From contig NC_015291.1 of the NCBI RefSeq assembly GCF_000253155.1, positions 1,645,001-1,709,000 of the forward strand: DNA of 64,000 bases, written 5' to 3'. Origin of the DNA: Streptococcus oralis Uo5 (GTDB lineage Bacteria; Bacillota; Bacilli; Lactobacillales; Streptococcaceae). Positions 1 through 64,000 of this stretch are shown one piece after another. Both the position numbers and the translations under genes were made by a program. Each line of letters begins with the position of its first letter. The first letter of the stretch is position 1. The notes beneath the pieces were generated by a model. The model was not told the DNA's origin, did not search any database, and saw only the letters and a list, made by a program, of their open reading frames with translations.

Positions 1-1057
1 CATATTTCCATTGATAAATGATTTGTCCAGAAAAATCATCCATATCGACATGGATGCCTTTTTTGCAGCGGTGGAAATAAGAGATAATCCCAAGTTAAAG
101 GGCAAACCTGTCATTATCGGAAGCGACCCCAGACAAACAGGTGGTCGAGGTGTCGTTTCTACCTGTAGCTATGAGGCGCGAGCTTTTGGTATTCATTCAG
201 CCATGAGCTCTAAAGAAGCTTATGAGCGCTGTCCCCAAGCTGTCTTTATCTCAGGAAATTATGAAAAGTATAAGACTGTAGGACTTGAGATTCGAGCTAT
301 TTTTAAACGCTACACTGATTTGATTGAACCTATGAGTATTGACGAGGCTTACTTGGATGTGACAGAAAATAAACTCGGTATCAAGTCAGCCGTCAAAATT
401 GCCCGCCTCATCCAACAGGATATCTGGCAGGAACTACACCTGACTGCTTCTGCAGGCGTTTCCTACAATAAATTTCTAGCTAAAATGGCCAGTGATTATC
501 AGAAGCCACATGGTTTGACAGTGATTCTACCTGACCAAGCCCAAGACTTTCTCAAACAAATGGACATTGCTAAATTTCATGGTGTAGGAAAGAAGACAGT
601 AGAAAAGCTTCATGAAATGGGCATTTATACTGGTGCAGACTTATTGGACGTCTCTGAAGTCACTTTAATCGATCGCTTTGGCAGACTCGGCTTTGACCTT
701 TATCGAAAGGCAAGGGGCATTCATAACTCACCAGTCAAGTCCGATCGCATTCGTAAGTCCATTGGCAAGGAGAAAACCTATGGGAAGATTCTCCAGGTTG
801 ACGAAGACATCAAAAAAGAGCTGACTCTCCTCTCTGAAAAAGTAGCTCTCAATCTCAGCACACAGGACAAGTCTGGAAAAATCATTATCCTAAAAATACG
901 ATATGCTGACTTCTCCACTCTGACTAGACGAAAAAGCCTTCCACAAGCAACACAGGACGCTAGTCAGATTTCTCAAACTGCCCTTCAACTCTACGAAGAG
1001 CTAGCTGAAAAAGAAAAAGGTATCCGTTTACTAGGAATCACGGTGACAGGATTTTAA
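1..1057 (+). CDS. dinB: DNA polymerase IV (Y-family), 5' end cut by window
   Basis: Translesion DNA polymerase that extends past damaged or mispaired template. The catalytic Y-family motifs are present: [10 protein letters not shown] near the start and SIDEAYLDV about 100 residues on, carrying the metal-binding acidic residues. The little-finger region runs to the C-terminal GITVTGF. An in-frame TTG at 11 could start the ORF, but the frame stays open to base 2 (I-F-P-L-I-N-D-L) and matches my memory of the pneumococcal N-terminus. The true ATG therefore probably lies just outside the window and the gene is partial by a couple of codons. It is convergent with uppP across a shared terminator. 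Confidence 0.95.
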
Positions 1058-1090
1058 AAAGCTTGAAGGAAACTTCCCTCAAGCTTTTTT
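1056..1090. terminator. Bidirectional terminator between dinB and uppP
   Basis: Inverted repeat AAGCTTGAaGGAA / TTCCcTCAAGCTT with an A-run on the left and a T-run on the right. It can terminate both converging genes. Confidence 0.9.
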
Positions 1091-1091
1091 C

Positions 1092-1937
1092 TTATACAAA
1101 CAAACGCACAAAACTATAGAGCAACAAGACACTACCGAGTACAATACGATATTTACCAAAGAGTGTAAAGTCGTGTTTCTTCACATAGCTGGTCAAGAAA
1201 CGAATAGCAACCATGCTGACCCCAAAGGCAACCCCCATGGCTACCAAAAGCAAGAACAGTTGACCAAAACTCAAAAGTTGACCTGCTTTAATAAATTTGA
1301 AAATCTTTAAAGCACTGGCTCCGAACATAACAGGAATTCCGAGATAGAAGGTAAACTCTGTTACGACAGAGCGACTTGTTCCATTCAATAAACCACCAAC
1401 AATCGTCGCCCCTGAACGACTTGTTCCTGGGAAAAGGGCAAGGACTTGGAAGAGACCGATGTAAAGGGCTGTTTTATAAGGCAACTTGTCTAACTCAGTT
1501 ACTGTTGGTTCAATAGCTTGGGCCTTATTTCGTTTTTCAAGATAGATAAAGGCAACACCATAGATAATCAACATAATCGCAACTGAAACCATGTTATGGA
1601 ATTTGGCATCAAACCAATCATCTAATTTAAAAACCAATAGCAAAGGCAAGGTTGCAACGAAGACTTTTGACCACAATTGCCAAGTTCTACGAACTTCGAC
1701 CTTAGTTTTACCAGGTTTGAAGGGATTGAGCTTATTAAAGTAAATGACCGTAACTGCTAAAATGGCACCAAGCTGGATGACAACATTAAACATGGATATG
1801 AAGGCTGCATTCTGGTCCTTGTATTGTACAAATTCTTCAACCAAGATCAAGTGGCCAGTACTTGAAACGGGCAACCATTCTGTAATTCCTTCAACAATCC
1901 CAAAAAAGATTGACTTCAAAATTTCAATAAAATACAT
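1092..1937 (-). CDS. uppP: Undecaprenyl-diphosphatase (bacitracin resistance protein)
   Basis: Integral membrane enzyme that dephosphorylates undecaprenyl pyrophosphate to recycle the lipid carrier for peptidoglycan and polysaccharide export. It confers low-level bacitracin tolerance. The 281-residue protein has the family signatures: the N-terminal [17 protein letters not shown] motif (catalytic Glu/Ser/His region), [11 protein letters not shown] around residues 170-180, and multiple membrane helices. A strong Shine-Dalgarno (AAAGGAG) precedes the ATG. An extended -10 (TGCTATAAT, minus strand, core 1962-1967) lies about 25 bp upstream, so it appears to have its own promoter. Confidence 0.97.
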
Positions 1938-1996
1938 ACATTACTCCTTTTTCTGTCCTCTATTATAGCATAATTTCAGATGTTGCGATAGATTTT

Positions 1997-3892
1997 TTAG
2001 AAGGCGCCGATGCTACCACCGCCTCCGCCTCCTGAGAATCCTCCACCTGAACTTCCACTTCCAGAAGATACAGAGTAATTGCTAGCTGTATTTGCGACAG
2101 CAGTATATTGCTTGATTTGTGCAGTTGAGGTGTAGAACTGTGAGTGCCAACCATAGGCTACATAAAGATTCAAATCTGGATTTTCAAGCTGAATATGGCG
2201 AACTTTCATTAACTTGCTCACCTTCTTGGCATAACCAAAGAGAGTCGCATAGACCAGTAGACGGTTCCAAAGGACGATGCTCTCTAGCTCGGCCTGATCC
2301 AGATGAGAGATGTCGCGAAGCATATTTTCAAAACTCGTCCAGAGATAGAAGATCTCCGCTCCTTCCTCTGTTAGAACTCCATCGCGATAGGCTCCTCGCG
2401 TGGCAAGATAAACCCAGAAACTAGTCCCTAATCCTGTCAATCCTAAGAGTAGAAATGGGATCGAAAAGAAGCCATGTGTTTGCCAACTATAATAAAAGAA
2501 AAGCAATCCACCTAGAGCTGTTATGGCTGAACAGACCCGCATCCCAAGAGCAAGGCGACGTTCCTCACTTGTCAAGGGACGATAGTAGCTTGGGATACGA
2601 AGTACATGGACCTTATCCTTGACACAAGACTGAATGCGTTGAAGTCTTCCTTCAAAGGAGCGTTTGAGACGCGAGCCTGTTTCTCGGATATGTTTTTCAT
2701 CTGACTCTTTGGCACCACGGTAAAGGGAAGATGAAACTTGGTAATCAGGGAAGAGCTCTGAAATAGCCAATTCTTTCTTATTTGACAAAGTCATGCGCAG
2801 ACATTCCTTCTCAAAATTGGACAACCCCTTTTCACTGATAATGCGCACATAAGGTTCCTCATCCCCTTGAAAAATAGATAAATGACCTCGATCGACTAAA
2901 TCCAACAAGGTTGCCTGAATCAAACGTTCAAAAGTAAATTTACCAAACCCTGATTTGTTTAGGGGATTGACTTCCTCTAAGGAAGTTGAATACACTGCTT
3001 CTGCTAGAACCATTGGAGGCAAATCCATCGGCGGCTCATAAAGCCTGTGGTCTTTTGGAAAGACCTTTTTAATGGTTGTACTCTGACGAAACATTCTATA
3101 AAAGATAGGAATTGGAAGTAAGAGACTCATAAAAATGACCGGGAAGACCCATTTCATCATAATCTCACTTTGCGCTTTTTCTGTCGCTATATTGCTTTCA
3201 ATTCGGTTAAAATCGGTTAAACGTTCTTCCTCTAATCCTTGATCTGGAGCTCCTGCAAAAGCACTTCTAGGCCAGTATGCGTGTAATTCGATCTGTCGCT
3301 TTCTAGGAAGATCTTTCATTTTGACATGATAGAGATTATTTGTTTTTTCAACACTAGAGTCCCTTAGGAGTTGGCCTGCATGAAAATAGAGTTTCTCCGC
3401 TGGATGGTCCGAGCTGACCTTGAACTCAATCTCTTTGATGTCTCCAGTACTATCTGTCAAGGGTTGCCAATTTAGCTCTGCGATATCCTTATATAAGAAG
3501 AGAAGGTTTGTTAGTTTCCAGGTAACCGTTACCCGAACAGTATCTCCAGCATATCCAGCATTGTAAATTTTTACCTTGTAACCGTCCTCTTCCTCCATAG
3601 TATAGAAGGGAGCATTTTGAACAATTCTTCCATTTTTAGAGACCTGAACGGTCGGATCGGGATCAATGTCAAATCCTTCTGGCATTTTCCCAGCTTTTCC
3701 GAGTCCAACTAACTGACCATTATAATCATCTCCAAAGCGGTAGGTAATTGTTTCCTTAAAAATTGCAGTATTATCTGCATGAATATTCAAATCACCCTGA
3801 TAGGACAAGATATCAAAGTCTACTGCAAAAACCAGGCTCGGTATAAATAATAAATAAGCAAATACCAAAGCCAACAGCCATCTTTTTTTCAT
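1997..3892 (-). CDS. DUF2207-family membrane protein with Gly-rich tail
   Basis: 631-residue predicted membrane protein of unknown biochemical role. It has an N-terminal signal peptide (KKRWLLALVFAYLLFIPSLV) and a long extracytoplasmic beta-rich region of about 200 residues. A transmembrane segment follows near residue 245 (VFPVIFMSLLLPIPIFY), then a cytoplasmic domain, a TM pair near 455-500, and a low-complexity end (SSGSGSSGGGFSGGGGGGS...). This order matches DUF2207 (YciQ-type) proteins. The Gly/Ser tail ending in GAF is a family trait and not an assembly artefact. It is divergent from the amino-acid transporter. Confidence 0.85.
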   Translation of the reverse strand: MKKRWLLALVFAYLLFIPSLVFAVDFDILSYQGDLNIHADNTAIFKETITYRFGDDYNGQLVGLGKAGKMPEGFDIDPDPTVQVSKNGRIVQNAPFYTMEEEDGYKVKIYNAGYAGDTVRVTVTWKLTNLLFLYKDIAELNWQPLTDSTGDIKEIEFKVSSDHPAEKLYFHAGQLLRDSSVEKTNNLYHVKMKDLPRKRQIELHAYWPRSAFAGAPDQGLEEERLTDFNRIESNIATEKAQSEIMMKWVFPVIFMSLLLPIPIFYRMFRQSTTIKKVFPKDHRLYEPPMDLPPMVLAEAVYSTSLEEVNPLNKSGFGKFTFERLIQATLLDLVDRGHLSIFQGDEEPYVRIISEKGLSNFEKECLRMTLSNKKELAISELFPDYQVSSSLYRGAKESDEKHIRETGSRLKRSFEGRLQRIQSCVKDKVHVLRIPSYYRPLTSEERRLALGMRVCSAITALGGLLFFYYSWQTHGFFSIPFLLLGLTGLGTSFWVYLATRGAYRDGVLTEEGAEIFYLWTSFENMLRDISHLDQAELESIVLWNRLLVYATLFGYAKKVSKLMKVRHIQLENPDLNLYVAYGWHSQFYTSTAQIKQYTAVANTASNYSVSSGSGSSGGGFSGGGGGGSIGAF

Positions 3893-3955
3893 AATCGGTT
3901 CCCTTTCAATCTTTTTACCATTATATCATTTTTTATAAGTAAAGGCTTACTTGTA

Positions 3956-3984
3956 TTGAAAATCTCACCATTTTTAGATACAAT
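3956..3984 (+). promoter_or_regulatory. Sigma-A promoter of the amino-acid ABC operon
   Basis: TTGAAA (3956-3961), a 17-bp spacer and TACAAT (3979-3984), followed by AGGAG just before the ATG at 4023. Confidence 0.8.
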
Positions 3985-4022
3985 AGAGAGAAGTCATTTT
4001 TAGACTAGAAATAGGAGAAAAC

Positions 4023-5591
4023 ATGAAAAAATTATGCTTATCTATCCTTGCTAGCTTAGCCCTTACCTTAGGACTAGTTAACCAAGTCCAAGCCGACGAA
4101 TATTTACGCATCGGGATGGAGGCAGCTTACGCTCCCTTCAACTGGACCCAAGACGACGATAGTAACGGCGCCGTCAAAATCGACGGTACCAACCAATACG
4201 CCAACGGCTACGATGTTCAAATCGCTAAAAAAATTGCCAAAGACCTAGGCAAGGAACCATTGGTCGTGAAAACCAAGTGGGAAGGACTTGTTCCAGCCCT
4301 TACTTCTGGCAAAATCGATATGATCATTGCCGGTATGAGCCCAACCGCTGAACGCAAACAAGAAATTGCTTTTTCAAGCAGTTACTATACTAGCGAGCCA
4401 GTTCTATTGGTCAAAAAGGACTCTGCCTATGCGAATGCCAAATCTTTAGAGGACTTTAGCGGAGCAAAAATCACTTCTCAACAAGGTGTTTACCTTTATG
4501 ATTTGATTTCCCAAATCCCTGGTGTCAAGAAAGAAACAGCTATGGGCGACTTTGCCCAAATGCGCCAAGCTCTGGAAGCCGGTGTTATTGATGCCTATGT
4601 TTCGGAACGCCCTGAAGCCCTGACCGCTGAGTCTGCCAACGCTAAGTTCAAAATGATCCAACCCCAACCCGGTTTCAAAACTGGAGAAGAAGATACAGCT
4701 ATCGCCATTGGACTTCGTAAAGATGACAGTCGTATCAGCCAAATCAATGCTAGTATTGAAACCATCTCCAAAGATGAACAAGTTGCACTGATGGATCGTA
4801 TGATTCAAGAGCAACCTGCCGAAGCCACAACAACTGAAGAAAGTAGCAGTAATTTCTTCAACCAAGTTGCTAAAATTCTTTCTGAAAACTGGCAACAGCT
4901 CTTGCGTGGTGCAGGTGTCACTCTTTTAATCTCAATCATCGGAACTATCGTAGGTCTCATTATCGGTCTTGCCATTGGTGTCTTCCGTACGGCTCCTCTC
5001 TCTGAAAACAAAGCCATTTACGGCCTACAAAAACTAGTCGGTTGGATTCTCAATGTCTATATTGAAATCTTCCGTGGTACACCGATGATTGTTCAATCCA
5101 TGGTTATCTACTATGGGACTGCTCAAGCTTTCGGTATCAATCTCGACCGGACACTGGCTGCTATCTTTATCGTCTCAATCAACACGGGTGCCTACATGAC
5201 AGAAATCGTTCGTGGTGGTATTCTAGCAGTTGACAAGGGACAGTTCGAAGCTGCAACTGCTCTTGGTATGACCCACAATCAAACCATGCGTAAGATTGTC
5301 CTTCCTCAGGTTGTCCGTAATATTCTACCTGCTACTGGTAATGAGTTTGTCATCAATATCAAAGATACCTCTGTATTGAACGTTATTTCAGTTGTCGAGC
5401 TTTATTTCTCAGGAAATACTGTAGCGACTCAAACCTATCAATACTTCCAGACCTTTACCATCATTGCAGTGATTTACTTTGTCCTCACCTTCACTGTGAC
5501 CCGTGTCCTACGTTTTATCGAACGCTATATGGACATGGACACTTACACTACAGGTGCTAACCAAATGCAAACGGGGGATTTGAAAAAATGA
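4023..5591 (+). CDS. Polar amino-acid ABC transporter, substrate-binding/permease fusion
   Basis: 522-residue fusion. A signal peptide (residues 1-24) is followed by a type-3 periplasmic-binding domain (about 28-265, with [15 protein letters not shown] and [15 protein letters not shown]). A HisM/GlnP-type permease domain follows (about 290-505, with TMs and the EAA-like loop [22 protein letters not shown]). Fusing receptor to permease in one chain is common in streptococcal glutamine/glutamate uptake systems. Its stop codon overlaps the start of the ATPase gene by 4 bp (ATGA), so the two are translationally coupled. The substrate is probably glutamine, glutamate or a related polar amino acid; sequence alone does not settle it. 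Confidence 0.93.
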
Positions 5592-6328
5592 CACAACCAA
5601 TCCTTGAAATCAAACACCTAAAAAAATCCTATGGACAAAATGAAGTGCTAAAAGACATTTCTCTCACCGTCCATAAAGGAGAGGTTATTTCCATCATCGG
5701 AAGCTCGGGAAGCGGAAAATCAACCTTCCTTCGTTCGATTAATTTACTAGAAACACCTACAGGAGGAGAGATTCTCTATCGCGGAGAAAATGTCCTCGAA
5801 AAAGGCTATAACCTCACCCATTATCGTGAAAAGCTCGGTATGGTTTTCCAATCTTTCAATCTCTTTGAAAATCTGAATGTCCTTGAAAATACTATCGTTG
5901 CCCAAACTACTGTACTCAAACGCGACCACTCTGAAGCTGAAAAAATTGCCAAAGAGAATCTCGAAAAAGTTGGTATGGGAGAACGTTACTGGCAAGCCAA
6001 GCCTAAACAACTTTCAGGTGGACAAAAGCAACGTGTAGCTATCGCTCGTGCACTCTCCATGAATCCTGACGCCATTCTCTTTGACGAACCTACATCTGCC
6101 CTTGACCCCGAAATGGTCGGAGAAGTCCTCAAAATTATGCAGGACCTAGCTCAAGAAGGCTTGACCATGATTGTTGTAACCCACGAAATGGAATTTGCTC
6201 GCGACGTCTCCCATCGTGTCATCTTCATGGACAAGGGAATCATTGCAGAAGAAGGTAAACCTGAAGAACTCTTCACGAATCCTAAAGAAGAACGGACAAA
6301 AGAATTCCTTCAGCGTTATCTCAATTAA
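5588..6328 (+). CDS. Polar amino-acid ABC transporter ATPase (GlnQ-type)
   Basis: 246-residue ATP-binding subunit that powers the preceding permease fusion. Walker [10 protein letters not shown] (about residue 37), Q-loop VFQSFNLF, signature [15 protein letters not shown], Walker [14 protein letters not shown] and the switch His in VTHEM are all intact. The C-terminus ([17 protein letters not shown]) is typical of the GlnQ/HisP family. It overlaps the upstream gene by 4 bp and ends the two-gene operon at a hairpin terminator. Confidence 0.95.
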
Positions 6329-6333
6329 TAAAT

Positions 6334-6364
6334 AAAGACTGCATACAGAATGCAGTCTTTTTAG
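6334..6364 (+). terminator. Terminator of the amino-acid ABC operon
   Basis: Perfect stem AAAGACTGCAT / ATGCAGTCTTT followed by T-rich sequence, directly after the ATPase stop codon. Confidence 0.9.
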
Positions 6365-6377
6365 TTTGTAATTGTAA

Positions 6378-6408
6378 AGAAAAGGCAGACTCGATTCATG
6401 AATCTGCC
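6378..6408 (-). terminator. Terminator of the 71-residue ORF
   Basis: On the minus strand, the stem GGCAGA / TCTGCC with an inner GATTCATGAATC palindrome is followed by TTTTCTTT. It lies just beyond the stop of the small gene. Confidence 0.7.
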
Positions 6409-6420
6409 TGTAACCACAGT

Positions 6421-6636
6421 TCAATCTTCAAATTTTTCATGATTTTTTTCATAGAAATCGATTAAACTAAGAGCTGTTTCAAATGAAATATTTTTAACCT
6501 TTGCGCGTCCTTGTGCTAGAGCAATGATAGACATTTCACGCGCATTCGTTTCTTTAGAGATACGGTAACCTGTGATCTTCTTATCACGAACCCAGCCAAC
6601 AACTGCTTCTACCTTTTCAAAGTTTGACTTAACCAT
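6421..6636 (-). CDS. Small HTH-like protein of unknown function
   Basis: 71-residue basic/acidic protein preceded by a good Shine-Dalgarno (AGGAGAAGAAC). Residues about 18-50 (KKITGYRISKETNAREMSII, then a short turn and a further helix) look like a helix-turn-helix of the lambda-repressor type. I cannot tie it to a named family. It is monocistronic between two terminators and convergent with the amino-acid transporter. A DNA-binding role is inference only. Confidence 0.65.
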   Translation of the reverse strand: MVKSNFEKVEAVVGWVRDKKITGYRISKETNAREMSIIALAQGRAKVKNISFETALSLIDFYEKNHEKFED

Positions 6637-6742
6637 GTTCTTCTCCTGAATTATTCTTTACAATTCTTAATTGTATACGTTTTTATTTCATCTGTCAATA
6701 AAAAAACATATATTCGTCACAACTATATTATTCTGCATATTT

Positions 6743-7639
6743 TTATTTGGCTTTTAAAGCCGATAATATATGAGTTCTTATATCCTCAACTCCATTAGGA
6801 TTTGCTGGTAGGAAGATTGTATTATTACCCTCTTTATCCGCAAAATTATTCAACGTATCTAAATACTGGTTCGTTAATAGGATAGACATGATTTGTTCTT
6901 CAGTCAGCTCAACATTAGCTCCCTTTAACTCTTTGATAGAATCAGCCAGTCCGTCAACAATCGCTTTACGCTGTTCTGCAATCCCTACACCATGTAGGCG
7001 ATCTTTTTCTGCTTCTGCTTCTGCTGCGGTCACAATCTTAATCTTATCTGCTTCAGCAAGTTCTTGCGCCGCAACTCTCTTACGTTGGGCTGCGTTAATT
7101 TCATTCATTGATTGTTTTACTTCAGCATCAGGTTCAACCTTAGTAATCAGCGTTTTGACAATGATATACCCATACGTAGACATTTCTTCTGCCACTTGTT
7201 TTTGAACTTCTAAGGCGATTTCATCCTTCTTCTCAAACAACTCATCTAGGGTTAACTTTGGTACAGATGAGCGCAAAGCATCTTCAATATAGGATTTGAT
7301 TTGGGCTTCTGGACGCATCAATTTATAATAGGCATCTGTGACATTGTTTTCATTCACTCGATACTGAGTTGCCACATTCATCGTTACAAATACATTATCT
7401 TGCGTCTTTGTCTCTACAACGATTTCACTCTGCAACAAGCGTAGTTGTACTCTTGCTGCAATTCTATCAATCCCAAAGGGAGCCCGCAAATGAATACCAC
7501 TATTGCTCAACTTTTGGTATTTACCAAAGCGTTCTATAATAGCGACAGATTGTTGTCGTACCACATATACAGAACTAATCGTAATCACTGATGCAATCAC
7601 CACTAAAATCAATACAACAAGTAAAATTTGTAAAACCAT
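6743..7639 (-). CDS. SPFH / Band 7 (stomatin-prohibitin) membrane protein
   Basis: 298-residue protein with one N-terminal membrane helix (VLQILLVVLILVVIASVITI), then the SPFH domain (about 25-190; VVRQQSVAIIERFGKYQKL, LRAPFGIDRI). An Ala/Glu-rich coiled-coil region (EIALEVQKQVAEEMS, AEAEAEKDRLHGVGIAEQRK) precedes a short C-terminal segment. SPFH proteins oligomerise at membranes and scaffold lipid microdomains or proteases. No NfeD-type partner gene is adjacent, so no specific partner can be named. Confidence 0.9.
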   Translation of the reverse strand: MVLQILLVVLILVVIASVITISSVYVVRQQSVAIIERFGKYQKLSNSGIHLRAPFGIDRIAARVQLRLLQSEIVVETKTQDNVFVTMNVATQYRVNENNVTDAYYKLMRPEAQIKSYIEDALRSSVPKLTLDELFEKKDEIALEVQKQVAEEMSTYGYIIVKTLITKVEPDAEVKQSMNEINAAQRKRVAAQELAEADKIKIVTAAEAEAEKDRLHGVGIAEQRKAIVDGLADSIKELKGANVELTEEQIMSILLTNQYLDTLNNFADKEGNNTIFLPANPNGVEDIRTHILSALKAK

Positions 7640-7721
7640 GGGAATCTCCCCCTTTCATCACCCTCATTATAACACCATCGTTATCATTACGCAAATAATA
7701 TGATAATAATTTTATTTTAGT

Positions 7722-8972
7722 TTAAACTAGCATATTATACAGTGTTTCATTTCCATTCAAATTAATATAAGACGGGTCAAACTTTTCCATTCGATGAATC
7801 AATCCATTATAATCATTCTTATCCGCAAGAGCAATCCCAATCAAGACTGGTCCTGTCCCCTTGCTGGCCCGTTTGATATATTCAAAACGAGTGATGTCAT
7901 CATGCGGCCCCAAAATGTCATTTACAAACTCTCGTAGAGCTCCTGGACGTTGTGGGAAATTCACTACAAAGTAATGCTTGATTCCATCGTAAATCAAGGC
8001 ACGTTCTTCCATCTCTGGCATGCGGTTGATATCGTTATTTCCTCCAGAAATGATACAACAAATCGTCTTGCCTTTGATATAGTCTGATAAAACTTCCAAG
8101 GCTGCAACGCTGGCAGCTCCGGCTGGTTCTGCTACAATACCTTGTTTGGAATAAAGATCAATCAAGGTTTCAGAAATCAATCCCTCGTCCACCCCAATCA
8201 GCGTTTCAACATTCTTACGAGTCGCTTCATAGGTCAATTGTCCAACCTTTTGTACGGCTATCCCATCAGCGAACTTATCAATTTCTTTGAGCTTAACTGG
8301 TCCCCCAGCTTCAAAGGCAGCCTTCATAGAGCGAGCACCATTAGCTTCTACCCCGATCACTTCAATAGTCGGGTTGGTTTCCTTAATATAAGTAGAAACA
8401 CCGGCAATCAATCCGCCACCACCTACTGGTACAAGTACTGTATCAAAATCAATAGACTCTTTACGGGCTTCTTCAAGAATTTCATAGGCTACAGTCCCTT
8501 GACCAGCCTGAACATGCGCATCATCAAAAGGATCGATGAAGGTGCGGTTTTCTGTTAATGTAAATTCTTGTGCTGCCTTAGCAGAAGCATCAAAGGTATC
8601 CCCAACCAACTTGATTGTCACGAACTCTCCACCGAAAAAGCGAACCTGCCCAATCTTTTGTTGCGGTGTTGTAATGGGCATAAAAATGGTTGCAGGAATC
8701 TTCATCTCATTACAAGTATAGGCGACACCTTGGGCATGATTTCCCGCAGAGGCACAGACTACACCACGCTCGCGTTCATCTTTTGATAGTTGAGAAATGG
8801 CATAATAGGCTCCACGAATTTTAAAAGAGCGAACTCGTTGCGCATTCTCCTTTTTGAGATAAATCTTTGCTTGGTATTTTTCTGATAAATAATGATCATA
8901 TTCTAGTGGTGTATCAACTACTACACCACTCAAAACTTTGTGGGCTTTCACCACATCTTTTGCACTTAGCAT
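7722..8972 (-). CDS. ilvA: Threonine ammonia-lyase (threonine deaminase)
   Basis: PLP enzyme converting L-threonine to 2-oxobutanoate, the committed step to isoleucine. 416 residues. The PLP lysine is in VRSFKIRGAYYAI, the Ser/Gly phosphate loop is VGGGGLIAG, and a C-terminal ACT-like regulatory domain (from about 335; FVVNFPQRPGALREFVNDIL) should mediate allosteric control by isoleucine. It lies downstream of ilvC, beyond a terminator, with its own GAGGAGGAG ribosome site. Expression may depend on read-through or on a promoter I could not identify. Confidence 0.96.
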   Translation of the reverse strand: MLSAKDVVKAHKVLSGVVVDTPLEYDHYLSEKYQAKIYLKKENAQRVRSFKIRGAYYAISQLSKDERERGVVCASAGNHAQGVAYTCNEMKIPATIFMPITTPQQKIGQVRFFGGEFVTIKLVGDTFDASAKAAQEFTLTENRTFIDPFDDAHVQAGQGTVAYEILEEARKESIDFDTVLVPVGGGGLIAGVSTYIKETNPTIEVIGVEANGARSMKAAFEAGGPVKLKEIDKFADGIAVQKVGQLTYEATRKNVETLIGVDEGLISETLIDLYSKQGIVAEPAGAASVAALEVLSDYIKGKTICCIISGGNNDINRMPEMEERALIYDGIKHYFVVNFPQRPGALREFVNDILGPHDDITRFEYIKRASKGTGPVLIGIALADKNDYNGLIHRMEKFDPSYINLNGNETLYNMLV

Positions 8973-9000
8973 TGTCTCCTCCTCAAATACTGTTCAAGAT

Positions 9001-9028
9001 AAAAAACGAGTTAGGTACCCCCAACTCG
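9001..9028 (-). terminator. Terminator after ilvC
   Basis: Minus strand CGAGTT (9 nt) AACTCG stem followed by TTTTTT, between ilvC and ilvA. It implies partial separation of ilvA from ilvBNC transcription. Confidence 0.8.
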
Positions 9029-9051
9029 CCTTCTGTCTCTCTTTACAAGAA

Positions 9052-10104
<1,053 letters not shown>

Positions 10105-10151
10105 TTATAGGCTGGTTTAACAAATTTATGCTGGATTTTATACTAAGAGTA

Positions 10152-10628
10152 TTAGTCGCGGGTAAATCCAGTTGCACCCGTACGAGCGATATTTTTAATA
10201 CCATATGGTCGAATCACTCGCAATAAAGCTTCACTCTTTTCAGCATTTCCCGTCATCTGGATGGTGATTGAGCTTGGAGCCACATCTACTACCGTTGCTC
10301 GGAAAGGTTGGATAATGGCCAAGATTTCTGCACGCTTCTCAGCAGGAGCAGATACTTTTACCAAGATAACTTCTCTTTCCAAGTGTGGTTTATCTGTGAT
10401 ATCTCGAATGCGAATCACATCAATCTGACGATTGAGTTGTTTAATGATTTGCTCTACTTCATCATGAGAAGCTACATCAATAATGATGGTGATGCGAGAT
10501 ACATTGGGATTCTCTGTCGCACCAACTGAGATACTCTCAATATTGACTTGACGACGAGAAAGGACACCTGTAAAACGATTCAAAACTCCTGAACGGTTTT
10601 GCAATCTAGCTGTTAACATTCTACGCAT
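10152..10628 (-). CDS. ilvN: Acetolactate synthase small (regulatory) subunit
   Basis: 158-residue regulatory partner of IlvB that confers valine feedback inhibition. The N-terminal ACT domain is clear (MLTARLQNRSGVLNRFTGVL with the following SRRQVNIESISVG), then a second ACT-like half carrying VAPSSITIQMTG. Its start overlaps the end of ilvB by 8 bp, indicating translational coupling and stoichiometric assembly. Confidence 0.96.
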   Translation of the reverse strand: MRRMLTARLQNRSGVLNRFTGVLSRRQVNIESISVGATENPNVSRITIIIDVASHDEVEQIIKQLNRQIDVIRIRDITDKPHLEREVILVKVSAPAEKRAEILAIIQPFRATVVDVAPSSITIQMTGNAEKSEALLRVIRPYGIKNIARTGATGFTRD

Positions 10629-12321
10629 GGAACTTCACCCCCAACATCTCATGATTGCTCTTACCAGCTGGTACCATCGGTAAGACCTGTTCCTTACGAG
10701 AAATATCCACCTCGATAAACATGGGCACATCCTCCAGAATGACTTCTAGATCCTTCTCTATCGTCTCTGGATTATCAAATTTATAGTTTTTGATGCCATA
10801 AGCCTGTGCCATCAACTGGAAGTCAGGAAGGGTATCAAAGACTGACTCGGAAGTTCTACCCTCATAGAAGGATTCCTGCCACTGACGAACCATTCCTAGT
10901 GAGTGGTTATTCAACATGACAACCTTAATCGGCACCTTGTAGATGTTTAGGATTGCTAGCTCTTGGTTGGTCATTTGGAAACCACCATCACCGACAAAAA
11001 GGATGACCTCTTTTTCTGGATTGGCAATCTTGGCTCCAATAGCTGCAGGAACTCCGAAGCCCATGGTACCCAAACCACCTGAAGTGACTAACTGACGCTC
11101 ATTTTGGTAAGGATAATACTGAGCTGTCCACATTTGGTGTTGCCCTACGTCTGTGACAACAATGGCATCTCCATTCGTCAACTCACCGATGCGTTCAATA
11201 ACGGCCTGAGGTTGAACCACACGTTCTTTCTTATCATAAGAACGAACTCGATTCTTGTCCTTGGTGACTTTTTCAATCCACTTTTCAGTATTGTTATGAA
11301 CAGTTGGTTCTGCCAGTAGCATCTGCAAGGCTTTCTTAGCATCCCCCACTACAGGAATATCTGCACTGATAATCTTACCAATCTCAGCTGGGTCAATGTC
11401 GATATGAGCAACCTTAGCATTCTTCGCGAAGGTCTTAGGGTTCCCAGTCAAGCGGTCATCGAAACGGCAACCAATACTAATCATAAAGTCCGCTTCCGTC
11501 ATTGCAATGTTGGCTGCGAAAGAACCGTGCATGCCTCCCATCCCTAGGAAGAGCGGATGACTCGTTGCAATGGTTCCTTGCCCCAAAAGACTAGTGACTA
11601 CTGGAATTTGGTAACGTTCAGCAAATTCATTGAGCTCCTTAGAAGCTTCTGCATAGCTGATACCGCCCCCTGCTAACAAAACAGGTTTCTTGGCTTTTGA
11701 CAATTGCTTCAAGATTTTCTTGATTTGCATGTCATTTGGATCAAGTGTCGGTTGGTAACTTGGTAAATTCACCTCCGGCGAATAGATGAAATCTGTCTCT
11801 AGGGCTGATACATCCTTGGGCAAGTCAATCACAACTGGACCTGGACGACCTGTCGTTGCGATATGGACAGCTTCCGTAATGATACGAGGAATATCTGCTG
11901 TCTCACGAACTTGGTAATTGTACTTGGTAATGGGCATGGTAATACCTACGATATCCGCCTCCTGAAAGGCATCCTTCCCAATCCCAGCTCGCGCAACCTG
12001 ACCTGTAAAGACCAAAAGGGGAACGCTATCGCTCATGGCATCTGCAATCCCTGTAATGGCATTTGTTGCTCCCGGCCCACTCGTGACGACGGCAACGCCC
12101 AACTTTCCAGTTGATTTGGCATATCCTTCAGCTTCGTGCAAACAACCTTGCTCATGGCGTCCCAAGATGTGGCGAATACCTTTAAAATTGTATATCGCAT
12201 CATACAAAGGTAAGACCGCACCACCAGGATAACCAAAAATGGTATCAATCCCTAAGTCCCGAAGTGTTTCCAAAACTAGGTCCGACCCCGTCTTAGGAGA
12301 TTCTAAACTGATTTTCTCCAT
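10621..12321 (-). CDS. ilvB: Acetolactate synthase large (catalytic) subunit
   Basis: ThDP-dependent enzyme condensing pyruvate with pyruvate or 2-oxobutanoate, the entry to valine/leucine/isoleucine. The start is the ATG at 12321 (MEKISLESPK), which has AAAGGGGAAC upstream. The longer in-frame extension to 12366 would begin inside the promoter. 566 residues. The catalytic Glu lies in the GYPGGAVLPLYDA...RHEQG region, the FAD-binding domain is central, and the ThDP motif is GDGGFQMTNQELAILNIYKV. It heads the ilvB-ilvN-ilvC operon. Confidence 0.96.
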   Translation of the reverse strand: MEKISLESPKTGSDLVLETLRDLGIDTIFGYPGGAVLPLYDAIYNFKGIRHILGRHEQGCLHEAEGYAKSTGKLGVAVVTSGPGATNAITGIADAMSDSVPLLVFTGQVARAGIGKDAFQEADIVGITMPITKYNYQVRETADIPRIITEAVHIATTGRPGPVVIDLPKDVSALETDFIYSPEVNLPSYQPTLDPNDMQIKKILKQLSKAKKPVLLAGGGISYAEASKELNEFAERYQIPVVTSLLGQGTIATSHPLFLGMGGMHGSFAANIAMTEADFMISIGCRFDDRLTGNPKTFAKNAKVAHIDIDPAEIGKIISADIPVVGDAKKALQMLLAEPTVHNNTEKWIEKVTKDKNRVRSYDKKERVVQPQAVIERIGELTNGDAIVVTDVGQHQMWTAQYYPYQNERQLVTSGGLGTMGFGVPAAIGAKIANPEKEVILFVGDGGFQMTNQELAILNIYKVPIKVVMLNNHSLGMVRQWQESFYEGRTSESVFDTLPDFQLMAQAYGIKNYKFDNPETIEKDLEVILEDVPMFIEVDISRKEQVLPMVPAGKSNHEMLGVKFHA

Positions 12322-12361
12322 TGTTCCCCTTTCTCTTCTCTTAAAAAAATAGCTTGTTACT

Positions 12362-12389
12362 ATCATACCATTTTTTCAAAAATTTTCAA
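12362..12389 (-). promoter_or_regulatory. Promoter of ilvBNC
   Basis: Minus strand TTGAAA (12384-12389), a 16-bp spacer, and extended -10 TGGTATGAT with core 12362-12367. Transcription would start about 35 nt upstream of the ilvB ATG. Confidence 0.7.
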
Positions 12390-12401
12390 GGCAAAAGAGT
12401 C

Positions 12402-12416
12402 AATTTTCTGAATTTT
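12402..12416. promoter_or_regulatory. CodY-like box upstream of ilvB
   Basis: AATTTTCTGAATTTT differs at two positions from the CodY consensus AATTTTCWGAAAATT. It sits just upstream of the -35. Branched-chain amino-acid genes are the classic CodY targets in streptococci. Confidence 0.65.
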
Positions 12417-12596
12417 CTATCTAAAAGTGTATTTATGAATCATTTCCTTATTTTTATTAAGTTATCTACGGAATTAGGAACCTTTATTTATTTTAATTTA
12501 TCAAATTAGAATATTTTCTTTCTTGGTAGAATTAGTATTTTTCTCACTTAACGACCAAATTTGTATACTATATTCAGCAAAAATGAATAGTTAAAG
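12417..12596. other. AT-rich intergenic stretch between ilvB control region and fusA terminator
   Basis: Very AT-rich and non-coding. A TATACT-like element on the plus strand near 12563 has no gene downstream on that strand. I see no T-box or other structured leader here. Confidence 0.5.
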
Positions 12597-12600
12597 ACAA

Positions 12601-12628
12601 AAAAAGGAAGCCACTAAGTGACTTCCTT
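12601..12628 (-). terminator. Terminator of fusA
   Basis: Minus strand stem AAGGAAGtCACT / AGTGgCTTCCTT with a run of seven T immediately after it, just downstream of the fusA stop. Confidence 0.92.
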
Positions 12629-12644
12629 CTAGAGTGAGGACTGA

Positions 12645-14726
12645 TTAGTCTTCACCTTTGTTTTTCTTAATGATTTCTTCTTGTACTGACTTAGGTACAT
12701 CTTCGTAGTGGTCAAATACCATCATGAAGGTACCACGTCCTTGAGATGCAGAACGAAGAACTGTTGCGTAACCGAACATTTCAGCAAGTGGAACGTAAGC
12801 ACGAACGATTTGGCTGTTACCGTGTGCTTCCATACCATCTACACGTCCACGACGAGCAGTTACGTGACCCATAACATCACCAAGGTTTTCTTCTGGAACA
12901 GTGATGGTTACAAGCATCATTGGCTCAAGGATAGCTGGTTGTGCTGATTTAGCAGCTTCTTTAAGGGCAAGTGAAGCCGCGATCTTGAAGGCTGTTTCAG
13001 ATGAGTCGACATCGTGGTATGAACCGTCGTAAAGCTTAGCTTTAACGTCAACCATTGGGTAACCTGCAAGAACACCGTTAGCCATAGATTCTACCAAACC
13101 TTTTTCAACCGCTGGGATAAATTCACGAGGAACCACACCACCGACGATTGCGTTTTCGAATTCGAATCCTTTACCTTCTTCGTTTGGACTAAACTCAATC
13201 CATACATCACCAAATTGACCTTTACCACCAGACTGACGTTTGAAGAATCCACGTGCTTGAGTAGAAGCGCGGAATGTTTCACGGTAAGATACTTGAGGAG
13301 CACCTACGTTCGCTTCAACTTTGAACTCACGACGCATACGGTCAACAAGGACGTCAAGGTGAAGTTCACCCATACCTGAGATAACTGTTTCACCAGTTTC
13401 AACGTTTGTTTCAACGCGGAATGTTGGATCTTCTTCAGCCAATTTTTGAAGTGCGATACCCATCTTATCTTGGTCAGCTTTAGATTTTGGCTCAACCATC
13501 AACTGGATAACTGGTTCTGGAACGTGGATTGACTCAAGGATGATTTTAGCTTTTTCATCTGTCAATGAATCACCAGTAGTTGTATCCTTCAAACCAATAG
13601 CAGCTGCAATATCACCAGCATAAACGGTTTCGATTTCTTGACGACTATTGGCATGCAATTGCACAAGACGTCCGATACGTTCACGTTTACCTTTAGAAGT
13701 GTTCATTACGTAAGAACCTGATTGAAGAACACCTGAGTATACACGGAAGAATGTCAAACGACCTACAAATGGGTCTGTTGCAATCTTGAAAGCAAGAGCT
13801 GCGAATGGCTCTTCGTCAGATGCTGGACGAGTTTCTTCTTCGTCTGTATCTGGGTTGATACCTTTGATTGCTGGGATGTCAAGTGGGCTTGGAAGGTAAT
13901 CGATAACCGCATCAAGCATCAATTGAACACCCTTGTTCTTGAAGGCAGAACCACACAATACTGGGAAGAATTCAACGTTGATAGTTGCTTTACGGATAGC
14001 AACTTTCAATTCTTCGTTAGTGATTTCTTCACCTTCAAGGTATTTCATCATCAAGTCTTCATCAGTTTCAGCAACTGCTTCAACCAATTTTTCACGGTAT
14101 TCTTGAGCTTGGTCAAGGTATTCAGCTGGAATATCTTCTTCAAGGATATCTGTACCAAGGTCGTTAGTATAGATTTCAGCTTTCATCTTGATCAAGTCGA
14201 TGATACCGCGGAAGTCATCTTCAGCACCGATTGGCAATTGGATTGGGTGTGCGTTTGCTTGAAGACGGTCGTGAAGTGTGCTTACTGAGTAAAGGAAGTC
14301 AGCACCGATTTTGTCCATTTTGTTAGCAAATACGATACGTGGAACTCCGTACTCAGTTGCTTGACGCCAAACTGTTTCAGTTTGAGGCTCAACACCTGAT
14401 TGTGAGTCAAGAACAGTAACCGCACCGTCCAATACACGAAGAGAACGTTGTACTTCGATTGTGAAGTCCACGTGTCCTGGTGTGTCGATGATGTTTACGC
14501 GGTGGTTGTTCCATTGAGCTGTTGTCGCAGCAGATGTGATAGTGATACCACGTTCTTGCTCTTGCTCCATCCAGTCCATTTGTGACGCACCTTCGTGAGT
14601 TTCACCGATTTTGTGGATTTTACCAGTGTAGTAAAGAATACGCTCAGTAGTTGTTGTTTTACCGGCATCGACGTGAGCCATGATACCGATATTACGAGTT
14701 TTTTCAAGTGAAAATTCGCGTGCCAT
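12645..14726 (-). CDS. fusA: Translation elongation factor G
   Basis: 693-residue ribosomal translocase GTPase. G1 [13 protein letters not shown] (about residue 17), switch [10 protein letters not shown], and NKMD are present, followed by domains II-V (for example [16 protein letters not shown] and [15 protein letters not shown]). It is the last gene of the rpsL-rpsG-fusA cluster but lies 287 bp from rpsG. It is preceded by a hairpin terminator and a good extended -10, so it is probably transcribed at least partly on its own. Confidence 0.98.
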
Positions 14727-14763
14727 GAGGTTTGTTTCTCCTATTTATTTTAATTTCTATTCT

Positions 14764-14772
14764 ATTATAACA
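14764..14772 (-). promoter_or_regulatory. Extended -10 promoter of fusA
   Basis: Minus strand TGTTATAAT (core TATAAT 14764-14769) lies about 37 bp upstream of the fusA ATG and directly downstream of the rpsG terminator. The -35 region is poor, as expected for an extended -10 promoter. Confidence 0.6.
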
Positions 14773-14783
14773 CGATTTTAATA

Positions 14784-14810
14784 AAAACGGATAGGCAGGA
14801 CCTACCCGTT
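14784..14810 (-). terminator. Terminator-like hairpin between rpsG and fusA
   Basis: Minus strand ACGGGTAGG (5-nt loop) CCTATCCGT with one G-U pair, followed by TTTTATT. It would separate rpsL-rpsG from fusA or act as a partial terminator. Confidence 0.75.
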
Positions 14811-14857
14811 CTCAATGTTTATCTTGTTTTTGTTGGTTTCAACTTGTAGATAAGTTG

Positions 14858-14923
14858 AATTGAACTCGGGCTAAAAGCTCAAGTTAACTGATTTGAACTC
14901 AATTGAACTCGGGCTAAAAGCTC
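14858..14923. repeat. Two 23-bp direct repeats in the rpsG-fusA gap
   Basis: The same 23-bp unit (starting AATTGAACTCGGGC, ending AAAGCTC) occurs at 14858-14880 and 14901-14923, 43 bp apart. A further ATTTGAACTC fragment lies between them. No ORF or known repeat family explains it. Confidence 0.85.
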
Positions 14924-15013
14924 GGAAAATAGATAAGCTTTCCTAGAATCTTTGATTCTACGTCAAGCTTCCTAATTTTCAGTCGCTTTTTTAACGCCCT
15001 TAGTATCTTATTC

Positions 15014-15484
15014 TTACCAACGGAAGTGTGCGAAGGCACGGTTAGCTTCAGCCATACGGTGAGTGTCTTCACGTTTCTTAACTGCTGCACCAGTGTTGTT
15101 CGCAGCATCCAAGATTTCTTTTGCAAGACGGTCTTGCATTGTGTGTTCACCACGAAGGCGAGCGATGGTTACCAACCAACGAAGTCCAAGTGTTGTACGA
15201 CGTTCTGGACGAACTTCAACTGGGACTTGGTAGTTAGATCCACCAACACGACGTGCACGTACTTCAAGTACAGGCATGATGTTTTCCATAGCTGTTTCAA
15301 ATACTTCAAGTGCATCGTTTCCAGTAGCTTCTTTGATTTGCTCAAAAGCACCGTAAACGATTGAAGCAGCTGTACCACGTTTACCATCAAGCATAACGCG
15401 GTTGATAAGACGAGTAACTAGTTGTGAATTGTAAAGCGGATCTGGCAATACGTCACGTTTTGGAGCTCTATTTTTACGACTCAT
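15014..15484 (-). CDS. rpsG: 30S ribosomal protein S7
   Basis: 156-residue primary 16S rRNA-binding protein that nucleates assembly of the 30S head. Typical features are the N-terminal [19 protein letters not shown], the basic [20 protein letters not shown] loop, and C-terminal [19 protein letters not shown]. It follows rpsL by 19 bp in one transcript. Confidence 0.98.
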
Positions 15485-15503
15485 TTCTCTTTATCCCCTT
15501 TCC

Positions 15504-15917
15504 TTATGCTTTTGGACGTTTAGTACCGTATTTAGAACGGCCTTGTTTACGATCGTTAACACCTGCAGTATCAAGTGCACCACGGACGATATGGTAACGT
15601 ACCCCTGGAAGGTCTTTTACACGTCCACCACGAAGAAGCACCACGCTGTGCTCTTGCAAGTTGTGTCCGATACCTGGGATGTAGGCAGTAACTTCGATAA
15701 GGTTGCTCAAACGTACACGAGCGAATTTACGAAGGGCAGAGTTAGGTTTTTTAGGTGTCATTGTTCCCACACGAGTTGCAACACCACGTTTTTGTGGTGA
15801 AGAAACGTTTGTTTGAACTTTTTTATGACTGTTGTAACCAACGTTCAAAGCTGGTGATTTAGATTTTTCTACTTTTGATTTACGCGGTTTGCGAACCAAT
15901 TGGTTAATTGTAGGCAT
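15504..15917 (-). CDS. rpsL: 30S ribosomal protein S12
   Basis: 137-residue decoding-centre protein. [13 protein letters not shown] starts it. The loop [11 protein letters not shown] has Lys56, and the second loop is [13 protein letters not shown]. Both streptomycin-relevant loops read as wild type, so no ribosomal streptomycin resistance is predicted. First gene of the str cluster, 130 nt downstream of a strong promoter. Confidence 0.98.
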
Positions 15918-16046
15918 CTACATTCTCCTGTGTTTTTTTATTTTTGGTGATGATACACTTGGTGACAGCTACCATCTGTGTGTACTTTTGCAACATTTGT
16001 CAGCACGTCCCTGTACACTTTTGAGAGACCAAAAGTAAAAAGTACC
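15918..16046 (-). promoter_or_regulatory. rpsL 5' leader, about 130 nt
   Basis: Transcribed leader between the mapped-by-eye start site (about 16047) and rpsL. It contains AAGTGTAC and, about 30 nt later, AAGTACAC, which can pair imperfectly, plus GGTAGCTGTCACC, which can form a small stem. It could be a ribosomal-protein autoregulatory leader. I do not recognise a named class. Confidence 0.35.
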
Positions 16047-16053
16047 GTCTATT

Positions 16054-16083
16054 ATTGTAACACAATTTTTCCTTCATTGTCAA
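16054..16083 (-). promoter_or_regulatory. Promoter of rpsL-rpsG
   Basis: Minus strand TTGACA (16078-16083), an 18-bp spacer, and TACAAT (16054-16059) preceded by TGT (extended -10). Confidence 0.88.
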
Positions 16084-16150
16084 GATATTTTTCATTTTTA
16101 TTCTGATCTTTTAACTCTTTGACACTAGTTCTAACCGCTTTTCTAAACCA

Positions 16151-16173
16151 AAAAAGGAGGCGATTTGCCTCCT
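16151..16173 (-). terminator. Terminator of the ABC/two-component operon
   Basis: Minus strand AGGAGGC (5-nt loop) GCCTCCT followed by TTTTT, about 60 bp after the response-regulator stop. Confidence 0.85.
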
Positions 16174-16235
16174 ACATTTTAGTATGGATTTCTTTCAACT
16201 CAAGCTATTGTTTTGGAATTTTTTAACCCTTCTTA

Positions 16236-17934
<1,699 letters not shown>

Positions 17935-17938
17935 AGAT

Positions 17939-18673
17939 TTATTTTACCTCAATCCTTTTTTTCAGCTGGATTACCAGTACACCAAAGAAAACTGTATAGC
18001 CTAGCACAACCAAGGCAGCAAGAATATTAAATTCATGGTGTTCCAAATAAGTAGAGACGACCTGCATCAGTTGATAGGTTGGAGTCAGCTTTCCAATAGA
18101 TTGGAGCCATTCTGGGAAGGAATCCAAGGGGAACCACAGTCCACCTAGAACAGCCAAAGCAATATAGGCAATATTTCCAACAACCGTCATCAGTTGAGCA
18201 CTGGGTAGCAAGCTCACCAAGACCCCCATGCTGATAAAGACCACGCTTCCGATCAGCAAAATAGCACCAATTACCATCCAGTCAAGCCAAGGCAGAGTCA
18301 CTCCACGGACAAAATGACCAACTGAAAAGACAACTGTAATTGATAACAAGAAAGTCAGTAGGGTACTGAACAGTTTTGATACATAATATTCTACCATAGA
18401 TACGGGAGAATGTTGAATCAATTTTTGCCAGTTGTTTGTCTTATCAGACTCGAGTGTGCTTGGGATACTGAAAAAAGCACTTGACATGATACTAAAGAGC
18501 GTCATGGCAAAAAGATAGGCTTGAAGAGCAATTTCTGGAATATCTGACCCTGACATCATACCAGAAAAGATAAGGTAAAACACACTTGGAAGTCCGATGG
18601 ATAGCAAATAGTAGACGGCTTGCCGTTTCATCAGAATGATTTCCACTTTCATGAGACTTGTCATATTTTTCAT
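17939..18673 (-). CDS. ABC-2 type transporter permease
   Basis: About 244 residues with six predicted membrane helices, typical of ABC-2 permeases of LinearmycinR/DrrB type. The start is chosen at 18673 (MKNMTSLMKVEII), 7 nt from AAGGAG. Two further ATG/TTG codons (18676, 18679) are possible. It pairs with the ATPase 12 bp upstream and is followed by the kinase after 4 bp, so transporter and sensor are made together. Confidence 0.9.
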   Translation of the reverse strand: MKNMTSLMKVEIILMKRQAVYYLLSIGLPSVFYLIFSGMMSGSDIPEIALQAYLFAMTLFSIMSSAFFSIPSTLESDKTNNWQKLIQHSPVSMVEYYVSKLFSTLLTFLLSITVVFSVGHFVRGVTLPWLDWMVIGAILLIGSVVFISMGVLVSLLPSAQLMTVVGNIAYIALAVLGGLWFPLDSFPEWLQSIGKLTPTYQLMQVVSTYLEHHEFNILAALVVLGYTVFFGVLVIQLKKRIEVK

Positions 18674-18685
18674 CATCAATCTCCT

Positions 18686-19561
18686 TTAATCTTGAGTCGT
18701 TTCGAAGATACTGTCTAAGAGAGTTCGATTGCGAACTTCAATTTCTTCGATCATGCAGCCCTGTTCTTGCAAGACTTTCCATACCTGGCTGGCTTCTTTG
18801 GTTGTGAAGGAAAGAGCATTTTGCTTGATTTCAAGCCCTTGAATCTGGTCCAAAGTGCTGATAACTTCCTGATAAGTTAGTGGTACCGTAAAATGTTTTT
18901 CTTGTTCTTCACCACGCATGGCATAAGGTGTCGTATCCCGGATCAATTCACCCTTGTGGAGGACCAAAATGCGGTCAGCCGTATGTTCTACCTCTTCGAT
19001 ATAGTGAGAAGAGTAGACAATGGTGACACCATTTTTCTTTAACTGATTGACAATTTCCCAAAAATGCTGACGTGTCGAGGTATCCATGGCAGCAGTTGGT
19101 TCGTCCAAAAATAGAATTTTCGGACGACCTATTAGTGCCAACACGAAAGAGAACAAACGTTTTTGCCCACCAGACAACTTGCCCGCTAGCTGATTTTTCT
19201 GTTTGTCCGAAAATCTCAGCAAGTCATCAATTTCTTGATTGGAGAGACTGTTTGGATAGATTGATTGAAAGAAGGATAAGAGTTCTTTCACTTTCAAGTC
19301 TTGAACCACCGTATTTTCTTGAGGTAAGATAGAAATAAGCTGCTTTAATCGAGGATCTGTTGGTGCAAAGCCTTGAATAGCTATCTGACCTGAGCTCACG
19401 AACTTGTCGCCCAAGAGGCAATCAATCAAGGTCGTCTTACCTGCTCCGTTAGGTCCGATCAAGGCGACACATTCTCCGTCATTGATTTCAAAAGAGATGT
19501 TCCGCAAGATCTCCTTGTCTTTTATTTTCTTACTCAATTTCTCAACTTTAATCACAGTCAT
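18686..19561 (-). CDS. ABC transporter ATPase (DrrA/CcmA class)
   Basis: 291 residues. Walker A GPNGAGKTT, Q-loop LPQENTV, signature LSGGQKRLF, Walker B ILFLDEPTAAMD and the H-loop SSHYIEE are intact. A C-terminal extension of about 80 residues is typical of drug/lantibiotic exporters (TLDQIQGLEIKQNALSFTTK). Its start overlaps the upstream 64-residue membrane protein by 14 bp. Confidence 0.93.
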   Translation of the reverse strand: MTVIKVEKLSKKIKDKEILRNISFEINDGECVALIGPNGAGKTTLIDCLLGDKFVSSGQIAIQGFAPTDPRLKQLISILPQENTVVQDLKVKELLSFFQSIYPNSLSNQEIDDLLRFSDKQKNQLAGKLSGGQKRLFSFVLALIGRPKILFLDEPTAAMDTSTRQHFWEIVNQLKKNGVTIVYSSHYIEEVEHTADRILVLHKGELIRDTTPYAMRGEEQEKHFTVPLTYQEVISTLDQIQGLEIKQNALSFTTKEASQVWKVLQEQGCMIEEIEVRNRTLLDSIFETTQD

Positions 19562-19742
19562 GAGATTCTCCTTTCAACCACTTCATTCCCATAGGGAACA
19601 CAACGAAAATCATAAATCCGAAACCCCAAGCACCACGAATAAATTGGCGAAGCACGGTTTGGTCAAACCAACCAGTAAATATTTCCACTAACCATACCAA
19701 GAGTGACAGGCCGATAAAGAAATAGATGATTGCTTTTTTCAT
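19548..19742 (-). CDS. Small two-helix membrane protein at head of ABC/TCS operon
   Basis: 64 residues: MKKAIIYFFIGLSLLVWLVE forms helix 1, and IRGAWGFGFMIFVVFPMGM helix 2, with a charged tail ending ESHDCD. It overlaps the ATPase start by 14 bp and the preceding small gene by 4 bp, so it is firmly part of the operon. I recognise no family. Plausible roles are an accessory subunit or sensor partner for the transporter/kinase. Confidence 0.75.
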   Translation of the reverse strand: MKKAIIYFFIGLSLLVWLVEIFTGWFDQTVLRQFIRGAWGFGFMIFVVFPMGMKWLKGESHDCD

Positions 19743-19930
19743 TCCTCAAACTCCTTTTTCACATCTCTGACTAATTTCAAACCTTCTCTGACAAGCCAAG
19801 ACATCATTCCAAAGCCAGCAAAGAGTTCCCAAGGAAAATGATAGAAACCCTCGTCCAATCCTGAAAACATGAGATAAGTCATAACTCCTGCTGCTACTAA
19901 ACTCACTGCGACAATCATTTTATTTTTCAT
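19739..19930 (-). CDS. Small two-helix membrane protein, first gene of ABC/TCS operon
   Basis: 63 residues from the ATG at 19930 (MKNKMIVAVSLVAAGV...), which has GGAGG 8 nt upstream. The longer reading to 19957 would start inside the -10 element. Two hydrophobic segments (about 4-22 and 32-46) are joined by an aromatic loop (DEGFYHFPWELF), with a basic/acidic cytoplasmic tail. It overlaps the next gene by 4 bp. Function unknown. Confidence 0.75.
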   Translation of the reverse strand: MKNKMIVAVSLVAAGVMTYLMFSGLDEGFYHFPWELFAGFGMMSWLVREGLKLVRDVKKEFEE

Positions 19931-19956
19931 TTCTTCTTCCTCCATTTCATACTTCA

Positions 19957-19962
19957 ATTATA
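19957..19962 (-). promoter_or_regulatory. -10 element of the ABC/TCS operon
   Basis: Minus strand TATAAT with no recognisable -35, consistent with an activator-dependent promoter served by the palindrome about 55 bp upstream. Confidence 0.6.
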
Positions 19963-20006
19963 GTCTTTTGAATTTGGCGGAGCTAGATGCTTCTGTCACT
20001 AGGAAA

Positions 20007-20022
20007 TATGACAAATGTCATA
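20007..20022. promoter_or_regulatory. Perfect palindromic operator, probable response-regulator site
   Basis: TATGACAAATGTCATA: two perfect 7-bp arms around a 2-bp centre, centred about 65 bp upstream of the presumed start site. A TGTCAC half-site lies nearby at 19994. TGACA-N2-TGTCA palindromes are typical of NarL-type regulators, so autoregulation by the operon's own regulator is the simplest reading (inference). Confidence 0.7.
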
Positions 20023-20058
20023 AAAAAAAGAAAGCTGTAAAATCAACTTTCTTTTTTA
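20023..20058 (-). terminator. Terminator of fakA
   Basis: Minus strand AAAGAAAG...CTTTCTTTT hairpin followed by a T-run, just after the fakA stop and abutting the operator of the neighbouring operon. Confidence 0.7.
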
Positions 20059-20070
20059 TCTATTAAATTT

Positions 20071-21738
20071 TTATTCCACACTGAAAAGATATGGATATAC
20101 GGGTTGTTGACCTTGGTGAATCTCTACTTCAACATCTTCAAATTCTTCTGCGATTTCTTGGGCAATTTCATTGGCAAGTTCTTCGCTTCCGTCTTCACCG
20201 ACATAGAAAGTCACGATTTCACTGTCTTCGTCCAACATATGTTTCAAAGTTTCAGTCAAGGTTTGGTGCATATCAGGGTTTGACACGAGGATTTTCCCAT
20301 CTACCATACCAAGATTATCATTTTCATGAATTGTTAATCCATCGATAGTTGTATCACGAACGGCTGTTGTTACACTACCGCTGATAACATCACCAAGGGC
20401 TGCAGTCATGCGTTCTTTGTTTTCTTCGATTGATTTGCTTGGGTCAAAGGCAAGAAGGCTGGTCAACCCTTGAGGAATTGTACGCGCTTCTACCACAACA
20501 GCAGGTTGTTCAAGCACTTCAGCCGCAGACTGAGCTGCCATAAAGATATTTTTGTTGTTTGGCAAGAAGATAATGTTGCGAGCATTGACCTGTTCAACAG
20601 CCTTGATAAAGTCTTCTGTTGAAGGGTTCATCGTCTGACCACCTTCGATAACATAATCCACACCTTGGGCACGGAAGATATCTGCTAAACCTTGACCAGC
20701 TACTACTGCGATAAGAGCATACTCTTTTGTTTCAGCAGGCTTGCTTCCTTGAGTTGCTTCTTTTTCAACTTGCGCCTCGTGTTGGTTACGCATGTTGTCC
20801 ACTTTTACCTTGATCAAGCTACCATATTTGAGACCTTCTTGCATGACAAGACCTGGATCTTCTGTATGGACGTGAACTTTGACGATTTCATCATCGTTGA
20901 CAACAAGTAGAGAATCACCTAAGTCATTCAAGTAGTTACGGAATTCATCGTAGTCAAAGTCCTTAGAATAAGTTGGACCTTGTTTGAGGGCTACCATGAT
21001 CTCTGTACAGTAACCAAAGGTAATGTCCTCAGTTGCCACATGCCCTGCTACAGACTTGTGGTGCTCTGCATTGATCATTTCACTCATGTTAGCAGGAGTC
21101 GCTACAAAGTCTTCAGAAGCACTGTATTCACCAGTAAGAGCTGAAAGGAATCCTTCATAGATAAAGACCAAACCTTGACCACCTGAGTCTACCACACCAA
21201 CTTCCTTAAGGACTGGAAGCATTTCTGGTGTCTTAGCCAAAGCTGCTTTCGCGCCTTCCAAGGCTGCACGCATAACCTCAACGGCATCATCGGTCTGCTC
21301 TGCTTTTTTCTTAGCACCGATGGCAGCGCCACGTGATACAGTCAAAATTGTTCCTTCAACTGGTTTCATAACCGCTTTATAAGCTACTTCGACACCGGAT
21401 TGGAAGGCAAGAGCCAAGTCTTGACCTGTTAATTCATCTTTTTCCTTGATAGCCTGAGAGAAGCCACGGAAGAGCTGAGAAGTGATAACCCCTGAGTTCC
21501 CACGCGCACCCATCAAGAGCCCTTTAGCAAGAATGCTCGCTACTTCTCCAACTGTAGAAGCAGGCTTGTCTGCTACTTCTTTCGCACCATTTTCAATGGT
21601 CATTCCCATGTTTGTCCCAGTATCTCCATCTGGAACTGGAAAGACGTTCAATGAATTGACATATTCTGCTTGCTTATTCAAACGAGTTGATGCAGCTTGC
21701 ACCATCTCTTGGAATAAACTGGTAGTAATTTTTGACAC
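20071..21738 (-). CDS. fakA: DAK2-domain fatty-acid kinase FakA-like (YloV)
   Basis: 555 residues. The N-terminal DhaL nucleotide-binding domain has the Mg-chelating aspartates D37 and D39 in NVFPVPDGDTGTNMGMT. A middle domain and the C-terminal DegV-partner domain (HVHTEDPGLVMQEGLKYG, FYVGEDGSEELANEI) follow. FakA phosphorylates fatty acids presented by DegV/FakB proteins so that exogenous fatty acids enter phospholipids. No FakB gene is in the window. It lies 2 bp downstream of the gls24-like gene. Confidence 0.93.
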   Translation of the reverse strand: MSKITTSLFQEMVQAASTRLNKQAEYVNSLNVFPVPDGDTGTNMGMTIENGAKEVADKPASTVGEVASILAKGLLMGARGNSGVITSQLFRGFSQAIKEKDELTGQDLALAFQSGVEVAYKAVMKPVEGTILTVSRGAAIGAKKKAEQTDDAVEVMRAALEGAKAALAKTPEMLPVLKEVGVVDSGGQGLVFIYEGFLSALTGEYSASEDFVATPANMSEMINAEHHKSVAGHVATEDITFGYCTEIMVALKQGPTYSKDFDYDEFRNYLNDLGDSLLVVNDDEIVKVHVHTEDPGLVMQEGLKYGSLIKVKVDNMRNQHEAQVEKEATQGSKPAETKEYALIAVVAGQGLADIFRAQGVDYVIEGGQTMNPSTEDFIKAVEQVNARNIIFLPNNKNIFMAAQSAAEVLEQPAVVVEARTIPQGLTSLLAFDPSKSIEENKERMTAALGDVISGSVTTAVRDTTIDGLTIHENDNLGMVDGKILVSNPDMHQTLTETLKHMLDEDSEIVTFYVGEDGSEELANEIAQEIAEEFEDVEVEIHQGQQPVYPYLFSVE

Positions 21739-21740
21739 GA

Positions 21741-22106
21741 TTATTCTCCTACAACTTTGATATTTTGAATGTAGACATTCACAGTCTGAGCAGTAATTCC
21801 TAGTTGATTTTCTAAACTAAAACGAACACGCTCTTGAATGTTTTTTGACACTTCGCTTATCTTTACTCCGTAGCTCAATACGGTATAAACATCAACTGCA
21901 ATGCTACCATCCTCGGCTGCCTTCACGACAACACCCTTAGAATAATTTTCCTTACCAAGAAGGGCTTGGAAATTGTCTTTAAGGGCATTTTTACTAGCCA
22001 TACCGACCACACCAAAAATCTCAGTTGCGGCACCACCTACTACGGTTGCAATCACTTCATCTGTCAGTTCGATTTGACCATCTTTTGTATTAATTTTTAC
22101 AGTCAT
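21741..22106 (-). CDS. Asp23/Gls24 family envelope protein (YloU-like)
   Basis: 121 residues matching the short YloU subfamily: TKDGQIELTDEVIATVVGGA at the start, and GVKISEVSKNIQERVRFSLE near the C-terminus. Members are abundant stress- or membrane-associated proteins. It is nearly always directly upstream of the DhaL kinase gene in Firmicutes, as here, implying a linked envelope/lipid role. Confidence 0.93.
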   Translation of the reverse strand: MTVKINTKDGQIELTDEVIATVVGGAATEIFGVVGMASKNALKDNFQALLGKENYSKGVVVKAAEDGSIAVDVYTVLSYGVKISEVSKNIQERVRFSLENQLGITAQTVNVYIQNIKVVGE

Positions 22107-22134
22107 TTTTTTTACCTCAACTAGTTGATACTCT

Positions 22135-22163
22135 ATTTTATCATATTTCAGCCCAAGTGTAAA
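22135..22163 (-). promoter_or_regulatory. Promoter of gls24-like/fakA operon
   Basis: Minus strand TTTACA (22158-22163), a 17-bp spacer, TAAAAT (22135-22140) with TG one base upstream (extended -10). Confidence 0.75.
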
Positions 22164-22228
22164 AGCAGAATGCTGTATCGGCGGATATTTACTCTATTTT
22201 TCAAATGGTTTTATCCTTAGAGCAAAAG

Positions 22229-22250
22229 AAAAAGACCAGTTAGGTCTTTT
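22229..22250 (-). terminator. Terminator of rpmB
   Basis: AAAGACC / GGTCTTT stem followed on the minus strand by TTTTCTTTT, directly after rpmB. Confidence 0.85.
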
Positions 22251-22258
22251 CATTTTTA

Positions 22259-22447
22259 TTAAACGCGTTCAACTTTACCTGATTTCAAAGCACGAGCTGA
22301 AGCCCAAACTTTTTTAGGTTTACCATCGATAAGAACAGTAACTTTTTGAAGGTTTGGTTTTACGGCACGTTTTGTTTGGTTCATCGCGTGTGAACGGTTG
22401 TTTCCTGATACAGTCTTACGACCTGTAAAGTAACATACTTTAGCCAT
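22259..22447 (-). CDS. rpmB: 50S ribosomal protein L28
   Basis: 62 residues of the standard L28 length. [20 protein letters not shown] carries the N-terminal zinc-ribbon-like region reduced to one Cys (the cysteine-poor form). The C-terminal [15 protein letters not shown] is typical. It is monocistronic with its own promoter and terminator. Confidence 0.97.
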
Positions 22448-22505
22448 TGTGTTTTCCTCCTATTAGATCTAATATAGCGGATGTGCTAGCACCACATACC
22501 GTACT

Positions 22506-22534
22506 ATGTTATCACACTTTCTTGAATTTATCAA
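22506..22534 (-). promoter_or_regulatory. Promoter of rpmB
   Basis: Minus strand TTGATA (22529-22534), 17-bp spacer, TAACAT (22506-22511). The short leader contains a TGCTAGCA-centred hairpin (about 22483-22500). Confidence 0.75.
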
Positions 22535-22551
22535 GGGCCTAAACTATTTTT

Positions 22552-23226
22552 TTATTTAACGTAAACAACTCCAAGTTTACCAAAAGCAACTTCCCCACGG
22601 ATAATCAAGGTTTTGTTTGTTGGCGCTACAGGAGAATCTGCCTTAGCTGCACCAAAGGAGGTTTCTACTTTCAAATCGACACGCCAGTGTTGCGGAACAT
22701 AGACTGTTGCATTACCAAAAGCCACTTCGATATTCAGAGTTGCAAAATCACCTAGCATCTCTGCATTATCATAGTAGATTTTAGCATCCCCAAAAGCGAC
22801 TTCCACTTGGTCATCTACGAGATCTTGATCTTGCTTATAGAAGGTCCCGCTACCAAAAGCGACTTCCTTATCCGTGACGACTGTTTTTTTCCCATTGTAC
22901 CACCATTTTTTTTCATTCCAAAACTTACTTGAATGCGTCAGATAACCAACACCTAGCACTGCTAAGATACTAGCCCAAAACAAAGACTGGTTTGGAATAG
23001 GAAAAATGTTATAAAAATGATTCGCAATCATTAAGGCTACTAGAGCGGTAAAAACTGCTGAAGTTAGATGACGACGAAGCAAAGCTTCAACTGATTGGTA
23101 AGCAAAAAAGGCGATACCAATCAAAGGCCATATTTTACCATCCAAAGAAGGAATTCCAAAATTCCCTTGCAGCAAGATCCAAGCTGCTAAAACCAATAAA
23201 ACAATACCAAATGCTTTCTTTTTCAT
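22552..23226 (-). CDS. LiaF-like membrane protein (cell-wall-active antibiotic response domain)
   Basis: 224 residues. Four N-terminal membrane helices (to about residue 97) are followed by a C-terminal beta-helix-like domain with repeated VAFG steps (KEVAFGSGTF, VEVAFGDAKIY, IEVAFGNATVYV, GEVAFGKLGVVYV). That domain is the LiaF/DUF2154 type. In LiaFSR systems it restrains a histidine kinase. Here the partner is a LytTR regulator 5 bp upstream, so it may restrain that regulator at the membrane (inference). Confidence 0.88.
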   Translation of the reverse strand: MKKKAFGIVLLVLAAWILLQGNFGIPSLDGKIWPLIGIAFFAYQSVEALLRRHLTSAVFTALVALMIANHFYNIFPIPNQSLFWASILAVLGVGYLTHSSKFWNEKKWWYNGKKTVVTDKEVAFGSGTFYKQDQDLVDDQVEVAFGDAKIYYDNAEMLGDFATLNIEVAFGNATVYVPQHWRVDLKVETSFGAAKADSPVAPTNKTLIIRGEVAFGKLGVVYVK

Positions 23227-23231
23227 ATTTT

Positions 23232-23678
23232 TTACCTCATGTTTCTTAGATTTTCTTTTAGGAGGGATTGGTAATGCCGTGAGACATGAACCTCCTTGTG
23301 CGTCTGATAAAAGGAAATGGTGCCCGTTCCTGAAAAGGACTTGTCCACTGAGTAAATCTGACGGATGTTTGCGATAGTTGACTTGGAAACTCGACTAAAA
23401 TAGCGAGGCAAGATAGACTCCAACTCATAAAGTTTGAGACGAACTTCATAGGCTTCCTTCTGGTTATGAGCGTAGATCTTGCTCCCTTCAGTTTCAAAGA
23501 AGAGAATTTCTGACAGGTCTAGATAATATTCACCTGTCCCCTTGTAAAAAGTCAACCTCGGAGCCTTTGACTCTTGCAAAAGTCGTTGTAAGTCTGCAAT
23601 TTCATCTGTCAAAGCAGGGGTCTTGATGACAATTTCAGTCTCATCTAAATTGCCGTCAATCTCAATTCGTAACTTCAT
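23232..23678 (-). CDS. LytTR-domain transcriptional regulator
   Basis: 148 residues. A short N-terminal region is followed by a LytTR DNA-binding domain (about 50-147: LDLSEILFFETEGSKIYAHN, then YFSRVSKSTIANIRQIYSVD). There is no receiver domain, so it is not a classical response regulator. The start at 23678 is chosen for spacing to AAAGGAG; a GTG one codon upstream is possible. It is paired with the LiaF-like protein, a layout known in other lactic acid bacteria. Confidence 0.9.
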   Translation of the reverse strand: MKLRIEIDGNLDETEIVIKTPALTDEIADLQRLLQESKAPRLTFYKGTGEYYLDLSEILFFETEGSKIYAHNQKEAYEVRLKLYELESILPRYFSRVSKSTIANIRQIYSVDKSFSGTGTISFYQTHKEVHVSRHYQSLLKENLRNMR

Positions 23679-23791
23679 CACATCTCCTTTCTGACTCTAC
23701 TATATCAAAGCTAAGTTAGGAATACAAGGGCAAAAAAGCAAGTGGTCATTTTGAAGCAGTAAGTGGTTGTAGGACTAGCTTAACTTACATG

Positions 23792-24295
23792 TCAGAATAG
23801 GAAGAAAAGGAGCCCCCACATGAGACCACAAGCATAGCCAGCGATGACATCCTTGGGATAATGAACACCCCCTAAAACCCTCACCAATCCCAGCAAAGCT
23901 GAAAAGAGCAAGCATGCTAAGCCAACAGGTAGACTAGCATGCAGACAGGCCATGGAAATGATAGTTGCCGAAAAGACATGGCGACTGGGCATCGACTGTC
24001 CCGAGCTATCTTTTTCAAGCAGGGGACAGATATCCCAAGTTTCATAAGGTCGCGGGTGGTTGATTTTCTTACGAAAAAGAGACAAAATCACAAAACCTGA
24101 TGCAGGGATAAGCACATAAACCCCAACTTGCTGACCCAATCCTAGTTGCAGGTAAGTGGTGACTAGCAAGATCAGATAGACCAGGGGCATGGCGACTGTC
24201 ATCAAACAATTGAAACTGCGTAATAGAAATAAAAGGGTGGGATGGCTAGTTAGTTTGGAGCTAAGGTTGCTATACCATTCTTGATAATTTTTCAT
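23792..24295 (-). CDS. PAP2-family membrane phosphatase
   Basis: 167 residues with about five membrane helices and the three-part acid-phosphatase signature: KKINHPRP, PSRHVFSA and RVLGGVHYPKDVIAGY. Likely substrates are lipid phosphates such as undecaprenyl pyrophosphate or phosphatidate. It is transcribed alone, with no obvious operon partners. Confidence 0.92.
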   Translation of the reverse strand: MKNYQEWYSNLSSKLTSHPTLLFLLRSFNCLMTVAMPLVYLILLVTTYLQLGLGQQVGVYVLIPASGFVILSLFRKKINHPRPYETWDICPLLEKDSSGQSMPSRHVFSATIISMACLHASLPVGLACLLFSALLGLVRVLGGVHYPKDVIAGYACGLMWGLLFFLF

Positions 24296-24361
24296 GTATT
24301 CTTCTCATTATCACTTTATTTTTACCTCTAGGTGAGGCGCTTGTCTTCTAGTATAGTGCAG

Positions 24362-24388
24362 AAAAAGAAGGCCGTCAAGCCTTCTTTT
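24362..24388 (-). terminator. Terminator of the ABC exporter operon
   Basis: Minus strand AAAGAAGGC (6-nt loop) GCCTTCTTT followed by TTC-rich sequence, after the second exporter gene. Confidence 0.85.
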
Positions 24389-24391
24389 GGT

Positions 24392-26152
24392 TTATTCTTC
24401 TGCATCATCTTCTGTAAATTGACTATTATAGAGATCCGCATAGAAACCACCTTGAGCCATTAGTTCTTCATGATTGCCTTGTTCGATGATATTTCCATCT
24501 TTCATGACCAAGATCAAGTCGGCATTACGAATCGTTGACAAGCGGTGAGCGATGACAAAGGAAGTTCTACCCTCCATCAAACGGTCCATGGCTTTTTGAA
24601 TCAACTCCTCTGTACGTGTGTCGACTGAGGATGTCGCTTCATCCAAAATCAAGAGCGGTGCATCTTTTAGAAGGGCACGAGCAATGGTCAAGAGCTGTTT
24701 CTGTCCAACAGACAAGGTCACGGTGTCATCCAAAACAGTGTCGTAACCATCTGGCAAGGTCATGATAAAGTGGTGGATTCCCACAGCCTTGCTGGCTTCC
24801 ATCATCCGCTCATCACTGATGTCTGTCTGATTATAGATCAGGTTCTCTCGAATCGTTCCTTCAAAAAGCCAAGTGTCCTGCAAGACCATTGAGAAGGCAT
24901 CGTGCACTTCTGAACGCTTCATAGCCTTGGTATCCACACCATCGATGCGGATACTTCCCTTATCTATCTCATAGAACTTCATCAAAAGATTGACAATAGT
25001 TGTCTTACCAGCCCCAGTCGGTCCAACGATAGCGACTTTCTGACCTGCATGAGCAGTCGCAGAAAAGTCATGGATGATAGTGCGCTCTGGTGTATAGCCA
25101 AAGGACACATGATCAAAGACTACTTCCCCTTTCATGTTGCTCAATTGTCTTTCCTTATGAGATTCATCTTGCATCTCTGCTTCAGCCAAAAATTCTAATA
25201 CACGAGTCATGGCTGCACTCGCTTGTTGCAAGCTCGTAATCCCTTGGGCAATCTGTGACAGAGGTTGGGAGAAGGTCCGTACGTAAACCATAAAGGCTAC
25301 AATAATCCCTATTGTGATATGCCCTTCTAACGCCAGCGCAGCTCCAACGATGATGACTAATACATAACTAAAGTTCCCAACAAAAATCATGGCTGGCATC
25401 ATGATACCAGAGATAAATTGAGATTTCCAGATACTGTCATGCAAGTCTTGGTTTAAACCAGCAAATCTCGCTTTGGAGGTATCTACTGCGTTGTAGCTGG
25501 TCACTACATTATGGCCAGAGTACATCTCTTCCACATAACCATTGACGGCTGCTAGATTATTTTGTTGAGCTTTAAAATAACCCTGTGACTTGGCCATGAT
25601 TACGGAAACCGCCACAAAACCAACAAGGGTTGATACAACTGTTACCAATGCTAAAATCCAGTTCATCCCAAACATGGTCACCAAGACAGCAATCAACAAG
25701 AAACTAGCTGAAAGAACGGTCCCTAAACTTTGGTTGAGAGATTGCGCTGCCGTATCCACATCATTGGTCACGCGCGAAAGGGTGTCTCCTTGTGAATGGC
25801 GGTCAAAATAGCCAAGTGGCAAACGATTGATTTTTTCAGCGATTGCTGTCCGCAAGCGTTTTGAAAAATGCTGAATGCTCGTTGAAAAGATATAGGCCTG
25901 TGTATAATTAAGGATAGCTCCAAATACATAGAGAATCACTAAAAAGCTAGCAATGTTTGACACAGCTACCAAGTCGATTTCTGTAGCCAAGCCATCTGAA
26001 ATCAAGTTTGTAATTTCCTTAATCTTGGTTGGACCATAAACGGTAATGATACTTGAAATGACTGCAGCCACAACTGCTATTAGGAGAGGGAGTTGGAGGC
26101 CTGCCATATAAGGTTTGCACTGTTTCCAGACCGACACTTTTTTATTTTCCAT
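24392..26152 (-). CDS. ABC exporter half-transporter (second subunit)
   Basis: 586 residues from the ATG at 26152 (MENKKVSVWKQ), which has AAGGAGG upstream; the longer frame to 26188 has no ribosome site. A six-helix transmembrane domain (to about 320) is followed by a nucleotide-binding domain: Walker A GPTGAGKTT, signature LSVGQKQLL (degenerate LSGGQ), Walker B LLILDEATSSVD and H-loop IAHRLST. Heterodimeric drug exporters of PatAB/SatAB/LmrCD type have one degenerate ATP site, which fits. It overlaps the partner gene by 11 bp. Confidence 0.92.
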   Translation of the reverse strand: MENKKVSVWKQCKPYMAGLQLPLLIAVVAAVISSIITVYGPTKIKEITNLISDGLATEIDLVAVSNIASFLVILYVFGAILNYTQAYIFSTSIQHFSKRLRTAIAEKINRLPLGYFDRHSQGDTLSRVTNDVDTAAQSLNQSLGTVLSASFLLIAVLVTMFGMNWILALVTVVSTLVGFVAVSVIMAKSQGYFKAQQNNLAAVNGYVEEMYSGHNVVTSYNAVDTSKARFAGLNQDLHDSIWKSQFISGIMMPAMIFVGNFSYVLVIIVGAALALEGHITIGIIVAFMVYVRTFSQPLSQIAQGITSLQQASAAMTRVLEFLAEAEMQDESHKERQLSNMKGEVVFDHVSFGYTPERTIIHDFSATAHAGQKVAIVGPTGAGKTTIVNLLMKFYEIDKGSIRIDGVDTKAMKRSEVHDAFSMVLQDTWLFEGTIRENLIYNQTDISDERMMEASKAVGIHHFIMTLPDGYDTVLDDTVTLSVGQKQLLTIARALLKDAPLLILDEATSSVDTRTEELIQKAMDRLMEGRTSFVIAHRLSTIRNADLILVMKDGNIIEQGNHEELMAQGGFYADLYNSQFTEDDAEE

Positions 26153-27911
26153 GTTCCAATTCCTCCTTCGATAGTTGTGAGTAGGCAATTTCTTGGTAGA
26201 CTTCGTTGGTAGCTAGAAGTTCCTTGTGGGTGCCTTGTCCCACGACTTTACCTTGATCCAAAACTAAGATCAGGTCGGCGTCCATAATGGTAGAAATCCG
26301 TTGCGCTACGATGAGCTTGGTCATGGATTTTGTTTTCTCAGCTAGTTCTTGGCGTAGGACACGATCTGTCTTGTAGTCCAAGGCTGAGAAGGAATCATCA
26401 AAGATGAGAATCTCTGGTTTACGAGCCAAGGCACGCGCAATGGCCAAACGCTGTCTTTGACCTCCTGAGAAGTTGGTTCCACCTTGGGCCACTTCTGATT
26501 CAAGTCCTGCTTCCTTTTCCTCGATAAAGCTTTTAGACTGGGCCAATTCCAAGGCTTGCCACATAGCAGCTTCGCTTAGAGGAGTTTCTTTGCTCTTACC
26601 AAAGTCCAAGTTCCCCTTGACATCTCCAGAAAAGAGTACAGCTTTTTGTGGAATATAGCCGACCTTATTGCGCAAATCTTGCAAGTCATAATCTTGCACA
26701 TTAACTTCGTCCACTAGGATTTCTCCATCTGAAACGTCGTAAAAACGAGGCAAGAGGTTGACAAGCGTGGACTTACCTGATCCAGTCGATCCAATGAAGG
26801 CTACGGTTTGACCCGCTTCTGCTTTGAAAGTGACCTGTTCCACGACTGCTTCTGAATTTTTAGAGTAGCGGAAAGTCACATCACGGAATTCCACTTGTCC
26901 TTGAACTGAAGGATTCGCTGTCTGTGCATGACTAGGATTCTCAATAGAAGAATGCAGATCCAATACTTGATTGATACGTCCTGCCGAAACCAAGGTACGG
27001 GGAAGAACGATAAAGAGTGCTCCCATGAGCAGGAAGCCCATCACGACCTGCATAGCATAGGACATGAAGACCACCATATCACTAAAGAGTGGCAAACGTT
27101 CTGCCAAACTTGCGTCGTTGATGATATAGGCACCAATCCAGTAAATAGCTAAGGTCAAACCACTGGAAATTGCCATCATAATCGGGTTCATAATCGCCAT
27201 CAATCGATTGACAAAGAGATTGAGACGCGTCACTTCATCATTGGCTGCTTCAAATTTCTCATCTTGGTAATCCTCAGCATTATAAGCACGAACAACCCGA
27301 ATCCCTGTCAAGCTTTCACGAGTGATGCTATTGAGTTTATCTGTCAATTTTTGGATGACAGATTGTTTTGGAAAGGCCAGAGTCATGAGAACGGTGGTCA
27401 TCAAGACATTCACAATAACAGCCACAACGACTGCCCAGAGCCAGTATTCGGACTTACCAAGGATTTTTCCAATAGCCCAGATTGCCATGATTGGCCCACG
27501 AGTAACCACTTGCAAGCCCATGGTAAAGAGCATCTGTACCTGTGTGATATCATTGGTCGTCCGAGTCAAAAGACTTGGGATTGAAAAGCGTTTGATTTCT
27601 GTCTGTGAAAAATCTAAAACCTGATGAAATACATCTCTACGTAGATGGGTTGTATAGGAGGCTGCAACGCGAGCAGCAAAGAAACCAACCATAACAGATG
27701 AAAAGAAAGCCAATAAAGACAATCCAATCATCTTCGCAGCTGGTGACCAGAGTTCACCCAACTGCGTTCCAGACGTTCCCAGTAATTCTGTAATTTGCGA
27801 AATATAAGTCGGCACCTCTAACTCGAGATAGACCGAGAAACAAGTGAACAGAATCGTAAGGACAATCATTCCCCACTCTTTTCCTGTAATACGTTTAGCG
27901 AGTTTCTTCAT
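26142..27911 (-). CDS. ABC exporter half-transporter (first subunit)
   Basis: 589 residues. Transmembrane domain to about 330, then Walker A GSTGSGKST, canonical signature FSGGQRQRLAIARAL, and Walker B EILIFDDSFSALD with Asp replacing the usual catalytic Glu. That Glu-to-Asp change marks the non-catalytic site of heterodimeric exporters. It overlaps MarR (17 bp) upstream and its partner (11 bp) downstream, forming a regulator-exporter operon. Substrates are probably hydrophobic drugs or toxic lipids (family inference). Confidence 0.92.
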   Translation of the reverse strand: MKKLAKRITGKEWGMIVLTILFTCFSVYLELEVPTYISQITELLGTSGTQLGELWSPAAKMIGLSLLAFFSSVMVGFFAARVAASYTTHLRRDVFHQVLDFSQTEIKRFSIPSLLTRTTNDITQVQMLFTMGLQVVTRGPIMAIWAIGKILGKSEYWLWAVVVAVIVNVLMTTVLMTLAFPKQSVIQKLTDKLNSITRESLTGIRVVRAYNAEDYQDEKFEAANDEVTRLNLFVNRLMAIMNPIMMAISSGLTLAIYWIGAYIINDASLAERLPLFSDMVVFMSYAMQVVMGFLLMGALFIVLPRTLVSAGRINQVLDLHSSIENPSHAQTANPSVQGQVEFRDVTFRYSKNSEAVVEQVTFKAEAGQTVAFIGSTGSGKSTLVNLLPRFYDVSDGEILVDEVNVQDYDLQDLRNKVGYIPQKAVLFSGDVKGNLDFGKSKETPLSEAAMWQALELAQSKSFIEEKEAGLESEVAQGGTNFSGGQRQRLAIARALARKPEILIFDDSFSALDYKTDRVLRQELAEKTKSMTKLIVAQRISTIMDADLILVLDQGKVVGQGTHKELLATNEVYQEIAYSQLSKEELEHGK

Positions 27912-28356
27912 TCTCTCCTCCTATCTTCTCAACATTTTCTTGCAATTGCTCGAGTACCTTTTCAAAGATTGCCAAGTCTGACTTTGAAACACCCTCTAGC
28001 AGGCTCTGATCAATCCGATCAAAAAAAGCCTTAACTTCTTGCATCTGCGAACGCGATTTATCCGTCAGGCGAACAAATTTTGCCCGCTTATCGCTCGGAC
28101 TCGCCTCTAACTCGACCAAACCATTTTGCACCATGCGCTTGACTAAATTACTCGCAACAGATTTGGTAATATTGAGTTCCTGCTCGATATCCTTAATCAG
28201 GACCAGTTCCTCTTTTTGTTCACAATGATCTAAAAAACGCAGAACCTGCCCTTGCGGTCCACCCATAAATTCAATGCCACATCGCTTGGCTTCTTTCTGT
28301 ACCATCAGATGAACCTGGTGTCCAAAACGTTTGAACATTAACATCGGCTTGTCCAT
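27895..28356 (-). CDS. MarR-family transcriptional regulator
   Basis: 153 residues with a winged helix-turn-helix (about 47-110; IEQELNITKSVASNLVKRMV, then the DKRAKFVRLTDKSR wing). First gene of the exporter operon. Three copies of AGAACTAT-type sites surround its promoter, predicting autorepression released by a ligand exported by the linked transporter. The layout matches SatR-SatAB in S. suis. Confidence 0.93.
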   Translation of the reverse strand: MDKPMLMFKRFGHQVHLMVQKEAKRCGIEFMGGPQGQVLRFLDHCEQKEELVLIKDIEQELNITKSVASNLVKRMVQNGLVELEASPSDKRAKFVRLTDKSRSQMQEVKAFFDRIDQSLLEGVSKSDLAIFEKVLEQLQENVEKIGGENEETR

Positions 28357-28380
28357 GATTGCTCCTTTCTCATGATGAAT

Positions 28381-28400
28381 ATAGTTCTCACAAGAACTAT
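28381..28400. promoter_or_regulatory. MarR operator, palindromic copy
   Basis: ATAGTTCTCACAAGAACTAT: perfect 8-bp arms around 4 bp, located between the presumed start site and the MarR gene. Confidence 0.75.
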
Positions 28401-28403
28401 TTA

Positions 28404-28476
28404 AGTTTCAATGAGAACTATTTTATCATTTTCAGAGAATATGTCAAGAAAAAAGTTTCCAAGAGAACTATTTTAG
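28404..28476. promoter_or_regulatory. Two direct-repeat operator copies across the MarR promoter
   Basis: A unit AAGTTTC-N-A-N-GAGAACTATTTTA occurs at 28404-28426 and 28454-28476, exactly 50 bp apart. The first overlaps the MarR -10; the second lies between the divergent promoters. Confidence 0.7.
28420..28447 (-). promoter_or_regulatory. Promoter of marR-ABC-ABC operon
   Basis: Minus strand TTGACA (28442-28447), a 16-bp spacer, TAAAAT (28420-28425) with TG one base upstream (extended -10). Confidence 0.8.
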
Positions 28477-28482
28477 TTTAAA

Positions 28483-28511
28483 TTGACATTAGGCAATATT
28501 TTTTCTATAAT
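28483..28511 (+). promoter_or_regulatory. Divergent promoter of the DUF membrane protein
   Basis: TTGACA (28483-28488), 17 bp, TATAAT (28506-28511): consensus sigma-A promoter 12 bp from the nearest MarR-like site. Confidence 0.88.
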
Positions 28512-28569
28512 AAGCACTAACTACTGTGGATAGAAATTCATTCACTCGATGAAGGGAGAAAGTTTTCAA

Positions 28570-29253
28570 ATGAAACCAGAAGAACAAAGAGTTTTAGGAA
28601 TCTTAGCAACCATTTTTGGAGCCATCGCACTTTTAGGATCCTGGATCCCGTTTATTAACTATCTATCATTTTTCATCGCCATTGTCGCATTTATCTTGGG
28701 GATTATCGGCCTTATCGTCAACCTCAAAAAACGAAAAACAATGGCCATTATCGGAACATCCCTGGCAGTTGCCTCTGTTGTACTTTTCTTTACGACCCAA
28801 GTACTGTACGCTAATGTCTACAAAGAGTTTATCAGGGAGTTTAACCGTTCCTACAGCGAGGCAAGTGCCTCAATGGAGCGCGAAGAAGAAAGCGACTTGA
28901 CAGATGATAGCGCCTATTCCATCCCTGAGGAGGAAGAAAACGATACCTTCACCTGGACCCAAGAACAGTTCGACGCCTTAATCGAAGGTGACCTTGACAA
29001 CAAAGGAAAAGGTGGTACCAACTACAAGGATATTATCAAAAAACACGGACTACCAGACTCCGAGTTTGACTCCACTATCGGAGGATACGATACGAGAAAA
29101 ATCACCTATATCTCCATTGGCGACAAGATCAAGACCGTTACCTTAACTTTTGCAAAACAGGACAATGGACAGCTCTTGCTCGTCCAAAAACATGCAGTCG
29201 GTCTAGGTCTAGAAAAAAGCAAGAAACAAAACGATTCTGAAACTAGAGTATAA
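28570..29253 (+). CDS. Membrane protein with extracytoplasmic DUF3862-like domain
   Basis: About 227 residues from the ATG at 28570 (MKPEEQRVLG), which has GAAGGGAG upstream; an ATG at 28549 lacks one. Three closely spaced hydrophobic segments (about 12-85) lead to an acidic linker (EREEESDLTDDS...EEEEND). A C-terminal domain (FDALIEGDLDNKGKGGTNYK, DIIKKHGLPDSEF, then VTLTFAKQDNGQLLLVQKHA) resembles the beta-lactamase-inhibitor-like DUF3862 fold. Divergent from marR and possibly co-controlled. Confidence 0.75.
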   Translation: MKPEEQRVLGILATIFGAIALLGSWIPFINYLSFFIAIVAFILGIIGLIVNLKKRKTMAIIGTSLAVASVVLFFTTQVLYANVYKEFIREFNRSYSEASASMEREEESDLTDDSAYSIPEEEENDTFTWTQEQFDALIEGDLDNKGKGGTNYKDIIKKHGLPDSEFDSTIGGYDTRKITYISIGDKIKTVTLTFAKQDNGQLLLVQKHAVGLGLEKSKKQNDSETRV

Positions 29254-29264
29254 GTTCAAATATC

Positions 29265-29299
29265 AAAAAAACGAACAGCTAGTAAAACTGTTCGTTTTT
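29265..29299. terminator. Bidirectional terminator
   Basis: AAACGAACAG (9-nt loop) CTGTTCGTTT with A-run and T-run, serving the DUF gene and the converging yebC. Confidence 0.92.
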
Positions 29300-29302
29300 C
29301 TA

Positions 29303-30019
29303 TTAGAATCCATCTACGTTTGTGTAGATCTTTTGTACGTCTTCGTCGTCCTCAAGAACGCTGTAAAGTTTTTCAAAGGTTTCAAGGTCTTCGCCTGACA
29401 ATTCCACTTCAGACTGAGGAATCATTTCCAATTCAGTCACTTGGAATTCTTCGATGCCAGACTCACGAAGGGCAACGATAGCCTTGTGAAGGTCTGTTGG
29501 AGCTGTGTAAACCGTGATTGTTCCTTCTTCTGCTTCTACATCGTCCACATCCACATCTGCTTCGAGCAATTGCTCAAAGACCGCATCAGCGTCCTCACCT
29601 GCAAATACGATCACACCCTTGTTATCAAAGAGGTATGAAACTGAACCTGAAGCACCCATGTTTCCGCCGTTTTTACCAAAAGCTGCACGGACATTAGCTG
29701 CGGTACGGTTGACGTTAGAAGTCAAAGTATCAACGATCAGCATAGAACCATTTGGTCCAAAACCTTCGTAACGTCCTTCTGTAAAGGTTTCGTCTGTGTT
29801 TCCTTTTGCTTTATCAATCGCTTTATCGATAACGTGTTTTGGCACTTGGGCTTGTTTAGCACGGTCGATAACGAATTTCAAAGCAGTGTTTGATTCTGGG
29901 TCTGGATCCCCTTTTTTAGCTGCTACATAGATTTCTACACCAAATTTTGCATATACTTTAGAGTTAGCTCCATCTTTAGCCGTTTTCTTGGCTACGATAT
30001 TGGCCCATTTACGTCCCAT
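29303..30019 (-). CDS. yebC: YebC/PmpR-family regulator
   Basis: 238 residues. The N-terminal [20 protein letters not shown] is the conserved family start, followed by [20 protein letters not shown] and [17 protein letters not shown]. YebC proteins are translation/transcription factors; recent work ties some to ribosome stalling at proline runs. In S. pneumoniae, as I recall, this gene lies beside the pneumolysin gene, which is missing here. Confidence 0.95.
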
Positions 30020-30105
30020 TAGGAATCTCCTTTTTTCACATTTTAATCTTTCTTATTATAACACAAGTTTTTTCGATTTTCACTAGAGGAAAGGGATTTT
30101 ATTTT

Positions 30106-30210
30106 ATACTCAATGAAAATCAAAGAGCAAACTAGGAAGCTAGCCGCAGGCTGTACTTGAGTACGGCAAGACTAAGCTGACACGGTTTGAATTTGATTTT
30201 CGAAGAGTAT
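30106..30210. repeat. BOX element (boxA-boxC form, no boxB)
   Basis: 105 bp beginning ATACTCAATGAAAATC and ending TTTTCGAAGAGTAT, with imperfect terminal inverted repeats and an internal GCTAGCCGCAGGCTGTACTT / GAGTACGGCAAG segment. This is the intergenic BOX repeat of S. pneumoniae and relatives, here lacking boxB units. It is non-autonomous and can fold into a long hairpin. It lies between yebC and the MATE gene. Confidence 0.9.
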
Positions 30211-30222
30211 TAGCAAATCCAG

Positions 30223-31593
30223 CTAGGAGTGTCCTTTAGCAGCCAAGACTGCCTTGCCTTCTTTTATCAGGGGATGGCGGAAAAGTGAGAAGTACAGTTG
30301 GGTGGTCATGGCAACCCAGATAAGGGGTTCGCAAAGGATAACTCCCCTATACCCTGCCCAAGGGATAATCAAAACCACAAAAACGATTTTCCCGATTAGT
30401 TCAATAAAGCTAGAAACTAGAGGGAGGAATTTCTGCCCCAAGCCCTGCAAGCAATTCCGATAAATCAGCAAAAGGCTCAAAATCGGATAAAATACTGAAC
30501 TGATTTGCAGGTAGAGACTACCGTTTTCTACCAAGTAAGTATCTGTTGAACTGGCCAAGAAGGAAACCAAGGTCGGACTAGCAAAAAAGAGGAAAATACA
30601 AATAAAACCTGCCCAGGACATGCTCAGGCGACTCCCAACACCAAGGCCTTGAACTATGCGGTCTGGTCGCTTAGCCCCGAGATTTTGAGAGGCAAAGGTC
30701 GTCATAGCAGAAGAAATAGCCGTCATCGGAAGCAGAGCAAAAGCCATAATGCGTCTAGCTGCTGTTTGGGCACTAATAATCACAGCTCCAAAGGTATTGA
30801 CAGAAGACTGTAAAATCACGCTACCAATGGAGACAATCGAACTCATCAAGCCCATAGCCAAACCTTGCTCTAAAAGATCCGCATACAAGGCCTTGTCCCA
30901 TTTAAAATGCTTGAGTTGAGGGATCAGTTCTGGAACACTCTTACGGATATAATAAAAACAGAGAAGCGCTGATAAGCCTTGTGAAATGATGGTAGCAATC
31001 CCCGCAGATTGAACTCCTAGATGCAGTTGCGTAATGAAATAGAGATCCAGAACCACATTGACCAAGGCAGAAAAAATCAGAAAACCAAGCGCAGCCAGAC
31101 TGTCTCCAATGGACCGCAACAAGCCTGCAAAGAGATTATAGGCGAAGCTGACACCGACACAGGTCACTATCATAGAAATATATTGATAGGACTGAGGAAG
31201 GATTTCTGCAGGAGTATCTAAATATTGCAAGAGTGGATACAGACCGACAAATCCCATCAGCATGACCACAATGCTCAAAAGAGCACCTAAAATCCAAGTT
31301 GCTGCTACTGCTTCTTTAATTTTAGTGAAATTACGAGCCCCATAATAGCGGGCAATGACAATCCCCATGCCATTGCCAACACCAAGCGTAAAGCCTATAA
31401 TCAAGTCAAAAATGGCCGTTGTCGCCCCTACTGCAGCCAAGGAATCTTTACCAAGAAATCGCCCAACAATCAAGACGTCCGCAGTATTATAGAGCTGTTG
31501 GAAAATATTTGACAGCAAGATTGGAAAGGCAAAGCTTAACAGCGCAGGAAGAATAGGACCATGTATCAAGTCCACGGATCGTTTCTTATTCAT
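30223..31593 (-). CDS. MATE-family multidrug/Na+ antiporter
   Basis: 456 residues with about twelve membrane helices in two homologous halves (LPALLSFAFPILLSNIFQQL opens the first; ADLLEQGLAMGLMSSIVSIG opens the second). A cation-coupled exporter by family. Although recA is nearby, this protein does not match my memory of pneumococcal DinF and is not in the recA operon. The BOX element lies immediately beyond its stop. Confidence 0.93.
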   Translation of the reverse strand: MNKKRSVDLIHGPILPALLSFAFPILLSNIFQQLYNTADVLIVGRFLGKDSLAAVGATTAIFDLIIGFTLGVGNGMGIVIARYYGARNFTKIKEAVAATWILGALLSIVVMLMGFVGLYPLLQYLDTPAEILPQSYQYISMIVTCVGVSFAYNLFAGLLRSIGDSLAALGFLIFSALVNVVLDLYFITQLHLGVQSAGIATIISQGLSALLCFYYIRKSVPELIPQLKHFKWDKALYADLLEQGLAMGLMSSIVSIGSVILQSSVNTFGAVIISAQTAARRIMAFALLPMTAISSAMTTFASQNLGAKRPDRIVQGLGVGSRLSMSWAGFICIFLFFASPTLVSFLASSTDTYLVENGSLYLQISSVFYPILSLLLIYRNCLQGLGQKFLPLVSSFIELIGKIVFVVLIIPWAGYRGVILCEPLIWVAMTTQLYFSLFRHPLIKEGKAVLAAKGHS

Positions 31594-31654
31594 AAAGCTA
31601 TTATATCAGCTTTCTAAAGGAGCGACAAGGCTCTGTCACTAAGTTTGCAATCAA

Positions 31655-31683
31655 TTGCTTACAGAGAGACAATTTGCTATAAT
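31655..31683 (+). promoter_or_regulatory. Extended -10 promoter of the GNAT gene
   Basis: TGCTATAAT (core 31678-31683) with a weak TTGCTT at 31655-31660, 17 bp upstream. Confidence 0.65.
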
Positions 31684-31702
31684 CAAGAAAAGGAGGTCAC
31701 TT

Positions 31703-32257
31703 ATGAGTTTGACCAGTCAATTAATTACCGATGTATTTCCTGATCTGGATAAGGTTGAAAAGCTAAACAAGGAAGCGTTCCCCGAGGAAGAACGAGTTCC
31801 TCTGTCTGAGTTCTTGCGCTATCAGGACCGAGAAGACGCCCACTTTTTTGCCTTTTATAACCAAGAAGAGTTTGTCGGCTTTGCTTTTGCCATCTCCAAT
31901 CCAAAGGCCTTCTATATCAGTTTTTTTGCCATCATGCCCCACTTGAGAAGCCACGGATATGGAAAAGAAATCATCGAAAAGCTGACTGATTTTTACCAGC
32001 GAACCATGTTACTCGAAGTCGAGCGATTGGATGAAGAATGCGATAACTTGGAGCAGAGAAAGGCCCGCATGGATTTCTATCGCCAAAATGGCTTTAAAAC
32101 AGCCAACGCTTTTCTAGAGTACGATGGTTTGAGTTTTGAAATTCTCTACCGTGGCGACTATTTTGACGAAGAAGCCTATCGCGATATCTTCCAAAAGTTA
32201 CAGAATGAACATTATTTTGACTTTCATATAGAGTATCGTCGTTTTAGTGACCATTAA
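31703..32257 (+). CDS. GNAT-family N-acetyltransferase
   Basis: 184 residues from the ATG at 31703 (MSLTSQLITD), which has a perfect AAGGAGG 6 nt upstream. The acetyl-CoA-binding region is HLRSHGYGKEIIEKLTDFYQ (motif A, R/Q-x-x-G-x-G/A-like). The C-terminal part (ARMDFYRQNGFKTANAF) is motif B. Substrate unknown. Transcribed opposite to its neighbours. Confidence 0.88.
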   Translation: MSLTSQLITDVFPDLDKVEKLNKEAFPEEERVPLSEFLRYQDREDAHFFAFYNQEEFVGFAFAISNPKAFYISFFAIMPHLRSHGYGKEIIEKLTDFYQRTMLLEVERLDEECDNLEQRKARMDFYRQNGFKTANAFLEYDGLSFEILYRGDYFDEEAYRDIFQKLQNEHYFDFHIEYRRFSDH

Positions 32258-32310
32258 ACAAGACTTATCCATCTGGTGAAGAACCTCTCTTTTCGATAGA
32301 AGCTACATAT

Positions 32311-32347
32311 AAAAATGCATGCAATCTACGATTACATGCGTTTTTTA
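32311..32347. terminator. Bidirectional terminator between GNAT and PspC-domain genes
   Basis: GCATGcAATC (3-nt loop) GATTaCATGC flanked by A5 and T6 runs. Confidence 0.85.
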
Positions 32348-32388
32348 TTTTCAACTGATCAGAATAAACTTTTTATTCTCTCTATGGC

Positions 32389-32583
32389 TTAAGCTTCTGC
32401 ATTGCCTTCTGGAAGAAGGAAGTAGAGAACAGCATAAGCTAAGATTCCAGAACCACCAAGTAGGGTGAAGATGATCCAAAGTGCACGAACAAGTGTGTGG
32501 TCCATGTTAAAGTAGTCAGCGACACCAGCACAAACACCAGCAATCTTTTTATCTTGTACATTACGAACAAGGCGTTTTTCCAT
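32389..32583 (-). CDS. PspC-domain small membrane protein
   Basis: 64 residues consisting of a single PspC domain: KRLVRNVQDKKIAGVCAGVA (cytoplasmic), DYFNMDHTLVRALWIIFTLL and GGSGILAYAVLYFLLPEG (two hydrophobic stretches). This is the phage-shock-type fold, not the pneumococcal choline-binding PspC. Likely a membrane-stress accessory protein. It stands alone upstream of recA's terminator. Confidence 0.92.
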   Translation of the reverse strand: MEKRLVRNVQDKKIAGVCAGVADYFNMDHTLVRALWIIFTLLGGSGILAYAVLYFLLPEGNAEA

Positions 32584-32722
32584 TATAGTAGTCTCCTTTT
32601 TATAGAATGTTTTAATTTTATCATCAAATTAAAAAAATTGCAACTTGTTTTTTTTAATTTTTTTTGATTAAATACTCTTTTATTACGCTTTTAAGGCTTA
32701 TGGAGACTTAATAATTAAACAT
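32584..32722. other. AT-rich spacer between PspC-domain gene and recA terminator
   Basis: Contains long T/A runs (near 32630-32670) and no ORF. In S. pneumoniae recA is, as I recall, followed by dinF and lytA; neither is detectable here. Confidence 0.6.
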
Positions 32723-32752
32723 AAAAAGCAGAGAAAGGCTTCTCCGCTTTTA
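32723..32752 (-). terminator. Terminator of recA
   Basis: Minus strand AGCGGAGAA (3-4 nt loop) TTCTCTGCT with one G-U pair and T-rich flank, ending the cinA-recA transcript. Confidence 0.85.
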
Positions 32753-32755
32753 TTT

Positions 32756-33904
32756 TTAATCTTCAATTTCGATTTCAAGTCCATCACCTAGGTCAAGCGT
32801 TACTTCTTGGTTAGGTGCTAGATCTTCTGCGACAGAGGTAGGAGTTGTCCCTTCTTCATCTTCAATCAAGCCATATTGGACACGAACTTGATGGTCAATG
32901 GCATCAAAGATTTCTGGGTGATCCGCCAAATATTTCTTAGCATTTTCAGATCCTTGTCCGATTTTTTCACCCTTGTAAGAGTACCATGCTCCCGCTTTTT
33001 GGATGATATCGAGATCACTTGCAATCTTCAAGAGCTCACCAGTCTTAGAGATTCCTTCTCCGTACATGATTTCAACAAAGGCTTCCTTAAATGGTGGAGC
33101 CACCTTGTTTTTCACGACCTTGATCTTGGTTTCCTTACCGACATTGGTATCTTTTTGGTCACCAGTTCCCTTGATTTGCGTACTTCCACGAACATCCAAA
33201 CGGACTGAAGCGTAGAATTTCAGAGCACGTCCACCAGGTGTTGTTTCTGGATTTCCAAACATAACCCCAACTTTTTCACGCAATTGGTTGATAAAGATGG
33301 CAATTGTTTTGGTTTTATTGATAGAAGCTCCGAGTTTACGCATGGCCTGGCTCATCATACGAGCTTGCAAACCAACGTGACTATCTCCAATATCCCCATC
33401 AATTTCTGCACGAGGTACAAGGGCCGCAACCGAGTCGATAACGACAAGGTCAACTGCACCTGAGTCAATCAATTTTCCAGCAATTTCAAGACCTTGTTCA
33501 CCTGAGTCTGGTTGTGACAAGAGCAATTCGTCAATGTTCACACCAAGGGCTGCAGCATAGGCTGGGTCAAGAGCATGTTCCGCATCGATAAAGGCTGCAA
33601 TACCACCTTCTTTCTGTGCTTGCGCAACAGCGTGAAGGGCAACCGTTGTCTTACCAGATGATTCTGGTCCATAGATTTCGATGATACGTCCTTTAGGATA
33701 ACCACCTGAACCAAGGGCAATGTCAAGAGCCAATGAGCCTGAGCTCATCACTTGAACTTTTTGCTCCGCGCGCTCACCCAAGCGCATGATTGAGCCTTTA
33801 CCAAAGTCTTTTTCGATCAATTTAAGAGCATCGTTCAATGCTTTTTCACGGTCTGCTCCAAATTTTTTCCCAATTTCATCTAATTTTTTTGGTTTTTTCG
33901 CCAT
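32756..33904 (-). CDS. recA: Recombinase RecA
   Basis: 382 residues. Strand-exchange ATPase for recombination, transformation and the SOS-like response. Walker [10 protein letters not shown], Walker [12 protein letters not shown]1/L2 DNA-binding loops ([39 protein letters not shown]), and the acidic C-terminal tail [13 protein letters not shown]. It is 54 bp downstream of cinA and probably co-transcribed, placing it under the cin-box promoter during competence. Confidence 0.98.
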
Positions 33905-33958
33905 TTTGTTCTCCTATATTCTACTGGTCCTTAGACCTATCTTTCATTATACCAAAAT

Positions 33959-35215
33959 TTAGTCACTTAATAAAGCCTTGCGAACTAGGTAAAAGGCATG
34001 CATGACCGCAATATGTCGGACATCTGCTCGACTCCGTCCTGCGATATTAGCCTTGATAACCTCTGTCCCTTTTGCATGTGCCAGTCCAATAAAAACTGTA
34101 CCAGCTGGATGACCCTCTAGGCTATCTGGCCCAGCTACACCTGTCAGACTGACTCCATAATCAGACTGAGTCTTGATCCGTGCCTGCTCTGCCATTTTTC
34201 GAGCCGTAAACTCAGAAACAACCCCGTGTTCTTTTAGCTCTTGCTCGGAAATATCCAACATCTTGGACTTTTCTTCTAGGCTGTAAGTGACAAAACCGCC
34301 ATTAAAGATTGCTGAAACGCCCGAAAAGTCTGCTAATGTCGCTTGAAAGAGACCTGCCGTCAAGCTTTCTGCCGCAGTAATGCTTTTCTGTCTCTTCTTT
34401 AGCTCTTCTACAACGACACTTGCGAGGCTGGTTTCTTCCCCATATCCGTAACAGATGTCTCGTAAAGAAATTCCCTCGAAAGTTTGGCGACTCAAGATTT
34501 GATTTTCTAAGATATCCAGCGCTTGATCAGCCTTTTCTTGACTAACTGCTTTTGTAGACAAGCGCAAGGTCACTTCTCCTGTTTTGGCATACGGCGCCAA
34601 AGTCGGATCGGTTTGATGGTCAATCAAATCCGCCAAAATGGTCACCAACTGACTCTCCCCAATTCCAAAGAAACGGAGCACACGTGAGTATAACTTGGTA
34701 CCAGTCATTAACTTGGGTAAGAGTTGGTTTAAGACCATAGGTTTCAACTCACTCGGCGGTCCTGGAAGGACCACGTAGGTTACGCCATCCACTTCCGACA
34801 CCCCTCCTACTGCTAAACCTGTCTCATTTGGCAGTGGAGTCGCCCCTTCTACAATTTGGGCTTGGCGCTCATTATTCGGTGTCCGAGCATAGTCAGGTCT
34901 ATGAGCAAAGAAGATATCCAGTTTCTCTTGCGCTTGAGGGTCAAACACTAGATTTTTTCCTAAAAATTTTGCCAGAGTTTGTTTGGTCAAATCATCCTCA
35001 GTTGGTCCCAAGCCCCCTGTCAAAATCACAAGATTGCTACGTTGACTCGCAATCTCCAGCAAGGACAAAAGACGAGCTTCATTATCTCCAACAGCTGTTT
35101 GGAAGTAGACATCTACCCCGATTTCGGCAAGTTTCTCTGATAAAAACTGAGCATTGGTATTGACAATCTGCCCTGTTAAAATTTCTGTTCCGACAGCAAT
35201 AATTTCTGCTTTCAT
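33959..35215 (-). CDS. cinA: Competence/damage-inducible protein CinA
   Basis: 418 residues. N-terminal MoaB/MogA-like domain ([35 protein letters not shown]). C-terminal nicotinamide-mononucleotide deamidase domain ([40 protein letters not shown]). In pneumococcus it recruits RecA to the membrane during transformation. It is preceded by AAGTAGGAGG and a near-consensus cin-box 18 bp from the ATG. Confidence 0.97.
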
Positions 35216-35232
35216 GTTTCCTCCTACTTATC

Positions 35233-35240
35233 TATTCGAA
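35233..35240 (-). promoter_or_regulatory. Cin-box (ComX/SigX promoter) of cinA
   Basis: Minus strand TTCGAATA matches the late-competence consensus TACGAATA at 7 of 8 positions. A T-rich stretch lies upstream and no sigma-A -10 is better placed. The start site would give a leader of about 12-15 nt. Confidence 0.75.
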
Positions 35241-35251
35241 TTTTTTTGAAA

Positions 35252-35277
35252 AAATCGCAGGAAATTTCCCACGATTT
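35252..35277 (-). terminator. Terminator of the LCP gene
   Basis: Minus strand AAATCGTGGGAAA / TTTCCTGCGATTT, a 13-bp stem with two wobble pairs, followed by TTTC. It isolates cinA from upstream transcription. Confidence 0.75.
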
Positions 35278-35287
35278 GATTCTTTTC

Positions 35288-36340
35288 TTATTCTGCTTCT
35301 TCGTTTGAAGCGTTCGTACTGGTTGAAGGCGCTGTCCGACCAAAGGCTGTTTCGTACAGTACCGCATTGGTTTCCAATTCTGTCACTGGCTCTTTACCTA
35401 GTGAACGACGCAAGAGATTTTGCATCTCGAGCATATGTTCTGAAGTGACAATCTGATAAGAAATTCCCTGTAGCTCAGCATCTTCCCCACGCAATTGATG
35501 CGTTTCAATATTCTTGAAAGAATCTTGATAGCCGAGCAATTGTGGAATGCTCTTAGCTGATAAGTCCACATTGGTCTGCATGTTATCACTCAAAGCTTTG
35601 AGGATGCCTTGATAATGACTCACACTGTTTAGGCTCAAAACCTTCTCAACGATCTTTTGAATGACTTCACGCTGACGTTTTTGACGACCATAGTCTCCTT
35701 CTGGGTCTTGGTAACGCATTCGTGAATACACCAGAGCTTCCTCACCATTCAAGGTTTGTTCTCCAACACCGATAGAAATCTTATTAAACTCTTCTTGGTC
35801 AGCAATCGAAATCGGGAAACCAAGTGTATTGTTGACGGTAATTCCACCAACTGCATCCACCAATTGTTGAAGCCCCTGCATGTTAACCATCACATAGCGG
35901 TCAATGTGGATATTCATCATCTTTTGAATAGTAGAAATTGCAAGTTCCGCACCACCATTAGCATAGGCCGCATTGAGTTTGGCTTCCTGAACTTGACCGT
36001 TTCCAGTCTCAATCTTGGTCAAAATATCCCGTTCCAAACTCATCATTGTGGTTTTCTTTGTTTTGGGATTAACCGTCAAGAGAATCATGGAATCACTATT
36101 CCCCGCCCACGGGTCTGTACGTTCCACATTTCCCGTATCTACCCCCATCAAGAGGATAGTCAGAGGCTCCGTCGCTTCGATAACGTTGGTTTCTTCCCCG
36201 ATTTTTTTGTAAGTCTTTTTACTTAGGGTTTCTGTTCCCTGTTGGTAGATGGTATAGCCATAAACCGCTACACCTAAAACTGTTACTGCTAGGAAACCTA
36301 GCACCATTCCAATTAATTTTTTAATCATCTCGTTATTCAT
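35288..36340 (-). CDS. LytR-CpsA-Psr (LCP) family cell-wall ligase
   Basis: 350 residues. One N-terminal membrane helix (LIGMVLGFLAVTVLGVAVYG), then the extracellular LCP domain with TILLMGVDTG, NSDSMILLTVNP, LNAAYANGGAELAI and ALVYSRMRYQDPEGDYGRQ (the conserved Arg/Asp pyrophosphate-lipid site). LCP enzymes attach teichoic acids or capsule to peptidoglycan. It overlaps the GNAT gene upstream by 8 bp. Confidence 0.95.
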   Translation of the reverse strand: MNNEMIKKLIGMVLGFLAVTVLGVAVYGYTIYQQGTETLSKKTYKKIGEETNVIEATEPLTILLMGVDTGNVERTDPWAGNSDSMILLTVNPKTKKTTMMSLERDILTKIETGNGQVQEAKLNAAYANGGAELAISTIQKMMNIHIDRYVMVNMQGLQQLVDAVGGITVNNTLGFPISIADQEEFNKISIGVGEQTLNGEEALVYSRMRYQDPEGDYGRQKRQREVIQKIVEKVLSLNSVSHYQGILKALSDNMQTNVDLSAKSIPQLLGYQDSFKNIETHQLRGEDAELQGISYQIVTSEHMLEMQNLLRRSLGKEPVTELETNAVLYETAFGRTAPSTSTNASNEEAE

Positions 36341-36854
36341 TTATCAGCTTGCCCATAAGACAAACATCTAAAAATATCCCTTCTGCTAAATAGGCTCCTC
36401 TTTCTTGTAAGCCTTCTGTGATAAATCCCATTTTTGAGTAGAGGTGGATCGCAGCCTCGTTTCGTTTTTGTACACTGAGTTGCAAACGGCGCAGGACGCC
36501 ACTGGCTTTCGCCCACTCAATGCCTTCTTCTAGAAGTATAGTTGCCAAGCCTTGGTTCCAAAATTTCTTGCGAACTGCTAAAAAAATATCACCGATATGT
36601 CGAACTCTTAAATGTTGGTCTGCTGTGATATTTAAGACTCCTGCAATCTCATCATTCAGTAAGGCGAGGAGAGTAATTTGATTCTCTGATGCAGCTTGTT
36701 TTTCGATAAAAAGAGCCATTTCAAAAGCTGTCATCATGATGCCATTTTCATCTAGGCTAGTAAAGTCTGTCTCTTGACCGACACAATCTAAAAATGCAAT
36801 CAAGGCTGTAGCATCTGACATCTCTGCCTCACGAATACACAACTCATACTCCAT
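36333..36854 (-). CDS. GNAT-family N-acetyltransferase (RimJ/RimL-like)
   Basis: 173 residues from the ATG at 36854 (MEYELCIREAE), with AAGGAG 6 nt upstream and an 11-bp overlap with tsaE; the longer frame lacks a ribosome site. Motif A is VRKKFWNQGLATILLEEGIE, and LSVQKRNEAAIHLYSKMGF follows. Substrate unknown. It lies in the tsaE-GNAT-LCP cluster that is conserved upstream of cinA-recA in pneumococcus. Confidence 0.92.
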   Translation of the reverse strand: MEYELCIREAEMSDATALIAFLDCVGQETDFTSLDENGIMMTAFEMALFIEKQAASENQITLLALLNDEIAGVLNITADQHLRVRHIGDIFLAVRKKFWNQGLATILLEEGIEWAKASGVLRRLQLSVQKRNEAAIHLYSKMGFITEGLQERGAYLAEGIFLDVCLMGKLINE

Positions 36855-37287
36855 CTTGAAGCTCCTTGATGAGTTGTTCAGCCCGAGAGCCATGAGCCGT
36901 AAAATGAAGACAACGACCATCAGCTTCTTTCAAAATTTCCAACTCCAAGTAAGAATCTGGTAAATCTTCACCCAAAAGATGCCCCCACTCAATAACAGTC
37001 ACACCACCACCAAAGAGAAACTCATCCAAGTCAATAGAATCAGCATCACCTTCGATACGGTAGACATCCAAGTGGTAAAGTGGCAAACGCCCTTCGTACT
37101 CTCTGACAATGGTATAGGTTGGACTTTTAATCATCTGACGGATATCCAAGCCCTTGGCAAGACCTTTTGTAAAGGTTGTTTTACCCGCACCCAACTCTCC
37201 AGTCAAGATCAGAACATCGTCTTTTTGAAGCAAATGGCCTAATCTTTCTCCGAGAGCCAGAAGCTCTTCTTCATTTTTTGTGTGCAT
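36844..37287 (-). CDS. tsaE: tRNA t6A biosynthesis ATPase TsaE
   Basis: 147 residues. Walker A LTGELGAGKTTFTKGLA, switch region KSPTYTIVREYEGRLPLYHLD, and the acidic strand VTVIEWGHLLGEDLP. It drives turnover of the TsaBD complex making N6-threonylcarbamoyladenosine in tRNA. First gene of the cluster. Essential in most Firmicutes. Confidence 0.96.
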   Translation of the reverse strand: MHTKNEEELLALGERLGHLLQKDDVLILTGELGAGKTTFTKGLAKGLDIRQMIKSPTYTIVREYEGRLPLYHLDVYRIEGDADSIDLDEFLFGGGVTVIEWGHLLGEDLPDSYLELEILKEADGRCLHFTAHGSRAEQLIKELQDGV

Positions 37288-37370
37288 GCTACTATTATAC
37301 CAAAAAGTTTTCTTTTGTGTGAATTTTCTTTATGGACTTACTATAACAATTTTGAAAAATTCTCCTCCAC

Positions 37371-37994
37371 TTAAAAGAATACAACTATTGAAAAAACAAA
37401 CAGGATATCCCGAATCAGGTGCCCATAAAAGGAGATTTCCCTTTGAATACATTTTGGAAAAAGGAAACGTGCGCATAGAAAACCAACACTGATATAAATG
37501 AGAATCGAGGAAATCACTAAGGGATTCCTCAAAAAAACCATCGTAGCTAGAACGGAAATGACGACTGTTTTCTTTTTATTTAGGTGATTTTCTATATCGC
37601 GAAAAATTTTATCAAAAGGTAAGAAAATCAATAGATCTACTCCTAGCAAGAAAAAGAAGGAGGGTAAAAAGAGGTCAACCAATTCTTGTTGCAATTTGCT
37701 AGTAGTTTGGATGCTTTCTGAGAGAACCAGACAGGTTGCCAAAAGATTGACTACTAAAAGGAGGCAATAAACTAGACTCACTTTCTTTTGAACATGTAAA
37801 ATACTGTGCCTAGACTGGTCTGCTGTATGGAAATAATTTATCCCAGCACAGAGAACAGAAATTCCTACTATCAAAATCAAAAAATAAGCATTGGTCTGTT
37901 TTAAAGATAAAAAGGATTCTTTCCATAATAGGCAACTACTAAAACTAATCTGGACGACTGCAATCAGTAACAATAGGCGAATTGATTTTACCAT
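37371..37994 (-). CDS. Polytopic membrane protein, unknown
   Basis: 207 residues from the ATG at 37994 (MVKSIRLLLLIAVV), which has GGGAGGG 7 nt upstream. A TATAAT at 38017-38022 (minus) shows that the longer frame to 38108 is not real. Five to six hydrophobic segments are spread over the length, with a basic loop (EHLNKKKTVVISVL-like region near residue 145) and few conserved-looking polar residues. I recognise no family. Confidence 0.7.
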   Translation of the reverse strand: MVKSIRLLLLIAVVQISFSSCLLWKESFLSLKQTNAYFLILIVGISVLCAGINYFHTADQSRHSILHVQKKVSLVYCLLLVVNLLATCLVLSESIQTTSKLQQELVDLFLPSFFFLLGVDLLIFLPFDKIFRDIENHLNKKKTVVISVLATMVFLRNPLVISSILIYISVGFLCARFLFPKCIQREISFYGHLIRDILFVFSIVVFF

Positions 37995-38086
37995 TTCTTT
38001 TCCCTCCCTATATGGGATTATACCTTGTGAGGAGTTTGAAATGATCGTTACCGCCTCAAGTGTCCTTTTTTTGTGCTCAACTGACC

Positions 38087-38117
38087 AAAAAACAGCTCTG
38101 TTGTGCACAGAACTGTT
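38087..38117 (-). terminator. Terminator of ndk
   Basis: Minus strand AACAGTTCTGT (5-nt loop) ACAGAGCTGTT followed by TTTTTGG, just past the ndk stop. Confidence 0.85.
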
Positions 38118-38128
38118 CTTTTACCAGT

Positions 38129-38548
38129 CTAATCCTTAAACCAGAGAGCAATTTCACGTTTTGCAGAAGCTTCCGAATCGGATCCATGAACTACATTTTG
38201 AATGGCTTGATTGTCTCCTGCAGCCTTGGCAAAATCTCCTCGGATAGTTCCTGGCAGAGCTTCTTCTGGACGAGTAGCACCCATCATGGTCCGCCAAGTT
38301 TCAATCACTTTCGGTCCTGATAGAATGCCCACCACTACCGGTCCTGAAGTCATAAACTGACGGATAGGAGGATAAAAACTTTTTTCAACCAAGTCTTGAT
38401 AGTGTTGATCAATCAAAGCTTCTGAAACTGCTGAACGTAACTCTAATTTTTCGATTTTGAAACCACGCTCCTCAATTCTTTTCAGAACCTGACCAACCAG
38501 CCCTCTTTTCACACCATCTGGCTTAATGATAAAGAATGTTTGTTCCAT
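38129..38548 (-). CDS. ndk: Nucleoside diphosphate kinase
   Basis: 139 residues from the ATG at 38548 ([19 protein letters not shown]), the conserved family start, with AAGGAGG upstream. The frame extends to 38629 but the extension is not family-like. The phospho-histidine is in NVVHGSDS. It balances NTP pools by transferring the gamma phosphate from ATP to other NDPs. Confidence 0.96.
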
Positions 38549-38621
38549 ACGGACACCTCCTTGGCATTTTAGTTCTTCTATTCTACCACACTTTATGAAA
38601 AAGTGGGAAAATTTTCTGAAA

Positions 38622-38652
38622 CAAAACAAAGAGAACCTTTGGGTTCTCTTGT
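38622..38652 (-). terminator. Terminator of rpoBC
   Basis: Minus strand CAAGAGAACC (4-nt loop) GGTTCTCTTTG followed by TTTTGTTTC. Confidence 0.9.
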
Positions 38653-38658
38653 TTGCTT

Positions 38659-41600
38659 TTATTCTACTGTTTCTTCAACTTGGATTTCCACAACTTCCTC
38701 TACAGGAGCAAGTTCTGCCTCTTCTTGTTCTGGAGCCAGATATTCTGCTTCATTGATAGCTTGTGGTTCAAGGTTACGGTAGCGAGCCATACCAGTACCA
38801 GCTGGGATGATCTTACCGATGATAACATTTTCCTTGAGTCCAAGGAGATGATCTTTCTTACCACGGATGGCCGCATCTGTAAGGACACGAGTTGTTTCCT
38901 GGAAGGAAGCCGCTGACAAGAAACTATTTGTTTCAAGTGAGGCTTTGGTGATTCCCATAAGAACTGGGCGACCAGTCGCTGGAACTCCACCTGCGATAAG
39001 AACATCCTTGTTAGCATCTGTAAAGTCGTTGATGTCCATGAGAGTACCCATAAGAAGGTCTGTGTCACCTGGATCCATGACACGAACTTTACGGATCATT
39101 TGACGAACCATTACCTCGATGTGTTTGTCACCGATTTCTACCCCTTGGCTACGGTAAACTTTTTGTACTTCACCGAGAAGGTAAGTTTCAACTGACAAGA
39201 CATCACGAACAGCAAGGAGACGTTTTGGTTGGATAGAACCTTCTGTCAATGCCGCACCGCGAGAGACTTGGTCTCCAACTTCGACACGCATACGTGCTGT
39301 AAATGGTACCACGTACTCACCTTCGCCAGTTTCACCCTTAACGAAGACTTTCTTGGTACGAGTTGACGCGTCTTCTTCGATAGCTGTAACTTGTCCTTTG
39401 ACCTCTGTGATGACCGCTTCCCCTTTAGGATTGCGGGCTTCAAAGATTTCTTGGACACGAGGAAGACCCTGAGTGATATCGGTATTTGAGGCAACCCCAC
39501 CCGTGTGGAAGGTACGCATTGTAAGCTGTGTACCAGGTTCCCCGATAGATTGGGCAGCGATTGTACCAACTGCTTCACCAACTTCAACCGCATCACCAGT
39601 CGCCAAGTTGATACCGTAACAGTGACGGCAGACACCATGACGAGTGTTACATGTAAATACAGAGCGGATAGTAACTTCTTCCACACCAGCATTGACAATT
39701 TCACGCGCCTTGTCTTCTGTAATCAACTCATTTGGACCGATGATCACTGCACCAGTTTCTGGATGTTTAACAGTTTTCTTAGTATAACGACCATTGAGAC
39801 GTTCTTCGAGAGACTCGATCATCTCTTTTCCTTCTGCGATAGAACGAATCAAGAGACCACGGTCTGTTCCACAGTCGTCCTCACGGATGATCACATCTTG
39901 GGCAACGTCAACCAAACGACGAGTCAAGTAACCTGAGTCGGCTGTCTTAAGGGCCGTATCGGTCATACCCTTACGGGCACCGTGAGTTGAGAAGAACATT
40001 TCGAGTACTGACAAACCTTCGCGGAAGTTTGAAAGGATTGGCAATTCCATGATACGTCCGTTCGGAGCGGCCATCAGACCACGCATACCGGCAAGCTGTG
40101 AGAAGTTTGAGATGTTACCACGGGCTCCAGAGTCCATCATCATAACGATTGGGTTCTTAGGATCTTGGTTGGCAACCAAACGTTTTTCCAATTTTTCACG
40201 GGCTGCACGCCATTCAGCTGTAACAGCGTTGTAGCGCTCGTCGTCTGTGATCATACCACGACGGAATTGTTTGGTGATTTGTTCTACACGTTTGTGTGAT
40301 TCTTCGATGATTTCAGCCTTGTCTTCAACGACTGGGATATCGGCAATACCGACTGTCAAACCTGCAAGAGTTGAGTGGTGGTAACCGAGGTTCTTCATAC
40401 GGTCAAGTAGGGCAGAAGTTTCTGTTGTACGGAAACGTTTGAAGATTTCAGCGATGATATTTCCAAGGTTTTTCTTCTTGAATGGAGGGTTAAGTTCAAG
40501 ATTGCTGATAGCTTCCTTGATATCTCCACCTAGTGGCAAGAAGTATTTAGCTGGAACACCTTCTGTTAAGTTAGCATTTGTTGGTTCTTGCAAGTAAGGC
40601 AGACCCTCTGGCATGATGTCGTTGAAGAGGATTTTACCAACTGTTGTCAGCAAGACCTTGTGTTTTTGCTCTTCTGTCCATGGTTTGTTGAGGCTGTCTG
40701 TTGCAATACCAACACGTGAGTGGAGGTGAACATAACCATTGCGGTAAGCCATAACCGCTTCGTCACGGTCTTTGAAGACCATTCCTTCACCTTCACGACC
40801 AGCTTCTTCCATGGTCAAGTAGTAGTTACCCAAAACCATGTCCTGAGACGGAGTAACAACTGGTTTACCATCTTTCGGATTCAAGATATGCTCAGCAGCC
40901 AACATCAAGATACGAGCTTCTGCTTGAGCTTCTTCTGAAAGCGGTACGTGGATGGCCATTTGGTCCCCGTCAAAGTCGGCATTGTAGGCTTCACAGACAA
41001 GCGGGTGCAAGCGAAGGGCCTTACCATCAATCAAGACTGGCTCGAAAGCTTGGATACCCAAACGGTGAAGGGTCGGTGCGCGGTTCAAAAGAACTGGGTG
41101 TTCTTTGATTACTTCTTCAAGAATATCCCAGATACGTTCATCTCCACGTTCCACCAAGCGTTTAGCCGCTTTGACGTTCTGCACGATGTCACGAGCAACG
41201 ATTTCACGCATCACAAATGGTTTAAAGAGCTCGATGGCCATTTCACGTGGCACACCACATTGGTACATCTTAAGAGTTGGACCAACGGCGATAACGGAAC
41301 GTCCTGAGAAGTCAACACGTTTTCCGAGCAAGTTTTGACGGAAGCGTCCTTGTTTCCCTTTAAGCATGTGGCTCAATGATTTCAGTGGACGGCTACCTGG
41401 TCCTGTGATTGGACGACCACGACGGCCATTGTCAATCAAAGCATCAACCGCTTCTTGAAGCATACGCTTCTCATTTTGAACGATGATACCTGGTGCATTC
41501 AACTCAAGCAAACGAGCCAAACGGTTGTTACGGTTAATAACACGGCGGTAAAGGTCGTTCAAGTCAGATGAAGCAAAACGGCCACCATCCAACTGCAACA

Positions 41601-42324
41601 TTGGACGAAGATCTGGTGGAATAACCGGAAGGATGTTGAGAATCATCCATTCAGGTTTGTTTCCAGACTTGTAGAAGGCATCCAAAACATCCAAACGACG
41701 GATGGCTTTGACACGTTTTTGTCCAGTAGCTGTTTTCAACTCTTCTTTGAGTTCAGTAATTTCTTTTTCAAGATCTACTTGTTTCAAAAGGTCTTGGATA
41801 GCTTCGGCACCCATCTTGGCAACGAATGATCCATAGCCATACTCACGCAAGCGCTCACGGTATTCGCGCTCTGTCATGATAGACTTGTGCTCAAGCGGTG
41901 TATCCTTAGGATCAATCACCACATAAGCCGCAAAATAGATAACTTCCTCGAGGGCACGAGGACTCATATCAAGGGTCAAGCCCATACGGCTTGGAATCCC
42001 CTTGAAATACCAGATGTGAGATACAGGAGCTTTCAACTCGATGTGCCCCATACGCTCACGACGAACTTTTGTACGCGTTACTTCAACCCCACAGCGGTCA
42101 CAAACAATTCCTCTATAGCGAATGCGTTTGTACTTCCCACAAGCACATTCCCAGTCTTTTGTAGGACCAAAGATGACTTCGTCAAAGAGTCCTTCACGTT
42201 CTGGTTTCAAGGTACGGTAATTGATTGTTTCAGGTTTTTTGACTTCTCCATAAGACCATGAACGGACTTTGCTTGGAGAAGCTAGGGTGATTTGCATACT
42301 TTTAAAACGATTTACATCAACCAC
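38659..42324 (-). CDS. rpoC: RNA polymerase beta' subunit
   Basis: 1221 residues. Zinc-binding CxCx(n)CxxC (CACGKYKR...VCDRCG), catalytic Mg loop [13 protein letters not shown], bridge-helix region [20 protein letters not shown], and the second zinc cluster (CGTDRG...[13 protein letters not shown]). Follows rpoB by 32 bp in the same transcript. The acidic C-terminal tail ([20 protein letters not shown]) is typical of streptococci. Confidence 0.98.
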
Positions 42325-42356
42325 TATTTCTTCCCTTTCTATTCTAAGTGAACTGC

Positions 42357-45968
<3,612 letters not shown>

Positions 45969-46215
45969 GATGATTCTCCTTTGTAAATAAATTCCAAGCC
46001 TTGTCAATCAGGCTTTTCTAATCGTCATATGGTTTTTAAAACCCCTATCACCGTGTCCCTTTGATGAATTTTCAGAATCTTTAAATCTTTGTTACAAGCA
46101 CTCAAAAACCTGAAAAAAAGCACAAAAAGAGCAGCTAAATCTGACTTTTTCAGAAGATTTAACTGCTGTGAGCCTTGTCTGGACAATATTTCAGACAAAA
46201 CCTACGACAAATGAT
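45969..46215 (-). promoter_or_regulatory. rpoB leader, about 250 nt, with candidate attenuator
   Basis: Non-coding leader between the rpoB promoter and its TTG. From 5' to 3' on the minus strand: a 7-bp hairpin TTGTCTG / CAGACAA (46175-46197 region), the terminator-like hairpin (46130-46167), a T-rich tail, then about 150 nt without clear structure before the ribosome site. The two consecutive hairpins suggest premature-termination control. No known riboswitch class is recognised. Confidence 0.55.
46119..46167 (-). terminator. Terminator-like hairpin inside the rpoB leader
   Basis: Minus strand AGCAGTTAAATCT / AGATTTAGCTGCT, 13 bp with one G-U, followed by CTTTTTGTGCTTTTTTTC. There is no same-strand gene upstream for it to serve, because the neighbour is divergent. 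Confidence 0.8.
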
Positions 46216-46222
46216 TACTCAT

Positions 46223-46251
46223 ATTATACCTTATTTAGCTAGATTTTTCAA
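46223..46251 (-). promoter_or_regulatory. Promoter of rpoBC
   Basis: Minus strand TTGAAA (46246-46251), a 17-bp spacer, TATAAT (46223-46228). Confidence 0.88.
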
Positions 46252-46342
46252 GGTTTTTTTACTTATTTTTTAAATAATCTTTTCCTATATATTATTTTAA
46301 AATTTCAAGAGAATGAAGCATTATATTTTCTCTTAAAAGTTA

Positions 46343-46356
46343 GGAAAACGCTTGCA
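46343..46356. promoter_or_regulatory. CcpA catabolite-responsive element (cre) of the pullulanase
   Basis: GGAAAACGCTTGCA matches the cre consensus TGNAANCGNTNNCA at all but the first defined base and overlaps the -35 of the promoter. Confidence 0.8.
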
Positions 46357-46380
46357 CTAATGTTTACCTCGTGCTATACT
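46352..46380 (+). promoter_or_regulatory. Promoter of the pullulanase gene
   Basis: TTGCAC (46352-46357), 17 bp, TATACT (46375-46380) preceded by TGC (extended -10). Confidence 0.82.
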
Positions 46381-46411
46381 GATAGGGAACAACTACACAA
46401 GGAGAATTGTG

Positions 46412-49400
46412 ATGAAAAAGATCCCATCTCAAACTGAGAAAAAAATGATTTATGGTATCCGTTCCTTGAAGAACGGAACTGGTTCTGTCCTTATTGGTGC
46501 TAGCATTGTCCTGCTTTCTGCTACAATGCCAACTATTTCGGCCAACGAAAACCTTCCGCAAATTCAGGAAAATACCAGAGCTGTGACCAAGGCCCCTACT
46601 GAGACTGAAACGAGTCAAACTCAAACGGAAACGCCTATTTCTGAACAAAAGAATGCAAACGCTTCCCTTGATTCTAAAAAAGAAGCTCCAGCTGGGGAAA
46701 CTACTACAGCGCCAGAAACACCCAAAACAGAAGATGCTACTACAAGCCAGGCTAACAGCAAGGAAGAGAAAGTAGATAACAGCACTGCAACGCCAACTTC
46801 AGAACAAAAACCACAAGCTGACACATCCTCTGAAGAACCCATCGCAGACAACCACTTCCGCATCCATGTAAAAAAACTCCCTGAAGAAAACAAAGATTCT
46901 CAAGGTCTTTGGACTTGGGACGATGTTGAAAAGCCGTCTGAAAACTGGCCCAATGGAGCCAAGTCCTTCAAGGATGCCAAGCAAGATGACTACGGCTATT
47001 ACCTAGATGTCAAACTCAAAAATGAGCAAGCCAAGAAAGTCAGCTTCCTCATCAACAATACCAAGGGGGATAACCTGACAGGGGACCGTTCTGTAGAGCG
47101 CCTCTCTCCAAAAATGAATGAGGCCTGGCTAGATGAAAACTACAAGGTACACAACTACCGCCCTCAACCAGCAGGAACTGTCCGTGTCAACTACTACCGC
47201 ACCGATGGCAACTATGACAAAAAATCTCTCTGGTATTGGGGCGATGTCAAGAACCCAAGTAGCGGAGAATGGCCTGACGGTACTGACTTTACCGCAACTG
47301 GAAAATATGGCCGTTACATTGATATCCCACTCAATGAAGCTGCAAGAGAATTTGGATTTTTATTACTAGACGAAAGCAAGAAAGGCGATGATGTGAAAAT
47401 CAGAAAAGAAGATTATAAATTCACTGATCTAAAAAATCACAGTCAGATTTTCCTCAAGGATGATGACGAAACCATCTACACCAACCCCTACTATGTGCAC
47501 GATATCCGCATGACTGGTGCCCAACACGTAGCTAAATCTCGTATCGAAAGCAGTTTTTCTACCCTCGTTGGAGCTAAGAAAGACGATATCCTCAAACACT
47601 CCAGCATCACTGATTACCAAGGGAATAAAGTAGCTATCACAGACGTGGAAGTGGATGAGGCAGGCAAAAAAGTGACCTACATCGGCGACTTCTCTGACAC
47701 TCAACACCCTTACACTGTCAGCTACAATTCAGACCGCTTTACCACACGTTCAAGCTGGCGCCTCAAGGATGAGTCCTACAGTTACGATGGTCCACTCGGC
47801 GCAACTCTGAAAGAAGATGGCAAGCGTGTTGACCTCACCCTCTGGTCTCCAAGTGCTGATAAGGTTTCCGTTGTTGTCTATGACAAGAAAGACCCTGAAA
47901 AAGTAGTTGGAACTGTCGCCCTTGAAAAAGGAGAAAAAGGAACCTGGAAACAAACTCTGGATGCAAACTCTGGTCTCGGTATCAGCAACTACACTGGCTA
48001 CTACTACCACTACCAAATCGAGCGCCAAGGTAAAACTGTCCTCGTTCTTGACCCTTATGCCAAATCATTAGCGGCTTGGAACAGTGACCTAGCAAAAACA
48101 GATGCCGCTCATAAGGTCGCTAAAGCTGCCTTTGTCGATCCAGCGAAGTTAGGTCCGCAAGACTTGACCTATGGAAAGATTCGTAACTTCAAATCACGTG
48201 AAGATGCTGTCATCTATGAAGCCCATGTACGTGACTTCACTTCGGATCCTGCCATCGCAAAAGACTTGACCAAGCCATTTGGTACCTTTGAAGCCTTTAT
48301 CGAAAAACTAGACTATCTCAAAGACTTGGGTGTGACTCATATCCAACTCCTTCCTGTCTTGTCCTACTACTTTGTCAATGAATTGAAAAACCATGAACGT
48401 TTGTCTGCCTACGCTTCAAGCAACAGCAACTACAACTGGGGATATGATCCTCAAAACTACTTCTCCTTGACAGGTATGTACTCAAGCGATCCTAAGGATC
48501 CAGAAAAACGTATCGCAGAATTCAAAAACCTCATCAACGAAATCCACAAACGTGGCATGGGGGCTATCCTGGACGTGGTCTACAACCATACTGCAAATGT
48601 TGATATTTTTGAAGATATTGAGCCAAACTACTATCACTTTATGGACGCAGACGGAACTCCTCGTACTAGCTTTGGAGGCGGCCGTTTGGGAACTACCCAC
48701 TACATGTCTAAACGTGTCTTGGTAGACTCCATCAAGTATCTGGTTGAAACTTACAAAGTGGATGGTTTCCGTTTCGATATGATGGGAGATCATGATGCGG
48801 CTTCTATCGAAGAAGCGTACAAGGCTGCACGTGCCCTCAATCCAAACCTTATCATGCTAGGTGAAGGCTGGAGAACCTATACTGGTGATGAAAATACGCC
48901 TGTACAACCTGCTGACCAAGATTGGATGAAGAAAACAGATACTGTCGCTGTCTTTTCAGACGACATCCGCAACAACCTCAAGTCTGGCTATCCAAACGAA
49001 GGTCAACCTGCCTTTATCACAGGTGGCAAACGCGATATCAATACCATCTTTAAAAATCTCATTGCCCAACCAACTAACTTTGAAGCTGACAATCCTGGAG
49101 ATGTGATCCAGTATATCGCAGCCCATGATAACTTGACCCTCTTTGACATCATTGCCCAGTCTATCAAAAAAGACCCAAGCAAGGCTGAAAACTACGCTGA
49201 GATTCATCGTCGTTTGCGACTTGGAAACCTCATGGTCTTGACTGCTCAAGGAACTCCGTTTATCCACTCTGGTCAGGAATACGGACGTACCAAACAATTC
49301 CTTGATCCAGCCTATAAGACTCCTGTTCCTGAAGATAAGGTTCCAAATAAGTCTCACTTGTTGCGTGACAAAGACGGCAAGCCTTTTGTCTATCCTTACT

Positions 49401-50122
49401 TTATCCATGACTCTTACGACTCTAGTGATGCTGTCAACAAGTTTGACTGGACCAAAGCTACAGATAGCAAAGCATATCCTGAAAATGCCAAGAGCCGTGA
49501 CTACATGAAAGGTCTGATCGCCCTTCGTCAATCGACAGATGCCTTCCGACTCAAGAGTCTGCAAGACATCAAAGAGCGCGTCCACCTCATTACTGTCCCA
49601 GGACAAAACGGTGTTGAAAAAGAAGACGTGGTCATCGGCTACCAAATCACTGCTCCAAACGGTGATGTCTACGCTGTCTTTGTCAATGCGGATGATAAGG
49701 CTCGTGAATTTACTCTAGGAACTGCCTTTGCTCACTTGAGAAAGGCTGAAGTCCTCGCAGATGAAAATCAAGCCGGACCAGTAGGAATCGCTAAACCTCA
49801 AGGTCTCGAATGGACTGAACAAGGCTTGAAATTGAACGCTCTCACTGCTGTCGTTCTCCGCTTGTCTCAAGGTGGCGCCATCGTCGCTCCAGCTGTGGAA
49901 GAAAAACCAGAATTTGATCTTTCTAGCTTGGAAACCCAACAAGACAAAGCCCAGAACCTAGTAGCAAACCCTGACTCTCAAGAAACTGCTACAGAGACTC
50001 TTTCTCAGAAAGTCCTTCCAAACACAGGTACTGAGAACAAATCCCTTCTTGCCCTTGCTGGATTCAGTATCCTTGCCCTTCTCGGACTTGGATGGTTGAT
50101 AAAAAACAAGAAAAAGAAATAA
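46412..50122 (+). CDS. spuA: Cell-wall-anchored pullulanase (type I, SpuA-like)
   Basis: 1236 residues from the ATG at 46412 (AAGGAG upstream; a GTG lies one codon earlier). Domains in order: YSIRK-like signal (YGIRSLKNGTGSVLIGASIV); Thr/Glu/Pro-rich spacer (45-145); two CBM41 starch-binding modules (about 148-250 and 255-360; each with LW.WDDV/LWYWGDV); a CBM48-like module; GH13_14 catalytic domain with nucleophile Asp in VDGFRFDMMGDHD, acid/base Glu in MLGEGWRTYTG, and AAHDNLTLFD. It ends in sortase signal LPNTG, a hydrophobic helix and KNKKKK. It cleaves alpha-1,6 links in glycogen and pullulan on the cell surface. Confidence 0.97.
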   Translation: MKKIPSQTEKKMIYGIRSLKNGTGSVLIGASIVLLSATMPTISANENLPQIQENTRAVTKAPTETETSQTQTETPISEQKNANASLDSKKEAPAGETTTAPETPKTEDATTSQANSKEEKVDNSTATPTSEQKPQADTSSEEPIADNHFRIHVKKLPEENKDSQGLWTWDDVEKPSENWPNGAKSFKDAKQDDYGYYLDVKLKNEQAKKVSFLINNTKGDNLTGDRSVERLSPKMNEAWLDENYKVHNYRPQPAGTVRVNYYRTDGNYDKKSLWYWGDVKNPSSGEWPDGTDFTATGKYGRYIDIPLNEAAREFGFLLLDESKKGDDVKIRKEDYKFTDLKNHSQIFLKDDDETIYTNPYYVHDIRMTGAQHVAKSRIESSFSTLVGAKKDDILKHSSITDYQGNKVAITDVEVDEAGKKVTYIGDFSDTQHPYTVSYNSDRFTTRSSWRLKDESYSYDGPLGATLKEDGKRVDLTLWSPSADKVSVVVYDKKDPEKVVGTVALEKGEKGTWKQTLDANSGLGISNYTGYYYHYQIERQGKTVLVLDPYAKSLAAWNSDLAKTDAAHKVAKAAFVDPAKLGPQDLTYGKIRNFKSREDAVIYEAHVRDFTSDPAIAKDLTKPFGTFEAFIEKLDYLKDLGVTHIQLLPVLSYYFVNELKNHERLSAYASSNSNYNWGYDPQNYFSLTGMYSSDPKDPEKRIAEFKNLINEIHKRGMGAILDVVYNHTANVDIFEDIEPNYYHFMDADGTPRTSFGGGRLGTTHYMSKRVLVDSIKYLVETYKVDGFRFDMMGDHDAASIEEAYKAARALNPNLIMLGEGWRTYTGDENTPVQPADQDWMKKTDTVAVFSDDIRNNLKSGYPNEGQPAFITGGKRDINTIFKNLIAQPTNFEADNPGDVIQYIAAHDNLTLFDIIAQSIKKDPSKAENYAEIHRRLRLGNLMVLTAQGTPFIHSGQEYGRTKQFLDPAYKTPVPEDKVPNKSHLLRDKDGKPFVYPYFIHDSYDSSDAVNKFDWTKATDSKAYPENAKSRDYMKGLIALRQSTDAFRLKSLQDIKERVHLITVPGQNGVEKEDVVIGYQITAPNGDVYAVFVNADDKAREFTLGTAFAHLRKAEVLADENQAGPVGIAKPQGLEWTEQGLKLNALTAVVLRLSQGGAIVAPAVEEKPEFDLSSLETQQDKAQNLVANPDSQETATETLSQKVLPNTGTENKSLLALAGFSILALLGLGWLIKNKKKK

Positions 50123-50142
50123 CCTAGCCCTCCTATAGAGAA

Positions 50143-50184
50143 AACACCCCATGGTTAGAAGACTCTTCTAGCCATGGGGTGTTG
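50143..50184. terminator. Bidirectional terminator between pullulanase and ABC operon
   Basis: Long stem AACACCCCATGG...CCATGGGGTGTT with TTAGAAG / CTTCTAG extension, flanked by A and T runs. It separates two converging units. Confidence 0.92.
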
Positions 50185-50205
50185 TTTTTATGATACACTT
50201 ATCTA

Positions 50206-50970
50206 TCAAATCATATATTCTACACTATAGGTTGCATCTGATAAGATACGAGCCAGAAACTGCTTGGTTCGTTCTTCTTGTGGACGACTAAAGAAATCGT
50301 GGGGATTGTTCTCCTCTACGATACGGCCTCCATCCATGAAAATAACGTGGTTTGCGACATCTCTAGCAAATCCCATCTCATGCGTGACGACAACCATGGT
50401 CACACCTTCTCCCGCCAACTGTTTCAGAACATCCAAAACATCTCCAACCAACTCAGGGTCTAGTGCTGATGTTGGTTCATCTAGCAAAATGACCTCCGGC
50501 TTGACGGCAATAGCACGCGCAATTCCTATTCGTTGTTGTTGCCCCCCAGAAAGCTGGGAAGGGTAGTAGTCCTTATAGGCCAGTAAACCAACTTTTTCCA
50601 AGGCAGATTCTGCACGTTTTAGCGCTTCTTCCTTGGGAACTTTACGAGCGACGATTAGGCCTTCTAAAATATTTTCCAGAGCAGTTTTGTTTGCAAAGAG
50701 ATTGTAGTGTTGGAAAACAAAGGCTGTTTTTTGGCGAATTTCTAGAATGTCTTTCTTGCTTAATTTGGCTAAGTCATAAGTTTTTCCTGCCAAGGTCAAA
50801 CGGCCACTGTCAGCTTTTTCTAAGTGGTTGAGACAACGGAGAAAGGTCGTTTTCCCCGAACCTGATGGTCCTAAGATAACGACGACATCCCCTTGGTTGA
50901 CCTGGAGATTGACATCCTCCAGGACCTGTCTCTCACCAAATGTTTTTGCGATATGTTCTACTTGTAACAT
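50206..50970 (-). CDS. Amino-acid ABC transporter ATPase (last gene of UroD/ABC operon)
   Basis: 254 residues. Walker [10 protein letters not shown], signature [15 protein letters not shown], Walker [16 protein letters not shown]-loop [11 protein letters not shown]. GlnQ/TcyN class. It lies 9 bp after the second permease and completes an importer with two permeases and one receptor. The operon context with two UroD-fold proteins suggests the cargo is a small thiol- or methyl-containing amino-acid-like compound (inference). Confidence 0.93.
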
Positions 50971-50979
50971 CCTGTCCTC

Positions 50980-51702
50980 CTATACAAAACGCGCGCTAGA
51001 TGCTTTCGCTCTCTTTTCTTTTTTCACATAGCCTTTTTCTAATACAGAAAAGCCCCACTGAATCAAACCACAGATCAAAATATACTGCAAAAATATTACA
51101 AAATAAGACTCAAAATACTGGTAACCGTAGGACGCTTCTACACGAGCAATAGCGGTGATATCCTTGATGGTCATAACAAAGACTAGGGAGGTCCCTTTGA
51201 CGATATTGATCACCAGATTGGCCAAGTTAGGCAAGGCTGAGCGCAAGGCTTGAGGAAAAACAATCCTTAGATAGGCCTGGGTCGTAGTCAGCCCAATCGC
51301 ATGCGCCGCCTCTAGTTGTCCCTTGTCCACCGTCAAGATCGCTGAACGCAAAATCTCCGATAAACTCCCGACTGTCATCAAACTATAAATGATAAAGGCA
51401 TAGTAGAGAGGATCAAGCTTGAAAATATCAAAGTCACTTCCTATGCTTTTGAGAAATTGATTCAGCAAACTTGGAAACAAACTATAAAAGAAGAGAATCA
51501 ATAAAATCGGTGGAGTCGCTCGGATAAAAGCCAGATAGACCAGAGAAAAACTCCTCACCCCTCGAACCTTGTAAATCTGCCCCAAGGCTAAAAATAGAGC
51601 CGGTAAAAAGCTTAAGACCATAGCCACAATCATGATAATCAAGGTGATTGGCACACCCTTCAAGGTCTCCAGAAAGGTCTTTACAATATAGTCTATATCC
51701 AT
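50980..51702 (-). CDS. Amino-acid ABC transporter permease B
   Basis: 240 residues, HisM/TcyM type with about five helices and the EAA loop LEAAHAIGLTTTQAYLRIVFPQ. Paired with the other permease 3 bp upstream, giving a heterodimeric channel rather than the homodimer of the glutamine-type fusion at 4023-5591. Confidence 0.92.
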   Translation of the reverse strand: MDIDYIVKTFLETLKGVPITLIIMIVAMVLSFLPALFLALGQIYKVRGVRSFSLVYLAFIRATPPILLILFFYSLFPSLLNQFLKSIGSDFDIFKLDPLYYAFIIYSLMTVGSLSEILRSAILTVDKGQLEAAHAIGLTTTQAYLRIVFPQALRSALPNLANLVINIVKGTSLVFVMTIKDITAIARVEASYGYQYFESYFVIFLQYILICGLIQWGFSVLEKGYVKKEKRAKASSARFV

Positions 51703-51705
51703 TTC

Positions 51706-52398
51706 TTACCTCCCTTTTGTTTCCAAAGACTTCTCAAGCAAACGACTCAAGCTAGAAATAACCAAGGCAATCCCCCAGTAAAGAAGCGCAACTGCCGTAT
51801 AGGTTTCCAGAGAGTAGTTCCCTAAATTGCGACTGATCAAGAGATTGCCTGCCCCCATAACATCAACAAAACCAATCGTATAAGCCAAGGCAGCATCCCG
51901 CATGAGATTGAGAATAGCGGTCGTTATATTGGGAAGAGCAACTTGAAAAGCTTGGGGAAAAATGATTCTCCAAAAAGTCTGACTTGGAGTCAAACCAATA
52001 CTAAGCCCGGCCTCTGTCTGCCCCTTTGGAATAGCTTGATAGGCCGCCTTGAAAACCTCGGCAACAATAGCCGCAAACAAGAGAATCATCGTCAAGAGAA
52101 CAAAAATAGTTTTAGACCAGTTGTTGATATCCAAACCAAGCCACCATTTCAGAAATTCTGGCAAGCCATAAAAGACTAGAAAAAGCAAGACAATCGGCGG
52201 TGTACAACGAAGGGTAAAGATATAGCTTTTGGAAATCGCTGCAAAACTCTTGTCATCTCCTACTTGTGCCCAGGCCAAGAGACCTCCAAAAAGGGAACCA
52301 AGAAGAGTGGTAAAAAAGAGAATGGACAAGGTCATAGGAAGTGCCTTCCATAAGGTCGGCAAAAACTGAAAGACCTTGGAAAAATCATAAGAAACCAT
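51706..52398 (-). CDS. Amino-acid ABC transporter permease A
   Basis: 230 residues with about five helices and the EAA loop TEAGLSIGLTPSQTFWRIIFPQ. Distantly related to permease B. Follows the receptor gene by 32 bp in the same operon. Confidence 0.92.
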   Translation of the reverse strand: MVSYDFSKVFQFLPTLWKALPMTLSILFFTTLLGSLFGGLLAWAQVGDDKSFAAISKSYIFTLRCTPPIVLLFLVFYGLPEFLKWWLGLDINNWSKTIFVLLTMILLFAAIVAEVFKAAYQAIPKGQTEAGLSIGLTPSQTFWRIIFPQAFQVALPNITTAILNLMRDAALAYTIGFVDVMGAGNLLISRNLGNYSLETYTAVALLYWGIALVISSLSRLLEKSLETKGR

Positions 52399-52430
52399 GC
52401 AAAACCCTTTCTAGTCTTGTAATTTCTGGT

Positions 52431-53309
52431 CTAGTCTTTGTCTACATAACTAAAGACATCTTCTTTAAAGTATTGCTGAGATAGCTTAGCAAGCGTGCCA
52501 TCTTCCTTCAACTCTTTGATTGCTTTTTCATATTCTTTAGCGAATTGCTCACCCTTTTCATCACGGTGAATCAAGGGATAAGTTGGAATACCCTTGTATG
52601 GGAACCAGCTGAGTTTATCCGCATATTGGTGGTAAGGGCCATCTTCTGCGGTAACTGCTTTTTCAAAGGACAGTTTGATATCAAAGAAGGCGTCATAACG
52701 TCCTTCCAAGACCCAGGCATAGGCATCTGCCACTTTAAAGGATTCAGCTGCTGTTAGCTCAATCGGTGCATCCTGATGTTTTTCATTGTAGCTGGTGATG
52801 ACATTCCATTGAGCATTCTGTGGAGAGATGGGAACCAATTTCCCTTTATTCTTAGCAAAGTCATCAATGGTTTTGTATTTCTGTTCATCTTCTTTTCTGA
52901 CAGTAAATCCGATGATGCTCGCTCCGACTGGTTCAGATGGAATGACAAACTTTTTAGCTCGTTCATCTGTGTACCAAGCTCCCTTGGTTCCGATGTCATA
53001 CTTGCCTGATTCCAGACCAATCAAGAGGTCATCATCACTGGTACCCGTATATTCAAATTGATAGTTTGCCAACTTCTCATCAACAGCCTTCAAAACAGCT
53101 ACCTCATAACCATCTGATTCCCCTTTTTCATTGACAAAGTCATAAGGTACATAGTTTTGTGTATGGGCAACCTTCAAGGTTATAACTTCAGCAGACGAAG
53201 CCGTTTCTCCCTCCTTGGCTGGAGCGCCAACTAAACTTCTCCCGATAATCGTTGCCCCAATTACTGCAACAACTGCTACACCACCGATAATCCATGCTTT
53301 TTTACTCAT
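52431..53309 (-). CDS. Amino-acid ABC substrate-binding protein without lipobox
   Basis: 292 residues of type-3 binding-protein fold (TLKVAHTQNYVPYDFVNEKG, SDGYEVAVLKAVDEKLA, then GLESGKYDIGTKGAWYTDERA). The N-terminus is a hydrophobic segment (AWIIGGVAVVAVIGATIIG) with no Cys, so it is either held by an uncleaved anchor or secreted, unlike the usual lipoprotein receptor. The sequence has the look of cystine/TcyK-type receptors, but ligand residues cannot be assigned with confidence. Confidence 0.88.
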   Translation of the reverse strand: MSKKAWIIGGVAVVAVIGATIIGRSLVGAPAKEGETASSAEVITLKVAHTQNYVPYDFVNEKGESDGYEVAVLKAVDEKLANYQFEYTGTSDDDLLIGLESGKYDIGTKGAWYTDERAKKFVIPSEPVGASIIGFTVRKEDEQKYKTIDDFAKNKGKLVPISPQNAQWNVITSYNEKHQDAPIELTAAESFKVADAYAWVLEGRYDAFFDIKLSFEKAVTAEDGPYHQYADKLSWFPYKGIPTYPLIHRDEKGEQFAKEYEKAIKELKEDGTLAKLSQQYFKEDVFSYVDKD

Positions 53310-53320
53310 CTTTTTCTCCT

Positions 53321-54319
53321 TTAGTTTTCAAGCGCTTCTCTCACCCACTGGATACGTTCAACTGCGATATCACTTGGAATGGTACAATCTGCCCCAAGTA
53401 CCAAGCCCTGTTCCCCAGCTTCTGCAACTAGTTTCTTTGCCTCAGCCTGAATGGCATCCTTGCTACCAGTATACAGCAAGCCTGTCTTGCCATTTTCGAA
53501 TCCTCCAAGAACCGTACGTCCCTTGAAAATCTCACGACCTTCCTTGAGAGTGATTCCCTCTGGTCCTACAGCCCAGTTAAAGACTTGGGCTGGGTAGTCT
53601 GCAAAAAGATGAATATCATTTCGCGCTCCCTCGTAGCCACAGATATGAAGAACAGTGACGCCACCAACAGCACTAGCTGCTTCCAGAACCGTTATCTCGC
53701 TAGGGGCAATGACGGCTTGATAATCTGCTGCCGACACTCGTTGATCTTGGATACTCTGCACGCTGAGATAGATTCCATCAGCACCAGCCTCTTCGATGAC
53801 AGCTCGACTGAGACTCGCAATATCTTCTGCAATCACATCCAACACCTTTTTAAGGGCTTCAGGATCTTCCACCAGAAAGTCTGCAATAAGGTCATCGCCA
53901 CCAGACACTTCCCCCAGTAGCCACTTGAGATAGGTCACAGGAGCAAAAATATTGTAAATCGCAACAATATCTTCTGTAAATTCTTGCTTGATTTTCTTAA
54001 CCAAGTCCACCTGCTCTTTTATCCAAGCATGATCTGTTCCGAGTGGTTGAATAGTTGCCAATTCTTGAAGTGATTTTCCTTTGGCAATCGCTGGATTTGG
54101 ATAAGCAAAGTAGCCATCACTCATGAGTTTGATAAAGTCTGGCTGAACTTCTCGTATAAAGCGCTTATGGCCCTCGATATTCTTCTCGATAATGACTGGA
54201 TTTGAGAAACCGTGTAGCCATTCGTCTTCGGATGTGAAATGGTGCCAAAAGCCAACTGGCACACGTTCAACCTTTTCACCTCTAAATGCTTTTAAAACCC
54301 ATTCTTTTTTTTCTGACAT
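53321..54319 (-). CDS. UroD-fold methyltransferase-like protein, paralogue 2
   Basis: 332 residues of the uroporphyrinogen decarboxylase superfamily. Streptococci lack haem synthesis, and the MtaA/CmuA-type zinc site is intact: His225-X-Cys227 (VTVLHICGYEG) and Cys312 (LGADCTIPSD). This supports thiol activation and methyl transfer, as in MtaA, over decarboxylation. GGFENGK and YLSVQSIQDQR are shared with paralogue 1. It sits between the small membrane protein (2 bp) and the receptor gene (11 bp). Methyl donor and acceptor are unknown. Confidence 0.85.
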   Translation of the reverse strand: MSEKKEWVLKAFRGEKVERVPVGFWHHFTSEDEWLHGFSNPVIIEKNIEGHKRFIREVQPDFIKLMSDGYFAYPNPAIAKGKSLQELATIQPLGTDHAWIKEQVDLVKKIKQEFTEDIVAIYNIFAPVTYLKWLLGEVSGGDDLIADFLVEDPEALKKVLDVIAEDIASLSRAVIEEAGADGIYLSVQSIQDQRVSAADYQAVIAPSEITVLEAASAVGGVTVLHICGYEGARNDIHLFADYPAQVFNWAVGPEGITLKEGREIFKGRTVLGGFENGKTGLLYTGSKDAIQAEAKKLVAEAGEQGLVLGADCTIPSDIAVERIQWVREALEN

Positions 54320-54321
54320 TC

Positions 54322-54525
54322 TTATTCTCCATTTCTTACTTTTTCAACTAATAAACTGCTTGCGATATCATTCGAGCGTAGAAAGGGGAGACTGGACTTG
54401 GAAAAATCCTGAACTCCACGACATCTCTCTCCATTTTTGCAGTGCCCATTTTTTACGACGCTTATGGCAATCAAAGCCAGCAAACCGACAACTGCAATGA
54501 AGATTCCCCATCTTTTACTTTTCAT
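54322..54525 (-). CDS. Small single-helix membrane protein between UroD paralogues
   Basis: 67 residues with an excellent Shine-Dalgarno (AAAGGAGGAG). One N-terminal helix (WGIFIAVVGLLALIAISVV), then a short region with two Cys (NGHCKNGERCRGVQDF) and a polar tail. It is separated by 2 and 11 bp from its neighbours, so it belongs to the operon. No family recognised. The CxxxxxxC pair could bind metal or form a disulfide (inference). Confidence 0.75.
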   Translation of the reverse strand: MKSKRWGIFIAVVGLLALIAISVVKNGHCKNGERCRGVQDFSKSSLPFLRSNDIASSLLVEKVRNGE

Positions 54526-54536
54526 AGCTCCTCCTT

Positions 54537-55541
54537 TTAGAGAACAGCTGCCTGCCGAATCCAGTCCAACCTCTCTAAGTCAAAGTCATCTGGAACAGTA
54601 CAGTCAGCTCCCAGAAGAACGCCTTTACTACCAGCTTCAGCCAGCAACCGTCTTGTTTCATCTTGCAATTCCGCCTTGGAACCTTGATAAAGCAAGCTTT
54701 TCTTGCCATTTTCAAATCCACCTAAAAAGGCCTTGCCTGGAAACAACTCTTGCCCCTGTGTCAAACTAACATCCTCATGGTGGGTCGCCCAGTTGACCAC
54801 TTGAGCTGGATAGTCCTTAAATATCGTCACATCATTGCTCGCACCTTCAAAACCACAGATATGGAGGATATTGGTCCCACCAACCTGATTGGCTGCCTCC
54901 AAAATCGCTATATTGCTCGGTTCGATATAGGTTTTGTAGAGTGCTGGTGTAATGCGCTCATCTTGAATTTCCTGGGTGCTGAGGTAAATCCCGTCAACAC
55001 CGCCTTGCTGGATGATTTTCTGAGTTAGGATAGCAATATCTCCTGCAATCACATCTAGAATCGCTCTGAATTGCTCAGGATTTTCAAGCAATAGATCAGC
55101 CACTTCCCTATCTCCTCGAGAAGTTTCTGTACGGAACCAGCGCTTGAGGTAGGAGATAGGCGAAAAGATATTGTAGAAAGAAGCAATCTCTTCGGTAAAG
55201 GTCTCTCGAATCGCTTGTACCACTTCCACCTGTTGCTGAATCCATGGGTGTTCCTCACCAATCGACTCAATAGAAGTCAGCTCCTGAATGCTTGCGATCT
55301 TAGGACTATAGACATTACTTGGATAAAGGAAAAAACCGTCGCTCATAATTTTGACAAAATCAGGGCGAATCCTTTCCACATAGTTGCGATGCCCGTCAAC
55401 ACTTTTTTGAAAGATACGTGGATTGTTTAATCCCTGCCCCTTTTCTTCGAGTGTTACAAAATGAAACCAAAATCCCACAGGAACTCTTTCCACTTCATCG
55501 CCTCGAATCGCTCTAAAGACTAAATCTCTTTTACTTGCCAT
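54537..55541 (-). CDS. UroD-fold methyltransferase-like protein, paralogue 1
   Basis: 334 residues from the ATG at 55541 (MASKRDLVFRAIRG), with AAGGAG 6 nt upstream; the frame extends to 55580 without a ribosome site. Zinc-site residues His227-X-Cys229 (TNILHICGFEG) and Cys314 (LGADCTVPDD) are conserved with paralogue 2. First gene of the operon. A 62-bp piece of it recurs at 56921-56982. The pair may act as a heterodimer or on two different methylated substrates. Confidence 0.87.
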   Translation of the reverse strand: MASKRDLVFRAIRGDEVERVPVGFWFHFVTLEEKGQGLNNPRIFQKSVDGHRNYVERIRPDFVKIMSDGFFLYPSNVYSPKIASIQELTSIESIGEEHPWIQQQVEVVQAIRETFTEEIASFYNIFSPISYLKRWFRTETSRGDREVADLLLENPEQFRAILDVIAGDIAILTQKIIQQGGVDGIYLSTQEIQDERITPALYKTYIEPSNIAILEAANQVGGTNILHICGFEGASNDVTIFKDYPAQVVNWATHHEDVSLTQGQELFPGKAFLGGFENGKKSLLYQGSKAELQDETRRLLAEAGSKGVLLGADCTVPDDFDLERLDWIRQAAVL

Positions 55542-55610
55542 ACCTTTCTCCTTCCATTTGGATTGAAACCATCTTACCACTCCTTTTCCCCTTTTCCCAA
55601 TATATATTGA

Positions 55611-55769
55611 CTATCAACTCGATTAGAAATTTTTATATCTATGAAGAAAAAAATCCTTGAAAAGCTTGACGTTACTAGCCTTTCAAAGATTCTCTTTATT
55701 TTCATCTATTTTTCAAAAAGGAGCTGATATAGATTTTCTATCAAGCCGATTGGAAATTTTTATATCCAT
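55611..55769. repeat. 32-bp direct repeats flanking a leader hairpin
   Basis: Copies at 55611-55642 and 55738-55769 are identical at 28 of 32 positions (shared core GAAATTTTTATAT). They enclose the hairpin at 55645-55690. They may be paired regulator sites or a duplication scar. Confidence 0.8.
55645..55690 (-). terminator. Terminator-like hairpin in the leader of the UroD/ABC operon
   Basis: Minus strand CTTTGAAAGGCT (11-nt loop) AGCTTTTCAAGG, 12 bp with two wobble pairs, followed by ATTTTTTTC. No same-strand gene precedes it, so it would act on the operon's own leader. Confidence 0.7.
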
Positions 55770-55908
55770 CTTCATTCCCAAATTAAGTACATAATTTTAT
55801 CCTAATACCAAATTACTACTGAAAAATTTCTTTTATCACGATATTTCCTTGCACAAATCCCATGAAAACGCTACAATATTAATAGACTATTATTAGGAGG
55901 ATGGGATT

Positions 55909-56766
55909 ATGAAAATATCCAAAGTTACCATTACAATTGCTTCTACACTTGCTTCCGTCATTTTACTGACTGGCTGTGGCACAAATTCGGTAAATTCACA
56001 GACAACACAAAGTAGTACATCTGACAATCAGGTTACAATGACCTATGATCAGTTGCGTTCAAGAGAAAATACTATGTCAACTCTTTGGTATCAAAAAGCA
56101 GCTGAGACCAAGGCACTCTATCTACAAGGTTACAATGTCGCTACTGATCGTTTGAAAGAACTACTAAAAACACAGACAGATAAACCCTACTCTATCGTTT
56201 TGGACTTAGACGAAACAGTATTAGACAATAGCCCTTATCAAGCGCAAAATGTCAAAGATGGAACAGCATTTACCCCAGAAAACTGGGATGTCTGGGTAAA
56301 AAAAGCTGCAGCCAAGGCTGTACCAGGTGCTAAAGACTTTCTCCAATTTGCAGACAAAAACAGTGTCCAAATTTACTATGTATCTGACCGTACGATAGAT
56401 CAGGTAGATGATACGATCAAAAACCTAGAAAACGAAGGAATTCCTGTACAAAGCCGCGATCATCTCATGTTCTTAGAAAAAGGCGTCAAATCTAAAGAAG
56501 GTCGTAGACAAGCAGTCCAAGAAAAAACCAACTTAGTCATGCTACTAGGAGACAATCTTGTGGACTTTGCAGAGTTTTCGAAGACCTCTGAAACTGAGCG
56601 CGACCAAAAATTAGAGGAATTACAAAAAGAGTTTGGTGAGAAATTCATCATTTTCCCTAACCCAATGTACGGATCATGGGAAAGCACTGTTTACAATGGT
56701 AATAAATTGGATGCCAAGGGTCAAACTGAAGAGCGCCAAAAAAACTTACAAGGTTTTGATAAATAA
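55909..56766 (+). CDS. Acid phosphatase lipoprotein, e(P4)/class C type
   Basis: 285 residues. A lipoprotein signal with lipobox LLTGCG (Cys about residue 23) anchors it to the outer membrane face. The HAD-type catalytic site is IVLDLDETVLDNSPYQ (nucleophile Asp), with YVSDRTIDQVDDTI and LGDNLVDFAEF completing it. Class C acid phosphatases release phosphate from nucleotides such as NMN or from phosphomonoesters at the cell surface. Transcribed alone and divergent from the UroD/ABC operon. Confidence 0.94.
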   Translation: MKISKVTITIASTLASVILLTGCGTNSVNSQTTQSSTSDNQVTMTYDQLRSRENTMSTLWYQKAAETKALYLQGYNVATDRLKELLKTQTDKPYSIVLDLDETVLDNSPYQAQNVKDGTAFTPENWDVWVKKAAAKAVPGAKDFLQFADKNSVQIYYVSDRTIDQVDDTIKNLENEGIPVQSRDHLMFLEKGVKSKEGRRQAVQEKTNLVMLLGDNLVDFAEFSKTSETERDQKLEELQKEFGEKFIIFPNPMYGSWESTVYNGNKLDAKGQTEERQKNLQGFDK

Positions 56767-56820
56767 AATAAGAGAGCTATCTACCAGTTTACACAAACCA
56801 CAAGATATCGTATTTGCGAG

Positions 56821-56868
56821 AATATCAAAAAAGACGACTTCCAAGCGGAAATCGTCTTTTTTGATATT
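56821..56868 (+). terminator. Very long hairpin terminator of the phosphatase gene
   Basis: 22-bp arms (56821-56842 and 56847-56868) around AAGC, pairing fully apart from one G-U. The right arm contains TTTTTT. It is much longer than a typical terminator. Confidence 0.85.
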
Positions 56869-56920
56869 TTATCTTGTACTTGGTATAAACTAGTATATAT
56901 TCCACTAGATAGTATGCTCT

Positions 56921-56982
56921 ATCGCTTGTACCACTTCCACCTGTTGCTGAATCCATGGGTATTCCTCACCAATCGACTCAAT
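56921..56982. repeat. 62-bp displaced copy of the UroD paralogue 1 gene
   Basis: Identical at 61 of 62 positions to 55210-55271, in the same orientation (coding sequence of residues about 91-111 of paralogue 1), but without an ORF. A remnant of duplication or recombination sitting just beyond the stop of the luciferase-like gene. Confidence 0.92.
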
Positions 56983-56995
56983 CGATTGAATTTTT

Positions 56996-58048
56996 TTATA
57001 TCCTCTCTTTCATGGCAAAGTAAGCTCGTACTTTGGGGGCCACTTGTGTGCCGAAGAGTTCAATAGCTCTCAAAACTTGATCATGTGGCATAGAACCAAG
57101 CGGTAGATGGAGCATGAAACGGTCCAAGTCTAAATCCTCAATCATGCGAATCAATTTTTCTGCTACCTGATCTGGATTTCCCACAAACATGGCACCATTT
57201 GGACCAACTTGCTCCAAATATTGCTCATAGGTCAACTCCTGCCAGTGTGGACGGTCTTTGGAAATTGCATCCACCACTTGCTTGGTCGGATGGAAATAAT
57301 CTTTGACAGCCTGCTCGCCATCTTCCGCAATCCAGCCCCAAGAATGAGCACCCACTTTCAGGTCTTTATCCGCATGACCGGCTTCCCTACCAATCTCACG
57401 ATAAGCTTGAATCAACTTTTTAAAATAACGTGGATTGCCACCGATAATGGCATAGACAATCGGCAACCCCGCCTGAGCAATCTTCACTGTTGATTCGACA
57501 TGGCCACCTGTCGCCACCCACAATGGCAATTTGTCCTGAACTGGACGGGGATAGACTTCTTTTCCAGCAATGCTTTGGGTCAATTGACCTTGCCAGTCTA
57601 TCTTGGTCTTTTCATTGACTAACTGGAGCAAGTCTAATTTCTCATCAAAGAGAGCTTCGTAGTCTTTCAAGTCATAACCAAACAGAGGGAAGGATTCGGT
57701 AAATGAACCACGCCCAGCCATAATCTCCGCACGGCCATTTGACAAGGCATCGATGGTGGCATACTGTTGGAACAAGCGAACCGGATCCATACTCGAGAGA
57801 ATGCTGACTGCACTAGTCAAACGAATCTTTTTGGTATTGACTGCCCCAGCTGCAAGAACAATCTCTGGCGCCGATACCGCAAAGTCCTCCCGATGATGCT
57901 CCCCAATCCCGTACACATCCAAACCAACCTTATCAGCCAGCTCAATTTCTGCCACCAACTGACGAATGCGTTCATCATGACTGTAAATCTGCCCAGTCGC
58001 TTCTAGAGCTGTTGCTTCACCAAATGTTGAAATCCCTAATTCTACCAT
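56996..58048 (-). CDS. Luciferase-like flavin-dependent monooxygenase (LLM class)
   Basis: 350 residues with the bacterial-luciferase TIM-barrel pattern: VELGISTFGEATALEATGQI, GLDVYGIGEHHREDFAVSAP, LFQQYATIDALSNGRAEIMA, and PLWVATGGHVESTVKIAQAG. FMN-dependent oxidation of an unknown small molecule. S. pneumoniae has, as I recall, a similar oxidoreductase between glmS and spuA, so this gene is the syntenic anchor of the region. The UroD/ABC block then appears inserted beside it. Confidence 0.9.
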   Translation of the reverse strand: MVELGISTFGEATALEATGQIYSHDERIRQLVAEIELADKVGLDVYGIGEHHREDFAVSAPEIVLAAGAVNTKKIRLTSAVSILSSMDPVRLFQQYATIDALSNGRAEIMAGRGSFTESFPLFGYDLKDYEALFDEKLDLLQLVNEKTKIDWQGQLTQSIAGKEVYPRPVQDKLPLWVATGGHVESTVKIAQAGLPIVYAIIGGNPRYFKKLIQAYREIGREAGHADKDLKVGAHSWGWIAEDGEQAVKDYFHPTKQVVDAISKDRPHWQELTYEQYLEQVGPNGAMFVGNPDQVAEKLIRMIEDLDLDRFMLHLPLGSMPHDQVLRAIELFGTQVAPKVRAYFAMKERI

Positions 58049-58127
58049 CCTGTTTCCTCGCTATCTCTTTTAGTTTTAGGGTATTTTATCACTAATTAGT
58101 TTTATTTTCAATACATTTGCTCATTAG

Positions 58128-58151
58128 AAAAAGTCTAGATGAACTAGACTT
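58128..58151 (-). terminator. Terminator of the small anchored protein gene
   Basis: AAAGTCTAG (5-nt loop) CTAGACTTT with T-run on the minus strand. Nearly identical to the glmS terminator at 58762-58785. Confidence 0.85.
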
Positions 58152-58158
58152 TCTTAGC

Positions 58159-58692
58159 TTATTCTACCTGTAGTTTATTGTCTTTCAGAGTTAACTTCGA
58201 GTTTTCTGTCAATTCTGTTTGTTCAAAAGTGTAAATCGTCTCACCCTTTGTATCAATCATGTACCATACTTGGTCTTTACGGACAACCAGGGCAAGCTCC
58301 GTACTATTTGTGTCCTCATTTTTGACAGACAATGGAAAGGCCTTGTCCACACCTTCCAGAGCTACTTTATTCCCTGTTTTTAATTCTACTAGGTAGTACA
58401 CGCCATCCTTTGTACCAAAACTGTAGTTCCCATTAATCTTTGTGTGGCTATCATAGTTTTTCATTAGAATGGAAGTTTTATCCATACCATCAAATGCCTT
58501 TTTAAATTGTTCTTTCTGCTCTTCAGCTTTCTTTTGATCTTGAGACTGAACCGTCTCTTGCACCGCAGCAATCCGTTCCAGGTTTTGCTTTTTCGCTTGT
58601 CTCTGCTGATGGATCAAGATCGTACGTATCAAGTAAGAACTAGACAAGACGATACCAACCAGCATAGCAATAATACTTTTTTTCTTCTTCAT
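58159..58692 (-). CDS. Membrane-anchored protein, unknown function
   Basis: 177 residues from the ATG at 58692 (AAGGAG upstream; the frame runs to 58752 without support). An N-terminal helix (SIIAMLVGIVLSSSYLIRTI) is followed by a charged coiled-coil-like stretch (QQRQAKKQNLERIAAVQETV, then DQKKAEEQKEQFKKAF). The beta-rich C-terminus includes NYSFGTKDGVYYLVELKTGN. No recognised family. Its last codons and terminator duplicate the 3' end of glmS. Confidence 0.75.
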   Translation of the reverse strand: MKKKKSIIAMLVGIVLSSSYLIRTILIHQQRQAKKQNLERIAAVQETVQSQDQKKAEEQKEQFKKAFDGMDKTSILMKNYDSHTKINGNYSFGTKDGVYYLVELKTGNKVALEGVDKAFPLSVKNEDTNSTELALVVRKDQVWYMIDTKGETIYTFEQTELTENSKLTLKDNKLQVE

Positions 58693-58761
58693 TTTCTTCT
58701 CCTTATAAAAAATTAAAGGCGAGCAAAAATACTCCTCACTCAAGTATACCAAGAGAGAGCA

Positions 58762-58785
58762 AAAAAGTCTAGATGAACTAGACTC
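58762..58785 (-). terminator. Terminator of glmS
   Basis: AAAAGTCTAG (5-nt loop) CTAGACT followed on the minus strand by TTTTTT. Shares about 45 bp of surrounding sequence with the terminator at 58128-58151. Confidence 0.85.
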
Positions 58786-58792
58786 TTTTAGT

Positions 58793-60601
58793 TTATTCTA
58801 CTGTTACTGACTTAGCAAGGTTACGTGGTTTGTCCACATCAAGACCACGGTGGAGGGTTGCAAAGTAAGCGACCAATTGTGTTGGCACGACCATTGAGAT
58901 TGGTGAGAGGTAAGGGTGGACGGTCGTAAGGACGATATCGTCTGTGTCTTTAGCAACATTTTCCTCTGCGATAGTGAGAACCTTGGCACCACGAGCTGCG
59001 ACCTCTTGGATATTTCCACGAGTGTGGTTGGCAAGAACTGGATCTGACAAGAGGGCCAAGACAGGTGTCCCCTCTTCAATCAAGGCAATGGTTCCGTGCT
59101 TGAGTTCTCCTGCCGCAAAGCCTTCACATTGGATGTAAGAAATCTCTTTGAGTTTGAGACTGGCTTCCATGGCTACATAGTAGTCTTGACCACGTCCGAT
59201 GTAAAAGGCGTTGCGAGTTGTTTCAAGAAGGTCACGAACCTTTGCATCAATGGTTTCTTTTTCAGAAAGAGTTGATTCGATAGACTGAGCTACGATTGAC
59301 AACTCATGAACCAGGTCAAAGGCTTGCGCTTTGGCATTGCCGTTTGCTTCTCCGACTGCTTTTGCAAGGAAGGCAAGGGCTGCGATTTGTGCTGTGTAGG
59401 CCTTGGTTGATGCCACGGCAATTTCAGGACCCGCGTGAAGGAGCATTGTATGGTTGGCTTCACGTGAAAGAGTTGATCCTGGAACGTTTGTCACTGTCAA
59501 GCTTGGAATGCCCATTTCATTAGCCTTGACCAAAACCTGACGGCTGTCAGCTGTTTCACCAGACTGGCTGATAAAGATGAAGAGTGGTTTTTTGCTGAGA
59601 AGTGGCATACCATAGCCCCACTCAGATGAAATTCCAAGTTCAACAGGTGTATCCGTCAACTCTTCCAGCATCTTCTTAGAAGCAAATCCTGCGTGGTAAG
59701 ATGTTCCAGCTGCAAGGATGTAGATGCGATCTGCATCTTGAACAGCCTTTATGATAGCTGGATCTACAACAACTTGACCAGCCTCATCTGTGTAGGCTTG
59801 GATGAGTTTACGCATCACCGTTGGTTGCTCATCAATTTCCTTGAGCATGTAGTAAGGGTAAGTCCCCTTACCGATATCTGACAAGTCTAGCTCAGCAGTG
59901 TAGCTAGCGCGCTCACGGCGATTGCCATCATAGTCTTGAACTTCGACACTATCAGCCTTGACGATTACCAACTCTTGGTCATGAATTTCCATGTATTGGT
60001 TGGTCTCACGAATCATAGCCATAGCATCTGAGCAGACCATGTTGTAGCCTTCTCCAAGACCAATCAAGAGTGGTGATTTGTTCTTAGCGACATAGATGAC
60101 ATCTGGATTTTCAGAGTCAATCAAGGCAAAGGCATAAGAACCACGAATGATGTGAAGGGCTTTTTTGAAGGCTTCAAGAACTGAGAGACCTTCTTCTTCT
60201 GCAAATTTCCCAATCAAGTGAACAGCGATTTCCGTATCGGTTTGCCCCTTGAAGTGGTGACCTGCAAGGTATTCTTCCTTGATTTCAAGGTAGTTTTCAA
60301 TCACTCCATTGTGCACCAAGACAAAACGTCCCGTCTCAGAGCGGTGTGGGTGAGCATTATCTTCCGTTGGTTTCCCGTGAGTCGCCCAACGCGTATGTCC
60401 GATACCTGTTGTTCCCTCAACACCAGCTGTCTTAGCAGATAATTCTGCGATACGACCGACAGCCTTGACTAGATGATTTTCAGCACCACCTAGGACAAAA
60501 ATCCCCGCAGAATCATAGCCACGGTATTCGAGCTTTTCAAGCCCTTGAATCAAAATATCAGTTGCATTTGTGTTTCCAACAACACCAACAATTCCACACA
60601 T
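58793..60601 (-). CDS. glmS: Glucosamine-6-phosphate synthase (isomerizing)
   Basis: 602 residues. N-terminal glutaminase with nucleophile Cys2 ([10 protein letters not shown]), GHTRWATHG and [10 protein letters not shown]. The SIS-type isomerase half carries [11 protein letters not shown] and SQSGETADS; the C-terminus is [13 protein letters not shown]. It makes glucosamine-6-P from fructose-6-P and glutamine for peptidoglycan. Streptococcal glmS lacks the ribozyme and is controlled by NagR; two matching operator-like sites lie in the promoter region. Confidence 0.98.
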
Positions 60602-60638
60602 AGTATATACGACACAGACCAGCTGTGCTTTCTCCTTA

Positions 60639-60656
60639 AATTGGTATAGTCTAATT
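60639..60656. promoter_or_regulatory. NagR-like operator 1 (in glmS leader)
   Basis: AATTGGTATAGTCTAATT, an imperfect palindrome of the GntR/NagR type, between the glmS start site and its ATG. Confidence 0.65.
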
Positions 60657-60681
60657 CTCGCTTTACGGAATCAGCAAAAAC

Positions 60682-60710
60682 AGTATATACTTGTTTTTCT
60701 TACTTGTCAA
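60682..60710 (-). promoter_or_regulatory. Promoter of glmS
   Basis: Minus strand TTGACA (60705-60710), 17-bp spacer, TATACT (60682-60687). Confidence 0.92.
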
Positions 60711-60717
60711 GAATAAA

Positions 60718-60732
60718 AATTGGTATAGTTTT
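60718..60732. promoter_or_regulatory. NagR-like operator 2 (upstream of glmS -35)
   Basis: AATTGGTATAGTTTT shares its first 12 bases with operator 1 and lies 8 bp upstream of the -35. Confidence 0.6.
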
Positions 60733-60767
60733 TCTATCTGATATTTTATCAAGATTTCACTTGATAC

Positions 60768-60796
60768 CTGACAAGTTAGCATCAATTACTTATAAT
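60768..60796 (+). promoter_or_regulatory. Promoter of the EamA gene
   Basis: CTGACA (60768-60773), 17 bp, TATAAT (60791-60796), then GGGGAGGAGG before the ATG. Confidence 0.8.
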
Positions 60797-60816
60797 AAGG
60801 GGAGGAGGTATTTGCC

Positions 60817-61230
60817 ATGTGGTTTTTCTTCGCACTTTTATCAGCTATCTTTGCAGCCTTAACATCAATTTTAGCCAAGATTGGGATTGAGGGAGTTCCA
60901 TCCAATCTAGCAACTGCTATTCGTACGGTCATCGTCATTCTGATGGCCTGGGCAATGGTTTTCTTGACCAATAGTCAGACCGAAATTGTCAATATCAGTA
61001 AAAAAAGTTGGCTCTTTCTCATCTTATCAGGCTTAGCCACTGGCGCCTCCTGGCTCTGCTACTACAAGGCACTACAGATGGGCAATGCGACTGAGGTATC
61101 TGCTGTCGATAAATTCAGTCTCGTCATTACCCTCGTTCTAGCCTTTTTCTTCCTACAGGATGTCCTGACGTTTAAAACAATTATTGGCTGTATCCTGATT
61201 ACGATTGGGACCTTGGTGATGATATTGTAA
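60817..61230 (+). CDS. EamA/DMT-family transporter, half-length
   Basis: 137 residues with five hydrophobic helices (MWFFFALLSAIFAALTSILA first; IGCILITIGTLVMIL last). Full DMT exporters have ten helices from a duplicated unit. Single-unit proteins of this length are a known subclass expected to dimerise, so it need not be a fragment. Substrate unknown. Divergent from glmS. Confidence 0.88.
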   Translation: MWFFFALLSAIFAALTSILAKIGIEGVPSNLATAIRTVIVILMAWAMVFLTNSQTEIVNISKKSWLFLILSGLATGASWLCYYKALQMGNATEVSAVDKFSLVITLVLAFFFLQDVLTFKTIIGCILITIGTLVMIL

Positions 61231-61231
61231 T

Positions 61232-61265
61232 AAAAAGTGAGATGAATACCATCTCACTCTTTTTA
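61232..61265. terminator. Bidirectional terminator between EamA and GH1 genes
   Basis: AAAAAGTGAGAT (6-nt loop) ATCTCACTcTTTTT. Confidence 0.9.
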
Positions 61266-61268
61266 TTC

Positions 61269-62648
61269 TTAAAATCCATTACGATAGCTGAGTTCCTTAA
61301 ACCAGTGGCCTGATTTCTTCAGGCGACGTTCCTGCGTTTCCAAGTCAAGCTCAACCAGACCGTAGCGATTTTTATAACTGTTGAGCCATGACCAGCAATC
61401 AATAAAGGTCCAAATCAAGTAGCCCTTACAGTTAGCACCGTCTTCGATAGCACGGTGGAGTTCACGCAGATGCCCTTTGACAAAGTCAATACGATAGTCG
61501 TCCTGAATCATGCCATTCACACGGAATTTATCTTCCCCTTCAACACCCATGCCATTCTCTGTCAACATCCACTCGATATTACCATAATTTTCCTTGATAT
61601 TTTGAGCGATATCATAAATCCCCTGCTCGTAGATTTCCCAACCGCGGTGAGGATTGATTTTACGGCCCGGCATGATATAAGGCTCATAGAAATGTTCTGG
61701 CAAGAGTGGACTGTCTGGATGCTTAGCAAAACGTGGCGCCATAACGCGCAAAGGTTGGTAGTAATTGACTCCAAGAAAGTCCACTGTATGCTCCCGAATG
61801 AGTTCTAACTCTTCAACAGTGTACTCTGGCAGCAAATCATACTCAGCTAAAATCTCTACTAACTCTTCTGGATAAGCTCCCAAGACAGACGGGTCTAGGA
61901 AAGATTGGGCTTGAAAGAGGTCGGCAATGCGCGCAGCCTTGACATCTGCGGGATGCTGACTACGTGGGTAGGCTGGTGTCAAGTTGAGAACAATCCCAAT
62001 CTTAGAATCAGGCAAAATCTCATGACAAGCCTTAACCGCAAGACTACTAGCCAGTTGCGTATGATAAGCAACCTTAACCGCCGCTTTGGCATCTACCTTA
62101 TGAGGATAGTGGGCATCATAGAAATAGCCAAATTCTACAGGGACAATGGGCTCGTTAAAGGTAATCCATTGGTCCACCAAGTCGCCGTAAGTCTCAAAAC
62201 AAAAACGAGCATAGTCTTCATAAGCCTTGACAGTTTCCTTATTTTCCCAACCATCGCCGTCTTCTTGGAGGGCAAATGGCAGGTCGAAGTGATAGAGATT
62301 GACTAAGAGACGAATCCCCTTGGCCTTAATGTCTTCAAAGACCTGACGGTAGAAAGTCACCCCTTGCGGATTGACCTCTCCACGCCCCTGTGGGAAAATA
62401 CGAGACCACTGGATAGAAGTTCGGAAGGCTGTATGCCCAGTCTCTACCAAAAGCTCAATATCCTTTTTCCAGTTTTCATAGAAGGTAGATGTTTTGTCAG
62501 GTCCAATTCCATTGTAATAACGGTTTGGCTCCACCTGATACCAATAATCCCAGAGATTATCTCCCTTGCCATCACCTGGCACTCGTCCTTCTGTCTGTGG
62601 TCCAGAAGTGGAGGAACCCCAGACAAAATCCTTTGGAAATTTTAACAT
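61269..62648 (-). CDS. Glycoside hydrolase family 1, 6-phospho-beta-glucosidase-like
   Basis: 459 residues from the ATG at 62648 (MLKFPKDFVWGSSTSGPQTE, the family start). Acid/base Glu in WITFNEPIVPVEFG and nucleophile Glu in WMLTENGMGVEG. It hydrolyses PTS-imported beta-glucoside phosphates (by family). No PTS genes are adjacent, so the cognate transporter is elsewhere. Syntenic with the pneumococcal GH1 gene between proS and glmS, as I recall. Confidence 0.93.
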   Translation of the reverse strand: MLKFPKDFVWGSSTSGPQTEGRVPGDGKGDNLWDYWYQVEPNRYYNGIGPDKTSTFYENWKKDIELLVETGHTAFRTSIQWSRIFPQGRGEVNPQGVTFYRQVFEDIKAKGIRLLVNLYHFDLPFALQEDGDGWENKETVKAYEDYARFCFETYGDLVDQWITFNEPIVPVEFGYFYDAHYPHKVDAKAAVKVAYHTQLASSLAVKACHEILPDSKIGIVLNLTPAYPRSQHPADVKAARIADLFQAQSFLDPSVLGAYPEELVEILAEYDLLPEYTVEELELIREHTVDFLGVNYYQPLRVMAPRFAKHPDSPLLPEHFYEPYIMPGRKINPHRGWEIYEQGIYDIAQNIKENYGNIEWMLTENGMGVEGEDKFRVNGMIQDDYRIDFVKGHLRELHRAIEDGANCKGYLIWTFIDCWSWLNSYKNRYGLVELDLETQERRLKKSGHWFKELSYRNGF

Positions 62649-62700
62649 TGTTATACCTCTTAACTTGATGATGTATTCTTCACTCTCATTATATAGAAAA

Positions 62701-62735
62701 AACAAGGTAAAAACTAGTTACATTTTTGCCTTGTT
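62701..62735. terminator. Terminator of proS
   Basis: AACAAGGTAAAAA / TTTTTGCCTTGTT stem with one wobble/mismatch, followed on the minus strand by TTC-rich sequence. Confidence 0.75.
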
Positions 62736-62754
62736 TTTCTTCTGATTAAAGTTT

Positions 62755-64000
<1,246 letters not shown>

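Follow-up and report, generated by a model that had tools for sequence, protein, structure and literature searches.

UroD-fold proteins beside an amino-acid importer in Streptococcus oralis: a possible corrinoid-free salvage operon for sulfur amino acids

Introduction

Why should two genes of the uroporphyrinogen decarboxylase family share an operon with an amino-acid ABC importer? The question is posed by a locus of Streptococcus oralis Uo5, lying in the 64,000-nucleotide stretch that we analysed (contig NC_015291.1, positions 1,645,001 to 1,709,000; hereafter the window, in whose numbering all positions are given). Two homologue searches gave 1204 and 944 matches; among the best 120 of each, proteins from S. 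oralis, S. sanguinis and S. gallolyticus are named uroporphyrinogen decarboxylase or members of that family. No S. mutans-named protein occurs among the best 120 of the 944. GALLO_1275, probably this same UroD-fold gene, is listed under porphyrin synthesis in an S. gallolyticus transcriptome table, and a "uroporphyrinogen metabolism pathway" described in S. oralis reflects, we suspect, the same haem-type mislabel. Our literature search found no publication joining uroporphyrinogen decarboxylase, Streptococcus, cystine and operon. The original prediction, made from the sequence, was that of a corrinoid-independent methyl-transfer pathway acting on an imported methylated or thiol amino acid, a mechanism that we still find plausible. 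The reading we prefer, with a probability of about 0.4, is an accessory operon for sulfur amino-acid salvage, in which the importer would work with an enzyme that transfers alkyl (perhaps methyl) groups through a zinc thiolate and needs no corrinoid.

Organization of the locus

As predicted, seven tightly spaced ORFs occupy the minus strand from 50206 to 55541, with intergenic gaps of 2–32 bases, followed by a putative terminator:

54537..55541, minus strand: UroA, 334 aa, UroD fold, W-x-H clade (described below), H227/C229/C314
54322..54525, minus strand: small protein, 67 aa, hydrophobic N-terminal segment, conserved C-terminal motif
53321..54319, minus strand: UroB (putative TcyD counterpart), 332 aa, UroD fold, W-x-H clade, H225/C227/C312
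52431..53309, minus strand: substrate receptor (putative TcyE counterpart), family-3 solute-binding protein, N-terminal membrane anchor
51706..52398, minus strand: permease 1, Pfam BPD_transp_1, 74 bits
50980..51702, minus strand: permease 2, Pfam BPD_transp_1, 60.5 bits
50206..50970, minus strand: ATPase, Pfam ABC_tran, 122.2 bits
50143..50183, no strand assigned: terminator-like near-palindromic stem, lying between the end of the operon and a spuA-type gene that runs towards it

The stem comprises 19 pairs, 9 of them G-C; the scan yielded 7 terminator-like sites against 5.2 expected, and all the others have at most 9 pairs. At gathering thresholds, Rfam returned no RNA elements near the operon, the sole match being Lacto-rpoB at 46155–46212. 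Comparison with the S. mitis locus L041 gave dN/dS values of 0.017–0.063 for five of the large genes (rough figures, as every dS exceeded 1), and the value for the ATPase fell below the range of the other large genes, with dS saturated. Such low ratios mean that conservation of the locus exceeds chance by far, and the two paralogues UroA and UroB are both under purifying selection.

The tiny Cys-containing membrane protein of the original prediction is a real gene (dN/dS of 0.18–0.26 in three pairs; 0.18 for the window versus L041) with a C-terminal motif around (S/N)D(L/I)A..LL, but its cysteines are not conserved, being missing in sanguinis- and gordonii-type versions. A model built from six of the sequences that it later matched detected the protein in all 64 loci having both UroA and UroB, several of which come from the same genome, and in one of the 40 loci with UroB alone (L031, where UroA is truncated).

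It was also observed that an LLM monooxygenase gene (56996–58048 in the window) directly precedes UroA in S. mitis-type, some S. oralis-type and S. sanguinis-type loci. No match to it is listed for the mutans-type loci L056–L059; this, and the fact that function and old synteny are inseparable here, made us leave it aside.

The UroD-fold enzymes

UroA and UroB score 60.6 and 79.4 bits against the Pfam URO-D model (cut-off 23.9) and are the only PF01208 proteins of the genome; at E ≤ 0.001, PF01208 is the single family detected in either enzyme, with no match to Meth_synt_2 (PF01717). This match and the database names speak for true uroporphyrinogen decarboxylases of a haem pathway. However, the hemE profile TIGR01464 finds nothing in the S. 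oralis genome at E ≤ 0.001 and is missing from the NCBIfam matches listed for the two proteins, and the residues tell a different story. The His-x-Cys...Cys triads are present in both proteins exactly as predicted; the same triad is kept in 34 of 34 core W-x-H rows and in 20 of 20 MtaA/CmuA rows, while none of the 8 HemE rows has it, with F, V/I and H standing at these columns. Conversely, the N-terminal RQAGR motif occurs in 8/8 HemE rows and in 0/52 rows of the W-x-H clade. In the tree, the 52 W-x-H rows are split from the 20 MtaA/CmuA and 8 HemE rows with a support of 100/100. What HemE and our proteins have in common is thus the overall fold and the Pfam family. The expectation that the enzymes would fall outside bona fide UroD and take no part in haem synthesis was borne out, as was, at the level of residues, that of an MtaA-type zinc site. 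From these alignments and the tree, we conclude that UroA and UroB lie outside UroD, in a W-x-H clade of their own in which the triad of MtaA is retained; they are likely to be zinc-site enzymes mislabelled as haem-making proteins in many streptococci, and we give the haem-pathway explanation practically no credence.

The corrinoid:thiol methyltransferases MtaA, MtbA and CmuA (TIGR01463; structure 4ay7) share the UroD fold and the triad with UroA and UroB. The AlphaFold model of UroB (pLDDT 94.3) has UroD and MtaA as fold neighbours, and a profile search of the PDB gave 7 matches headed by MtaA 4ay7 (E 1.9e-13), whereas phmmer with UroA alone gave none at 0.001. Nevertheless, TIGR01463 scores of 35.1 and 37.5 bits remain below the curated cut-off of 235.4, and our proteins form a separate clade, with other invariant residues and without a corrinoid partner. 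After clustering at 85% (202 UroD-fold rows to 52; 111 receptor rows to 28), we used alignments of 45 UroD-fold rows (A1) and 27 receptor rows (A2), with some starts trimmed. A1 contains 11 invariant columns, nine of them outside the triad, including W25, H27, D61 and K64. Clade-invariant W25, K64, Y242 and W249 occur in 0/20 MtaA/CmuA rows, and H27 in 1/20; the absence of these four residues suggests that the substrate pocket differs and that the chemistry may differ too. In distant members of the W-x-H clade, the middle Cys is replaced by His (13 of 18). One might also imagine a non-methyl reaction of the UroD superfamily on the imported amino acid, be it decarboxylation or C-S or C-C cleavage; with the HemE motif absent from our proteins and the triad absent from HemE, we consider this improbable.

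Distribution and gene neighbourhood

An enzyme match was found in 81 of the 197 sampled Streptococcus genomes, and the operon is accessory, as the original prediction had supposed. The receptor is present in 79 genomes, all of them enzyme-positive; the two enzyme matches without a receptor are a fragment remaining after a natural deletion (G161) and a distant paralogue (G173). Enzyme–receptor coupling is therefore strict within the sample of 197 genomes. Two UroB matches occur in 49/197 genomes, the second being non-adjacent in G043, a 78-residue piece in G138 and interrupted by a stop in G031. UroA is a second copy, broken or missing in many relatives.

The set of UroD-like gene, receptor, two permeases and ATPase accompanies 27 of 27 named streptococcal loci (in L039, UroB lies in two frames) and all 24 further streptococcal regions that were chosen by a full-length UroB match; the named and unnamed sets overlap (e.g., L058 and L120), so the loci are not independent. 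Within these 24 regions, L133 has a split receptor, and in L118 the gene for the ATPase lies upstream. Variable neighbours, which would speak against a functional unit, were not seen in Streptococcus. Outside the genus, the same genes are found together in Bacillota such as Trichococcus and Anaerobium, among others, and the set is missing from 7 of 13 non-streptococcal regions around UroD-fold matches. As to pneumococcus, in which the original prediction presumed the block to be lacking, no record of S. pneumoniae appeared among the 38 named loci, in a search limited to close relatives. Cystathionine-lyase/synthase-type genes adjoin two UroD-fold copies, G534 and G603; the G534 neighbourhood also contains a PatB C-S lyase, which gives this copy two sulfur-type PLP enzymes as neighbours.

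The importer and S. mutans tcyDEFGH

Family matches identify the importer as a polar-amino-acid ABC system, in agreement with what had been predicted. The receptor (Pfam SBP_bac_3, 80.2 bits) has no lipobox Cys, its sequence indicating the membrane anchor instead. Its model is nearest to streptococcal GshT (4c0r, 4eq9) and B. subtilis YtmK (2o1m), at an identity of 22–26%, and Foldseek adds cystine receptors; we know of no UroD-like enzyme tied to either YtmK or GshT. For both permeases, the top NCBIfam is cystine ABC permease, under cut-off; for the ATPase, it is the L-cystine ATPase TcyN (314.7 bits, 406 being required). Receptor D210, which we take to be the alpha-amino-binding Asp, is conserved in 17 of 27 rows, the others having S, E, M, N or A; as it is not kept throughout, the receptor may bind something other than an ordinary amino acid.

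In S. mutans, tcyDEFGH, an equivalent that the original prediction did not name, is described as a cysteine transport operon activated by HomR (PMC5131005). Read as SMU.932–SMU.936, its five genes resemble the window in starting with a UroD-like gene followed by a receptor; the window differs in having an extra UroD-like gene and the small protein, and no HomR orthologue. The last ten residues of SMU.932, as printed, are those of P0122 and S. macacae P0123, and the printed C-terminus of SMU.933 is that of the S. ratti receptor. Since the SMU.932 C-terminus matches the UroD-like protein, TcyD is very probably a UroB-type enzyme.

Another explanation would be a plain importer of cystine or cysteine, with the UroD-fold partner being a non-catalytic zinc-thiol binder that receives, buffers or senses cysteine. 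The published accounts that we consulted treat tcyDEFGH as transport only, tcyEFGH of S. mutans is induced in early zinc stress alongside cysK and glutathione genes (PMC9387928), and the triad by itself would be enough for thiol binding. Nine invariant columns outside the triad, as expected for a catalytic pocket, and purifying selection on UroA as well as UroB argue against a mere binder, which we regard as unlikely.

Upstream region and methionine-synthase context

Two features were noted upstream of UroA:

55819..55839, minus strand: predicted CmbR-operator-like site, best upstream, 3 mismatches of 21
55600-55642 and 55727-55769, no strand assigned: 43-base direct repeat, two copies, 84% identical

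With the operator consensus taken from PMC5131005, we scanned 36 loci, namely the window, 7 non-streptococcal loci and the others. None of 100 shuffles equalled the match at 55819..55839, a site that lies nearly 300 bases ahead of UroA and closer to the divergent gene at 55909. Such sites (up to 3 mismatches) occur upstream of 11 of 28 streptococcal loci, the window left out, versus 5 of 127 control regions; a close site is absent from the other 17 and from all 7 non-streptococcal loci. Overall, CmbR-like candidate operators are enriched upstream of the operon. The repeat copy farther from UroA holds a site that, going by sequence and distance, corresponds to one in S. mitis-type loci, and the latter fits the CmbR operator with 3 mismatches. 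A HomR orthologue was not found in the S. oralis genome at E ≤ 1e-60, and one was found in 29 of the 197 genomes, of which 21 are enzyme-positive. The CYS-box motif is TGATA-N9-TATCA. One exact copy lies upstream of the operon and six are in the genome; we dropped it as evidence, the other five having no recognised sulfur gene, as judged from the first ORF residues.

In the methylation route of the original prediction, homocysteine might be turned into methionine with methyl groups from an N-methyl, betaine or sulfonium compound brought in by the importer. However, a MetE-type domain occurs in 81/81 enzyme-positive genomes (strong in 79), so the operon is no replacement for methionine synthase; PF02574 occurs in 44/81, and a role in place of the S-methylmethionine enzyme is likewise unsupported. 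With neither enzyme replaced and cysteine-type candidate operators that suggest a provision of thiols more than of methyl groups, we give this scenario little probability. The predicted independence of corrinoids agrees with our data: no operon protein has a B12-binding domain, and PF02310 exceeds its cut-off in 0/197 Streptococcus genomes, with four sub-threshold matches. Zinc-thiolate catalysis on a barrel related to the UroD fold is described for MetE and the folate-independent core methionine synthases MesA–D, of which MesD reportedly needs no B12 and is supplied with methyl by a partner that depends on oxygen (PMC7857596).

Conclusions

Returning to salvage, we would picture the operon as an equivalent of S. 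mutans tcyDEFGH to which another enzyme copy and the small membrane protein have been added. The sulfur amino acid taken up by the importer would most likely be cysteine or homocysteine with a substituent on the sulfur, or else a conjugate resembling cystine. Once inside the cell, a thiol would be held in thiolate form by the zinc site (His-x-Cys and distal Cys) of TcyD/UroB and of its paralogue UroA, and an alkyl (perhaps methyl) group would be moved to or from this thiol without a corrinoid, yielding usable cysteine or homocysteine under cysteine scarcity. The sulfur amino-acid link, already present in the original prediction, is supported by the receptor fold, the CmbR-like candidate operators and the tcyDEFGH literature; we infer that zinc is bound, that a thiol is activated and that alkyl transfer takes place, and likewise what is imported and what is made from it.

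Even more tentatively, we might propose that the whole W-x-H clade, found in several Bacillota and Bifidobacterium, consists of corrinoid-independent zinc alkyltransferases of the UroD superfamily. Its importer-linked branch would act on imported sulfur amino acids, freeing cysteine or homocysteine by passing the S-substituent to another thiol, and would include TcyD, unrecognised as such in the best studied caries bacterium. The haem-pathway labels on these UroD-fold genes call for correction. If our scenario is true, the UroD superfamily would gain another corrinoid-free branch, and what passes for a "simple cysteine uptake" operon in S. mutans would be a full salvage pathway with a chemistry of its own.

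Operon anatomy and surroundings

The features of the region that concern us are the following:
50206-55541, minus strand: operon of seven ORFs, spaced by 2-32 bases
54537-55541 and 53321-54319, within the operon: the UroD-fold proteins UroA and UroB
54322-54525, within the operon: small protein (67 aa)
55600-55642 and 55727-55769: 43-base direct repeat upstream of the operon, copies 84% identical
55909-56766: P4-type 5'-nucleotidase gene, separating the next gene from UroA
56996-58048: LLM-class monooxygenase (TIGR03858, 525.9 bits, above cut-off)
46155-46212, minus strand: Lacto-rpoB RNA element (RF01709, 74.9 bits)

The Pfam families of the operon are URO-D (twice), SBP_bac_3, BPD_transp_1 (twice) and ABC_tran. 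Residue checks bore out the predicted His-x-Cys...Cys triads, H227/C229/C314 in UroA and H225/C227/C312 in UroB. The whole 1.96-Mb Streptococcus genome, to which S. oralis comes closest among the named loci, holds two PF01208 matches, and a profile search of it gave no match to hemE. The receptor has an N-terminal membrane anchor without a lipobox; a lipobox-like Cys, read by eye, is found in receptors of Trichococcus-type, Anaerobium and some other loci. In several loci the LLM-class monooxygenase lies immediately upstream of UroA.

The window copy of the small protein had no Pfam or NCBIfam match. A small-protein gene separates UroA from UroB in 64/64 loci having both (several representing the same genome), the same family occurring in this interval in L047, L055, L089 and L092. 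Its members share a hydrophobic N-terminus and a C-terminal motif, (S/N)D(L/I)A..LL, with cysteines only in oralis- and mitis-type copies.

Distribution and coupling to the importer

UroB was matched in 81 of 197 Streptococcus genomes, twice per genome in 49 of the 197. At E <= 1e-60, the receptor was matched in 79 of these 197 genomes, every one of them enzyme-positive; in G127 its gene is split, and the second half alone was matched. Only two genomes were enzyme-positive and receptor-negative. G161 carries a natural deletion (L130 7360-8283), joining UroA residues 1-127 in frame to ATPase residues 89-254 and removing the remainder of the operon, while G173 has only a distant enzyme paralogue with an importer of its own. 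The five-gene set (UroD-like gene, receptor, two permeases and ATPase) was present in 27/27 named streptococcal loci (UroB of L039 lying in two frames) and in all 24 additional streptococcal regions where UroB was matched over its full length.

UroA has an in-frame stop in G031 and gives a match of just 78 residues in G138, while UroB was matched in all receptor-positive genomes of the sample; thus, the core enzyme is UroB, and UroA is supplementary. Between the window copies and those of S. mitis L041, rough dN/dS values (all dS > 1) were 0.063 for UroA, 0.052 for UroB and 0.017 for the receptor, that of the ATPase depending on a saturated dS.

Some S. oralis-type strains (L045, L046, L024, L025) have tandem receptor genes, the additional one ~71% identical to the window receptor. 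A second, parallel operon type (L107 6136-9999 in G043; L108 8793-14098 in G173) pairs a receptor and its two permeases with a UroD-fold protein that is only distantly related and lacks the middle Cys; L108 also has an ATPase gene after these and a divergently oriented HomR-type regulator. In G191 (L121 9052-10191), a gene resembling M20 amidohydrolases lies between UroB and a HomR-type gene, with a CmbR-like site upstream.

Outside Streptococcus, 7/11 named loci (Anaerobium, Lactobacillales MAG, Trichococcus, Sedimentibacter) and 6/13 unnamed regions (L094-L097, L100, L101) have the five-gene set. It was not found in the fetched stretch of three Bifidobacterium loci, one Clostridia MAG and seven unnamed regions; L102, one of these, encodes a related set in which the enzyme is distant. 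In Trichococcus-type loci (L062 6992-13768, L100 8817-15361), a Gfo/Idh/MocA-type oxidoreductase gene lies between two different UroD-fold genes, followed by importer genes. The enzyme clade is uncommon at large, occurring at E <= 1e-15 in 14/398 Bacillota genomes, two of them Streptococcus.

Expression and putative function

According to published reports, SMU.932-936 of S. mutans is reduced under Mn limitation (PMC6952196) and in saliva (PMC10900908) and raised in the presence of S. mitis (PMC11921374); early zinc stress raises tcyEFGH (PMC9387928), and SMU.932 and SMU.933 proteins build up when ClpX is absent. PMC10900908 also reports lower 'uroporphyrinogen metabolism' in S. oralis, a signal that we suspect to be the UroA/UroB operon.

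The original prediction of a corrinoid-independent pathway agrees with the B12-binding domain PF02310 reaching cut-off in 0/197 Streptococcus genomes (sub-threshold matches in four; search control positive in 12/14). The MetE-type domain PF01717 occurs in 177/197, all 20 negative genomes being enzyme-negative; two enzyme-positive genomes (G026, G130) gave only weak matches to it. PF02574 was found in 44/81 enzyme-positive versus 32/116 enzyme-negative genomes.

Most likely, the importer would take up an S-substituted sulfur amino acid, on which a cytosolic Zn-thiolate alkyl transfer may follow; zinc, thiol, alkyl group and direction of transfer are all putative. What the analysis does show is the operon's anatomy, the enzyme-receptor coupling, the triad and the separate clade, together with hints about regulation. 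Several observations count against such chemistry: the UroA/UroB pocket differs from that of MtaA, distant clade members have H-x-H, and receptor D210, which we take to be the alpha-amino-binding Asp, is variable (D in 17/27 rows). We regard alkyl transfer as a tentative proposal, somewhat under even odds.

In S. mutans, the operon has already been described as encoding a transporter. Searches of the openly accessible literature gave no earlier description of the enzyme clade or of how strictly it is coupled to the importer. We consider it probable (about 0.75) that the operon serves some form of sulfur salvage.
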